Positions 1 to 48,177 of a stretch of 48,177 nucleotides of DNA are shown here, one piece after another. Origin of the DNA: Flavobacteriales bacterium (GTDB taxonomy: Bacteria; Bacteroidota; Bacteroidia; Flavobacteriales; BACL11); contig PAZP01000010.1 of NCBI GenBank assembly GCA_002715565.1, positions 55,033-103,209 of the forward strand, read 5' to 3'. The position numbers and the translations under genes were made by a program. The first letter of the stretch is position 1. The number at the start of each line of letters is the position of its first letter. A model generated the notes under the pieces. The model was not told where the DNA came from. It worked only from the letters and a program-made list of their open reading frames with translations, and did no database searches.

Positions 1-392
1 TCTTCAGTTTCTCCTATGTAAAGAACTTTATAATCATTTTCAGAAATATTAAAAATATCTTTTGGTTGAAATGGTATGTCATCAGAATTATGGTCCATTA
101 TTTGAACTTCATTCACATCTTTTAAATAAATCCATTGAGTCTTGCTATTATTTATGATGACTTGATCATTTATATCTAATCTAAAATTATCATTTTCAAT
201 ATATAAAATACCGTTAATTAGATCACTTGTTTTATTTTCATTATCTGTGATAAAAAAAATAAAATTTACAACTATATTTTTTGAAGATTTATAAAAATCA
301 TTTAAATTTTTTAAAATACTTATTGCAGTTTTGTCCTGACAATAAATAAAATTATGTATTAAAAAAAAAGATAGAATAATTAGCTTTTGCAT
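1..392 (-). CDS. LolA-like outer-membrane lipoprotein carrier protein (3' part missing)
   Basis: This reading frame starts at the ATG ending at base 392 and runs off the left edge, so about 130 N-terminal residues are visible. It opens with a typical signal peptide (MQKLIILSFFLIHNFIYC, then QDK), followed by a helix and alternating beta strands: FYKSSKNIVVNFIF, then NGILYIENDNFRLDI, then WIYLKDVNEVQIMD. This is the LolA/LppX fold pattern, in which a periplasmic half-barrel carries lipoproteins to the outer membrane. It starts one base after the stop codon of ftsK, so the two are very likely co-transcribed. An ftsK-lolA order is familiar to me from Flavobacteria, which supports the assignment. 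The C-terminus cannot be checked here. The family call is inference from fold pattern and context. Confidence 0.7.
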   Translation of the reverse strand, partial: MQKLIILSFFLIHNFIYCQDKTAISILKNLNDFYKSSKNIVVNFIFFITDNENKTSDLINGILYIENDNFRLDINDQVIINNSKTQWIYLKDVNEVQIMDHNSDDIPFQPKDIFNISENDYKVLYIGETE

Positions 393-393
393 T

Positions 394-2781
394 TTATATG
401 TTTTTTAGTACTTCTTCTAACGCTAATTCATCCTTTATTAAAACCTGTCTTGCTTTACTTCCTTCAAAGGGACCAACTATATTTGCTGCTTCTAATTGAT
501 CAATGATTCTTCCAGCTCTATTGTATCCTAGTTTTAATTTTCTTTGAATTAATGAAGTTGATCCAGATTGATGTTTTACAACCACATGTGCGGCTTCATT
601 GAATAAATCATCTTTTTCATCAAGATCCGCACTCCCCCCAATAACTTCTTTTGCACCTTCATACTCTGGCAGCATATGGGCTTGTGTATAGCCTCTTTGA
701 GATCCAATAAAATCACATAGTTTTTCTACCTCTGGAGTGTCAATAAACGCACACTGTAGTCTAGTTAATTCACTACCAGTAGAAATTAACATATCTCCCA
801 TACCTATAAGCTGCTCAGCTCCTTTACTATCCATAATTGTTCTTGAATCAGTTGTTGAGGTTACTCTAAAAGCTACTCTTGCTGGAAAATTTGCTTTTAT
901 AATTCCTGTTATAACATTTACTGATGGTCTTTGTGTGGCTATAATCAAATGAATTCCAATAGCTCTTGCTAGCTGGGCAAGTCTAGCAATAGGTGTTTCA
1001 ATTTCTTTACCAGCTGTCATAATTAGGTCTGCAAATTCATCTATTACTAAAACAATATATGGAAGATACCGATGGCCATAATTTGGGTTTAATTTTCTAG
1101 ATATAAATTTAGCATTATATTCTTTTATATTTCGACATTGAGCTGTTTTACATAATTCATATCTTTCATCCATTTCAATACAAAGTGAATTTATTGTATT
1201 TATTACTTTTTTTGTATCAGTTATGATTGCATCTTCTCCATCAGGTAGTTTTGCTAAGTAGTGCTTTTCAATTTTATTAAATAATGTTAACTCAACTTTT
1301 TTTGGATCTACTAAAACAAATTTGATTTGTGATGGATGTTTTTTGAATAATAATGAAGCTAGTATAACATTTAGACCTACTGATTTTCCCTGTCCAGTAG
1401 CACCTGCCATAAGTAAATGAGGCATTTTTGCTAAATCAACTACAAACGTTTCGTTAGATATAGTTTTTCCAAAAGCAATAGGTAGTTCCTTATCATTTTT
1501 TTGAAAATTTTCAGACATAAGCACCTCTAGCATTGAAACAGTATTCTTCTTTTTGTTGGGTACTTCAATACCGATTGTGCCTTTTCCAGGTATTGGTGCA
1601 ATAATTCTTATTCCTTCAGCTGCTAGACTAAGCGCAATATCATCTTCTAGATTTTTAATTTTTGATATTCTGACTCCAGCATCAGGTACAATTTCATATA
1701 ATGTTATTGTTGGTCCGACAGTAGCTGATATTGAACTAATACCAATTTTATAATGACCTAGTGTTTCTACAATTTTATCTTTCTTTTCTTCTAAGTCATT
1801 TTTATCAATTGAAATTGTGTTATTGCCATAATTATTAAGAAGATCCATTTTAGGCATCTGGTATTTAGATAATTCAAGAGTTGGATCATATTCTCCTAAT
1901 TCTTCCAATTTTTTTTCAATTTCAATATTAGATAATTTTTCCTCTTCAATAGTATCTTTAATTTCTATATTTAATACTGAATCTTCCTTTTCTCCAGTGT
2001 TTATTGGAGTTTCTATAAGATTTTCTTCTTCTAAATTAACTACATTATTACTATCAAAAATTTCTTCATTATTAGATTGATTAACTTCTTCTTTTATTTC
2101 TGGATTTTGATTACTTAAAGGTTCTTTTTTAATTTTAATATTTTTTATTTTTTGAATTAAAAAATTTAAATTTTTAGAATTAATATCAAAATATATAGAT
2201 ATGTATAATATAAATATAGTAATTAAAAATAATGTAGTTCCAATATTTCCTATAAGTGATGTTAGAAGTTGTTCTAAATGAATTCCTATTCCTCCAGCAT
2301 AAATGGTGCTTTTAAAAAAATGTCTAAGAGTAATTGGTATTATAATCAGAAAAATCATAGTATTAGAAAAAAATCTACCTAGCTTAATATATCTATTAGA
2401 GATATTTAGTAATTTTAAAGAAAATAGGATAAATAATATTGGAATTAAGAAAGCGCTTAACCCAAACCATTGTTTAATTAATATATGACTAATGTAAGCT
2501 CCAAGTCCTCCCATATTATTTTTTAGGTTTACATTTGTGATTATTTCATTGATTTTATTTCCAACAACTATACTATCATCAGATTTCCAATTAAATAAAA
2601 ATGATATAAAAGCAATAACTAAATATATTGCTAATAATAGGAAAAAGGAGATTGCAATTTTTTTATTGTTTTTATTGATGAAAAAACTAAAGAATTTTTT
2701 GATTTTGATTTTTTTTGATTTTTTAACTTTTAATTTTTTAGCTTTCATACCTTCAAAAATATAAATAGATTTCTTTTCCAT
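394..2781 (-). CDS. ftsK: DNA translocase FtsK
   Basis: FtsK is the septum-anchored ATPase that pumps chromosome ends away from the closing division site and activates XerCD at dif. The 795-residue protein has a very basic N-terminus, four membrane segments between about residues 39 and 197, and an acidic low-complexity linker to about 300. The motor domain carries Walker A GATGQGKS near residue 460 and Walker B IVLVIDEFADL near 575. The C-terminal winged-helix gamma domain (about 725-790, with HQSGSTSLIQRKLKLGYNRA) recognises KOPS sequences. Length and domain order are normal for a Bacteroidota FtsK with a short linker. The ATG at 2781 is used; a second Met at residue 12 is possible. It is divergent from the guanidino-enzyme run across 113 bases and is followed directly by the LolA-like gene. 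Confidence 0.97.
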   Translation of the reverse strand: MEKKSIYIFEGMKAKKLKVKKSKKIKIKKFFSFFINKNNKKIAISFFLLLAIYLVIAFISFLFNWKSDDSIVVGNKINEIITNVNLKNNMGGLGAYISHILIKQWFGLSAFLIPILFILFSLKLLNISNRYIKLGRFFSNTMIFLIIIPITLRHFFKSTIYAGGIGIHLEQLLTSLIGNIGTTLFLITIFILYISIYFDINSKNLNFLIQKIKNIKIKKEPLSNQNPEIKEEVNQSNNEEIFDSNNVVNLEEENLIETPINTGEKEDSVLNIEIKDTIEEEKLSNIEIEKKLEELGEYDPTLELSKYQMPKMDLLNNYGNNTISIDKNDLEEKKDKIVETLGHYKIGISSISATVGPTITLYEIVPDAGVRISKIKNLEDDIALSLAAEGIRIIAPIPGKGTIGIEVPNKKKNTVSMLEVLMSENFQKNDKELPIAFGKTISNETFVVDLAKMPHLLMAGATGQGKSVGLNVILASLLFKKHPSQIKFVLVDPKKVELTLFNKIEKHYLAKLPDGEDAIITDTKKVINTINSLCIEMDERYELCKTAQCRNIKEYNAKFISRKLNPNYGHRYLPYIVLVIDEFADLIMTAGKEIETPIARLAQLARAIGIHLIIATQRPSVNVITGIIKANFPARVAFRVTSTTDSRTIMDSKGAEQLIGMGDMLISTGSELTRLQCAFIDTPEVEKLCDFIGSQRGYTQAHMLPEYEGAKEVIGGSADLDEKDDLFNEAAHVVVKHQSGSTSLIQRKLKLGYNRAGRIIDQLEAANIVGPFEGSKARQVLIKDELALEEVLKNI

Positions 2782-2894
2782 TAGTAGTAAAAACTAATAT
2801 TTTACAATTTAATTGTTAATAAAAATAAAAAGTTAAAACAATTTTAAAACTTTGCAATAAATATTATTTTGTTATTTAGTTTTTTAGATTTGAT

Positions 2895-3809
2895 ATGATA
2901 GAATTACATGTAAATAATGAAACAGGTTTTTTAAAAACAGTTGTTTTAGGTATTGCAACTGATTTTGGAGGAACTCCAGAAGTTAAGCATTGTTATGATC
3001 CTAAATCTAAAGAACATGTTTTAGCTAATACTTTTCCAATTGAGGAAAGTTTGGTTCAAGAATTAGATGCGTTTTTTCAAATACTATGTAAATATAATGT
3101 TAAGATTTTGCGTCCTTATAATATTAGATCTTTAAATCAGATTTTTACAAGAGACATAGCATTTGTAATTAACAATAAGATAATAGTATCGAATATTATT
3201 GAAAATAGAAAAAAAGAACTTCTACCTTTAAAAGAGATATTAAAAGAAATTAATAATAATAATATAGTTAGTTTGCCTGAAGGTGTTAATATTGAAGGAG
3301 GGGATGTGATTTTATATGATAATTATATTTTTGTGGGATATTCTAAGAGCTATGATTTTAATAAATATTTGGTTGCAAGAACAAATGAATTAGCACTTGA
3401 TTTTTTAAGACATACATTTCCTGATAAAATTGTCAAAGGATTTGAATTAGTTAAATCTGATGAAGATGCAATGAATAATTGTTTGCATTTAGACTGTTGT
3501 TTTCAACCAATTGGTAAGAATATGGCAATAATTTTTGAAGAAGGTTTTAAAAATACAGATGATGTAGATTTTTTAAATAATTTGTTTGGAGTTGATAATT
3601 TAATTAAAATTTCCAAACAGGAAATGTATAGCATGTATGCAAATGTGTTTTCAATTTCTGAAAAAATTATTGTTTCTGACAATAGTTTTGTTAGATTGAA
3701 TAAAATTCTAAGAAAAAAAGGATTCATAGTTGAAGAGTTGACTTATTCACAGGTTGCTAAAATGGAAGGATTATTAAGATGTTCAACATTGCCATTAGAA
3801 AGATTATGA
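2895..3809 (+). CDS. Arginine deiminase / dimethylargininase-like guanidino-group hydrolase
   Basis: A 304-residue member of the guanidino-modifying enzyme superfamily (arginine deiminase, DDAH, amidinotransferase). These use a Cys-His-Glu/Asp set to attack the guanidine carbon of arginine-like substrates. The expected landmarks are visible: EGGD near residues 134-137, the catalytic-type His198 in CLHLDC, and Cys296 in LLRCSTLPLER close to the C-terminus. The site therefore looks intact. Sequence alone does not say whether the product is citrulline plus ammonia (ADI), citrulline plus a methylamine (DDAH) or a transfer product. The stop codon overlaps the next gene's start as ATGA, so it is translationally coupled to ctlX, a second enzyme of the same superfamily. 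No signal peptide is visible, so it is cytoplasmic. The family is secure and the exact substrate is not. Confidence 0.85.
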   Translation: MIELHVNNETGFLKTVVLGIATDFGGTPEVKHCYDPKSKEHVLANTFPIEESLVQELDAFFQILCKYNVKILRPYNIRSLNQIFTRDIAFVINNKIIVSNIIENRKKELLPLKEILKEINNNNIVSLPEGVNIEGGDVILYDNYIFVGYSKSYDFNKYLVARTNELALDFLRHTFPDKIVKGFELVKSDEDAMNNCLHLDCCFQPIGKNMAIIFEEGFKNTDDVDFLNNLFGVDNLIKISKQEMYSMYANVFSISEKIIVSDNSFVRLNKILRKKGFIVEELTYSQVAKMEGLLRCSTLPLERL

Positions 3810-4738
3810 GTAGTCAAATAACAAATACAATTTTAATGGTTAGACCTTTATCTTTTGGTTATAATGAACAAACTGCTATTAATAATTACTATCAGAAAAA
3901 CTTAAATTTAAGCTATAGAGATATACAAAGAAGAGCATTGTCTGAATTTGACAATTTTGTGATTAATTTAAAGCAAAATGGAGTAAATGTTATAGTTGTT
4001 GAAGATGTTAGTAAAGGAGAAACACCTGATTCAATTTTTCCTAATAACTGGGTTTCTTTTCATAGTAATGGAGATGTTGCTTTATATCCAATGTATGCAT
4101 TAAATAGAAGGAAGGAAAGAAGAATAGATGTATTTGATTTATTAAAAGATAAATATAATTTTCAAATTAACAAAATTATGGATTTTTCTTCTTTAGAAAA
4201 TAATGGTATATTTTTAGAAGGAACTGGAAGCATGGTATTTGATAGAAAAAATAAAATTTGTTATGCCGCTATTTCTGAAAGAACAGATAGATCTACCGTT
4301 TTAGATTTTTGCAGTCAATTTAATTATAAACCTATATTATTTACTGCAAAACAAAAAGTAGGAAAAAAAAGGTTGGAAATATATCATACAAACGTGATGA
4401 TGAGTGTTGCTGAAAGCTTTGCTATTATTTGTTTAGACTCTATTGATGATAATGAGGAAAGAAATCTAGTTGTTAATACTTTAATTAATTCAGGTAAAAA
4501 TATAATTGAAATATCTGAGAGTCAAAAAAATAATTTTGCAGGTAATATGTTACAAGTCAAGGGACATAAAGCTGTTCTTGTTATGTCAAGTACTGCTTAC
4601 AATAGTTTAAGCATAGCGCAAATAAATGATATAAAGCAGGAATGTGCAATTCTTCATAGTCCATTAAGTACTATTGAGGCATGTGGTGGCGGTAGTGCTA
4701 GATGCATGATGGCTGAGATATTTTTACCAAAAGCATAA
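3806..4738 (+). CDS. ctlX: CtlX-type citrulline utilisation hydrolase
   Basis: A 310-residue guanidino-superfamily hydrolase of the CtlX type (TIGR/NCBI family 'citrulline utilization hydrolase CtlX'). The start is taken as the ATG at 3806, because it forms an ATGA overlap with the previous stop and gives the family-typical N-terminus MSSQITNTILMVRP. An upstream TTG-type or ATG start inside the previous gene would add a non-homologous nonapeptide. Signature segments are PDSIFPNNW, LEGTGSMVFDR, His194 in IYHTNVMM, and the nucleophile-type Cys300 in GGGSARCMMAE. Family knowledge links it to arginine/citrulline breakdown, and pairing with the ADI-like gene and argS fits an arginine-handling group. 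The exact reaction is less well established than the family membership. Confidence 0.88.
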   Translation: MSSQITNTILMVRPLSFGYNEQTAINNYYQKNLNLSYRDIQRRALSEFDNFVINLKQNGVNVIVVEDVSKGETPDSIFPNNWVSFHSNGDVALYPMYALNRRKERRIDVFDLLKDKYNFQINKIMDFSSLENNGIFLEGTGSMVFDRKNKICYAAISERTDRSTVLDFCSQFNYKPILFTAKQKVGKKRLEIYHTNVMMSVAESFAIICLDSIDDNEERNLVVNTLINSGKNIIEISESQKNNFAGNMLQVKGHKAVLVMSSTAYNSLSIAQINDIKQECAILHSPLSTIEACGGGSARCMMAEIFLPKA

Positions 4739-4740
4739 AA

Positions 4741-6507
4741 ATGAAAGAAATTTTAGAAAAAGAAATATTAGATGCATTAAATGAGTTATATCAACACACA
4801 CCATCGTCTATTGATTTGCAAAAAACAAGAAAAGACTTTGAGGGAGATATTACTTTAGTGGTTTTTCCATTTTTGTCTTGCTCAAAAAAAAGTCCTGAAA
4901 AAACAGCAAATGAAATAGGAGAATATTTAATAGCAAAATCTATCAAAATAGATAAATTTAATGTTGTCAAAGGATTTTTGAATATTTCTATATCTTTTGC
5001 ATTTTGGTATAATAAATTTAAAGAAATATATAATACTCCAAATTTTGGCATCAAAAAGCCTGAGAAATATTCTCCAGTATTTTTGATTGAATATTCATCT
5101 CCAAATACAAATAAGCCTCTTCATTTAGGCCATATACGAAATATTTTGCTTGGTTATTCTATTTCTAAAATAATTAATGCTAGTGGAAAGAATGTAAAAA
5201 AAGTTCAGGTTATAAATGATAGAGGAATTCATATTTGTAAATCTATGGTTGCTTGGCAATTGTATGGTAATAATGAAACACCTAAAAGTAGTGGTTTAAA
5301 AGGAGATCATTTAGTAGGAAAATATTACGTTCTTTTTGAAAAGAAATACAGGCAAGAAGTGGATACATTAATTAATAAAGGATACCAAAAAGAAAAAGCT
5401 GAAAGGGAAGCTTCTATTTTTTTAAAAGCACAGAATATGTTATTAGAATGGGAAAGAAGAAATCCAGAAGTAATAGCATTATGGGATAAGATGAATAGCT
5501 GGGTATATGATGGATTTGAAGCAACATATGAAAGATTAGGTGTAAATTTTGATAAGGATTATTATGAGAGTAATACTTATGTTTTAGGCAAAAAAGTAGT
5601 TGAAGAAGGTTTAGAAAGAGGTGTGTTTTTTAAGAAGAAAGATGGTTCAGTATGGATTGATTTATCAAAAGAAGGTTTAGACGAGAAAATCATTTTAAGA
5701 TCTGACGGTACAGCTGTTTATATTACTCAAGATATAGGAACTGCTATTCAAAGATATATTGATTTTAGTTTTTCTAATATGGTATATACAGTAGGAAATG
5801 AACAGGATTACCATTTTAAAGTATTGTTTTTAATTTTAGAAAAGTTAGGCTACACATGGGCTAAAAAATGTTATCATTTGTCATACGGCATGGTTGATTT
5901 GCCTAGTGGTAGAATGAAATCTAGAGAAGGAACTGTAGTAGATGCGGATGATTTAATGGAAGAGATGGTTAATACTTCTACTAATATTGCTAATGATTTG
6001 GGCAAACTTGAAGGCGTGAGTAAATCAGATGCAAATATACTTTATGAGACTGTTGGTTTAGGAGCACTTAAATACTTTATATTGAAGGTTGATCCTAAGA
6101 AAAGAATGTTATTTAATCCGGATGAATCTGTTGACTTTAATGGTAATACTGGTCCATTTATTCAGTATACTTATGCAAGAATCAAATCTTTAGAAAGAAA
6201 TTATAAAAATGAAGTATTAATTCCTGAGAGTATAAATATTTTATTTTCTGAAAAAGAGATTATAAAGAAAATAAGTATGTTTCCAGAAGTTATAAATGAA
6301 TCTGCTAATAGTTTTACACCAGCTATTATTGCTAATTATGTTTACGAACTTTCTAAATTGTACAATAATTACTATCAATCGATCTCTATATTAAATGCTA
6401 AAGATTTAGATTTAATTAATTTTCGACTTTGCTTATCATTAAAGGTAGGAGAAACAATTAAAAATTCTATGAATTTACTTGGTGTTGATGTTCCTAATAG
6501 AATGTGA
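4741..6507 (+). CDS. argS: Arginyl-tRNA synthetase
   Basis: Class I synthetase that charges tRNA-Arg with arginine in the cytoplasm. The 588-residue protein has the N-terminal additional domain (about 1-100), the HIGH-type motif HLGH at residues 128-131 inside SSPNTNKPLHLGHIRN, and the KMSKS equivalent GRMKSREG near 390-397. The C-terminal anticodon-binding DALR domain includes FIQYTYARIKS. Its length is normal. It starts two bases after the ctlX stop codon, so it belongs to the same run of genes; arginine is the shared metabolite. A tRNA-Arg(ACG), one of its substrates, lies further along the window at 19150. Confidence 0.98.
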   Translation: MKEILEKEILDALNELYQHTPSSIDLQKTRKDFEGDITLVVFPFLSCSKKSPEKTANEIGEYLIAKSIKIDKFNVVKGFLNISISFAFWYNKFKEIYNTPNFGIKKPEKYSPVFLIEYSSPNTNKPLHLGHIRNILLGYSISKIINASGKNVKKVQVINDRGIHICKSMVAWQLYGNNETPKSSGLKGDHLVGKYYVLFEKKYRQEVDTLINKGYQKEKAEREASIFLKAQNMLLEWERRNPEVIALWDKMNSWVYDGFEATYERLGVNFDKDYYESNTYVLGKKVVEEGLERGVFFKKKDGSVWIDLSKEGLDEKIILRSDGTAVYITQDIGTAIQRYIDFSFSNMVYTVGNEQDYHFKVLFLILEKLGYTWAKKCYHLSYGMVDLPSGRMKSREGTVVDADDLMEEMVNTSTNIANDLGKLEGVSKSDANILYETVGLGALKYFILKVDPKKRMLFNPDESVDFNGNTGPFIQYTYARIKSLERNYKNEVLIPESINILFSEKEIIKKISMFPEVINESANSFTPAIIANYVYELSKLYNNYYQSISILNAKDLDLINFRLCLSLKVGETIKNSMNLLGVDVPNRM

Positions 6508-6508
6508 T

Positions 6509-7540
6509 ATGAAAAAATTGATTTTTTTATTGCTTTTACCTCATCTATTATTTTCTCAACAAACTATTCAAGATAGTATTATTCATAATAATATTCATCG
6601 AAAATATCTTATATACATCCCTGAAAATTATAATCTATCTTATAATGCTTTTCCTCTATTATTAAATTTTCATGGCTTGACAGGAAATTCAGCTGTTGCA
6701 ATGTGGCATGCTGATTTTAGATCAATTGCTGATACAGCAAATTTTATTATTGTTCATCCTCAAGGTTTGTTAAATAGTTCAGGTGAAACACATTGGAATG
6801 TGGGACAGGCGGGAACTTCAATTAATGATATTGACTTTATTTCATCACTAATAGATAGTTTATCTTTAAAATATAATATTAATTCTGATAGAGTTTATAG
6901 TACAGGTATGTCAAACGGTGCCTATATGAGTTATAGATTGGCTTGTGAGCTTTCAGATAAAATAGCGGCTATAGCTCCTGTTGCAGGATCATATATTTCT
7001 TATATGTTAAATAACTGCAATCCTATACATTCAACACCTGTTATGCATATTCATGGAGTTGCTGACAGTTCATCAATATATTATGGTAAACCTGGAGTTG
7101 AATCTATTCCAGATATTTTAAATTATTGGGTAAACTATAATCAATGTCATTCTCAAAGTATTTTCACGCAATTAACTAATATTATTTTAACAGATAGTAG
7201 TACAGTTGAACATTATGCTTGGAAAAATGGTGTTAATGGAGTAGAAGTTGAGCACTTTAAAATTATTGATGGAGGTCATACGTGGCCTGGAAGTAATTTC
7301 CCAAATAATAGTGGTATAACAAATTATGATATTGAAGCTTCAGTTGAAATATGGAAGTTTTTTTCAAAATATGATATAAATGGTTTAATTACTCAACCTA
7401 ATATTATTAAAGAAAATAAATATCATAAATCTCTTTTAAGGATTATTGATTTATATGGAAGAGAAAGAACTGTAAATGATAAAGGGTTCCTTTTTTATAT
7501 ATATAATAATGGTATGATAGAAAAAAGAATAGTTTGGTAA
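6509..7540 (+). CDS. Secreted PHB-depolymerase/feruloyl-esterase-family hydrolase with T9SS-like tail
   Basis: An alpha/beta hydrolase of the polyhydroxybutyrate depolymerase/LpqC esterase family, 343 residues from the ATG at 6509. That start is one base after the argS stop and gives the signal peptide MKKLIFLLLLPHLLFSQQ; upstream in-frame ATGs would bury it. The catalytic triad can be read as Ser135 in GMSNG, Asp186 in GVADSSS and His257 in GGHTWPG. The oxyanion region is FHGLTGNS. The last 35 residues (LLRIIDLYGRERTVND, then FLFYIYNNGMIEKRIVW) lie outside the hydrolase domain and match the tail of the propeller protein at 19330-20727. This suggests export and surface sorting. The likely substrate is an ester in polymeric organic matter, not resolved further. 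There is no other enzyme of such a pathway nearby. Confidence 0.85.
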   Translation: MKKLIFLLLLPHLLFSQQTIQDSIIHNNIHRKYLIYIPENYNLSYNAFPLLLNFHGLTGNSAVAMWHADFRSIADTANFIIVHPQGLLNSSGETHWNVGQAGTSINDIDFISSLIDSLSLKYNINSDRVYSTGMSNGAYMSYRLACELSDKIAAIAPVAGSYISYMLNNCNPIHSTPVMHIHGVADSSSIYYGKPGVESIPDILNYWVNYNQCHSQSIFTQLTNIILTDSSTVEHYAWKNGVNGVEVEHFKIIDGGHTWPGSNFPNNSGITNYDIEASVEIWKFFSKYDINGLITQPNIIKENKYHKSLLRIIDLYGRERTVNDKGFLFYIYNNGMIEKRIVW

Positions 7541-7569
7541 TTTTAATTAATGTAAAGTAAATAATTATT

Positions 7570-7932
7570 ATGAATAAAAATATATTTGGAGAACCATTAA
7601 TTGAATGTAGTAAGGATCCATTAACTGGTTTTTTTAGAAATGGTTGTTGCGATACAGATGATTCTGATACTGGTATGCATACAGTCTGTGTAATTGTAGA
7701 TGAAGAATTTCTTACTTTTTCTAAATCAGTTGGAAATGATCTTTCAACTTCGATACCAGAATTTGGTTTTAAAGGCTTAAAATCAGGAGATAAATGGTGT
7801 TTGTGTGCATTAAGATGGAAAGAAGCTTTAATTAATGGATATGCGCCAAAAGTTTTATTAGAAGCAACTAATGAAAAAACTCTAGAAGTTATATCTATTG
7901 ATGATTTAATTAAAAACTCTTATACTAAATAA
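7570..7932 (+). CDS. DUF2237 family protein
   Basis: A 120-residue cytoplasmic protein matching the DUF2237 family along its whole length: NIFGEPLIECSKDPLTGFFR, GCCDTDDSDTGMHTVC, GNDLSTSIPEFGFKGLKSGD, then WCLCALRWKEA. The many conserved cysteines (GCC, TVC, WCLC) and acidic residues could bind a metal, but no function is established for the family. It ends four bases before the stop codon of the convergent cdaA gene. Confidence 0.9.
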   Translation: MNKNIFGEPLIECSKDPLTGFFRNGCCDTDDSDTGMHTVCVIVDEEFLTFSKSVGNDLSTSIPEFGFKGLKSGDKWCLCALRWKEALINGYAPKVLLEATNEKTLEVISIDDLIKNSYTK

Positions 7933-7936
7933 TAAA

Positions 7937-8722
7937 TTATATATATTTTTTATTTTTTAAAAAAAATCTAGTAAGAAAATCTTCTAATTGTACAGCACTA
8001 CGGTCATTAAATAACTCACCATCTTTAACATAGCTAATCATTCCAGTTTCTTCAGAAACTATTATAGCTAAAGCATCAGATTGTTCTGTTATGCCTACAG
8101 CAGCTCTGTGTCTCATTCCTAATTCTTCAGGAAATTCATCATCATTTGTTACTGGTAAAATACATTTTGCGCTTAATATTTGATTATTTCTTATAATTAC
8201 CGCACCGTCATGCAAAGGGCTATTTTTAAAAAATATACTTTTTAACACAGAAGAAGAAATTTCTGAATTTAGTTTAACTCCACTTTTTGCATACACCTCT
8301 AAATCATCAATTAATGTAATAATTATTATTGCCCCTGTTTTGCTTTCAGACATGTCATTGCACGCATTTTTAATAGCTGATATATTTAATGTTTTTTCAT
8401 TTTTCACATCAAATTTAAATTTTAACAGACCATTATTTTTAATGATTTTACCTTTACCAATTAACATAAGAAATCTTCTTAATTCCTGTTGAAATATAAT
8501 AGCTAAAATTATCACACCTACACCAATAAACTGTCCTAATATTTCACTTAAAAGTTGAAAGTTAAGAGCTGAAAATAATTTCCAAAGTAGATATATAGAT
8601 GCAAGTCCTACAAATATATTGATTGCAACAGTTCCTTTTATTAATTTGTATAATTGATAAATTAAAATCGAAACTAAAGCTATATCTATTAATTCAATAA
8701 CACCAATTTTCAAAAATTCCAT
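7937..8722 (-). CDS. cdaA: Diadenylate cyclase CdaA (c-di-AMP synthase)
   Basis: A membrane-bound diadenylate cyclase that joins two ATP into cyclic di-AMP, a second messenger tied to osmotic and cell-wall balance. The 261-residue protein has three N-terminal hydrophobic segments (about 10-80), then the DAC (DisA_N) domain with the DGA motif (SPLHDGAVII, near 170) and the RHR motif (GMRHRAAVG, near 203). Both are needed for ATP binding and catalysis and are intact. The size matches CdaA and not the larger DisA. Its ATG overlaps the folP stop codon by one base (TAATG), so the pair is one operon; a folP-cdaA order is common in Bacteroidota, unlike the cdaA-cdaR-glmM order of Firmicutes. No phosphodiesterase or c-di-AMP receptor is visible in the window. 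Confidence 0.95.
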   Translation of the reverse strand: MEFLKIGVIELIDIALVSILIYQLYKLIKGTVAINIFVGLASIYLLWKLFSALNFQLLSEILGQFIGVGVIILAIIFQQELRRFLMLIGKGKIIKNNGLLKFKFDVKNEKTLNISAIKNACNDMSESKTGAIIIITLIDDLEVYAKSGVKLNSEISSSVLKSIFFKNSPLHDGAVIIRNNQILSAKCILPVTNDDEFPEELGMRHRAAVGITEQSDALAIIVSEETGMISYVKDGELFNDRSAVQLEDFLTRFFLKNKKYI

Positions 8723-9588
8723 TAATTGTTTTTTTGTGCTAATTTACTTATTTTAATACATTCTACTGCCTCCTTCACATCATGTACTCTTAAAATATTC
8801 GCTCCATTTTTTAATGCAATAGTATTTAAAATTGTAGTTCCATTTAAAGCATTCTTAGGTTTAATTTTTAAAGGTTTATAAATCATAGATTTTCTTGATA
8901 ATCCAACGAGTAAAGGTTTATTAAGTTTTTTGAATTTTTTGAATTCATTTAATAAAATATAATTATGTTCTATTGTTTTTCCAAATCCAAATCCAGGATC
9001 TAGCGCTATACTATTAACCCCCATATTTTCAAGTATTTTTAATTTTTCTTTAAAAAAATTAAAAATACATTCTGTAACATTATCATAATTTGGGTCTGTT
9101 TGCATGTTTTTAGGAATATCTTTCATATGCATTAATATATATGGAACATCTAATTTAGCTATTGTATTAAACATCTTTTTATCAATTTCTCCCGCTGAAA
9201 TATCATTAATAATAGAGGCTCCTGCTTTAACAGCTTCTTCAGCTACTTTTGACCAGTATGTATCGATAGATAATATAATATTTTTAAAATTACTTTTTAA
9301 CAATTTTATAATTGGAAGAAGTTTTTTTAATTCATCTTCTTCTTTTGATAAAGAGGCTCCTGGTCTAGAAGATTGAGCTCCTACATCTATAATTTTTGCA
9401 CCCTCATCTAGCATTTTTTTTACCTGATTTATTATTTGTATTTCTTCTACATATTTTCCTCCATCATAGAAAGAATCATTCGTAACATTTAAAATTCCCA
9501 TCACAATATTTTCTTTTGTTGAAAAATAGTTTTTAATGGATGTATTCTTGTTAGATTTTAGACTTTTAAAAGCTGTATATTTATCCAT
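8722..9588 (-). CDS. folP: Dihydropteroate synthase
   Basis: Catalyses condensation of hydroxymethyl-dihydropterin pyrophosphate with p-aminobenzoate to dihydropteroate in folate synthesis. The 288-residue TIM-barrel protein shows GILNVTNDSFYDGG (pterin/phosphate loop 1), DVGAQSSRPGA (loop 2), NDISAGEID, LDPGFGFGKTIEHN, LLVGLSRKSMI and the C-terminal LRVHDV. The N-terminal 28 residues before the barrel are a normal extension. It sits upstream of cdaA in a two-gene minus-strand operon and is divergent from the DUF1599 gene across a 20-base gap. Confidence 0.97.
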   Translation of the reverse strand: MDKYTAFKSLKSNKNTSIKNYFSTKENIVMGILNVTNDSFYDGGKYVEEIQIINQVKKMLDEGAKIIDVGAQSSRPGASLSKEEDELKKLLPIIKLLKSNFKNIILSIDTYWSKVAEEAVKAGASIINDISAGEIDKKMFNTIAKLDVPYILMHMKDIPKNMQTDPNYDNVTECIFNFFKEKLKILENMGVNSIALDPGFGFGKTIEHNYILLNEFKKFKKLNKPLLVGLSRKSMIYKPLKIKPKNALNGTTILNTIALKNGANILRVHDVKEAVECIKISKLAQKNN

Positions 9589-9608
9589 GATTTATGATTT
9601 AAATTGAT

Positions 9609-10148
9609 ATGCAACAGACTATTATACAATATGATTCAATAATAAAAAAATGTAAGGACATTTTTGCAAATAAAATGAAAGATTATGGAAGTGCTTGGAG
9701 AATTTTAAGAATCAGTTCACTAACAGATCAGATATTTATTAAAGCTCAACGTATTCGTTCTATTGAAGAAAAGGGTTTTCAGAAAGTTCAGGAAAGTACT
9801 GTAAATGAATTTATAGGAATTGTTAATTATGCAATTATTGGTTTAATACAATTAGATTTAGGAGTAAGTGAAAATTCTGAAGAAGTAGAATATAATGAAG
9901 TGATGAATATTTTTGAAAAACATGTGAAAATTGCCAAAGATTTAATGCAAGCAAAAAATCATGATTATGGAGAAGCATGGAGAGATATGCGTATAAGTTC
10001 ATTAACTGATTTAATACTTCAAAAAATATTAAGAGTTAAACAAATTGAAGATAATAAAGGTAGTACTTTAGTTTCCGAAGGCATAGATGCGAATTATTTA
10101 GATATGTTGAATTATGCAGTATTTGCATTAATTAAATTAGAACAATAA
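9609..10148 (+). CDS. DUF1599 protein with two tandem domains
   Basis: A 179-residue all-helical cytoplasmic protein made of two copies of the DUF1599 unit. The first (about 12-95) reads KMKDYGSAWRILRISSLTDQ; the second (about 105-178) reads KNHDYGEAWRDMRISSLTDL. Both end in a segment like YAIIGLIQLDL / YAVFALIKLEQ. The conserved DYGxAWRxxRxSSLTD core in both halves suggests two active or binding sites. DUF1599 has been proposed to be a nucleotide-modification-associated domain, but no reaction is proven to my knowledge. It ends two bases before the DoxX-like gene, so the two are probably one transcript. Confidence 0.88.
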   Translation: MQQTIIQYDSIIKKCKDIFANKMKDYGSAWRILRISSLTDQIFIKAQRIRSIEEKGFQKVQESTVNEFIGIVNYAIIGLIQLDLGVSENSEEVEYNEVMNIFEKHVKIAKDLMQAKNHDYGEAWRDMRISSLTDLILQKILRVKQIEDNKGSTLVSEGIDANYLDMLNYAVFALIKLEQ

Positions 10149-10150
10149 TT

Positions 10151-11080
10151 ATGAAAAACAAAATTTTATTTACATCACGTTTAGTTATTTCAGCTTTATT
10201 TTTGTTATCTGCTATAGCTAAATTATATCCTACTCCACTATATGGGATCACAAAGATATTTGAGGAAGGTCAGTTAATTCCTATGGGTTTTAATGAAGCA
10301 CTTGTTCCATATTTATCTCGTTTTATTATAGGGCTTGAATTTTTTATTGCCTTTGCTGTTTTACAGAAGAATTATTTAAAAAGAATTATTTTACCAACAT
10401 CTATTTCTTTATTGGTGTTATTTAGCTTACATCTTAGTTATCAAATATTTTTAGGAGATAAAGAAAATTGTGGTTGTTTTGGTGATCTTATACCAATGAC
10501 ACCTACTGAAGCATTGATTAAGAATATTATTACTATTTTAATTTTATTATATATCTATAAAGGTGTGTCTTATTACCAGAAAAGTAATATTTCAAATTTA
10601 TCAATACAATTTCTTTTAACATATCTATTTGTATTTGCATTTATTCCTATTCAAATGTCTACAGAAACAAAAACTGTAAGTTCTTACAGTAGCTATGTGG
10701 TTGGTGATATTGATATTAATGATGGAGAAAAAATATTATGTTTCTTTGATGCTGGTTGTGAACATTGTATGGATGCGGCTAAGTCGTTAACTAAATTATC
10801 TTCTGAAATTAGTGATTTCCCAAAAATTCATATTATTTTTTCAGATTTAGAAGAGGAAAAAATCGTTGATTTTTTTAAATACGCGGGAGCAGAATATTCG
10901 TATCAAGTAATACCTTTTTATAATGAAGATGATGAAGTTAATTCATATTTAGAAATACTAGGTTATGAATATGAAAATCCTGCTATTATTTACCTAAATA
11001 ATGGAAATCAAATAAGATTTTATGATGGTACAGGTGCTAATGAATATAAAGAAGAAGAACTAAGACGTTTAATAGAATAA
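10151..11080 (+). CDS. BT_3928-type DoxX-like membrane protein with C-terminal thioredoxin-like domain
   Basis: A 309-residue protein with four or five N-terminal membrane segments (about residues 5-170) of the DoxX/MauE type, including the conserved pair ENCGCFGD in a loop. A C-terminal extracytoplasmic domain (about 185-309) contains CFFDAGCEHCMDAAKSL, a thioredoxin-like CxxC, and a late ENPAIIYLNNGNQIRFYDG segment typical of a thioredoxin cis-Pro/beta-sheet half. The fusion suggests membrane electron transfer to an exported disulphide protein. The name follows the Bacteroidota family BT_3928; its function is inferred. It lies between the DUF1599 gene and an ABC permease. Confidence 0.85.
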   Translation: MKNKILFTSRLVISALFLLSAIAKLYPTPLYGITKIFEEGQLIPMGFNEALVPYLSRFIIGLEFFIAFAVLQKNYLKRIILPTSISLLVLFSLHLSYQIFLGDKENCGCFGDLIPMTPTEALIKNIITILILLYIYKGVSYYQKSNISNLSIQFLLTYLFVFAFIPIQMSTETKTVSSYSSYVVGDIDINDGEKILCFFDAGCEHCMDAAKSLTKLSSEISDFPKIHIIFSDLEEEKIVDFFKYAGAEYSYQVIPFYNEDDEVNSYLEILGYEYENPAIIYLNNGNQIRFYDGTGANEYKEEELRRLIE

Positions 11081-11086
11081 ACAAAA

Positions 11087-12160
11087 GTGATTTTATTTAT
11101 TATTAAAAAAATCTCCTATTCATTATTAGTTTTATTTGGAGTATTAACAGTAATTTTTTTCTTATTTAATGTTTTGCCAGGTGATCCGGCCAGAATGATG
11201 TTAGATCAAAGAGAAGATTCTTATCAATTAGAATTAATTAAGAAAAAATATGCATTTGATAGATCTTTAGCTGAACAATATGTTTTATATCTAAATGATA
11301 TTTCCCCACTTTCATTTCATTCAAATCATAATAATGCGTTTACTTCATTAAATCATAAAAAATATTCATTTATAAAATTATTTTCTTTTAATAATTTTGA
11401 TTGTGTTTTTAAAATACCTTATTTAAGAGAATCATTTGTTAGTGTAGGCACACCTGTAACTTTAATTATTAAAGAAACTTTTAAAAACACATTTTTCCTT
11501 GCTATTTGCGCAATAATATTTGCACTTATATTAGGTATATTTTTAGGCGTAGTTTCAGCTTTATATAAAGATACACTGATTGATAAACTTATCTTATTTT
11601 TTTCAGTAATAGGAGTTTCATTGCCATCTTTTTTTGCCTCAATTATTATTGCATGGATTTTTGGATTTATATTACATTCATATACAGGATTATCTATGAC
11701 AGGTAGTTTATTTGAAATAGATGACTATGGAGAAGGTTCTTTTATTTCTATTAAAAATATTATATTACCGGCATTTACATTAGGTATAAGACCACTTGCT
11801 ATTATTATACAATTATCTAGAAATTCAATTTTAGATGTTTTATCTATGGATTATATAAGAACTGCTAAGTCTAAAGGTCTAAGTAATATAACTATTTTAT
11901 ATAGACATGTATTGAAGAATGCATTAAATCCTATTATAACTGCAACATCGGGTTGGTTTGCCTCATTACTTGCAGGAGCTGTATTTGTTGAGTATATTTT
12001 CGGATGGAATGGAATAGGTAAAGAAATAGTTGATGCTTTAGATAAAATGGATTTACCTGTTATTATGGGTATTGTACTTTTTATCGGCACGTTATTTGTA
12101 TTAATAAATATATTAGTAGATTTAATATACGCTTGGATTGATCCTCGTGTTAAAATATAG
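11087..12160 (+). CDS. ABC transporter permease, DppB/OppB type
   Basis: A 357-residue inner-membrane permease of the peptide/nickel ABC family. The N-terminus (YSLLVLFGVLTVIFFLFNVLPGDPARMM) is the hallmark of DppB-type subunits, and the EAA loop that contacts the ATPase reads DYIRTAKSKGLSNITILYRH. About six membrane segments are visible. The start is GTG at 11087: no in-frame ATG exists until after the first membrane segment, and the family N-terminus begins here. No partner permease, ATPase or binding protein is encoded nearby, so the other components must be elsewhere. It ends five bases before the tpiA start. Confidence 0.9.
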   Translation: MILFIIKKISYSLLVLFGVLTVIFFLFNVLPGDPARMMLDQREDSYQLELIKKKYAFDRSLAEQYVLYLNDISPLSFHSNHNNAFTSLNHKKYSFIKLFSFNNFDCVFKIPYLRESFVSVGTPVTLIIKETFKNTFFLAICAIIFALILGIFLGVVSALYKDTLIDKLILFFSVIGVSLPSFFASIIIAWIFGFILHSYTGLSMTGSLFEIDDYGEGSFISIKNIILPAFTLGIRPLAIIIQLSRNSILDVLSMDYIRTAKSKGLSNITILYRHVLKNALNPIITATSGWFASLLAGAVFVEYIFGWNGIGKEIVDALDKMDLPVIMGIVLFIGTLFVLINILVDLIYAWIDPRVKI

Positions 12161-12164
12161 AAAA

Positions 12165-12917
12165 ATGAGAAAAAAAATATTAGTAGGAAATTGGAAAATG
12201 AATAATAACTTAAAAGAATCTACTTCTTTAGTTAATGATATTTTATCAGAATTACCACAAAATGGGGTTGAACTAGTATTTTCTCCTTCATTTGTATTTT
12301 TACATAATGTAGTTAAGCTATGTAAAAGTTATGATAATGTATTTGTTGCTGCACAAGATTGTAGTGAAATACAAAATGGTGCATATACTGGAGATGTATC
12401 TGCTGAAATGATAAAATCATGTGATGTAAATTATGTTATTCTAGGTCACTCTGAAAGAAGAAATAAATATGCTGAAACAAACTATGTTATTACACAAAAA
12501 GTTAATTTAAGTTTATCAAATAATTTAAAAGTTATTTTATGTTGTGGAGAAACACTTGAGCAAAGAGAAAAAAAAGTTCATTTTAATTTTATAAAATCTC
12601 AAATATCAGATACTCTATTTCATTTAACTACAGATCAAATCAACAACATAATTATTGCATATGAACCTATTTGGGCTATTGGAACTGGTCTTACTGCAAG
12701 TAAAGAACAAGCTCAGGAAATGCATGCTTTTATTAGAAAAATAATAGCAGAAAAATTTGGGTCCATATTTGCAGATAATATGTCTATATTATATGGAGGT
12801 AGCTGTAAGCCAAATAACGCTAAGGAATTATTTTCTCAAGTTGATATTGATGGTGGACTTATTGGTGGTGCTTCATTAAGTAAGCAAAGTTTTATAGAGA
12901 TCCTTAATTCATTCTAA
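12165..12917 (+). CDS. tpiA: Triosephosphate isomerase
   Basis: Interconverts dihydroxyacetone phosphate and glyceraldehyde-3-phosphate in glycolysis/gluconeogenesis. From the ATG at 12165 the protein has 250 residues, the usual size. Catalytic residues are visible: Lys11 in GNWKMN, His95 in LGHSERR and Glu167 in AYEPIWAIGTG. The phosphate-binding YGGSCKPNNA and GGLIGGASL segments follow. An in-frame upstream start would overlap the permease gene and add nine unrelated residues, so 12165 is preferred. The next gene begins at the base after its stop codon. Confidence 0.98.
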   Translation: MRKKILVGNWKMNNNLKESTSLVNDILSELPQNGVELVFSPSFVFLHNVVKLCKSYDNVFVAAQDCSEIQNGAYTGDVSAEMIKSCDVNYVILGHSERRNKYAETNYVITQKVNLSLSNNLKVILCCGETLEQREKKVHFNFIKSQISDTLFHLTTDQINNIIIAYEPIWAIGTGLTASKEQAQEMHAFIRKIIAEKFGSIFADNMSILYGGSCKPNNAKELFSQVDIDGGLIGGASLSKQSFIEILNSF

Positions 12918-13751
12918 ATGCAATATAAGGAAATTGATATAAAATTTAATCCTGCTAATCAATATAAAGATATTTTAATAGCTCAACTATATAATATTGA
13001 TTTTGATTCATTTTTAGAGTATGAAAAAGGAATTAAAGCATATGTTAAAATTGATGTTTTTAGTGAAGAAAAATTTAATAAAATAATAAAAGATATTAGT
13101 TTAAATATTGATGTTGCATTTAAAATTATAAATCTTGAAAATAAAAATTGGAATGAGAAATGGGAAGCAAACTTTTCGCCAGTTTTTGTTGGAAAAAAAT
13201 GTGTTATACGTGCTGATTTTCATTTAAAAAGTAATGATGTAGAGTATGATATTGTCATTAATCCTAAAATGTCGTTTGGAACGGGTCATCATGAAACTAC
13301 CCATTTAATGATCGAAAAAATGTTTGATTTGAATTTTTATAATAAGAAAGTTATAGATATAGGTTGTGGTACATCAGTATTGTCAATATTAGCATCTAAG
13401 TTAAAAGCACAGATTATTACAGCTTTAGATACAGATATTTGGGCATATAATAATTCAATTGAAAATATAGATAGAAATAATGTTTCTAATGTTAATTTAA
13501 TAAATGATAACATTTATAATATCAAACATCAACAATTTGATATAATTTTAGCTAATATTAATCGAAATGTTATTTTAGAAGACATTACTACATATGCAAC
13601 TTTTGTAACTGAAAAAAGTGATATGCTATTAAGCGGTTTTTTAAAAGAAGATACTGCTGAAATATTAAAAAAATCAGAACAATTAGGTTTTGAACTAGTT
13701 GATTCAAAAAACAAAAATAAATGGCAAATAATACATTTAAAATATCGTTAA
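12918..13751 (+). CDS. prmA: Ribosomal protein L11 methyltransferase
   Basis: SAM-dependent methyltransferase that trimethylates ribosomal protein L11. The 277-residue protein has the N-terminal L11-recognition domain (about 1-100) and the catalytic Rossmann domain. Motifs are SFGTGHHETTHLM, the SAM loop VIDIGCGTSVLSILA and the substrate-site ILANINRNVILEDI. There is no gap to tpiA, and its end overlaps the next gene by 31 bases in another frame, so tpiA-prmA and the large secreted-protein gene are probably one transcript. Confidence 0.95.
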   Translation: MQYKEIDIKFNPANQYKDILIAQLYNIDFDSFLEYEKGIKAYVKIDVFSEEKFNKIIKDISLNIDVAFKIINLENKNWNEKWEANFSPVFVGKKCVIRADFHLKSNDVEYDIVINPKMSFGTGHHETTHLMIEKMFDLNFYNKKVIDIGCGTSVLSILASKLKAQIITALDTDIWAYNNSIENIDRNNVSNVNLINDNIYNIKHQQFDIILANINRNVILEDITTYATFVTEKSDMLLSGFLKEDTAEILKKSEQLGFELVDSKNKNKWQIIHLKYR

Positions 13752-16700
13752 TTTTAATCTTATCTTTTTTCTTTTTGCAATCTTTTCCTCAGAAGAAAAA
13801 AAGTGATAAAGACTTTTCAGATGATTTTTCAATATTTCTTGTTCAGCTTGATGATTTTATGAGTTTAACAAAAAATCCAAAATCAAAAAAATCATATAAA
13901 TCTTTTTCAGATATTAGTTCTTCTTTTTCAAATCAAGAAACAGAGTTGGTTATTAGCATCTCAAAAAAAATGAGAGATAAAAGATTAAGAGTTCAACCTT
14001 ACTTTAATGATTTTCTGAACTCTTTAGTTGTTGTTAAATCATCATGTGATGATAGCGGTATTATAGATTGGTTAAATGTTATTGATAATATGGTGAATAA
14101 CTCAACTCCAAAAAAAATTATCACATTTTTTGATTTTACAATTAAGTTTATTAATAATCAAATTTTAAGATCAACTAAAGCTGCTAAATGGTCAGTTAGC
14201 AATAGTCAATGTTATTTTTCATTTGATTTTAACGAACCTTTTGTTAGTTTTTCAAATCCTGTAAATTTAATTTGCTCTAATAGAAATGGAGATTTCTTAA
14301 TATATTCAACTAAAGGAAATTATTATCCATTATCTAATAAATGGGTAGGCGGAGACGGTATTATAGATTGGACTAATCATGGTTTTTCAAGTGATTCAGT
14401 ATTTGCGCAAATATCTAATTATCAAATTGATACTAGAAAGAGTATGTTTTTTGCTGACTCAGTTCTTTTTTTTAATAAAAAGATTTTTACAAAACCTATA
14501 ATTGGTAAAGTTGTTAATAAATTAGTTTCAGGAAATCAAAAAAGAAATTATCCAAATTTTAAATCCTATAGTAAAAATATTGAGATAAAAGAAATATTTC
14601 CGAATATTGATTATAGAGGTGGTTACAGATTAGTTGGTAAAGATTTTATAGCTGATGGCGGTGATTATGCTGAAGCAAGAATAGTTTTTAAAAGAAATGG
14701 TAAAGACGTATTTATAGCAAATGCTAATAAGTTTAATCTCACTTCAGATCGTATTTTATCAGAATCAGCAGGTGTGAAAATATTTATTGAAGAAGATTCT
14801 ATTTACCATTCTTATTTAAAATTCAAGTATCTTGATAGTAAAAGACAACTACAACTTTATCGTAAAAAAAATGGACCCTCTGGCGCCCCAATGTTAAATA
14901 CTTATCATAATTTAACTATTGATTTTGAATTATTAGAATGGGATGTAGATCAAGATATTATTACTTTTGGTTCTTTACCTCAAACAGACACTTCATTCGT
15001 TCGTTTTGAATCAATAGATATGTATTTGCAATCAAGATTTGATATGATTCAGGGTATTGATGCTATTCATCCTTTGATATTAATAGATAAATATGTAAAG
15101 CAAAAAAAGGAAAGAAAATTTTATGTCGAAGATTTTGCAAAATTTGCACGTTTTCCAATACCCCAAATTAAAGCTCAACTTATTAGGTTGGCAAGTTTTG
15201 GTTTCGTTTTTTATGATTTTGCAGAAGATAGAGTCTCTGTTTTACCAATGTTAGATAATTATGTGGAATCTGCCTCTGGTTTTGGAGATTACGATGTTAT
15301 TGCATTTAATTCTTTTGCCTTTGAAACAAATAAAGGTTCTATGATAAACAATCATTTAGTAAATGCAATATTAAATGTGTCTTCTGGTGATTTAATAATT
15401 AGTGGTATTTATGATGTAGAGTTAAGTAAAGTTAGGGATATAGAAATCTTGCCTAATAGAGGTATAGTAAATGTACAAAAAAATAGAAATTTTATTTTTG
15501 ATGGAAAGATGAAAGCTGGTGGGGGTAGATTAAATTTATTTGGTAGAAATTTTCATTTTGATTATGAAAGATTTAGTGTTGACTTGAAAAACATAGACTC
15601 TATCCAATTATCTGTTCCTGTTTCTTCTAAAATCAATAAAAATAAATATACTTTAAAGACACTAAATACAGTATTAGAATATGTTGATGATGCTGTAGCT
15701 CATTCAAAGGGAGAAATTCGTTTAGATCATCCCTCAAATAAATCTGGATTAAGAAAAGATAGTTTTCCTGAATTTCCAATTTTCAACTCATTTCAAAGAT
15801 CATTTGCTTATTACGATCATAATAAATCTAGATATAATCGCGAATATAAAAGAGATAAATTTTATTTTCATTTAGATCCATATCAAATTGATAGCATTGA
15901 TAGTTACAAAGCTGATGGCCTTTTCTTCACTGGATATTTAGAATCTTCTGGTATTTTCCCTAAAATTAATGACACTTTAAGAGTTCAAGATGATCTTTCG
16001 CTTGGTTTTAATACTTTTACACCGGACTCAGGGCTGCCATTGTACGGGGGGAGAGCTAAATACTATAATGAAATTAGTTTGAGTAATCAAGGGTTAAAAG
16101 GTGAAGGTTCTTTTGAGTTTCATAATTCATATGCTAAAGCAAATATATTGTTCTTGCCAGATTCTACTAATTTAGTTACTAGTAGTTTTAAAATATCTGA
16201 AGTTACTAGTGGTATTGAATTTCCTGAAGTTTATAATACAGAAACATATGCAACTTATTACAAGCTAGATGATCAGCTAGATATTAGAATGAAAGATGAA
16301 CCTTTTGATTTTTACAACTCAAATGCTACTTTTTATGGTAATCTATTTATGAAGCCAGTAGAGCTAACAGGGGAGGGGATTATGAAGCTAGAAAAAGTGG
16401 AAGTTATTGCTGATGTTTTTAAATATAATGCGAATTGGTTTGATTCAGAAAATTCAAGTTTACAATTTTTTGATAATCAAGGAAATATTGCTGTAACAGC
16501 TGATAATTTAAGATCTCACATAGATTTGGAAATGAGAGATGCTGTTTTTTATTCAAATAATTCAGATAATTCTAAGTTTAATTTTCCTGCTAATCAATAT
16601 ATATGTAGAAAATTTAATAATTGTACATGGAACATGGATAAAGAATATTTTAAAATATCAATAGAAGATTCTATTAAAGGTTTTGCTGAATTTATTTCTA

Positions 16701-18196
16701 CTCATAAAGACCAAGAGTCTCTTAATTTTTTCGCAAAAAGTGCTAATTATAGTTTGACAGATTATATTATCAATGCACAAGGAGTAGAGTCAATTCACAT
16801 AGCGGATGCGATAATATATCCAGATTCTGGATTGTTGAATGTTCAAAAAGATGCAGTTATATCGACACTTAGTTCTGCAACAGTTGAATTAACAAAATAT
16901 AATCATATTTTCTCTAATTCTACTGTTGATATTTTATCAAAGAATTCATATAATGCCACAGGTACTTTTTTGTTAAGTTATGGATTAAATAATACCAAAG
17001 AGTTGTTTTTTGAAAAAATATTAGTAAATAATGATAATATTACTGAAGCATATGGACAATTAGATTCTGATAGACCATTTAGCATACATTCTAAACTTGA
17101 CTTAAAGGGTAAAGTGGAATTATTTGGTAATGAAAAAGATTTAACATTTAATGGTTATTTTATGCTAAATCATAATTGTTCTTTATTAGATAAAGAATGG
17201 GTTAAATTTAGGTCCAAAATTGACCCTCTAAATATCCAACTAGTTTTAGATAATAATTTAGTAAATGAGAATGAAGATAAATTATTTTCAGGCATTATGA
17301 TGCGTAGAGATACTCTTGGATTATATGCTACTTTTTTTAATAAAAAGAAAAATTCTTTTGATGTCGAAGTTATTAAATCTAGTTATTTGTTAGCATTCAA
17401 TAATAGTGAATCCTCATTCACAATACAAGGAAAAGATTCTTTATCAAATTCAGTAATATTGTATGAAAATACTTGTCAAGTAAAAGCTGAAGGTGATATC
17501 GATTTGAATTTAAATTTAGGAAGGATTAAAGTCAAGACAATTGGTATGATTCAGCATGAACTAAAGTCACATAAAACAAACATTGATGGATATGTACTTT
17601 TAGATTTTTATTTTTCTGAGCAAGCAATGAAAGCATTTTCACTAGATATTTCTGGTGGCGCTCAAGATGGTGTTGGATTTGAAGAGTATGATGATTTATA
17701 TGTTAGAAATTTGAAAAGATTAATAGGTAATATTGAAAAGGCTAATGAATTTAGGAATGAACTTGTTGAATATAAAATTAAGAGTTTTCCTAAAGAATTT
17801 AGTGCGTATACTTTAGCATTTACAGATATATCTTTAATATGGGACAATAAAAATAAATCTTTTGTTTCGAATGGTAACATAGGTTTAGGTAATAGTTATT
17901 CAAATCCAATAAATGAAATCATTCCAAAAGGTCTTTTAGTTTTTGAAAAACAAAAAGGAAAAGTGGAAGATAAAATGTATGTTAAATTGCAAACATATGA
18001 TGATGAAGAATACTATTTTAGCTATGAACGTAATAGTTTGTGGGTAAGATCTGCAAGTAATGAAGAATTTAATTCTTCAATTGAGGTTTTAAGTGATTCA
18101 AAACGAAGATTAGAAGGTAAACCTAAATATTATTATAAGATAATGACCGAACAAAATGCCAAAACTTTTAATAAAAAAATTGCAAAAAAATATTAA
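13721..18196 (+). CDS. Very large secreted protein of unknown function (1491 residues)
   Basis: I do not recognise a named family. The protein begins with a signal peptide (FKISLILILSFFFLQSFPQ) and is then soluble, with no later membrane segments. The N-terminal ~140 residues look helical; most of the rest is beta-strand-rich with many D/N/S turns. A helical insertion near 455-520 (KQKKERKFYVEDFAKFARF) resembles a small helix-turn-helix-like bundle. Two segments about 450 residues apart are alike (LPNRGIVNVQKNRNF near 577 and YPDSGLLNVQKDAVI near 1031), pointing to internal repeats, perhaps of a beta-helix or LptD/AsmA-like periplasmic fold. It overlaps prmA by 31 bases and precedes plsY. I recall proteins of this size and type as conserved hypotheticals in Flavobacteria. 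A periplasmic or outer-membrane-associated role is inference only. Confidence 0.85.
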   Translation: MANNTFKISLILILSFFFLQSFPQKKKSDKDFSDDFSIFLVQLDDFMSLTKNPKSKKSYKSFSDISSSFSNQETELVISISKKMRDKRLRVQPYFNDFLNSLVVVKSSCDDSGIIDWLNVIDNMVNNSTPKKIITFFDFTIKFINNQILRSTKAAKWSVSNSQCYFSFDFNEPFVSFSNPVNLICSNRNGDFLIYSTKGNYYPLSNKWVGGDGIIDWTNHGFSSDSVFAQISNYQIDTRKSMFFADSVLFFNKKIFTKPIIGKVVNKLVSGNQKRNYPNFKSYSKNIEIKEIFPNIDYRGGYRLVGKDFIADGGDYAEARIVFKRNGKDVFIANANKFNLTSDRILSESAGVKIFIEEDSIYHSYLKFKYLDSKRQLQLYRKKNGPSGAPMLNTYHNLTIDFELLEWDVDQDIITFGSLPQTDTSFVRFESIDMYLQSRFDMIQGIDAIHPLILIDKYVKQKKERKFYVEDFAKFARFPIPQIKAQLIRLASFGFVFYDFAEDRVSVLPMLDNYVESASGFGDYDVIAFNSFAFETNKGSMINNHLVNAILNVSSGDLIISGIYDVELSKVRDIEILPNRGIVNVQKNRNFIFDGKMKAGGGRLNLFGRNFHFDYERFSVDLKNIDSIQLSVPVSSKINKNKYTLKTLNTVLEYVDDAVAHSKGEIRLDHPSNKSGLRKDSFPEFPIFNSFQRSFAYYDHNKSRYNREYKRDKFYFHLDPYQIDSIDSYKADGLFFTGYLESSGIFPKINDTLRVQDDLSLGFNTFTPDSGLPLYGGRAKYYNEISLSNQGLKGEGSFEFHNSYAKANILFLPDSTNLVTSSFKISEVTSGIEFPEVYNTETYATYYKLDDQLDIRMKDEPFDFYNSNATFYGNLFMKPVELTGEGIMKLEKVEVIADVFKYNANWFDSENSSLQFFDNQGNIAVTADNLRSHIDLEMRDAVFYSNNSDNSKFNFPANQYICRKFNNCTWNMDKEYFKISIEDSIKGFAEFISTHKDQESLNFFAKSANYSLTDYIINAQGVESIHIADAIIYPDSGLLNVQKDAVISTLSSATVELTKYNHIFSNSTVDILSKNSYNATGTFLLSYGLNNTKELFFEKILVNNDNITEAYGQLDSDRPFSIHSKLDLKGKVELFGNEKDLTFNGYFMLNHNCSLLDKEWVKFRSKIDPLNIQLVLDNNLVNENEDKLFSGIMMRRDTLGLYATFFNKKKNSFDVEVIKSSYLLAFNNSESSFTIQGKDSLSNSVILYENTCQVKAEGDIDLNLNLGRIKVKTIGMIQHELKSHKTNIDGYVLLDFYFSEQAMKAFSLDISGGAQDGVGFEEYDDLYVRNLKRLIGNIEKANEFRNELVEYKIKSFPKEFSAYTLAFTDISLIWDNKNKSFVSNGNIGLGNSYSNPINEIIPKGLLVFEKQKGKVEDKMYVKLQTYDDEEYYFSYERNSLWVRSASNEEFNSSIEVLSDSKRRLEGKPKYYYKIMTEQNAKTFNKKIAKKY

Positions 18197-18208
18197 TTTG
18201 TATGTTTG
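18180..18208 (+). promoter_or_regulatory. Probable promoter of plsY (Bacteroidota -33/-7 type)
   Basis: TATGTTTG at 18201-18208 matches TAnnTTTG exactly, with TTG 18 bases upstream at 18180-18182 inside the end of the preceding gene. The box ends nine bases before the plsY ATG, so transcription would begin at or very near the start codon. The plsY-clpS pair may thus have its own promoter as well as read-through. Confidence 0.5.
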
Positions 18209-18217
18209 CAGCCCTTT

Positions 18218-18859
18218 ATGGTATCTCAAGAAATAATAATATTTACATTTTTTTCATATTTAACAGGCGCATTTCCTTCTGCAGTTTTTATTGGAAAAAT
18301 TTTTTATAAAATAGATGTTCGTGAATTTGGATCTGGGAATGCAGGAGCAACAAATACATTTAGAGTTATAGGTAAAAAAGCAGGTTTAATTGTATTGTTA
18401 ATGGATATCTTTAAAGGATGGTTAGCTGTAACATATATTCATTATATAAATAATTATTCAACTTTACTAGAATCTAATCCTGAATTATTTTTTGAAACTC
18501 AACTTGCATTTGGAATTGCCGCGGTTATTGGTCATTTATTTCCAATATATACAGGATTTAGAGGTGGCAAAGGTATAGCTACAATGTTAGGTGTATTAAT
18601 AGCAATCCATCCATTTTCTGCAATATTATCATTTTTAATGTTTTTAATAGTTGTTCTATTAACAAGATATGTTTCTTTAGCCTCTATCATTGCTTCTTTT
18701 ATTTTTCCTCTTTTAATTATTTTAATATTTAAATCTGATAATTCATCTTTAAATTTATTTGCTTTTTTTGTTCCAATATTATCGTTAATAACTCATCAAA
18801 AAAATATTGAAAGACTTTTGAAAAGAAAGGAAACAAAAATTAATTTTGGTAAAAAATAG
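18218..18859 (+). CDS. plsY: Glycerol-3-phosphate acyltransferase PlsY
   Basis: Inner-membrane enzyme that transfers the acyl group from acyl-phosphate to glycerol-3-phosphate, the first step of phospholipid synthesis. From the ATG at 18218 the protein has 213 residues. It carries the family motifs EFGSGNAGATNTFR and FPIYTGFRGGKGIATMLG and about five membrane segments. A TTG codon at 18206 is in frame but overlaps the promoter-like box, so the ATG is preferred. PlsX, which makes its substrate, is not in the window. The clpS gene follows after four bases. Confidence 0.96.
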   Translation: MVSQEIIIFTFFSYLTGAFPSAVFIGKIFYKIDVREFGSGNAGATNTFRVIGKKAGLIVLLMDIFKGWLAVTYIHYINNYSTLLESNPELFFETQLAFGIAAVIGHLFPIYTGFRGGKGIATMLGVLIAIHPFSAILSFLMFLIVVLLTRYVSLASIIASFIFPLLIILIFKSDNSSLNLFAFFVPILSLITHQKNIERLLKRKETKINFGKK

Positions 18860-18863
18860 GAAT

Positions 18864-19133
18864 ATGACACAAGTACCTCATTCAAGGAAAAATCAAAATC
18901 CATGTAAACTTACTACAAAAAGATTAATTCTTTTAAATGACGATTATAATACATTCGATCATGTTATAGATTGTTTGGTTTCTCTTTGTGATCATGAAAC
19001 AGTTCAAGCTGAACAATGCGCATTGTTAACTCATTATACAGGTAGTTGTGAGATCCTTGTCGGTGAATTAGAAGATCTTAAATTTATTAAAGAAGATCTT
19101 ATTTTGTATGGTATAAATGTAGAAATAGTTTAG
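18864..19133 (+). CDS. clpS: ATP-dependent Clp protease adaptor ClpS
   Basis: ClpS delivers N-degron substrates (proteins with bulky N-terminal residues) to the ClpAP/ClpCP protease. The 89-residue protein shows the core LILLNDDYNTFDHVIDCL, the later ETVQAEQCALLTHYTGSCEI and a final strand. Start ATG at 18864 is chosen over an upstream TTG that would overlap plsY. It is the last protein gene of the long plus-strand run and is followed by tRNA-Arg. Confidence 0.93.
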   Translation: MTQVPHSRKNQNPCKLTTKRLILLNDDYNTFDHVIDCLVSLCDHETVQAEQCALLTHYTGSCEILVGELEDLKFIKEDLILYGINVEIV

Positions 19134-19149
19134 ATTTTAAATTTTTTTT

Positions 19150-19223
19150 GGCTCTGTAGCTTAATTGGATAGAGCACCTGACTACGGATCAGGAGGTTGG
19201 GGGTTCGACTCCCTCCAGAGTCA
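19150..19223 (+). tRNA. tRNA-Arg (anticodon ACG)
   Basis: A 74-base cloverleaf without encoded CCA. The acceptor stem pairs GGCTCTG (19150-19156) with CAGAGTC, with one G-T pair. The D arm is GTAGCTTAATTGGATAGAGC. The anticodon stem is CCTGA/TCAGG with loop CTACGGA, so the anticodon is ACG at 19184-19186; A34 would be deaminated to inosine to read CGU/CGC/CGA. The T arm is GGGGG-TTCGACT-CCCTC. The discriminator base is A. Confidence 0.97.
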
Positions 19224-19231
19224 CTATCAAG

Positions 19232-19258
19232 ATGCTTTCTTATTTGTAAGCATTTTTT
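19232..19258 (+). terminator. Rho-independent terminator after tRNA-Arg
   Basis: Inverted repeat ATGCTT (19232-19237) and AAGCAT (19248-19253) with a ten-base loop, followed by a run of T. It starts nine bases after the tRNA and ends the long plus-strand run. Confidence 0.65.
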
Positions 19259-19265
19259 ATGTTAT

Positions 19266-19291
19266 ACCTTCTAAATAAAAAAGGTTTTTTT
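19266..19291 (+). terminator. Possible second terminator hairpin
   Basis: A weak inverted repeat, ACCTT (19266-19270) with AAGGT (19281-19285), is followed by seven T. It could back up the hairpin just upstream in the gap before the convergent propeller gene. The short AT-rich stem makes it uncertain. Confidence 0.35.
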
Positions 19292-19329
19292 GGTAGCTAT
19301 CTGGCGGTGAAAAGAAGCCTCTAGTTATT

Positions 19330-20727
19330 TTATTCTATTACTAGTCTTTTCTCTACTGTTCCATCATCATAGATGTAAAATAGTGGTTGTTTCTTCTTTC
19401 CTTTTGTTTCTCTTCCTAAGAGGTCAACTATTTTTATTAATTGACCTTTAGAAGCACTCTTAATAATAGGTAAATCAAATGATGATGTGATATTTCCATT
19501 TCCATCAGTTTTTATTAACCAAATATAACTACGAGCATCTTCTTTAGTGTAAGCTTTAGCTAAATTGAAAGCAAAGAAATAACCTGCATCTATTGTTTGA
19601 AAAAAAACTTCATCAGATGCTAATCCAACAGGTTCGTAATTAAATGTTAAAGTATCATCTCTTGCAATAGTTTTTGTCCATAAAGTATCTCCCTGATAAT
19701 CTGTTTTTACAAATCGAAGTGCAAGTTGATTAATCGATAAAGTATCATATATAGCATAAGCAAATACATACCCTCCATCAGATGTCTGTTGAGGGTTAAT
19801 AATAGCATTATAATTAAATGGTGTATTAAAAGGTGATAAATCATATGTTTTAGTCCATATTGTATCTCCCTGATAATCAGTTTTAATTAAAAGATTTTTA
19901 TTATTTAATATCTGAACATTTACAGTATCAAAAGAAGATTGACTTTTTGATACCGAAATTATATATCCATTGTCAGATGTTTGATTAAACCCATTTATTA
20001 AAAATAGAGAATCAGATGGAAAATAAGTTTTTAGCCATAAAATATCTCCTTCAGAATCTGTTTTTACTAAATTTGATCTCCAAATACTATCGAAAGGGGA
20101 ACCCAAGTATTCAATAAATGCATATCCTGAATCAAGTGTATTTTTTAAATGTCCAGGACGTTGAATGTTATTTAAATAAAGATTTTTAGTCCATAAAGTA
20201 TCTCCTTGGGAATCTAATTTTATTAAAATATTTCCAATAGCAAAACTATATCCACCATCATATTCTTTATGCAAATCCAATGGCCCAAATCCTGAGGGTG
20301 CCCATAAATAATGTTTAGCCCATAATGTGTTTCCCTGTGGATTAGTTTTCATAATAAATGGATAACGCAAGCTGTCTAATGGATTTATTTTTACTCCTAA
20401 TATAACATAGCTACTATCTTGTGTTTGAACAACACTAGTTCCTACACTTTCTGCATCTAAATATAACTTACTCCATATCGTATCACCTTGCTGATCTAAT
20501 CTTAATAAAAAAACAAAACCGTCTTCTAAAATAGACGCTGACCAGGGTAGATTTGTAAATAATGTATCAAATACTCCAGTGACAATATAACCTTGATCTA
20601 AAGTTTGTTTCGCGCTGTATATTTGAATAGAGGTATTCGAGTTTTGAATAGGAAAAATATCTTTCTCCCAACTTTGTCCGAACCCAATCATTGGCAAACA
20701 AAATAATATAAGTAGTAGTTTTTTCAT
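19330..20727 (-). CDS. Secreted predicted seven-bladed beta-propeller with T9SS-like tail
   Basis: A 465-residue exported protein with signal peptide MKKLLLILFCLPMIGFGQ. Seven copies of a motif of the form (V/I)KTDxxGDTLWTK occur near residues 79, 129, 172, 223, 285, 344 and 407, spaced 43-63 residues apart; examples are IKLDSQGDTLWTK and VKTDYQGDTLWTK. Each is followed by strands such as GYIVTGVF or GGYVFAYAIYD. This spacing predicts a seven-bladed beta-propeller, common in surface proteins of this phylum. The last 35 residues (LIKIVDLLGRETKG, then PLFYIYDDGTVEKRLVIE) form a separate tail shared with the esterase at 6509-7540. It overlaps the upstream gene by four bases (ATGA), so they are co-transcribed. 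Ligand and role are unknown. Confidence 0.88.
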   Translation of the reverse strand: MKKLLLILFCLPMIGFGQSWEKDIFPIQNSNTSIQIYSAKQTLDQGYIVTGVFDTLFTNLPWSASILEDGFVFLLRLDQQGDTIWSKLYLDAESVGTSVVQTQDSSYVILGVKINPLDSLRYPFIMKTNPQGNTLWAKHYLWAPSGFGPLDLHKEYDGGYSFAIGNILIKLDSQGDTLWTKNLYLNNIQRPGHLKNTLDSGYAFIEYLGSPFDSIWRSNLVKTDSEGDILWLKTYFPSDSLFLINGFNQTSDNGYIISVSKSQSSFDTVNVQILNNKNLLIKTDYQGDTIWTKTYDLSPFNTPFNYNAIINPQQTSDGGYVFAYAIYDTLSINQLALRFVKTDYQGDTLWTKTIARDDTLTFNYEPVGLASDEVFFQTIDAGYFFAFNLAKAYTKEDARSYIWLIKTDGNGNITSSFDLPIIKSASKGQLIKIVDLLGRETKGKKKQPLFYIYDDGTVEKRLVIE

Positions 20728-21587
20728 TTTCTTATTATTTTAATTGTTGCACTCTCACCTTTGTTGAGTTGTGTTTGAAACTCATATTTTTTTTCTTTAT
20801 CTATTAGTTGAATGCGACTTGTATTAGGAGGATTAGTTCCATTATTAAGTGCTGTTATACTAATTATATTTTCACCTTTTTTAAGTTTCCAGCTAAATTG
20901 CTTCTTTTTGTTAGTTGTTTCATAATTATATAGCGCTGCTTTTTCATTTATTTTTATTTTTATTCTATCACCATCTTCATTATTTGCATCCCATATTAAC
21001 AATTTTAGTTTTTTATTTTTCCAATTAAGTTCTAATTTTTTTTGATTGTCTATTAGAATAGAGGATATTTCATTATCAATATTTGATGAACTTTTTTTTG
21101 TCTTAATTTTTCTTTCAATTTTTTCAATTTTTCTTTCAATTTTTTCAATTTTTCTTTCAATTTTTTCTTTGGGCATTAATATAACTTTACCTTCCGCACA
21201 TTTGGTGCTGTCCAAAAAATTTCCAGTAAAAGTACCTTCCAATCTTTTTTTATTAAATTTTCCTGTAAAATTTAAACTCATTGTTAAATAACAAAAGCTA
21301 TTTAGAGGTGCTTTTGATTTAGTGTAAATAATACTTTTTTCGTAAATTTTTAATGTTTTACTATTTTTTAAATATATTCCTTTTACTTCTGATTTTGTTT
21401 CATTCTCAGTTTCTATATTTGTTATTGAGAATCCATTAATTGATCCATTTTTTTCTGTTAATTCTAAACTGAATGTCATAGGTTGGTTGTTGTTTATTAG
21501 CAAAGTTCCTAAATAGTTAAATGTATTAGTTTGAGCATTAGTTTTAATCAATAAAATAAAGAATAAAAATGAAAGTATATTTTTCAT
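20724..21587 (-). CDS. Secreted two-domain protein with heptad-repeat linker, unknown function
   Basis: A 287-residue exported protein with signal peptide (MKNILSFLFFILLIKTNAQ). The N-terminal part (about 20-140) is beta-rich with one cysteine pair (SFCYLT and STKCAEG). A lysine/glutamate linker of three IERKIEK heptads (about 141-162) is encoded by an exact 21-bp tandem repeat and probably forms a short helix. The C-terminal domain (about 180-287) has strands around LLIWDANNEDGDRIKIKIN, GENIISITALNNGTNPPNTS and a final KGESATIKIIRK. I recall similar C-terminal domains in exported Bacteroidota proteins, without a defined function. It is the first gene of a two-gene operon with the propeller protein, so the two may act together at the surface. 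Confidence 0.8.
   Translation of the reverse strand: MKNILSFLFFILLIKTNAQTNTFNYLGTLLINNNQPMTFSLELTEKNGSINGFSITNIETENETKSEVKGIYLKNSKTLKIYEKSIIYTKSKAPLNSFCYLTMSLNFTGKFNKKRLEGTFTGNFLDSTKCAEGKVILMPKEKIERKIEKIERKIEKIERKIKTKKSSSNIDNEISSILIDNQKKLELNWKNKKLKLLIWDANNEDGDRIKIKINEKAALYNYETTNKKKQFSWKLKKGENIISITALNNGTNPPNTSRIQLIDKEKKYEFQTQLNKGESATIKIIRK
21105..21167 (-). repeat. Exact 21-bp tandem repeat, three copies, in frame
   Basis: Bases 21105-21167 hold exactly three copies of a 21-bp unit containing tctttcaattttttcaa on the plus strand (copy markers at 21111, 21132 and 21153). On the minus strand it encodes the heptad IERKIEK. Because 21 is a multiple of three, gain or loss of a copy changes linker length without breaking the frame. 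Confidence 0.9.
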
Positions 21588-21636
21588 GCAAGGTATAGTT
21601 TGAATTTTATTAATATATTTACTTTTAAATAAATAA

Positions 21637-21924
21637 ATGTATAAATATATATATAAATTTTATTTTACCGTTTTATTAATATTACCAGTGATATTATTGA
21701 TATTACCTGCTGATTTTTTTGATAAAGGTGAAAGTATGTGTTTATCAGTCTTATTTTTTGATTTTGAGTGCTATGCATGTGGCATGACACGTGCTATTCA
21801 ACATTTAATTCATTTAGATTTTTCAATAGCATATGATTATAATAAATTATCGTTAGTAGTTTTACCTTTATTAGCATTTTCATATTTCAAAGAAGTAATA
21901 AGAGTTTATTATATATTAAAATAA
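21637..21924 (+). CDS. DUF2752 small membrane protein
   Basis: A 95-residue protein with two membrane segments (about 8-28 and 66-85) around a conserved core CYACGMTRAIQHLIHLDF. The CxxCGMTRA motif is the signature of DUF2752. No biochemical role is established for the family. It is divergent from the secreted-protein operon to its left and stands 30 bases before another small exported-protein gene. Confidence 0.85.
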   Translation: MYKYIYKFYFTVLLILPVILLILPADFFDKGESMCLSVLFFDFECYACGMTRAIQHLIHLDFSIAYDYNKLSLVVLPLLAFSYFKEVIRVYYILK

Positions 21925-21954
21925 TTAAGTTATTTTTGATTTAAATATTAAAAA

Positions 21955-22476
21955 ATGAGATTAGTAAATATGAGATTTTCAATTATTGTTTTTCTATGTT
22001 TTATTTTTCTTTTAGATACCAATGCCCAATCAAAAAGGAAATTAAGAAAGCAGGCTAAGGAACTAGAAAAGCATATAGACAAATTAGATTTAGAAATTAT
22101 AGTTAGAGGTCTAGACTTAACAAAAGTATTTGTAGTTCAAAATAAATTAGGAGTAAGTGGTTTAGCTATTGTTGCTGATCCAAAACTTGAGGAAGCATCT
22201 TGGAATACAGCATTATTTAAAAACGGTTTAGATGTTGGAGATTATTCAATTGAAAAACAAGTTAAGGATGCAAATAATAGAGAAATGCAATTATCGAAAA
22301 AAATCAATGTTAGAGGTGATTATTTAATGGAGATATATAGGGATAGGGTTAAGATAGTTGATGTTAATAATAATAATAAAATTGTTGCTACTTTGACTTT
22401 CCATTTGAATACCTTGAAATATAGAGAAAAATTAATAGATCATATTATAAGTGAAATGATAGAGGAGGCAAAATAA
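21955..22476 (+). CDS. Small exported protein with N-terminal coiled coil, unknown
   Basis: Not a family I recognise. The 173-residue protein has a signal peptide (MRFSIIVFLCFIFLLDTNAQ), then a basic/acidic helix (KRKLRKQAKELEKHIDKLDL), then a mixed alpha/beta domain with the strands TKVFVVQNKLGVSGLAIVA and GDYLMEIYRDRVKIVDV, ending in a helix. Two starts are possible, ATG at 21955 and ATG at 21970; both leave the signal peptide intact. It is probably periplasmic. Neighbours are small membrane proteins with no shared theme. Confidence 0.75.
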   Translation: MRLVNMRFSIIVFLCFIFLLDTNAQSKRKLRKQAKELEKHIDKLDLEIIVRGLDLTKVFVVQNKLGVSGLAIVADPKLEEASWNTALFKNGLDVGDYSIEKQVKDANNREMQLSKKINVRGDYLMEIYRDRVKIVDVNNNNKIVATLTFHLNTLKYREKLIDHIISEMIEEAK

Positions 22477-22534
22477 TTTTTTATTTTCAATATTATTTTT
22501 TATTATTGTTTTTATTAATCAATATTATCTTATT

Positions 22535-22837
22535 ATGAAAAGAATTTTATTTGCCATGATTATGCTGTTCAGTTTTTCAACTGTAATTTATGCTTCATTT
22601 CCAGTTACTCAGGAAGCTACTGTATTAGCAGAAGAAAGTAGCACACCAGCTCCAGCACCACCACAAGTAGACTGGACTCTTGCGGTTGTTTGTTTCTTTC
22701 TTGGGGGATTAGGTATTCATCGTTTTATGATGGGAGATACCACAAATGGAATATTAATGCTTTTAACTGCTGGTGGTTGTGGTATTTGGGCTTTAATAGA
22801 CTTTATCAGGATACTAACTGGTGACCTAAGTCGATAA
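22535..22837 (+). CDS. TM2-domain membrane protein with signal peptide
   Basis: A 100-residue protein with a signal peptide (KRILFAMIMLFSFSTVIYA), a Pro/Ala/Glu-rich spacer (about 25-48), then a TM2 domain: two membrane helices around FFLGGLGIHRFMMGDTTNGI and GGCGIWALIDFIRILTGD. The TM2 signature (GxxGxHRFYxG-like) is clear. Its role in bacteria is unknown. The residues after the signal peptide (SFPVTQEA) resemble those in the gene at 22890-23180 (SFPIIQDP). A strong terminator follows. Confidence 0.88.
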   Translation: MKRILFAMIMLFSFSTVIYASFPVTQEATVLAEESSTPAPAPPQVDWTLAVVCFFLGGLGIHRFMMGDTTNGILMLLTAGGCGIWALIDFIRILTGDLSR

Positions 22838-22851
22838 AAATTATCAATTTA

Positions 22852-22883
22852 AAAAAGAGTCGTTTTATACGACTCTTTTTTTT
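22852..22883 (+). terminator. Strong rho-independent terminator
   Basis: Perfect inverted repeat AAAAAGAGTCG (22852-22862) and CGACTCTTTTT (22870-22880), loop TTTTATA, ending in a T run to 22883. It closes the TM2 gene's transcript. The next ATG is only seven bases downstream. Confidence 0.9.
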
Positions 22884-22889
22884 AATTAT

Positions 22890-23180
22890 ATGAAAAATAA
22901 TATATTTCTTATTATATTTTTTCTTTTTTCCAATTTTGCCTACTCTTCTTTTCCTATTATACAAGATCCAAACGAAGATACTTATAAAATTGTAGGTTAT
23001 ATACTTGGATTTTTTATGCTTATTTTTGGTGTGATTATTGCATATGCATACAATAATAAGACATTGATTAAATATGCTTGGAGAGGATTTATGACTGTTT
23101 TATTAGCGTTTATTCTTATTACAGCAATACGATTTGTATTATATTTTATTGGAGCTGATGATATTCCTCATGGGTTTTAA
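22890..23180 (+). CDS. Small exported membrane protein, unknown
   Basis: A 96-residue protein with a signal peptide (MKNNIFLIIFFLFSNFAYS), a short polar stretch SSFPIIQDPNEDT, then two membrane helices (about 35-52 and 66-88) and a short C-terminal tail. No family is recognised. Its SFPxxQ segment after the signal peptide is like that of the TM2 protein just upstream, so the two may be distant relatives or share processing. The terminator immediately before its ATG leaves almost no room for a separate promoter, so it may be expressed by read-through. Confidence 0.7.
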   Translation: MKNNIFLIIFFLFSNFAYSSFPIIQDPNEDTYKIVGYILGFFMLIFGVIIAYAYNNKTLIKYAWRGFMTVLLAFILITAIRFVLYFIGADDIPHGF

Positions 23181-23184
23181 TCAT

Positions 23185-24507
23185 TTAACCTAATTCATTA
23201 AAATTAATATCACCAAAATTTCCAGAACTCATCATCAACAAGTTTTTATTTTTTAAATCAATAGACTTTAAATGTTTTTCTAATTGTTTAGAATCAGTAA
23301 ATATTAATAACTCTTTTTTGTTAAAAGAATCAAATATATCCTCTTTTTTAATCATATTTAGACCTTTATTTTTTAAAGTATCTAATGAATAATATATAAT
23401 TGCAATATTCGCATCATCCATACTTCCTTTATATTCTGCTAAAAATTTCTTATTCAAACTACTAAAAGTATGTAGTTCCATGCATGCTATTAATTGTCTA
23501 TTTTTATATTGATTTTTAACTGCCTTACAAGTTGCTTTTAGTTTTGAAGGTGAGTGTGCAAAATCTTTAAAAATTGCTGAGTCCATATTTTTTTTAATTA
23601 ACTCTAGTCTATTGGCTGCTCCTTTGAATGATGAAATATGTTTGTAAAATTCATCATGAGATATATTTAATTCTTCACATACTAATTTTGCTGCATTTAT
23701 ATTTTCTAGATTATGATCACCAAACACTTGTATTTTGTAATTATTAATATATGTTTCTCCATTAATTATTTTATGCTCATGAGTTGAATATCCTTTTTTT
23801 TGACATTTTGTTTTTTCATTCATTAATTTTATTAACTCTTGATCTTTTGAACAATAAATTAATACATCTTTAACCATATTTTTAAAAATTCTAAATTGTT
23901 CTACATAATCTTCAAAAGTTTTGAACACATTAATATGATCCCAAGCTATACCTGTTAAAACTGCAATATCTGGCTGGTATAAATGAAATTTAGGATTTTT
24001 ATTTATACAGGAACTTAAATATTCATCACCTTCTAAAATAATAATAGGAGCATCTTCGGTTAGCTTTACCATACGTTCAAAGCCTTCTATTTTTGCTCCT
24101 ACTAAATAGTCAAAATTTAAATTTAGATTTTTTAGAACATGCATAATCATTGATGTGACTGATGTTTTTCCATGACTTCCAGAAATTACAATTCGTTTTT
24201 TATTTTTGGAGTGTTTGAATATATATTCTGGAAATGAATATATAGGAAGATTTAATTCTTGCGCTTTAATTAACTCTGGATTATCTCTTTTTGCATGCAT
24301 TCCTAGTATTATAATATCTAAATCATTTGATATTTTTTTTGGATACCAACCTATTTTTTTTGGAAGTAAATCATATTTTTTCAGTCTACTTTTACTAGGT
24401 TCAAAAATTTTGTCATCTGAACCACTAATTATATGCCCTTGTTTTTGAAGTGCCAAGGCCATATTATGCATGATACTTCCTCCTATTGCTATTAAATGAA
24501 TACGCAT
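23185..24507 (-). CDS. mpl: UDP-N-acetylmuramate:L-alanyl-gamma-D-glutamyl-meso-diaminopimelate ligase
   Basis: Mur-ligase-family enzyme that joins recycled murein tripeptide to UDP-MurNAc, returning it to peptidoglycan synthesis. From the ATG at 24507 the protein has 440 residues and starts with the dinucleotide-like loop MRIHLIAIGGSIMHNMALAL. The ATP loop VISGSHGKTSVTSMI is near residue 112. Further motifs are LEGDEYLSSCINKNPKF, AWDHINVF, NINAAKLVCEEL and DFAHSPSKLKAT. The DEY and GSIMHNMA segments separate Mpl from MurC. An in-frame ATG at 24543 would add an unlikely hydrophobic dozen residues. It shows that this organism recycles its wall. It is convergent with the gene at 22890 and divergent from the metallo-hydrolase. 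Confidence 0.93.
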   Translation of the reverse strand: MRIHLIAIGGSIMHNMALALQKQGHIISGSDDKIFEPSKSRLKKYDLLPKKIGWYPKKISNDLDIIILGMHAKRDNPELIKAQELNLPIYSFPEYIFKHSKNKKRIVISGSHGKTSVTSMIMHVLKNLNLNFDYLVGAKIEGFERMVKLTEDAPIIILEGDEYLSSCINKNPKFHLYQPDIAVLTGIAWDHINVFKTFEDYVEQFRIFKNMVKDVLIYCSKDQELIKLMNEKTKCQKKGYSTHEHKIINGETYINNYKIQVFGDHNLENINAAKLVCEELNISHDEFYKHISSFKGAANRLELIKKNMDSAIFKDFAHSPSKLKATCKAVKNQYKNRQLIACMELHTFSSLNKKFLAEYKGSMDDANIAIIYYSLDTLKNKGLNMIKKEDIFDSFNKKELLIFTDSKQLEKHLKSIDLKNKNLLMMSSGNFGDINFNELG

Positions 24508-24549
24508 TAAATAAATTATAAAACTAAAGTAAAGATTAATCACATTTGT

Positions 24550-24557
24550 TATTTTTG
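24550..24557 (+). promoter_or_regulatory. Candidate -7 box upstream of the metallo-hydrolase
   Basis: TATTTTTG at 24550-24557 fits TAnnTTTG and lies 20 bases before the ATG at 24578, between this gene and the divergent mpl. No clear -33 TTTG is seen at the right distance, so confidence is modest. Confidence 0.4.
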
Positions 24558-24577
24558 AGTATTAAAATTTTACTAAC

Positions 24578-25420
24578 ATGCAATTGTATACAATAGAAAC
24601 AGGATATTTTAAATTAGATGGAGGTGCAATGTTTGGCGTTGTTCCGAAAGTATTATGGAGTAGAACAAATCCACCTGATAATAATAATTTGTGTTCTTGG
24701 GCTATGCGATCTCTTTTGATTGAGGATGGAAATAGATTAATACTTATTGATAATGGAATAGGGGATAAGCAAGATGATAATTTTTTAAAACATTATTATT
24801 TGCATGGTGATGTTAATTTGCATCAATCTCTAAAAAACCATGGATTTACAGCTGAAGATATTACTGATGTTTTTTTAACACATCTACATTTTGATCATTG
24901 TGGTGGAAGCGTAAAATGGAATGCTGATAGATCATCTTATGAAATGACATTTAAGAATGCTCGTTACTGGAGTAATAAAGATCATTGGCAATGGGCTACA
25001 CAACCTAATAATAGAGAAAAAGCTTCTTTTTTAAAAGAAAATATTCTTCCAATACAAGAAGCAGGATATTTATCATTTATTGAAAAGGAAAATAAAGAGT
25101 TTAATAATATAGATATACTTTTTGTAGATGGTCATACTGATGCACAAATGATACCTCATATTAGATATAAAGGAAAAACTATTGTTTTTATGGCTGATTT
25201 GTTACCTAGTACTGGACATATTCCTTTACCTTATGTAATGGGTTATGATACAAGACCATTATTGACATTAGATGAAAAAGGAAAATTCCTAAAACAAGCT
25301 GCTGATGAAAATTTTATCTTATATTTACAACACGACAATTATAATGAGTGTTGTACAGTTAAACATACTGAAAAGGGAGTGAGATTAGATGAAACCTTTT
25401 CATTAAGAGAAATTTTATAA
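24578..25420 (+). CDS. MBL-fold metallo-hydrolase
   Basis: A 280-residue cytoplasmic metallo-beta-lactamase-fold enzyme. The two-metal motif HxHxDH is present as THLHFDHCGG near residues 101-110, followed by the later metal ligands in VDGHTDAQMIPH, ADLLPSTGHIP and the final LQHDN. The N-terminal YKLDGGAMFG-like segment (TGYFKLDGGAMFGVVPK) and overall size resemble the lactonase-like subgroup (AiiA-type). The substrate cannot be told from sequence, and acyl-homoserine-lactone cleavage should not be assumed. The DUF6356 gene starts at the next base after its stop. Confidence 0.88.
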   Translation: MQLYTIETGYFKLDGGAMFGVVPKVLWSRTNPPDNNNLCSWAMRSLLIEDGNRLILIDNGIGDKQDDNFLKHYYLHGDVNLHQSLKNHGFTAEDITDVFLTHLHFDHCGGSVKWNADRSSYEMTFKNARYWSNKDHWQWATQPNNREKASFLKENILPIQEAGYLSFIEKENKEFNNIDILFVDGHTDAQMIPHIRYKGKTIVFMADLLPSTGHIPLPYVMGYDTRPLLTLDEKGKFLKQAADENFILYLQHDNYNECCTVKHTEKGVRLDETFSLREIL

Positions 25421-25648
25421 ATGCCCAATTTATTTACAGAACATCCTAAATCAGTAGGTGAATCATATTTTAAACATTTAATTATTGCTCTTAGTTTTAG
25501 TATTAAACTAATATTTATTGCAATAAAAGTGTTAATACATGCGTTTTTCCCTTTTTTATTTAAAAATTGTGCAAGTAGCGAAATAAATAAATTAAATTCT
25601 GTTCTTCAGCAGAGAAAGAAAGAGCCTAATGATTCAAATGTGAATTAA
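25421..25648 (+). CDS. DUF6356 family small membrane protein
   Basis: A 75-residue protein with the family opening NLFTEHPKSVGESYFKHL, one long hydrophobic stretch (about 22-50, ending HAFFPFLFKN) and a charged C-terminus. This matches DUF6356, a small membrane family of unknown role. It directly follows the metallo-hydrolase without a gap. Its last 23 bases overlap the convergent small gene at 25626-25841. Confidence 0.8.
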   Translation: MPNLFTEHPKSVGESYFKHLIIALSFSIKLIFIAIKVLIHAFFPFLFKNCASSEINKLNSVLQQRKKEPNDSNVN

Positions 25649-25841
25649 AAACATCCCAACTACTACTAAAATTTCTTGTATCGTCTATCTCTTCTTTATT
25701 ACTAGTATTTCTATATAATGTTATAGGCTTTTTATCTTTCCCAATAATTTGAATAGTTTCATAGTCATTTATATCAGCATCAATTGGTAATTTAGATTTA
25801 TAACCAATTTTTTCAAGAGATGTTTGTTGCTTTTTTGACAT
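25626..25841 (-). CDS. Small hypothetical protein (71 residues)
   Basis: An unrecognised 71-residue hydrophilic protein (start MSKKQQTSLEKIGYKSK, later YETIQIIGKDKKPITLYRN). The mixed alpha/beta composition without low complexity looks like a real small domain. A TATATTTG promoter-like box sits six bases before the ATG at 25841, which supports expression. It overlaps the tail-to-tail neighbour DUF6356 gene by 23 bases and is divergent from the radical SAM gene. Function is unknown. Confidence 0.6.
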   Translation of the reverse strand: MSKKQQTSLEKIGYKSKLPIDADINDYETIQIIGKDKKPITLYRNTSNKEEIDDTRNFSSSWDVFNSHLNH

Positions 25842-25847
25842 TTTCAC

Positions 25848-25855
25848 CAAATATA
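25848..25855 (-). promoter_or_regulatory. -7 box of the small hypothetical gene
   Basis: Read on the minus strand, TATATTTG (25855 to 25848) fits TAnnTTTG. A TTTC lies 19 bases upstream, close to the -33 TTTG consensus. The box ends six bases before the ATG, so the transcript would be leaderless or nearly so. Confidence 0.5.
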
Positions 25856-25909
25856 GTTAATCTATAATAAATACGAAAATACTAATATAAGGTTATTTAT
25901 AATTTAAGT

Positions 25910-25917
25910 TATTTTTG
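25910..25917 (+). promoter_or_regulatory. -7 box of the radical SAM gene
   Basis: TATTTTTG at 25910-25917 fits TAnnTTTG and ends six bases before the ATG at 25924. No good -33 element is seen. It implies a start of transcription at about the start codon. Confidence 0.45.
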
Positions 25918-25923
25918 CATAGC

Positions 25924-26868
25924 ATGGAGAATACTAATTCGAGATATAATGACTTTACATCTTTTATTAAAGACAAATTTAATAATAGAGTTCAAAAGGT
26001 TTCACTTGATGCAGGTTTTACTTGTCCAAATAAAGATGGAACAAAGGGAAGAGGTGGGTGTACTTATTGTAATAATAATACTTTTAACCCTGACTACTGT
26101 AAACCTATTAAACCTATACTAGTACAGATTGAAGAGGGTATAGAGTTTTTTTCAAAAAAATATAAAACACAAAAATATTTAGCTTATTTTCAAGCTTATA
26201 CTAATACGTATGCTCCATTAAATGAATTAAAGCCTATGTATGAAGAAGCTTTGTCTCATAAAGATGTTATTGGTCTTGTTATTGCTACACGCCCTGATTC
26301 CATTAAAGATGATGTGTTAGATTATCTTCAGTATTTAGCTAAAAAAGGAAATTTTATAAAACTTGAATTTGGTTTAGAATCTACAAATAACAAGACTTTA
26401 GAGGTTATTAATAGATGTCAAACGCATGAAGAAGCTATTGATACTTTTTCTAGAGCAAAGGGTAGAGGTTTACACCTTGGTGCTCATTTAATTTTAGGCC
26501 TTCCAGGAGAAAGTAAAGAGGATATGTTAAAGCACGCTATAAAGGTTTCTCAGCTTCCTGTAAATACGTTGAAAATACATCATCTTCAAATTGTGAAGCA
26601 CACTATGATGGCTTATCAGTTTAAGAATACGCCTGAGATGTTTACTTTTATGGAGCTTGATGAATATATAGACCTAGTAGTAGATTTTATTGAGCTTCTA
26701 CATCCAGATATTATTCTTGAAAGATTTTTTAGTGAATCACCAGCTAGAATGCTTATTCATCCAAAATATGGACTTAAAAATTTCGAGGTAAAGCATCTGG
26801 TTAATAAAAGACTTGAAAAAAGAGATGCTTGGCAAGGGAGACTATATAAAGAAGTTACGGTTGCTTAA
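25924..26868 (+). CDS. TIGR01212-family radical SAM protein
   Basis: A 314-residue radical SAM enzyme of the TIGR01212 (YhcC-like) family. The 4Fe-4S ligands lie in FTCPNKDGTKGRGGCTYCNN, with the CxnCxxC spacing typical of this family and unlike the usual CxxxCxxC. Further landmarks are YFQAYTNTYAPL, IATRPDSI, EFGLESTNNKTLEVINR and GAHLILGLPGES. Start ATG at 25924 is preferred over an in-frame TTG at 25915 that lies inside the promoter-like box. The family's physiological reaction is not firmly established. It stands alone between a small gene and the MORN module. Confidence 0.92.
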   Translation: MENTNSRYNDFTSFIKDKFNNRVQKVSLDAGFTCPNKDGTKGRGGCTYCNNNTFNPDYCKPIKPILVQIEEGIEFFSKKYKTQKYLAYFQAYTNTYAPLNELKPMYEEALSHKDVIGLVIATRPDSIKDDVLDYLQYLAKKGNFIKLEFGLESTNNKTLEVINRCQTHEEAIDTFSRAKGRGLHLGAHLILGLPGESKEDMLKHAIKVSQLPVNTLKIHHLQIVKHTMMAYQFKNTPEMFTFMELDEYIDLVVDFIELLHPDIILERFFSESPARMLIHPKYGLKNFEVKHLVNKRLEKRDAWQGRLYKEVTVA

Positions 26869-27041
26869 CTAAATTAACCGGATTACAACCTAACACCTAT
26901 CTCCATAATTTCAGCAAGCTTTTAAACTAAAAATTGATCCGCTTTTTGCACCGCTAATTAATCTATTTAAATTAACTGAAAAAGAATAATTGGAATCTTG
27001 ATTAGAAATTACTTTTAAAAATAATTCTATAAAAAATAATT

Positions 27042-29489
27042 TTACATTTGATAAAATTGTTCTTTATCTGGTGTATCATCCTTATGTTTTATTTTATATT
27101 TCATAGCTCCTGGTTCTAATTCAGTATCAGTATTACTTTCAGGTTTACTTTTAGCGCTAACATCTTTACTGAAATTAAATATCTCTGAAAACTTCTCAAA
27201 ATAAGATCTAACATTTTCTTTTAACTCATCACTTGCTAATTCTTCTTCAGATGAATATGGAATTTCTATGTTCATAGTTATGATAGAAGGATTTCTCTTG
27301 CCAGGTGCAGCTTTTAAAACATGCCCATCACCAATATCTTTACCATTTAAGCCCTTATCACTAAGAATACGCATAATTTCTTCAGGATCAGTTTTTACTG
27401 ATCTAAATGATAATACTACAGCTTTCTTTTGTACATGGAAATTAATTGAATAACCATCTTTTAAATCAATTCCGGCATAAGGCTTATTCTTTGGTAATTT
27501 AACAAGCGGAAATTTTTCCTTCATAAAGTTTCTAAAGGACTGAATACTATCTAAATCCTCATCGGGACTTACTTCTTCTCTTGCTTTTTCTATAGGATCT
27601 TCTTTAACTTCAATTTCTTCATAATCTGTAAGCTTCCAAATATAATTTCCTTGACAATATAATAATACTTTATTTAGTCTGTAGTCATTTCCTCCTTCAT
27701 CCTTTTTTAATTCTTCAATGTATTCTATGTCATCTGCTTCTTCAAGTAACATATCCTCTTTTCCAATAATTTTAGCTAAAGCTTCTTTATCTAGCCAATT
27801 ACATTTACCTTTGTCTTTAAGATTATTATATATTCCCTTAACGAGATCATTTTTACTTATTTCAAGAACCTGTGTCTCACCTCCAACAAGAGCATCAACC
27901 CAGTCTTCTAAATATTCGTTACAGAGATCTCTATCAAAATCAGGTTTTTCCCATTTAATAGTTTTTTCTTTATTTTCCTCCATCATCTCATTTTTTTCTT
28001 CCCCGATAACTTCTTTGTTTAGCTCTAATATATCTTTGTTTATATTGTCAGTATCATTATCTCTGTTGTTTAATTTCAAAATTTCAACTAAAAGTTCTAT
28101 AAATTCTATGTTGTCAGATTTTATAATTACCTCGCTTTCGATATCTCGCTCTTCTACTAATGCCTTTTGTAATTCATCTTTATTAGCATGTAGTATTACA
28201 AATCCTTCAAGACTATTGATTTTTAAACCATAAACCTCATCCATTCCGTAACTTAGTTCCTCATAATTTGTACAGTCACCAAATATTTCAGATGCTCTTT
28301 CAAATGAAAGGATACCGTTGTTAGTATCGTTATATTCAAACTTGTGAGATTGATATGTATTTTTTAGTTCTGTAAAAGCGTCTGTTAAATCTTTGTCTTT
28401 ATATTTCTCACAGTCTTTTAAATTAATTTCTAATCCATCAGGTGATGTTATAGTCCCATCTACTGTTCTTTGTTTGTCGTCATTGTATTTCCCATAAAAA
28501 ACAAATCCCTTTGATGAAGTATATTTACTATTTTTTATTTCTTCTATTTCATTATTGTTTTCATCAAAATCTACCATTGTCATTTTAACCCATTCACCCT
28601 CATGCCAATCACTAGTAAATTTAGCACCATCAGAATAATTATAAGTGCCTACTCCATCCTTCTTTCCATTTTCCCATTCTCCTTGCCATGAATTTCCGCT
28701 TGGCCACTTATAAATTCCTTGACCATGTTCTTCTCCCTTTTGATATTCACCTTCATACTTCCTTCCATCAGGCCAAACATAAATTCCTTTACCGTGTTTT
28801 TTATTTTTTTTAAATTCCCCTACATATACTTCGCCATCTAAGAAATCCATTTTAGCGTATCCATCAGCAAGACCGTCTTTAAAATCTCCTGTTATTACAG
28901 GGCCATCAGGTACAGTCATTACTCCTTTTCCGTGTGGAAGTCGATTACCTTCTTCTCCTTTTGCTTCCCCATGGTAAGATATACCACTTTCATATTTAAT
29001 ATATTCTCCTTTTTTTTCTTCTCCTTCAACATGCCACTCTAGACCTGTTCTTGTTAGAAGTACTTGCGCTGTAATATTTATTTCATTATCAGTAGTTACA
29101 GTTACTTTTCCAATATCAATTTTACCATCAGAGTCTTCAAAATTATTTCCTATCAAGATATCATATATTTTTTCATACCAAGTGTTTTCTTCTTTCTTAT
29201 GTGATTGGGTATATCTAAAATCAAAATGTTTATTTGGAACATTCGCAGAGAGGAATTTTAATAAATTTATTTCCCACTCATCTTTCGTGTCTTTAGAAAT
29301 ACTAACTCCATATTTTGGAAATAATGTATAAATACCATCATTATTTTTAGCAAAAAATGGTTTAGCGGAAGGTGATTGAAGTAGAATTTCAATATACTCA
29401 TTTAATTTCCATTCTAAATATTGTGATTCTGTATTTGTTAGAGTAAATGATTTTAATTCTATTAAAAGTTTTGGTTCTATTATTTCCAT
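27042..29489 (-). CDS. Large cytoplasmic MORN-repeat protein
   Basis: An 815-residue protein without signal peptide or membrane segments. The N-terminal ~165 residues are a mixed domain. Six or seven MORN repeats occupy about 168-320, for example EYQKGEEHGQGIYKWPSG and EFKKNKKHGKGIYVWPDG. A middle part (about 320-520) is acidic. A C-terminal half includes WLDKEALAKIIGKED, and near 690-790 a compact domain with GIDLKDGYSINFHVQKK, AAPGKRNPSIITMNI and YFEKFSEIFNF. MORN repeats often mediate lipid or protein contacts, but in bacteria they frequently occur in uncharacterised proteins. It shares one base (TAATG) with the upstream gene, so the pair is coupled. I do not recognise the N- or C-terminal domains. 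Confidence 0.85.
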   Translation of the reverse strand: MEIIEPKLLIELKSFTLTNTESQYLEWKLNEYIEILLQSPSAKPFFAKNNDGIYTLFPKYGVSISKDTKDEWEINLLKFLSANVPNKHFDFRYTQSHKKEENTWYEKIYDILIGNNFEDSDGKIDIGKVTVTTDNEINITAQVLLTRTGLEWHVEGEEKKGEYIKYESGISYHGEAKGEEGNRLPHGKGVMTVPDGPVITGDFKDGLADGYAKMDFLDGEVYVGEFKKNKKHGKGIYVWPDGRKYEGEYQKGEEHGQGIYKWPSGNSWQGEWENGKKDGVGTYNYSDGAKFTSDWHEGEWVKMTMVDFDENNNEIEEIKNSKYTSSKGFVFYGKYNDDKQRTVDGTITSPDGLEINLKDCEKYKDKDLTDAFTELKNTYQSHKFEYNDTNNGILSFERASEIFGDCTNYEELSYGMDEVYGLKINSLEGFVILHANKDELQKALVEERDIESEVIIKSDNIEFIELLVEILKLNNRDNDTDNINKDILELNKEVIGEEKNEMMEENKEKTIKWEKPDFDRDLCNEYLEDWVDALVGGETQVLEISKNDLVKGIYNNLKDKGKCNWLDKEALAKIIGKEDMLLEEADDIEYIEELKKDEGGNDYRLNKVLLYCQGNYIWKLTDYEEIEVKEDPIEKAREEVSPDEDLDSIQSFRNFMKEKFPLVKLPKNKPYAGIDLKDGYSINFHVQKKAVVLSFRSVKTDPEEIMRILSDKGLNGKDIGDGHVLKAAPGKRNPSIITMNIEIPYSSEEELASDELKENVRSYFEKFSEIFNFSKDVSAKSKPESNTDTELEPGAMKYKIKHKDDTPDKEQFYQM

Positions 29490-30172
29490 TATTTCTCCTT
29501 GTTTATTTTATGCATTAATTCTTTAAAATCTTTATCATATGGCACCATCTTGGAATCTTGAATCATATGATCATTTAAGTCAATTATTTTAATCGTATTC
29601 TCTTTATTTGATTGTTTTTGTTTATACCTAAATTCCTGCATGAAATCGATAAATTTTTTACCCTCTAATTCTTTCTTATCACCTAAAAAGTTTATTTTAA
29701 AATCATCATTTATTTCATTCCATTTTGTAAATGATGTTTTATTTTTTTTTGGTATGTTTTTATCTTCTTTTGTTGTAATTATTACTGATTTAGAATAGGA
29801 ATTAATAATCTCGTATATTTGATGAATACTAGTATTTTCTTTTAGACATTTTTCTATTTTTTCTTTTATCATAATTCTTGGAACTGCATGCTCATGCCTA
29901 AGGTTTTTACACGCTTTAAGTCCTTTTCCCTCTAATGGGTTTAATTGGCAGTAATATTTAATTGCATTTTCTGACCAATACCTTTGGCCAACATACTTTA
30001 TGTTAATTAGTTTTTCATCATCTTTAATTATAGTTGTAGCATGCCATAATAATTGATCTATAGTTAGGTTAAAGAAGTGATCTGACACATTATCATTCTC
30101 ACGATTATTATATGTTTCAAAAATAAATTTTGCTATTCTTCCTTTCCAGCTTTTCTCCCAATTATTATCCAT
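29489..30172 (-). CDS. Uncharacterised protein with an RHEHAVP motif, partner of the MORN protein
   Basis: A 227-residue cytoplasmic protein that I do not recognise. It is mostly helical and strongly charged. A central segment, ACKNLRHEHAVPRIMIKEKI, has a His-Glu-His cluster next to a cysteine, and a later segment reads KSVIITTKEDKNIP. Such HEH clusters can bind metal and occur in some HNH-like nucleases, but this is a weak hint only. Start ATG at 30172 is chosen because it follows a well-formed promoter by 23 bases; a TTG at 30238 would place the start codon above the promoter. Its stop overlaps the MORN gene's ATG, indicating a two-gene operon. Confidence 0.75.
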   Translation of the reverse strand: MDNNWEKSWKGRIAKFIFETYNNRENDNVSDHFFNLTIDQLLWHATTIIKDDEKLINIKYVGQRYWSENAIKYYCQLNPLEGKGLKACKNLRHEHAVPRIMIKEKIEKCLKENTSIHQIYEIINSYSKSVIITTKEDKNIPKKNKTSFTKWNEINDDFKINFLGDKKELEGKKFIDFMQEFRYKQKQSNKENTIKIIDLNDHMIQDSKMVPYDKDFKELMHKINKEK

Positions 30173-30195
30173 AAATTTTAATTTATTATATACAT

Positions 30196-30226
30196 CAAAT
30201 GTAATTAATTTTATATTATTGACAAA
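30196..30226 (-). promoter_or_regulatory. Promoter of the MORN module (full -33/-7 match)
   Basis: On the minus strand, TTTG (30226 to 30223) and TACATTTG (30203 to 30196) are separated by 19 bases, an excellent fit to the Bacteroidota TTTG-N19-TAnnTTTG consensus. The ATG of the first module gene is 23 bases further on. The DUF805 gene starts in the opposite direction at 30238. Confidence 0.65.
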
Positions 30227-30237
30227 AATATAATTCA

Positions 30238-30834
30238 ATGGATAATTTTATTGCTGTATTAAAAAAATACTCAGATTTTGAATCATCATCATCAAGGAAA
30301 GAATATTGGATGTTTGTATTATTTAACATTGTATTTTCTAGTCTAGCATCTATAATTAGTCCTAAAATTTCTATGCTGTATTCACTATTTATTTTTATAC
30401 CAGCTCTTGCTGTAACTGTTAGAAGGCTACATGATGTTGGAAAGAGTGGATGGATGCTATTGATTGTTTTTATTCCACTTATAGGACCTATATGGTTACT
30501 TGTTCTTTTGTTACAGAAAGGAGTTTCCTTTAATGAATTTTTTACAAATGATGATTCATATAAGTATACAGAAAAAAAACAAGAACGACCATCAGAAGAA
30601 AAAAAATCTTGTTGTTCTAATGATGATTCAGAAGATGTAGTAAATGAATCAGTTAAAGATGAAAGCAACAATAAACAACAAGTAAATTCAGATGATTCAG
30701 AAGAAATAGATGATGAAATGATAGAATATAAACTTGATGATGGAACTATCAAGAAAATGAAAAAAACTCATGCAGCTATTTTACCTAAATCTCATCCTGC
30801 AAGAAAAGCTTATGATGAAATAAACTCTAATTAA
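30238..30834 (+). CDS. DUF805 membrane protein with acidic tail
   Basis: A 198-residue protein. The N-terminal DUF805 domain (about 1-95) has the conserved FESSSSRKEYWMF opening, three hydrophobic segments and the signature VRRLHDVGKSGWMLLI. The C-terminal ~100 residues are soluble, Asp/Glu/Ser/Asn-rich, with a CC pair (KKSCCSNDD), and end in a basic-tempered segment (IKKMKKTHAAILPKSHPARK). DUF805 has no settled function. It precedes ettA by eight bases and is probably co-transcribed with it. Confidence 0.88.
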   Translation: MDNFIAVLKKYSDFESSSSRKEYWMFVLFNIVFSSLASIISPKISMLYSLFIFIPALAVTVRRLHDVGKSGWMLLIVFIPLIGPIWLLVLLLQKGVSFNEFFTNDDSYKYTEKKQERPSEEKKSCCSNDDSEDVVNESVKDESNNKQQVNSDDSEEIDDEMIEYKLDDGTIKKMKKTHAAILPKSHPARKAYDEINSN

Positions 30835-30842
30835 TATTTAAT

Positions 30843-32534
30843 ATGTCGGAAGATAAAAAAGTAATATTCTCTATGTCAGGACTTTCTAAGTCCTTTAATA
30901 ATAACAATAAGCAAGTTTTAAAAGATATATATCTTTCTTTTTTCTACGGAGCTAAGATTGGTATAATTGGATTAAATGGATCAGGAAAGTCTACACTTCT
31001 AAAAATTATTGCTGGTGTAGATAAAGCTTATCAAGGTGATGTGGTATTCTCTGATGGCTATAATGTTGGATATTTAGAACAAGAGCCTAAACTTGATGAT
31101 GACAAGACCGTAATGGAAATTGTTAAAGAAGGAATGCAGGAGGCAGTAGATGTGCTGGCAGAATATAATGCTATTAATGATGCATTTGGATTACCGGAAA
31201 ATTATGAAGATGCAGATAAGATGGATTCATTAATGAAACAGCAGGGGCTTTTACAAGATAAAATAGAAGCCTTAGGAGCTTGGGATATTGAAACCAAGTT
31301 AAATATAGCTATGGATGCGCTTCGTTGCCCTGAAGCAGATACTAAGATATCAGTTTTATCGGGGGGCGAGAAAAGAAGAGTTGCTCTTTGTCGTTTATTG
31401 CTACAAGAACCAGATATATTATTGCTTGATGAACCTACTAACCACTTGGATGCAGAATCTGTTTTATGGTTAGAACAACATCTTTCACAATACAAAGGAA
31501 CTATTATTGCTATTACGCATGATAGATATTTTCTAGATAATGTAGCTGGCTGGATATTAGAGCTTGATAGAGGAGAAGGAATACCATGGAAAGGAAATTA
31601 CTCTTCTTGGCTAGAACAAAAGACAAAGAGGTTAGCACAAGAAGAAAAAACAGAAAGTAAGAGAAAGAAGACACTAGAAAGAGAATTAGAATGGGTAAGG
31701 ATGTCACCAAAGGGTAGGAGAACAAAATCAAAGTCTAGATTAAGTAATTATGAAAAATTATTATCAGAAGAAGGCAAGCAGAAAGAAGAAAAAATAGAGT
31801 TATATATCCCTCCGGGACCTAGATTAGGAAATAATGTAATTGATGCTGAGGGGGTAAGCAAGGCATTTGGGGATAAGTTACTTTATGAGAACTTAGAATT
31901 TAAATTGCCTCCTGCTGGTATTGTTGGAATTGTTGGTCCCAATGGAGCTGGAAAAACCACTTTATTTAGGATGATTATGGGGAAAGAAACTGCTGATAAA
32001 GGAACATTTGAGATAGGGGAGACAGTGAAGCTTTCATATGTTGACCAGCAGCATGTAGATATAGATCCAAATAAAACAATTTGGGAACAAATTACTGATG
32101 GTCAAGAGGAAATAAATTTAGGCGGTAGATATGTAAATTCTAGAGCCTATGTTGCCAAGTATAATTTTAATGGTTCTGATCAAAATAAAAAGGTAGGTGT
32201 TTTGTCTGGAGGTGAGAGAAATAGATTGCACCTAGCAATGACATTAAAGAATGAAGCTAATGTATTATTGCTTGATGAACCAACGAATGATCTGGATGTT
32301 AATACATTAAGAGCTTTGGAAGAAGGTTTAGAAAATTTTGCAGGGTGTGCTGTTATTATTTCACATGACAGATGGTTTTTGGATAGGGTTTGCACACATA
32401 TTTTAGCATTTGAAGGTGATTCAAAAGTTGTTTACTTTGAAGGTTCTTTTTCTGATTATGAAGAAAACAGAAGGAAAAGACTTGGAGATATTTCACCTAA
32501 AAGGATTAAATATAGAAAGCTAATAAGGGATTAG
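30843..32534 (+). CDS. ettA: ABC-F protein EttA (energy-dependent translational throttle)
   Basis: A soluble ABC-F ATPase that binds the ribosomal E site and gates early elongation according to ATP/ADP ratio. The 563-residue length is standard. The first ATPase domain has GLNGSGKST, VLSGGEKRRVALC and LLLDEPTNHLD. The linker (P-site tRNA interaction motif) lies around 240-310 and is rich in Lys/Arg. The second domain has GPNGAGKTT, VLSGGERNRLHLAM and LLLDEPTNDLD. The C-terminal SDYEENRRKRLG segment is typical of EttA rather than Uup. There are no membrane segments. It ends directly against the stop codon of the convergent LptF/G gene. Confidence 0.95.
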   Translation: MSEDKKVIFSMSGLSKSFNNNNKQVLKDIYLSFFYGAKIGIIGLNGSGKSTLLKIIAGVDKAYQGDVVFSDGYNVGYLEQEPKLDDDKTVMEIVKEGMQEAVDVLAEYNAINDAFGLPENYEDADKMDSLMKQQGLLQDKIEALGAWDIETKLNIAMDALRCPEADTKISVLSGGEKRRVALCRLLLQEPDILLLDEPTNHLDAESVLWLEQHLSQYKGTIIAITHDRYFLDNVAGWILELDRGEGIPWKGNYSSWLEQKTKRLAQEEKTESKRKKTLERELEWVRMSPKGRRTKSKSRLSNYEKLLSEEGKQKEEKIELYIPPGPRLGNNVIDAEGVSKAFGDKLLYENLEFKLPPAGIVGIVGPNGAGKTTLFRMIMGKETADKGTFEIGETVKLSYVDQQHVDIDPNKTIWEQITDGQEEINLGGRYVNSRAYVAKYNFNGSDQNKKVGVLSGGERNRLHLAMTLKNEANVLLLDEPTNDLDVNTLRALEEGLENFAGCAVIISHDRWFLDRVCTHILAFEGDSKVVYFEGSFSDYEENRRKRLGDISPKRIKYRKLIRD

Positions 32535-33611
32535 TTATTTTGGAGCTTTTTTAACAAGAAATACAGCAACTATTGTAAATAATATATTTGGTATCCACAC
32601 TGATAATGCTGGATTTAAACTACTTTTTATTGCAAAGGTTGTTGATATCTGCATAAATAAAATAAAAGAAAAAGCAATTAATATTCCAAGACCTAAATGT
32701 AATCCTATACCTCCTCTTACTTTTCTTGAAGCAATACTAACAGCAATAATTGTTAAAATTATAGATGCAAATGGAAATGCTATTCTTTTATGTTTTTCGA
32801 TTTTATGATAAACAATTTGTGGAGTTCCTTTAAGACTTTCTTTTACAATATATTTGTTTAATTCAGCATACTTCATTGTTTCAACTAATTTAATTTGATT
32901 TTGAAAATCATCAGGTTTTAAGTCAATTATGGTATCTAATTTTCGTCCATTATTTAATACTTCTCGATCATCGTAGAAAATTCTAGTTGTATAATTATTT
33001 AGTTCCCATGAATTGCTTATAGAATCATACTTAATATAGTCTGAATTTAATGTTGACATCAACTTATTTTTATTAAAGTTATCTAATCTAAATTTATATC
33101 CAATTTCTCTATTTATATTGAAACTTTCCATATATATATATTGATCTTTTGCAATCTGCATATGAATTTCTTTGTTTAATACATATCTTTTTTTTGATAT
33201 ATATTTATTTTCAAAATCAATCCTATGTTTATTAGATCCAGGTATAATAAAATTTCCTAAAAAGAAAGAGCAGATAGATAAAATAATTGAACAAATAATA
33301 AAAGGTCTTAAGTATTGATAAAAGCTTAATCCACTATTTGTCATAGCAATTATCTCAGTGTTGTTTGCTAATTTTGATGTAAAAAATATTACTGATAGAA
33401 ATATAAATAATGGGCTAAAAAGATTTCCAAAATATGGGATGAAATGAATATAGTATTCAGTAATAATTATTTTAACACTTAAATTATTTTCTAAAAAATC
33501 ATCTATTTTTTCTGAAATATCAAATACAATAACTATTAATAAGACTAGAGATAAAGTGAAAAAGAAAGTGCTAAAAAATTTTTTAGTTATATACCAGTCA
33601 AACTTTTTCAT
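32535..33611 (-). CDS. LptF/LptG-family permease (YjgP/YjgQ)
   Basis: An inner-membrane subunit of the LptB2FG transporter, which extracts lipopolysaccharide from the inner membrane and feeds it to the periplasmic bridge. The 358-residue protein opens with the typical KFDWYITKKFFSTFFFTLSL. It has about six membrane helices in two groups (about 15-110 and 270-355) around a periplasmic beta-jellyroll domain. The late segment HKRIAFPFASIILTIIAVSI is the conserved family motif. Whether it is LptF or LptG is not certain. It follows tgt by four bases in one operon, an order I know from other Bacteroidota. Confidence 0.92.
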   Translation of the reverse strand: MKKFDWYITKKFFSTFFFTLSLVLLIVIVFDISEKIDDFLENNLSVKIIITEYYIHFIPYFGNLFSPLFIFLSVIFFTSKLANNTEIIAMTNSGLSFYQYLRPFIICSIILSICSFFLGNFIIPGSNKHRIDFENKYISKKRYVLNKEIHMQIAKDQYIYMESFNINREIGYKFRLDNFNKNKLMSTLNSDYIKYDSISNSWELNNYTTRIFYDDREVLNNGRKLDTIIDLKPDDFQNQIKLVETMKYAELNKYIVKESLKGTPQIVYHKIEKHKRIAFPFASIILTIIAVSIASRKVRGGIGLHLGLGILIAFSFILFMQISTTFAIKSSLNPALSVWIPNILFTIVAVFLVKKAPK

Positions 33612-33615
33612 AAAA

Positions 33616-34746
33616 CTAAAGTCTTTTATTTAATTTTTTTATCAATTTGTTTTTCCATGATTGAAATGTTTCATTTTGTATATTTTTTCTAGCTTCTTCC
33701 ATTAACCAAATATAAAAACGAATATTGTGTAATGTGGCAATTTGTTTACCTAACATTTCATTTGCAGTAAATAGGTGACGTAAGTAGGCTTTAGTATATT
33801 TCTGATCTACAAAAGACGTTCCATTAGCGTCAATTGCACTAAAATCTGCTGACCATTTTTTATTTTTAATATTGATAGTTCCTTCTGAAGTGAATAACAT
33901 GCCGTTTCTAGCGTTTCTTGTTGGCATAACACAGTCAAACATATCTACACCCAATGCTATGTTTTCTAATAGGTTTTGTGGTGTTCCTACCCCCATTAGA
34001 TATCTAGGTTTTTCCCACGGAAGTATTGAACATACAATTTCAGTCATTTCATACATTATTTCATCTGGCTCCCCCACTGATAAACCTCCAATTGCATTGC
34101 CTTCTCTATTAAAACTTGCAATTTTTTCAGCCGATTGCTTTCTTAAATCTTTGTATGAGCTTCCCTGAATAATTGGAAAAAATGTTTGGTTATAACCATA
34201 TTTGTTAGATGAATTATCAAATCTATCACAACACCTTTTCAGCCATCTATGAGTGAGATGCATAGAGCTTTTAGCATATTTATGATCACAAGGATATGGA
34301 GGGCATTCATCAAAAGCCATTATGATATCAGCTCCTATATCTCTTTGAATATCAATTGCGTTTTCTGGTTTAAAAAAATGATAGCTTCCATCAATATGTG
34401 ATTGAAATTTAACTCCATCTTCAGTTATTTTTCTATTATTTGATAGAGAATATACTTGATATCCACCACTATCTGTTAGTATAGGTTTTTCCCAGCTTAT
34501 AAATTTATGAATACCACCTGCTTCTTTAATAGTATCAATTCCAGGTCTTAAATATAAATGATAAGTGTTTCCTAAAATAATTTCTGCTTTGGTATCTTCT
34601 TTCAGCTGATTCTGTTGTACTCCCTTAACAGTTCCTAATGTACCTACTGGCATAAATATGGGAGTGTTTATTTTTCCATGATCAGTTTCAATACAACCTA
34701 TTCTTGCTTTAGAATCTTTATCTTGATGTAATACTTTAAATTTCAT
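33616..34746 (-). CDS. tgt: tRNA-guanine transglycosylase lacking the zinc cysteines
   Basis: Exchanges guanine 34 for preQ1 in tRNAs with GUN anticodons on the way to queuosine. From the ATG at 34746 the protein has 376 residues. The catalytic aspartates sit in ILTDSGGYQVYSL and in GVDMFDCVMPTRNARNG. Substrate-pocket segments AFDECPPYP and GGLSVGEP are present. The usual zinc site CxCxxC is replaced: the aligned stretch reads DANGTSFVDQKYTKAYLRHL, while the downstream His (ATLHNIRFY) remains. A GTG at 34752 is in frame but lies inside the promoter box, so the ATG is chosen. First gene of an operon with LptF/G; divergent from rnpB. Confidence 0.96.
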   Translation of the reverse strand: MKFKVLHQDKDSKARIGCIETDHGKINTPIFMPVGTLGTVKGVQQNQLKEDTKAEIILGNTYHLYLRPGIDTIKEAGGIHKFISWEKPILTDSGGYQVYSLSNNRKITEDGVKFQSHIDGSYHFFKPENAIDIQRDIGADIIMAFDECPPYPCDHKYAKSSMHLTHRWLKRCCDRFDNSSNKYGYNQTFFPIIQGSSYKDLRKQSAEKIASFNREGNAIGGLSVGEPDEIMYEMTEIVCSILPWEKPRYLMGVGTPQNLLENIALGVDMFDCVMPTRNARNGMLFTSEGTINIKNKKWSADFSAIDANGTSFVDQKYTKAYLRHLFTANEMLGKQIATLHNIRFYIWLMEEARKNIQNETFQSWKNKLIKKLNKRL

Positions 34747-34751
34747 TTTCA

Positions 34752-34759
34752 CAAAAGTA
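34752..34759 (-). promoter_or_regulatory. -7 box of tgt
   Basis: On the minus strand TACTTTTG (34759 to 34752) fits TAnnTTTG and is separated from the ATG by only TGAAA. It predicts a leaderless tgt transcript. Confidence 0.5.
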
Positions 34760-34801
34760 ATTAATACTTAAATATTTTATCTATTATATAAATGTATTAT
34801 T

Positions 34802-34809
34802 TATTTTTG
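34802..34809 (+). promoter_or_regulatory. -7 box of rnpB
   Basis: TATTTTTG at 34802-34809 fits TAnnTTTG and ends five bases before the first base of the RNase P RNA as set by its terminal helix. No strong -33 element is visible. It gives an internal calibration for where transcription starts relative to this box. Confidence 0.6.
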
Positions 34810-34814
34810 TTTTA

Positions 34815-35117
34815 ATAGTAGTTATTGATGCTATCGCTTTATTTAATTATAAAGAGGAAAGTCCGGACACCATAGAGCAGCATAGTGGGTAACACCCATC
34901 GTGTTAAAATACGGACAAGTGCAACAGAAAGAAAGTACAGTTTGGCTGTAGTGAAATCAGGTAAACTCTATGCGGTGCAATACCATGTATATCAGGATTT
35001 AAAGGTTGCTCGCCTTTTCTTGAGGGGTAGGTAGCTTGAAGTAATAGGTAACTATTACTCTAGATAAATGATGGCACTCTTTTTGAGAACAGAATCCGGC
35101 TTATGTATAATTACTAT
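34815..35117 (+). ncRNA. rnpB: RNase P RNA (bacterial type A)
   Basis: The catalytic RNA that trims 5' leaders from tRNA precursors. The universal core is clear: GAGGAAAGTCCGGACACCA near the 5' end (P4 left strand) and ACAGAATCCGGCTTA near the 3' end (P4 right strand), with AACAGAAAGAAAGTACAG between. The ends are set by the terminal P1 helix: ATAGTAGTTAT (34815-34825) pairs with ATAATTACTAT (35107-35117) with one G-T pair. Total length about 303 bases, somewhat short but within the bacterial range. Any open reading frame across it is spurious. A terminator hairpin follows three bases later. Confidence 0.95.
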
Positions 35118-35120
35118 TTT

Positions 35121-35149
35121 AAGCCAGCACGAAAGTGTTGGCTTTTTTT
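35121..35149 (+). terminator. Terminator of rnpB
   Basis: Inverted repeat AAGCCAGCAC (35121-35130) and GTGTTGGCTT (35134-35143) with a GAAA tetraloop and one G-T pair, followed by a T tract. GNRA-type loop and strong stem make this a confident rho-independent terminator. Confidence 0.92.
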
Positions 35150-35156
35150 ATATTTG
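35149..35156 (+). promoter_or_regulatory. -7 box overlapping the rnpB terminator's T tract
   Basis: TATATTTG at 35149-35156 fits TAnnTTTG and lies four bases before the ATG at 35161. It starts in the T tract of the rnpB terminator. A -33 element would fall inside the hairpin and is not obvious. Confidence 0.45.
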
Positions 35157-35160
35157 CTTT

Positions 35161-36078
35161 ATGAATAAATTTTTTCTATTAATTGCTAGTCATTTATATT
35201 TTTTTAGTTTTTCTCAAGATACTTTAATGCCTATAGTATTTCTTGATGATGTGATTATATCTGAAGAGAATAATGGTTTTGACGTAGAAGATTTTATTTA
35301 TTATGTAAAGAATGATACTACTTTTTATATGGGTTTTAAGCATTTAAGATATTATTCACACAAATTTGAAAGTTCATTAAATATATTTAATAAAAAAAAT
35401 AAAAAAATTGCTAGTATAAATAAGTATGGTGATTATCACACAGATAATAATAAAGCTTGGGTATCATACGATTCAACACACTCTAATGGTAGAATGTTTA
35501 AAAGAAGCGGTAAGCACCGTTTTTACACACCTGAAGCTTTTGATGAAGTATTCTTTCCTAAAGATACAATAGATGTTTCATTAGATATTTCAAAGGCAAA
35601 AAATAAAGGAGATAGTCAAAATATGAGGGATGCAAAAACAGTAGGTTTTTCTATTGGTTCTGATGCTACTGAACAAAAAAAAGGAGGTTTAAATAAAAAA
35701 CTAGCTGTCTTTAGTATTGATATGCAAAAATATTATGATTATACAATAAGTGATACTATATATAATAATATAGAGTGTTATGTTTTTACAATTAAGATGA
35801 AAGATTTAGTTGATGAAAAAGATATGAAAAAAGTGCTAATACGTAATTTAGTATCTTATTTTGATAAAACTAATTTTAATGTTTTATATAGAGAGTATAA
35901 GTTTATTTATAATCATTTTTTGATATCATTGGATATAGATGTTGTTGTTCATATGGATTATGTAAATAAAAAGCACGTGCCAACTAAGATTTATTATAAT
36001 GGATTTTGGAATGTGTTTTTGTTTAAGCCAGAAAGAGCTGATTTTTTATTACTTAACTCTGATTATATAATAAATTAA
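35161..36078 (+). CDS. Exported protein of unknown function (305 residues)
   Basis: I do not recognise a family. From the ATG at 35161, the protein begins with a signal peptide (NKFFLLIASHLYFFSFSQ). An in-frame start inside rnpB would add 31 unrelated residues and is rejected. The mature part is polar and beta-rich, with segments such as DFIYYVKNDTTFYMGFKHL, YYDYTISDTIYNNIECYVF and a final FWNVFLFKPERADFLLL. Motifs like TIYNNIECYVF resemble exported proteins in which a stored value is returned through a periplasmic beta-sheet domain (LolA-like), but this is weak. It sits alone between rnpB and rpmH. Location is probably periplasm or outer membrane. Confidence 0.75.
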   Translation: MNKFFLLIASHLYFFSFSQDTLMPIVFLDDVIISEENNGFDVEDFIYYVKNDTTFYMGFKHLRYYSHKFESSLNIFNKKNKKIASINKYGDYHTDNNKAWVSYDSTHSNGRMFKRSGKHRFYTPEAFDEVFFPKDTIDVSLDISKAKNKGDSQNMRDAKTVGFSIGSDATEQKKGGLNKKLAVFSIDMQKYYDYTISDTIYNNIECYVFTIKMKDLVDEKDMKKVLIRNLVSYFDKTNFNVLYREYKFIYNHFLISLDIDVVVHMDYVNKKHVPTKIYYNGFWNVFLFKPERADFLLLNSDYIIN

Positions 36079-36096
36079 TTGTTTTAATTATATCAG

Positions 36097-36123
36097 TTGA
36101 TTTAAAAAAACATTATATATTTG
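36097..36123 (+). promoter_or_regulatory. Promoter of rpmH
   Basis: TATATTTG at 36116-36123 fits TAnnTTTG, with TTG at 36097-36099 sixteen bases upstream. The box ends 29 bases before the rpmH ATG, giving a conventional leader of roughly 25 bases, in contrast with the leaderless arrangement of several neighbours. Confidence 0.6.
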
Positions 36124-36152
36124 CACGCTAGAATTATAAAGAGAATACAGTC

Positions 36153-36311
36153 ATGCCAAAAAGAACATTTCAACCATCTAATAGAAAAAGAAAAAACAAA
36201 CATGGTTTTATGGATAGAATGTCAACTTCTAATGGTAAAAAAGTTCTTTCAAGAAGAAGGATTAAAGGTAGAAAGAGATTAACTGTTTCTGATGAAATGG
36301 GGCATAAGTAA
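36153..36311 (+). CDS. rpmH: 50S ribosomal protein L34
   Basis: A 52-residue, highly basic ribosomal protein, [20 protein letters not shown] at the start and [20 protein letters not shown] at the end, matching L34 over its whole length. The C-terminal eight residues are the normal Bacteroidota extension. It is a single-gene unit, with its own promoter upstream and a strong terminator downstream; rnpA, its usual neighbour in many bacteria, is absent here, while rnpB is close by. Confidence 0.98.
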
Positions 36312-36332
36312 TGATTAAAACTTTAAAATACT

Positions 36333-36361
36333 AAGTGTTGCATTTGCAACACTTTTTTTTT
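36333..36361 (+). terminator. Terminator of rpmH
   Basis: Inverted repeat AAGTGTTGC (36333-36341) and GCAACACTT (36346-36354) with loop ATTT, followed by eight or nine T. It isolates rpmH from carB. Confidence 0.9.
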
Positions 36362-36437
36362 ATGTTTTTAATAGAATGTTAATATCTCTTAATATATTAT
36401 ATGCAGAATAAAAAATTAAAAATTATAAATTAGCAGA

Positions 36438-39284
36438 ATGCCAAAAAATAAATCTTTAAAATCGATACTTATAATTGGAAGTGGACCAATAGTTATTGGT
36501 CAAGCATGTGAATTTGATTATTCGGGTTCTCAGGCCTCTAGATCATTAAGAGAAGAGGGGATAGAAGTTTCATTAATTAATTCTAATCCAGCTACTATAA
36601 TGACAGATAATGTAGTTGCTGATCATATTTATTTAAAACCTTTGACTCCTGCCTCTATAATTGAAATATTAGAGGAAAGAGATATTGATGCAGTTCTTCC
36701 TACAATGGGTGGTCAGACAGCGTTAAATTTATGTATAGAAGTTGATGAAAAAGGCATTTGGGAAAAATATAATGTTGAGATAATTGGTGTAGATATAGGT
36801 GCAATTAATATTACTGAAGATAGAGAGCAGTTTAGAAAATTAATGAAAGAAATTGAAATCCCTGTTGCACCAGCTAAGATAGCAACTTCATTTCTTGAGG
36901 GTAAAGAAATTGCACAAGAATTGGGTTTTCCTTTAGTTATTAGACCTTCTTTTACACTTGGGGGAAGTGGAGCCTCATTTGTACATACAAAAAGTGAATT
37001 TGAAGATTTATTATCAAAAGGATTACATGCTTCTCCTATTCATGAAGTGCTTATCGATAAAGCTGTTTTAGGTTGGAAGGAATATGAATTAGAATTATTA
37101 AGAGATGATAATGATAATGTTATCATAATTTGTACTATAGAAAATTTAGATCCAATGGGTATCCATACTGGTGACTCAATAACAATAGCTCCAGCAATGA
37201 CATTATCTGATACAGCTTATCAAAGAATGCGTAATATGGCAATTAAGATGATGCGTTCAATTGGTGATTTTGCGGGAGGATGTAATGTGCAATTTGCAGT
37301 TAATCCAGATGATTCAGAAGATATTATAGCTATTGAAATTAACCCAAGAGTATCTCGTTCTTCTGCTCTGGCTTCTAAAGCTACAGGATATCCGATTGCA
37401 AAAATTGCTAGTAAGTTAGCAATAGGTTATAATTTGAATGAATTAAACAATCAAATTACTAAGACAACTTCGGCTTGTTTTGAACCAACCCTTGATTATG
37501 TAGTAGTTAAGATACCTAGATGGAATTTTGATAAATTCCCAGGTTCTGATATTCATCTTGGTTTACAAATGAAATCTGTTGGTGAGGTCATGGCAATTGG
37601 AAGATCATTTCAAGAAGCATTACAAAAGGCTTGTCAATCTTTAGAGATTAGTAGAAATGGTTTGGGGGCAGACGGGAAAGGTGAAACAGATCAGGATAAG
37701 ATTTTACACCAATTAAAGAACGCAAGCGGTGATAGAATATTTCGAATTTATGATGCTTTAAGGATAGGTATTCCTATTAAGAAAATACATGAGTTAACAA
37801 AAATTGATTATTGGTTTTTATATCAATTTGAAGAATTATTACATTTAGAAAAGGAAATAGAAAAATATACAATTGATGATTTGCCAAAAAATTTGCTTCT
37901 AGAGGCTAAAATGAAAGGTTATGCTGATAGACAAATAGCTCATTTAGTGAATTGTTTAGAAAGCCAAGTATACAATAGAAGAAACCATGACAATATCAAG
38001 AGAGTATATAAATTAGTTGATACATGTGCAGCTGAATTTGAAGCAAAAACACCATATTATTACTCTACATTTGAAATGAATAAGGAGGTTGATGGAGTTC
38101 AATTTGCTGAAAATGAAAGTAATGTCAATGATAAAGAAAAAATAGTTGTTTTAGGTTCCGGACCAAATAGAATAGGACAAGGAATAGAATTTGATTATTC
38201 CTGTGTACATGGTGTTTTGGCTGCTAAAGAATGTGGTTATGAAACTATAATGATAAACTGTAATCCTGAAACTGTTTCTACTGATTTTGATACAGCTGAT
38301 AAATTATATTTCGAGCCTGTTTTTTGGGAACATATCTACGATATAATTCTACATGAGAAACCTAAAGGTGTTATTGTCCAACTTGGAGGTCAAACCGCAC
38401 TAAAACTTGCTGAAAAGTTAGAACGATATGGAATCAAAATTATGGGTACTTCTTATAAAGCTTTAGATGTTGCTGAAGATAGAGGAAGATTTTCACAGTT
38501 ATTATCTGATAATAATATTCCATACCCTCCATTTGCAGTTGCTGAAACTGCAGAAACTGCAGTAGAAATTTCTAAGAAATTAAATTTCCCTATACTGGTT
38601 AGACCTTCCTATGTTTTAGGAGGTCAAGGCATGAAGATAGTTATTAATGAAGAAGAATTAGAACACCATATCGTTGATCTTCTAAAAGATTTGCCAGGAA
38701 ACCATGTTTTATTAGATCATTATTTAGATAAAGCTATAGAGGCTGAAGCTGACGCTATTTGTGATGGTGAAAATGTATATATTATTGGCATTATGGAGCA
38801 TATTGAGCCTTGTGGTATTCACTCTGGAGATTCATATGCAGTGCTTCCAACTTTTGATTTAAGTGATAATGTACGTAAACAAATAATAGATATAACAAAA
38901 AAAATTGCTATTGCTTTAGATACTGTTGGATTAATTAATATACAATTTGCTATTAAAGATGAAACTGTTTATGTGATCGAAGCAAATCCAAGAGCATCTA
39001 GAACAGTTCCTTTTATTGCTAAAGCTTATGATGAACCATATGTTAATTATGCAGCAAAAGTTATGTTAGGAGCTAAAATGTTATCTGATTTTGATTTTAA
39101 TCCTAAAAAGAAAGGATATGCGATAAAAGTGCCCGTTTTTTCATTTGATAAATTTCCAAATGTAAATAAGGAGTTAGGTCCAGAAATGAAATCAACTGGT
39201 GAGTCTATTTATTTTATAGATGATTTATCAGATGATTATTTTACAAAAGTTTATTCTGAAAGAAATTTGTATTTAAGTAAATAG
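36438..39284 (+). CDS. carB: Carbamoyl-phosphate synthase large subunit, without MGS domain
   Basis: Makes carbamoyl phosphate from bicarbonate, ATP and glutamine-derived ammonia, for pyrimidine and arginine synthesis. The protein shows the tandem arrangement: a first half with LIIGSGPIVIGQACEFDYSG and the ATP-grasp segments (RPSFTLGGSGASFV, EINPRVSRSSALASKATGYP), the oligomerisation region (about 400-550), then a second half with VVLGSGPNRIGQGIEFDYS and RPSYVLGGQGMKIV, EANPRASRTVPFIAKA. It ends at residue 948 (normal E. coli size about 1070), so the C-terminal MGS-like allosteric domain, which binds UMP/ornithine, is missing. The shorter form is, to my knowledge, usual in Bacteroidota. carA is not in the window. 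DUF4834 starts at the next base. Confidence 0.97.
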   Translation: MPKNKSLKSILIIGSGPIVIGQACEFDYSGSQASRSLREEGIEVSLINSNPATIMTDNVVADHIYLKPLTPASIIEILEERDIDAVLPTMGGQTALNLCIEVDEKGIWEKYNVEIIGVDIGAINITEDREQFRKLMKEIEIPVAPAKIATSFLEGKEIAQELGFPLVIRPSFTLGGSGASFVHTKSEFEDLLSKGLHASPIHEVLIDKAVLGWKEYELELLRDDNDNVIIICTIENLDPMGIHTGDSITIAPAMTLSDTAYQRMRNMAIKMMRSIGDFAGGCNVQFAVNPDDSEDIIAIEINPRVSRSSALASKATGYPIAKIASKLAIGYNLNELNNQITKTTSACFEPTLDYVVVKIPRWNFDKFPGSDIHLGLQMKSVGEVMAIGRSFQEALQKACQSLEISRNGLGADGKGETDQDKILHQLKNASGDRIFRIYDALRIGIPIKKIHELTKIDYWFLYQFEELLHLEKEIEKYTIDDLPKNLLLEAKMKGYADRQIAHLVNCLESQVYNRRNHDNIKRVYKLVDTCAAEFEAKTPYYYSTFEMNKEVDGVQFAENESNVNDKEKIVVLGSGPNRIGQGIEFDYSCVHGVLAAKECGYETIMINCNPETVSTDFDTADKLYFEPVFWEHIYDIILHEKPKGVIVQLGGQTALKLAEKLERYGIKIMGTSYKALDVAEDRGRFSQLLSDNNIPYPPFAVAETAETAVEISKKLNFPILVRPSYVLGGQGMKIVINEEELEHHIVDLLKDLPGNHVLLDHYLDKAIEAEADAICDGENVYIIGIMEHIEPCGIHSGDSYAVLPTFDLSDNVRKQIIDITKKIAIALDTVGLINIQFAIKDETVYVIEANPRASRTVPFIAKAYDEPYVNYAAKVMLGAKMLSDFDFNPKKKGYAIKVPVFSFDKFPNVNKELGPEMKSTGESIYFIDDLSDDYFTKVYSERNLYLSK

Positions 39285-39539
39285 ATGGCCGCTTTAGTTA
39301 AATTATTTTGCTGGTTATTTTTAATTTATTATTTAATTAAATTTTTATCGAGACTACTTTTCCCATTATTACTAAAAAAATTTATGAAAAGTATGATGCA
39401 GGGAGGTGTTAATAATAGATACAAAAACAAAAAAGATAATAATGAGGAAGGTAAAGTTATTATTGAAAAAATGAAAAGTAAAAAATCAAAATCTAAAAAT
39501 ATTGGAGAATATATAGATTTTGAAGAAATTGAAGAATAA
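39285..39539 (+). CDS. DUF4834 family small membrane protein
   Basis: An 84-residue protein with one N-terminal membrane helix (LFCWLFLIYYLIKFLSRLLF), a basic middle with KKFMKSMMQGGVNNRY and the conserved C-terminus NIGEYIDFEEIEE. This matches DUF4834, a Bacteroidota family nearly always placed before a YfhO-type gene, as here. The start follows the carB stop with no gap. Function unknown; the context suggests an envelope role. Confidence 0.85.
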   Translation: MAALVKLFCWLFLIYYLIKFLSRLLFPLLLKKFMKSMMQGGVNNRYKNKKDNNEEGKVIIEKMKSKKSKSKNIGEYIDFEEIEE

Positions 39540-39551
39540 ACATAATCAAAT

Positions 39552-42008
39552 ATGAATATTTTAAAGAAACATACCCCCGTTCTACTATTTTTTGCTTTAA
39601 TTTCTTACGGTTATTTTTTACCAGTAATACAAGGTAAGAAAATAGAGACTCATGATATAAAAACATGGCAGGGTATGAGTAAGGAAATTTCTGATTACCG
39701 AGATCAAACAGGTGATGAGCCATTGTGGACAAACTCTATGTTCTCCGGTATGCCGGCATATCAAATATCGACATATTATAAAGCAAATTTAATTCAATAT
39801 GTTGATAAGATTATAATGAAATCATTTCCCAGACCTGTAAATATTTTATTTCTTTATTTATTAGGTTTTTATCTTTTATTAGTTTCTTTAAACGTTGATT
39901 ATAGGATATCTGCTGTTGGTGCTATTGCATTTGCATTTTCATCATATTTCTTTATTATTATTCAAGCAGGTCATATGAGTAAAGCACATGCTATTGCATA
40001 CATGCCGATGGTTTTAGCATCAGTTATGTACACATATCGAAAAAAAATGTTTTTAGGTGGAGTATTAACTGCACTTACTGTTGCGCTTGAGATTTATTGT
40101 AATCATTTTCAGATCACTTATTATTTATTTCTTGTATTGCTATTAATAGGTATAAATGAATTCATTAGAAATTTACGTTTAGATATTAAACATAAAAAAG
40201 ATACTAGTAAGTTAATACATATTCCGGAATTCATTAAGAGATCTTTTGTTCTTTTAATTGCAGGTTTATTAGCATCTGGAACGGCCTTTACTAGATTGGC
40301 TACTACCATGGAGTATGGTGAAGAAAGTATTAGAGGTAAATCTGAACTAACTGATAATATTGATAATAAAACATCAGGATTAGATAAAGATTATGCTACA
40401 CAATGGAGTTATGGTATTGCAGAAACCATGACTTTATTGATACCTAATTTTCATGGCGGTGCCTCTCAAGGAGCATTAAGTATGGATTCTGAATTATATA
40501 AAACTATTAAAAGAAGTCCAAATGCTAAAAAAATCATCAAACAGGTTCCTTTATATTGGGGAGATCAACCAATAGTTAATGGACCAACATATGCTGGTTC
40601 GATTGTTTTATTTTTATTTGTTTTTGGAATTTTCTTCATAAAATCTACAATTAGAAATTGGATTCTTTTTGCCACAATTATGTCTATACTTTTATCTTGG
40701 GGAAAGAATTTTATGTTTTTAACAGACTTATTTCTTAATTATTTCCCAGCTTATAATAAATTTAGAGCTGTTTCAACTATATTAATAATAGCTGAGTTAA
40801 CTATACCTTTATTAGGTTTTTATGCATTAAATAAATTAATTAAAGATGATAATTTATTAATTGTTGATAAAAAGAAATATTTAAAATTAGCTTTTTATAT
40901 TACTGGTGGAATTACACTAGTTTTTGCTTTAATGCCATCACTTTTCTTTGATTTTGTTGGTGTTCAAGATTCACGTTTAGAAAAAATGGGGTGGCCTATT
41001 CAGGCATTACAAACAGATAGAGCAACTTTATTATCAAATGATGCTTGGAGGTCTTTTTTCTTTATTCTTTTATCTTTCTCTACTTTATGGTTCTTTTTAA
41101 AGAAAAAATCTGAAAAAATTGATATATCAAAGCAAGTAATTTTAGTTATAGGACTATTAGTTTTAGTAGATATGTGGACAATTAATAAGAGATATCTCAA
41201 TGATGATATATTTGTAAGAGCTTCTAAAATTGATAGACCTTATTCTAAAACTGCAGCAGATCAACAAATATTGAAAGATAAAACATTAAATTATAGAGTT
41301 TTTAATCAAAGTGTTAGTACATTTAATGATGCAAGTACTTCTTATTTTCATAAATCAATTGGAGGTTATCATGGAGCAAAATTAAAAAGATACCAAGAGG
41401 TAATAGAAAAACATATTTCGCAAGGAAATATGAAAGTTATAAATATGCTAAATACCAAATATTTTATAACTCAAGATGGTAAGGTACAGTTAAATCCAGA
41501 AGCTTTAGGTAATGCTTGGTATGTAAAAAAAGTTGATATCGTTAAAAATGCTGATGAAGAGATTGCTGCTTTAAAAGATTTTAATCCTAAATTAACCGCT
41601 TTGTTAGATGAAAGATATGTGTCTTATTTTTCGGATATTTATAAATCTTCTGAAATCTCTTCAAATTTATTAATAGATAGTTCTAATCATTTAAATTCTA
41701 CAATAATATTACAAGAGTACGAACCAAATTATTTAAAATATAAATCTAATTCAGAAAGTAGAGGAACAATTGTGTTTTCAGAAATATTTTATGATAAGGG
41801 TTGGAATGCATATGTTAATGGAAAATTACAACCTCATTTCAGAGTTAATTATATTCTTAGAGGAATGAATATTGATAGCGGTGAGCATGTTATAGAATTT
41901 AAATTTGAACCACTTACATATCATAATGGTGAAAAGATATCTCTAGCTTCATCAATTACTTTATTATTATTATTATTTCTTTCTTTAATTAAAGAATACA
42001 GAAGATAA
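39552..42008 (+). CDS. YfhO-family integral membrane protein
   Basis: An 818-residue multi-spanning protein of the YfhO family (GT-C-like fold). About twelve membrane helices are spread over residues 10-500 with one at the extreme C-terminus. The first external loop carries the acidic cluster typical of GT-C enzymes (SGMPAYQIS context). The C-terminal soluble domain (about 520-790) includes GGYHGAKLKRYQEVIEKH and FYDKGWNAYVNGK, conserved in YfhO proteins. Family members are linked to glycosylation of surface polymers such as teichoic acids in Firmicutes; the substrate in Bacteroidota is unknown. It shares one base (TAATG) with the following glycosyltransferase gene, supporting joint function. 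Confidence 0.9.
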   Translation: MNILKKHTPVLLFFALISYGYFLPVIQGKKIETHDIKTWQGMSKEISDYRDQTGDEPLWTNSMFSGMPAYQISTYYKANLIQYVDKIIMKSFPRPVNILFLYLLGFYLLLVSLNVDYRISAVGAIAFAFSSYFFIIIQAGHMSKAHAIAYMPMVLASVMYTYRKKMFLGGVLTALTVALEIYCNHFQITYYLFLVLLLIGINEFIRNLRLDIKHKKDTSKLIHIPEFIKRSFVLLIAGLLASGTAFTRLATTMEYGEESIRGKSELTDNIDNKTSGLDKDYATQWSYGIAETMTLLIPNFHGGASQGALSMDSELYKTIKRSPNAKKIIKQVPLYWGDQPIVNGPTYAGSIVLFLFVFGIFFIKSTIRNWILFATIMSILLSWGKNFMFLTDLFLNYFPAYNKFRAVSTILIIAELTIPLLGFYALNKLIKDDNLLIVDKKKYLKLAFYITGGITLVFALMPSLFFDFVGVQDSRLEKMGWPIQALQTDRATLLSNDAWRSFFFILLSFSTLWFFLKKKSEKIDISKQVILVIGLLVLVDMWTINKRYLNDDIFVRASKIDRPYSKTAADQQILKDKTLNYRVFNQSVSTFNDASTSYFHKSIGGYHGAKLKRYQEVIEKHISQGNMKVINMLNTKYFITQDGKVQLNPEALGNAWYVKKVDIVKNADEEIAALKDFNPKLTALLDERYVSYFSDIYKSSEISSNLLIDSSNHLNSTIILQEYEPNYLKYKSNSESRGTIVFSEIFYDKGWNAYVNGKLQPHFRVNYILRGMNIDSGEHVIEFKFEPLTYHNGEKISLASSITLLLLLFLSLIKEYRR

Positions 42009-43306
42009 TGAATAAAGTTTTAGTCATTTCTTACTACTGGCCACCAATGGGTGGCGGTGGTGTGCAAAGGTGGTTAAAAACAATTAAATACTTAAGGCAA
42101 TATAAATGGGAGCCCATTGTTTTTACTGTAAATAATTCAGATATTTCTTTATATGATGATAGTTTGTTATATGATGTTCCTGATGGTATTGAAGTTATAA
42201 GTTCAAATATCTGGGAGCCCTTTTCATTATATAGGATTTTTACTGGAAAAAAGGATGAAAAGATTAATCCTGGTTTTTTATCAAAAAAGAAAGGTGTAAG
42301 TTTTTTAAATAATTTGTCAATATGGATTAGAGGTAATTTTTTTATTCCAGATGCAAAGATGTTTTGGTATAATCCAGCTATTAAAACTATATCTAGATAT
42401 TTACAAAATAATAAAGTAGATGCTATTGTCTCTACAGGTCCTCCTCATACAACCCATTTAATTGCATTATTTATAAAGAAAAAATTTGATATACCTTGGT
42501 TAGCAGATTTTAGAGATCCTTGGACTAATATAGATTTTTATGACAAACTTAAATTAACAAAATGGGCAGATAAAAGGCATAGGCGTTTAGAAATGAATGT
42601 ACTATTAAATGCTAATAAATTAGTTACAGTTAGTGAAAGTTGGGCAAAAGATTTCTTGAATATTTGTGGTATAAAACCGGATGTTATTACAAATGGTTAT
42701 GATCCTGCTGATTTTAACAAAGCAGGTAAAGTAAAATTAGATAAAAAGTTTACTTTAGTTCATATAGGATCACTTAATAAAGATAGAAATCCATTTAATT
42801 TTTGGAAAGCTTTAAAAGATGTTATTATTCAAATGCCTGAAATTTTATCTGATTTAGAAATTCAATTAATTGGCCCGATTGATATTTCTGTAAAGGATGA
42901 ATTAGAAAAATATAAATTGTTAGATATTACTAAACTAGTTGACTCTTTACCACATAAAAAAGTTATTAAACAATTAATAAAATCCCAAGTTTTATTATTG
43001 TTTCTAAATAATGTTTCAAATATAAATGGAGTGATACCAGGTAAAATGTATGAATATATTGGTGCAAAAAGACCAATATTGTGTATTGGAAAAAAGTCAG
43101 GTGATGCATCAACAATAATTAAAAAAACAAAATCTGGAGTAGTAGTTGATTTTAATGATATTAAATCAATGAAAAAAGAAATTATAACTGCTTATACAAA
43201 ATTCAAAAATAAAACTCTTCAGGTTGATGAAAAAAATCATAATGATTATAGTCGGAAAAAACTTGCTGGAGATTTTTCTTTACTTTTAAATGAACTAATT
43301 TCTTAG
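42008..43306 (+). CDS. Glycosyltransferase, GT4-like (GT-B fold)
   Basis: A 432-residue cytoplasmic sugar transferase. The N-terminal acceptor domain starts KVLVISYYWPPMGGGGVQRW, which is the glycine-rich loop of GT4-type enzymes, followed by STGPPHTTHLIAL and ADFRDPWTNIDF. The C-terminal donor domain has VITNGYDPADFNKAG, LVHIGSLNKDRNP and the nucleotide-sugar region GVIPGKMYEYIGAKRPIL. The donor sugar is not predictable. It is translationally coupled to the YfhO gene and ends in a four-base overlap with the stop of the convergent acyltransferase, at the border of the polysaccharide locus. Confidence 0.9.
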   Translation: MNKVLVISYYWPPMGGGGVQRWLKTIKYLRQYKWEPIVFTVNNSDISLYDDSLLYDVPDGIEVISSNIWEPFSLYRIFTGKKDEKINPGFLSKKKGVSFLNNLSIWIRGNFFIPDAKMFWYNPAIKTISRYLQNNKVDAIVSTGPPHTTHLIALFIKKKFDIPWLADFRDPWTNIDFYDKLKLTKWADKRHRRLEMNVLLNANKLVTVSESWAKDFLNICGIKPDVITNGYDPADFNKAGKVKLDKKFTLVHIGSLNKDRNPFNFWKALKDVIIQMPEILSDLEIQLIGPIDISVKDELEKYKLLDITKLVDSLPHKKVIKQLIKSQVLLLFLNNVSNINGVIPGKMYEYIGAKRPILCIGKKSGDASTIIKKTKSGVVVDFNDIKSMKKEIITAYTKFKNKTLQVDEKNHNDYSRKKLAGDFSLLLNELIS

Positions 43307-43803
43307 TGGAATTTTTTTTGTTTTTTTAATTTTTCATAATGTTCTATATCTCTTTTTGAGAAAACTTTTGCTGGGTGTCCTCCTGCAATGCTATATTTTG
43401 GAATGTCATTCACAACGACACTTCTAGCTTGTATTATCGCTCCTTCTTCAATTATTATACCACCTAAAATCATCACCTCATCTCCTAGCCATACATTATC
43501 ACCTATTATAATATCTTTATTTATAATTTTTTTATCATACGGTATAGATTCACCATTATAGTTATGTATTTGAGTAATCATTTTGCAATTTTTTCCAGAG
43601 TGAAAATTATCACCAATCTTTACCTTTCCTCTACCTGTAATGATCATTCCATTAAAATTAACATTTTTTCCTAATTCAGTATTTCTATTTACTTTACTAT
43701 AACCCATAACCTTTAATGGATAATTATATTTTTTACATTGATTTTTAACAATTAATGAAAAAATTATTGCTAATGGTTTTTTAAATAATTTTATAATTTT
43801 CAT
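43303..43803 (-). CDS. Hexapeptide-repeat acyltransferase
   Basis: A 166-residue left-handed beta-helix acyltransferase of the maltose/galactoside O-acetyltransferase type. Hexapeptide repeats run from about 40 to 140, with VWLGDEVMILGGIIIEEGAI and the closing IPKYSIAGGHPAKVFSKRDI, which is the signature end of the fold. The N-terminal hydrophobic segment (about 7-20) may bind the membrane. It probably adds an acetyl group to a sugar of the polysaccharide made by this locus. It is the last gene of the minus-strand run, six bases after the flippase. Confidence 0.9.
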   Translation of the reverse strand: MKIIKLFKKPLAIIFSLIVKNQCKKYNYPLKVMGYSKVNRNTELGKNVNFNGMIITGRGKVKIGDNFHSGKNCKMITQIHNYNGESIPYDKKIINKDIIIGDNVWLGDEVMILGGIIIEEGAIIQARSVVVNDIPKYSIAGGHPAKVFSKRDIEHYEKLKKQKKFH

Positions 43804-43809
43804 GATTTA

Positions 43810-45054
43810 TTATTTTAATAGCCAAGGCATTTTATATAATTTGTTTGCATAATAAAAAACAGTAATAAATAGTAAACCAAATGTAATGATTAATCCGTAA
43901 CCAGCTCCTATTATACCAAATTTTACTATCAAATAATAATTTATAAAAGCCCCAACTATTGAAACTATTGTTGTAATATATGAAAGAATTTCAGTTCTTT
44001 TTGTATATACTATATAATTAGTTACAAGATAATACAACCCATTCATTAAAAATCCAATTGCAATTATTCTTGAAACAAATATTCCTGAATGAAATCTTTC
44101 GTCAATAAATAAATAATAAATATATGGGACAACTATTATAAATAATATCGTTATAAATGTCATCAATAACATAGTTCTATATGTTTTAAATACTAAACTC
44201 TTTTTAATTTCTTTTGAAGGATTAGAATTTAAAATTTCATATAAATTAGGTGCCCAGGCTTGATTAATAGAAGTCATTAGTAATAATACCCCTCCAGCTA
44301 TTTGAAATGCTACTGAATATATTCCTAAAGCTTCATTATTTATAATACTTGAAAGAAAAAATTTTGATGAAGAAGCTAGTAGAATACCAGCTATTGCATG
44401 TGGTAATAGTGGTATTCCAAATCGTAGAATTCTTTTAATGTCTATTTTATTAATATTAAAATTTATAATTTTTATTTTAAATAAAATAAATATACCTAAA
44501 ATAGTAGATAGAATAAATGAACCTACAATACCAAATATTCTACCTTCCCATCCAAATCCACAATAAACTATAAATAACAATGATAATAATACATTAATAA
44601 TTGTTAATGTAATTTTAAATTTTCCAAAATTAAAGGGTTCTTTTTTTGCTTGAAATATTATAGGAATGAAAATAGGAATTATTTGAAATAAAAGAAATAC
44701 AGGTATTAGATAAATTAGATATTCAGGAATTTGAAAATATTTAATTATAGGTTCTTTAATTACTAAGTAAATTAATTCTAAAAATAAAAATCCAAAAAAA
44801 GGAATGATAATTGCAGAACTTACTAAGGATTTATATTCTTCAAAAGGAATATTTGAATATTCCATTGTCAATAATCTTTGTGAATTCATTATTACAAAAG
44901 GGAGAGAAAGAGTCATTAATAATTGCACCATAGATAAAACACCATAATCTTCAGGTGTTAAATAGCTTGTTAGTATTGGTAATAATAAAAACGGTACAGA
45001 TGCATTTATTATGTTAACACTACTGTATGATAATATTTCATTTTTTAGACTCAT
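43810..45054 (-). CDS. Polysaccharide flippase, Wzx/MVF type
   Basis: A 414-residue integral membrane protein with about twelve membrane helices and an N-terminus (NASVPFLLLPILTSYLTPEDYGVL) typical of the polysaccharide-biosynthesis family (MOP superfamily). It would flip the undecaprenyl-linked repeat unit across the inner membrane. It sits between the propeller-like gene and the acyltransferase, with a gap of 51 bases upstream. No Wzy polymerase is seen in the visible part of the locus. Confidence 0.9.
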   Translation of the reverse strand: MSLKNEILSYSSVNIINASVPFLLLPILTSYLTPEDYGVLSMVQLLMTLSLPFVIMNSQRLLTMEYSNIPFEEYKSLVSSAIIIPFFGFLFLELIYLVIKEPIIKYFQIPEYLIYLIPVFLLFQIIPIFIPIIFQAKKEPFNFGKFKITLTIINVLLSLLFIVYCGFGWEGRIFGIVGSFILSTILGIFILFKIKIINFNINKIDIKRILRFGIPLLPHAIAGILLASSSKFFLSSIINNEALGIYSVAFQIAGGVLLLMTSINQAWAPNLYEILNSNPSKEIKKSLVFKTYRTMLLMTFITILFIIVVPYIYYLFIDERFHSGIFVSRIIAIGFLMNGLYYLVTNYIVYTKRTEILSYITTIVSIVGAFINYYLIVKFGIIGAGYGLIITFGLLFITVFYYANKLYKMPWLLK

Positions 45055-45105
45055 TTAGTATTTTGTTCTTTTAAAAGTAAATTTAATATTTATAATTAAT
45101 TTTCA

Positions 45106-46134
45106 CTAAATATTATATTTACTATTACTTAACGTCTTTTCCTCTATATTTATTTGTCTTACTTCTTGTATTTGTGTTTTATCAATGCATATTTTTTGTA
45201 ATAATTTAAAATTTAAATTATATATGTAGATGTATCCGGATGAACTGCCTCTGTCATTTCTGTTGTGTGCAATTTCTGAACCTCCTAAAATTAAATATTT
45301 ATTAGAAACTGAAAGTCCTCTTGTGAAAATATTTTTATGTTGTAAGATATCTTTTTTTTCAGAAGATAAAGTCCCTTCAATTGATTTGCAGAATAGTATT
45401 TGATTTTCGTCTATATATATATTGTGACCATTTGAACCTGTTGTTTTTTTTATTTCGATAACATTGAAATTATTTTTATCTAATTTGTAAATTTCACTAT
45501 TTCTTGATGATTTCTTTGTTTCGTTATGAGCAAATAAATAAATAAATTTTTTATATCTAAAAATGGAATTAAAATGGTTGTAATTACTAGAAGATCTGCC
45601 ATTTAAAAGCTTATCATTTGGATAAATTATATTGTCATAATTTTTCCAATGTATATTTTTTTTGTTATAAATCTTATTATAAATTAGTATTGAATTATCA
45701 TATGTATTTGTTACATATAAATTTTCATCAATAAAATCTATTTGGTGAATACCTTTTGATAGACCTCCTCTAATAACTACATATGGTTTTATTGCCTTTT
45801 TATCTTTTAATGAAAAAGAAATAATGTTTCCATGAAATCCAGTAATATGAAAAGCATAGTAATTACTTTTGTGTTTCGTTAATCCGTAAAACCCCTTGTT
45901 TTTAAATAATTGAATGATTTCTCCACTATTATATAGTAATAAACCTTTTTTTTGAGTTGAAATTAGAAAATTTATGTCTTGATCAACACCTTCATTTATA
46001 AACTCTGTAAACTTTATATTATCTGCTTTTAACTTATCGAAATAATATATTAACGAAAAAATATCTCCTAATTTACTGAATGCAATTTTGCTATCATAAA
46101 AGTTCATAAATTTATTATAGAATTTAATTATCAT
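45106..46134 (-). CDS. Predicted beta-propeller-like protein in the polysaccharide locus
   Basis: I do not recognise a named family with certainty. From the ATG at 46134 the protein has 342 residues; an upstream ATG at 46167 would overlap the previous gene by 29 bases, while 46134 leaves a four-base gap. There is no signal peptide. From about residue 60 on, the sequence repeats four-stranded units with short W/Y/F-rich strands, such as GLLLYNSGEIIQLFKN, KGIHQIDFIDENLYVTNTYD and RGLSVSNKYLILGGSEIA. This looks like a WD/YVTN or DUF4915-type beta-propeller. Such proteins are sometimes found in glycan loci. Role unknown: enzyme, scaffold or modifier. Confidence 0.7.
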   Translation of the reverse strand: MIIKFYNKFMNFYDSKIAFSKLGDIFSLIYYFDKLKADNIKFTEFINEGVDQDINFLISTQKKGLLLYNSGEIIQLFKNKGFYGLTKHKSNYYAFHITGFHGNIISFSLKDKKAIKPYVVIRGGLSKGIHQIDFIDENLYVTNTYDNSILIYNKIYNKKNIHWKNYDNIIYPNDKLLNGRSSSNYNHFNSIFRYKKFIYLFAHNETKKSSRNSEIYKLDKNNFNVIEIKKTTGSNGHNIYIDENQILFCKSIEGTLSSEKKDILQHKNIFTRGLSVSNKYLILGGSEIAHNRNDRGSSSGYIYIYNLNFKLLQKICIDKTQIQEVRQINIEEKTLSNSKYNI

Positions 46135-46138
46135 TAAA

Positions 46139-47452
46139 TTATATGATTTTTGGTTTGTAGTATTCAATGAATTTATTCATGTATTCTATGCCTGAAACAT
46201 CAAATAAAATGGTTTTACAATTAAATAAAACTCCTTCATATAATGCAGTAGAAAATACACCTGCTTGATATTCACTTTTTGCTAGACACTTATGTAAATT
46301 TATGTTTTTAACAATAGATATATTATATTTTTCTTTAAGATATATTAAGTCTTTATAACTATCTAAATGTTCATATTCATTAGGGTGTAATTTGAAAGTT
46401 ATTTGAAATTTTTTGAAATAGTTTATATTTTCTTTTATTTTTTTTACAATTGATTTTGTAACACCACCTTGTCCAAAAATAATAAGTGTGTTTTTAATTT
46501 TCTCTGTGTTTTTATATTCTTTTGTTTTTTCTTCTAAAAAGTGAAAAGGTTCTATTTTAATATTTTCTTTTTTAATAGGAAAGGATATTAAATTTTTCCA
46601 ATATTCATTCCATACATGTAATTTATTTGGAAAATAAAGATAGTTAAAGCTATTTGGAAAAGAGTATCCTAAATGATATTTGCTAAACGTGCCATGTTGT
46701 ATTTCAATTATTTTAATATTTAAATCATGTGCTGCTTTTATCAATTCTCCTCTACCATATGATATTATTATATATATTTTTTTAGGACTTGTTTTTTTTA
46801 GTAATTCTAAATAATATTTATATGTAGGTATAAATTTTTTTGTATTATGAATTAAAAATTCTTTAATATTAAAATCACAATATTTATTAATTTCAGTATT
46901 TAATTCATTAAGTAGCTTTTCAGTATTTTTTTGTATTTGTATTTTAATAAATTTATCTTTAATATTTCTTAGTAGAAAAATCTTATCAAGATATTTTGTA
47001 TAATATTTTTTGGTTCTTTTATGCTTTCCTTTAAATGGAGACTCAAAGTCAATAAATGATTTATTTTTCATTATTAATTGTTTAATTAACTTATATGAAT
47101 ATATATCTATATATTGATTTTTATGTTTCTTACTTATTGGGTGTGAAAAAATTAAAACATCCTTCTTTTTAAGATTAGATAAATTGTTCTGAAAAAAACT
47201 ATTTTTAATTAAATTTATAGAATAAGTAATTTTTTTAAGTTTACTAGTTTTATGATTAAAAGATTGATCAAAAACACCTGTTAATTTTCCTAATTTATAA
47301 TAAATATCCATTCTATAAGCTGCCCAGGGATGTATTTCATTTATCTTTAAATTTAAAAGGTCATATTTTTCTTCTAAATACCAAATAAATTCACATAATT
47401 CTTTGATATTTTTATTTTTCAAAAAGAGATAATTATGGTTTTTTTTATTCAT
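46139..47452 (-). CDS. Capsule-type transferase with HP motif (GT-B fold, uncertain donor)
   Basis: A 437-residue cytoplasmic protein with a GT-B-like layout. The N-terminal half (about 1-230) is basic and poorly conserved. The C-terminal half carries IIIS-like YIIISYGRGELIKAAHD, IIEIQHGTFSKYHLGY, LIIFGQGGVTKSIVKK, ITFKLHPNEYEHLD and GVFSTALYEGVLFNCKTIL. The FKLHPNE motif and the final ST-x-YEG segment are found in KpsC/polysialyl- and glycerophosphotransferase-like capsule enzymes. Those families use CMP- or CDP-activated donors, but the donor here is unknown. It overlaps galE by four bases (ATGA), so the two are coupled. Confidence 0.75.
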   Translation of the reverse strand: MNKKNHNYLFLKNKNIKELCEFIWYLEEKYDLLNLKINEIHPWAAYRMDIYYKLGKLTGVFDQSFNHKTSKLKKITYSINLIKNSFFQNNLSNLKKKDVLIFSHPISKKHKNQYIDIYSYKLIKQLIMKNKSFIDFESPFKGKHKRTKKYYTKYLDKIFLLRNIKDKFIKIQIQKNTEKLLNELNTEINKYCDFNIKEFLIHNTKKFIPTYKYYLELLKKTSPKKIYIIISYGRGELIKAAHDLNIKIIEIQHGTFSKYHLGYSFPNSFNYLYFPNKLHVWNEYWKNLISFPIKKENIKIEPFHFLEEKTKEYKNTEKIKNTLIIFGQGGVTKSIVKKIKENINYFKKFQITFKLHPNEYEHLDSYKDLIYLKEKYNISIVKNINLHKCLAKSEYQAGVFSTALYEGVLFNCKTILFDVSGIEYMNKFIEYYKPKII

Positions 47453-48177
47453 TTATTTTTCTCCCATTGCCAAGATGAAATCATACCATCTTCTAAACTT
47501 TTTTTTGCGAGCCACTCTAGTTCATTTTTTGCTAAACATGTATCCGCAAATATTTCTTCAATATCTCCTTCTCTTCTTGGACCAAATGAGTAATTAATTG
47601 TAATATTATTACTTTTTTCAAATTCTTTTATTGCTTCTAAAACACTTGTGCCCGAACCTGTTCCAATATTAAACGCGTATTTGCCTTTCTTTTTATATAA
47701 ATAATTGATGGCTTTTACATGTGCAATTGCTAAATCTACAACATGTATATAATCACGTACACATGTTCCATCGCTTGTTTTGTAATCTGATCCATTGATT
47801 ATTATTTTTTTTCTTTTTCCAATTGCTGTTTCAGCTATAATTGGAATTAAATTATTTGGTTTGTCAGGTGAGCAATCCCCAATTAGTGAGCTTTCATGTG
47901 AACCTATTGGATTAAAATATCTTAGAGATATATGATTTACTTTATATTTTTTTAATAAATTTTCACAAATTTGTTTAGTTTCTCCATAAGGAGAAGATGC
48001 TTTTTTAAATGGTGCATTCTCTTTTACAGGTAATTTATCAGGCATGCCGTAAACAGTACATGAAGATGAAAATATAATTTTGTTAACATTATACTGTATC
48101 ATATTCTCTAATAATACTTCAAGTGAACCTATATTATTTTTAAAGTATTTTTCTGGATTTTTTACAGATTCTTCAAC
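47449..48177 (-). CDS. galE: UDP-glucose 4-epimerase, 5' part missing
   Basis: The C-terminal 242 residues of a short-chain-dehydrogenase-type sugar-nucleotide epimerase; the coding frame continues past the right edge of the window (VEESVKNPEKYFKNNIGSL is readable right to the end). An internal Met ending at 48102 is not the true start. The active-site Tyr and Lys are in SPYGETKQICE, the catalytic Ser/Thr in IIFSSSCTVYG. Further signatures are LRYFNPIGSHESSLIGD, GTCVRDYIHVVDLA and RREGDIEEIFAD. It interconverts UDP-glucose and UDP-galactose (or the N-acetyl forms) and supplies sugars for the polysaccharide locus downstream. Confidence 0.93.
   Translation of the reverse strand, partial: VEESVKNPEKYFKNNIGSLEVLLENMIQYNVNKIIFSSSCTVYGMPDKLPVKENAPFKKASSPYGETKQICENLLKKYKVNHISLRYFNPIGSHESSLIGDCSPDKPNNLIPIIAETAIGKRKKIIINGSDYKTSDGTCVRDYIHVVDLAIAHVKAINYLYKKKGKYAFNIGTGSGTSVLEAIKEFEKSNNITINYSFGPRREGDIEEIFADTCLAKNELEWLAKKSLEDGMISSWQWEKNK

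Follow-up and report, generated by a model that had tools for sequence, protein, structure and literature searches.

A gene pair encoding an EHxVP protein and a MORN-repeat protein, very probably an accessory module, at a conserved site in Flavobacteriales

The closest described proteins and the layout of the pair

The GmrSD type IV restriction system contains a DUF1524 HNH nuclease, GmrD, whose first motif is given as (E/D)H(I/L/V)xPQ (PMC4619093). The small protein encoded by gene A of the locus described here recalls this arrangement, as in both a first motif of the form (E/D)H..P is followed by a later hydrophobic strand and then by a ligand residue; it differs from GmrD in that the first motif reads EHAVPR, the second motifs of the two differ, and there is neither a DUF262 partner nor a Pfam match. 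A is also comparable to small phage and prophage proteins that carry an EHxVP...TKEE(D/N) pattern (loci L064, L083/L084, L088 and L089). These share with A the EHxVP motif, a probably helical stretch and a hydrophobic strand-like stretch, which ends in TKEED or TKEEN in the phage and prophage group and in TTKED in A, and they are of similar size (162-190 aa in complete members, 227 in A). However, their identity to A is low, A has a longer C-terminal part, and the RYxxVGI ending of the group is not clearly present in A, which reads FRYKQKQ at this point. No gene resembling B, the second gene of the pair, was seen among the ORFs listed for L064, L088 and L089 (the latter two listed in part). 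B encodes a MORN protein (PF02493) in which the recognized repeats are confined to the middle of the chain. A phage family to which no function is assigned, PHROG 7324, matches B residues 122-351 (E 1.3e-16), which corresponds to the MORN repeats and little on either side, leaving the rest of B uncovered. The MORN protein TbMORN1 of T. brucei forms extended dimers and interacts with individual phospholipids, with no membrane or vesicle binding reported (PMC7725318), and on this showing MORN repeats should not be read as reliable lipid or membrane binders. A bacterial MORN defence pair is not reported in the open-licence literature that was searched, though one may be described elsewhere.

The window (the whole 48,177-nucleotide stretch of DNA that was analyzed) belongs to a 1.37 Mb genome that is 81% complete in 38 contigs and, judging by its gene content and the kind of MAG, probably of marine origin. 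Both genes of the pair have the positions and lengths given in a preliminary description of this DNA. A (29489..30172, minus strand) encodes a basic protein of 227 aa (pI 9.04), and B (27042..29489, minus strand) an acidic protein of 815 aa with MORN repeats (pI 4.73). The two overlap in the sequence TAATG (29487..29491, minus strand), where TAA ends A and ATG starts B at 29489, and an AAGGAG sequence lies directly upstream; this arrangement would allow translational coupling of the two genes. Both proteins are strongly hydrophilic, as had been noted for B (GRAVY -0.93 for A and -0.83 for B, as compared to -0.51 to +0.23 in the seven neighboring genes measured), and neither contains a transmembrane-like 19-residue stretch.

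Sequences that could control expression of the pair were sought around it. TTTG-N19-TAnnTTTG is the Bacteroidota promoter consensus, and its sole exact match in the window, TTTG-N19-TACATTTG at 30226-30196 on the minus strand (feature 30196..30226), ends 23 bases before the A start codon. The preliminary description had called this the best promoter in the window. The match exists, but dinucleotide shuffles of the window contain a mean of 0.91 such matches, which places it at chance level on sequence alone; it is plausibly placed directly ahead of A, but that is all that can be said for it. In the alignment to the related genome NAT55 (see below), the first box of this match carries a change. 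Within 26700-31000 there is no terminator-like site and sigma-70-like matches occur at chance counts, and Rfam has 0 matches in 24000-34000.

The pair is flanked by two genes that mark a site conserved among relatives, a radical-SAM gene identified by Pfam (25915..26868, plus strand) and a gene read from its sequence as ABC-F (30843..32534, plus strand). Divergently from A lies a gene for a DUF805 membrane protein with a hydrophilic C-terminal tail, assigned by Pfam and hydropathy (30238..30834, plus strand), which is the sole membrane protein nearby and may be a third gene of the module. A DUF805 match at E up to 1e-5 occurs in 9 of 52 family genomes, and only the source genome and NAT55 have the full-length protein with its tail. 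In NAT55 the DUF805 frame is open despite a broken A and the absence of B, so this protein has no need of A and B. Judged by the first residues of the longer ORFs, the other neighbors in the window appear to be housekeeping genes; in the same 48-kb survey no defence island was seen, which counts against a defence function, and no integrase or phage gene was seen either.

Sequence relatives of the two proteins

No Pfam, NCBIfam or PADLOC family was recognized in A, the best matches (E 0.16 and 0.0095) being chance-level and far under the cut-offs. Curated HNH and DUF1524 models of Pfam and NCBIfam did not match A at E up to 1, PADLOC returned 0 families for either A or B at E up to 1, and a PDB sequence search with A gave nothing. 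An AlphaFold2 model of A built without an alignment has a mean pLDDT of 37.7 and is unusable for judging a beta-beta-alpha metal fold of the HNH/His-Me finger type. The RHEHAVP cluster pointed out in the preliminary description is present in A, and it fits the wider EHxVP...TKEE pattern of phage and prophage proteins. This pattern was found at 21 loci, six of which (L064, L072, L073, L076, L077 and L079) share a near-identical protein, whole or cut, and the other 15 were rejected, as their motif falls within a short frame or, in L066 and L080, within a long GC-rich one judged to be chance. In the phage contig L064 the protein stands beside genes read as gp46/47-like and DNA-polymerase-like. 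A second pattern gave 3 loci: L083 and L084, both of which fit, and the non-fitting L082. An alignment scan confirmed 4 loci: L086 and L087 (which are L083 and L084 again), L088 and the prophage-like L089. A first, degenerate pattern of the RHEHAVP stretch had given 8 viral loci, none of them a relative on reading.

Profiles built from these proteins recover A. A four-sequence phage/prophage profile scores A at 22.6 bits, whereas 500 shuffles reach at most 9.6 and no other ORF among 2211 exceeds 9.2, and a three-sequence profile run against 257 phylum genomes at E up to 0.01 matched A alone (2.1e-5). Because the seeds had been picked on A's own motifs, by patterns taken from A, this match is partly circular, and shuffle tests were run for that reason. 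With a five-member profile A scores 27.1 bits, a value reached by 0 of 2000 motif-keeping shuffles (best 19.2); when both motifs are masked, the score is 7.5 bits and 1 of 2000 shuffles is as high. With fewer seeds the masked comparison is weaker or fails. For L088, L088b, L083 and L089 together, 2 of 2000 masked shuffles reach A (motif-kept, 0/2000); the numbers are 459/2000 for L088 and L089 (motif-kept, 0/2000), 54/2000 for L089 alone (motif-kept, 1/2000) and 4/2000 for L064 alone (motif-kept, 1/2000). With L088 as the only seed, 1688 of 2000 masked shuffles reach A, and even unmasked A scores only 1.2 bits, which 65 of 2000 motif-kept shuffles attain. Kinship of A to the EHxVP...TKEE proteins is therefore best described as likely but not secure.

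The layout of the group, in which EHxVP is followed by an intervening stretch and a strand-like segment with TKE(E)N/D, recalls the motifs of GmrD, and it is for this reason that a nuclease is guessed at for A; the pattern recalls HNH-type nucleases without proving the relationship. Members of the group need not be catalytic, since a Photobacterium protein related to the one in L089 (33% over 93%) lacks both motifs. In the viral contig L088, adjacent genes (3830-4402 and 4427-4864) carry EHLIP and EHQYP, followed by TKEEN and TKTEN, respectively, a possible tandem duplication. In the prophage-like contig L089 (3842-5835), an EHVVP protein, a 165-aa protein of unknown kind and an FRG-domain protein stand in a row; the FRG protein, encoded two genes downstream of the EHVVP gene, matches PDC-S15, a candidate defence model of PADLOC (E 1.2e-36).

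B matches the Pfam MORN model PF02493 in three stretches (E 7.3e-22, 76.3 bits against a cut-off of 22.5), its DNA holds three copies of the repeat at 69-nt spacing, and no other Pfam model matches at cut-off. With limits set by eye, B comprises an orphan N-terminal region (residues ~1-160), the MORN region (~160-305), a domain here called C1 (~515-620) and an orphan C-terminal region (~645-775). The N- and C-terminal domains had been described as unrecognized, and indeed no Pfam, NCBIfam or PADLOC family matches either region. Nor did searches that included Pfam, NCBIfam and PDB sequences link the C-terminal part with any known housekeeping enzyme; the only PDB sequence matched by the C-terminal 302 residues was PARP2, at chance level. 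Structure prediction of B gave a mean pLDDT of 33.6 and is unusable.

Outside the repeats, relatives were found for the C1 domain only (stretch 27549..27950, minus strand). In genome G013 C1 is related to a stand-alone protein of 141 aa (40% over 89 residues, E 1.3e-9), and probably also to a stand-alone 99-aa protein in G099 (E 7.8e-5). The G013 gene lies near a contig end (L004:1381-2644), close to a frame read as T5orf172/GIY-YIG-like. Of 386 order genomes, 7 matched a C1 alignment (E up to 0.01); besides the source genome, the matches in G013 and G099 look real, and four others have E 0.0038-0.0081. The C-terminal 302 residues of B are found in 2 of 100 relatives (the source genome and G013), and a search of the 52 family genomes with the C-terminal 485 residues (E up to 0.1) gave three: the source genome, G013 in part, and G023 (E 0.057). 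Searches of viral contigs gave nothing for the N-terminal 160 or the C-terminal 302 residues and no confirmed match for the C1 alignment, and plasmids gave nothing for the C-terminal 302 residues. Among phages, whole B matched one record, in the MORN region only (35.5% over residues 198-273).

Occurrence, probable exchange and loss of the pair

An intact A-B pair was found nowhere else among relatives, family, phylum and order genomes, genome contigs, plasmids and viral contigs. The sole other copy of A that was found is a pseudogene in the MAG 'Flavobacteriales bacterium isolate NAT55', which is treated here as one genome with G014 of our relatives set, and the same deletion took B. A was detected in 2 of 100 relatives at E up to 0.001 (the source genome and G014), in 1 of 395 phylum genomes (the source genome itself) and, in genome contigs, at the single NAT55 locus. 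Among 395 order genomes, 46 gave a match at E up to 1, with only the source genome and G014 below 0.007; the weak loci L007, L009 and L018 were judged chance after their ORFs had been listed. In viral contigs 18 stretches fit a pattern and 0 were confirmed. Phages and plasmids gave no match to A even at E up to 10, a result oddly empty for that limit and of little weight, and PHROG 786, a weak match of A (E 0.26), was uninformative, with 0/60 genomes and 0/14 controls.

The distribution of the flanking genes shows where the pair is missing. Radical SAM is present in 34 and ABC-F in 38 of the 52 family genomes, the source genome included; 31 have both, on the same contig in 27 and on separate contigs in G007, G008, G019 and G028. 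Family genomes are often incomplete, but the site itself is seen in all 27 single-contig cases. The gap between the two genes measures 21-257 bp in 24 of these, 684 bp in G009, 1226 bp in G014 and 3977 bp in the source genome, so that 25 of the 27 gaps (21-684 bp) leave no room for the A+B pair. In 20 of these 25 small-gap genomes the sequenced stretches were examined; tblastn found no DUF805 there, and the gaps contain small genes at most. The presence of A here and in G014 only, with relatives mostly lacking the pair or keeping remnants of it, agrees with the preliminary description, which saw no link to nearby housekeeping genes, and an accessory module is well supported.

The gap in G009 (L034, G009:C2:937500-941100) holds a different small gene, read as GIY-YIG-like, and the site may therefore take other insertions. 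In L036, L037, L039-L042, L044, L045 and L048-L051, gaps of ~205-260 bp have a conserved stretch in common which, on the minus strand, resembles a short membrane protein of ~50-60 residues; it was not seen in the gap of the source genome.

The module has left a remnant in NAT55 and probably one in G024. In NAT55, DUF805 is retained together with ~145 codons from the start of A, interrupted by an in-frame TAA at codon 19; positions equivalent to 29728 and 26887 of the window are just 71 bp apart, so that B is missing entirely, along with the 3' third of A. Over 144 codons, A of the source genome differs from that of NAT55 by 4 synonymous, 8 nonsynonymous and 1 nonsense changes, too few to judge selection. 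In G024, 93 bp of the 149-bp gap (L035:1905-1997) are 82% identical to window positions 30172-30264 (E 3e-21), that is, to the stretch between A and DUF805 and the first DUF805 codons. Since this scar includes the start of DUF805, loss of the module is the likeliest explanation for it, ahead of an older portion of the site that later received the genes.

The DNA identity of the source genome to NAT55 is uneven: 97.0% over 432 bp of A, 86% in DUF805, 85% in radical SAM and 81% in ABC-F, as compared to 76% in Tgt, 70% in LptF, 77% in the MBL-fold gene and 74% in the Mpl-like gene (the latter over aligned parts only). Binned at 150 bp, identity peaks around A (0.93-0.99), is still 0.88-0.93 over the 3' part of radical SAM and lies mostly at 0.64-0.86 in the remaining bins; DUF805 includes a dip to 0.73, and at 30750-30899 identity climbs again to 0.94. 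As a pseudogene should not change more slowly than the functional genes beside it, recombination is the simplest explanation, and the locus has probably been exchanged through its flanks and lost in some lineages. We thus regard A and B as very probably an accessory module that is exchanged and often lost.

Possible functions of the module

What the module does can be stated far more tentatively. A partnership of the two proteins beyond the overlap of their genes is something we infer from the operon. In the explanation that we favor, A and B form an accessory operon, perhaps together with the divergent DUF805 gene, that is set between two conserved genes, passes between related marine Flavobacteriales through recombination in its flanks and is easily lost. 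A would act as a small, metal-dependent effector of nuclease-like type, taking its catalytic base and metal ligands from the EHxVP and (T)TKED motifs in the manner of HNH/His-Me finger enzymes. The acidic B would act as a MORN scaffold that binds the basic A and keeps it inactive, with its orphan end domains releasing or targeting A upon infection, and the outcome would be anti-phage or abortive-infection activity. Such an anti-phage or abortive-infection module, in which B holds a nuclease-like A, is possible, and we put it forward tentatively. The preliminary description had thought a membrane-sensing or defence-type module possible. Its membrane-sensing half gains no support, as neither A nor B has a transmembrane segment and MORN repeats are unreliable lipid binders (PMC7725318). 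The defence-type half gains some weight from the likeness of A to phage and prophage proteins and from the proximity of the L089 gene to the PDC-S15 match; no PADLOC model applies, and it is unproved.

The small basic A, the large acidic B and their overlapping genes would also suit a toxin-antitoxin or addiction-like pair in which B neutralizes a toxic, nuclease-like A and which is maintained by addiction rather than for phage defence. The loss of B in NAT55 accompanies inactivation of A, as expected if A alone were harmful, although a single deletion could have produced both losses. An antitoxin of 815 aa would be unusual, and B, which matches PF02493 MORN, gave no match to antitoxin models (E up to 1); we consider this explanation unlikely. 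A comparably low probability is given to the pair being cargo derived from a phage or mobile element that brings no benefit to the host and has been decaying since its acquisition. Proteins like A do occur in phage and prophage-like contigs, and decay is evident in NAT55 and G024, but no direct repeat of at least 14 nt brackets the pair within 25800-31000, no integrase or phage gene was seen among the longer ORFs of the window, and B is still an intact 815-codon frame in the source genome.

Quite unlikely, in our judgment, is a cellular (envelope or cytoskeletal) module with B as a structural MORN scaffold, DUF805 as its membrane partner and A as a non-catalytic adaptor. Its absence or decay in close relatives argues against it, as does the open DUF805 frame beside the broken A/B genes of NAT55, which shows no need of A or B; on the other side, DUF805 lies divergently beside A and is full length with its tail only where A or its remnant occurs, and the extended dimers of TbMORN1, with no membrane binding found (PMC7725318), would suit a scaffold. 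The anti-phage reading can also be extended to DUF805, giving a three-gene immune system expressed from one divergent promoter region, which we hold to be very unlikely. It would combine a membrane protein whose tail is cytoplasmic with a multi-domain MORN sensor-scaffold and a nuclease effector of the EHxVP type; this combination is absent from the family libraries searched.

If the anti-phage reading is confirmed, it would associate a bacterial MORN protein with an effector and would suggest a function for the unnamed small EHxVP proteins of phages and prophages. The locus itself, with its intact, broken, scar and empty-site states, is a natural series in which the gain and loss of a module can be followed in small marine genomes.
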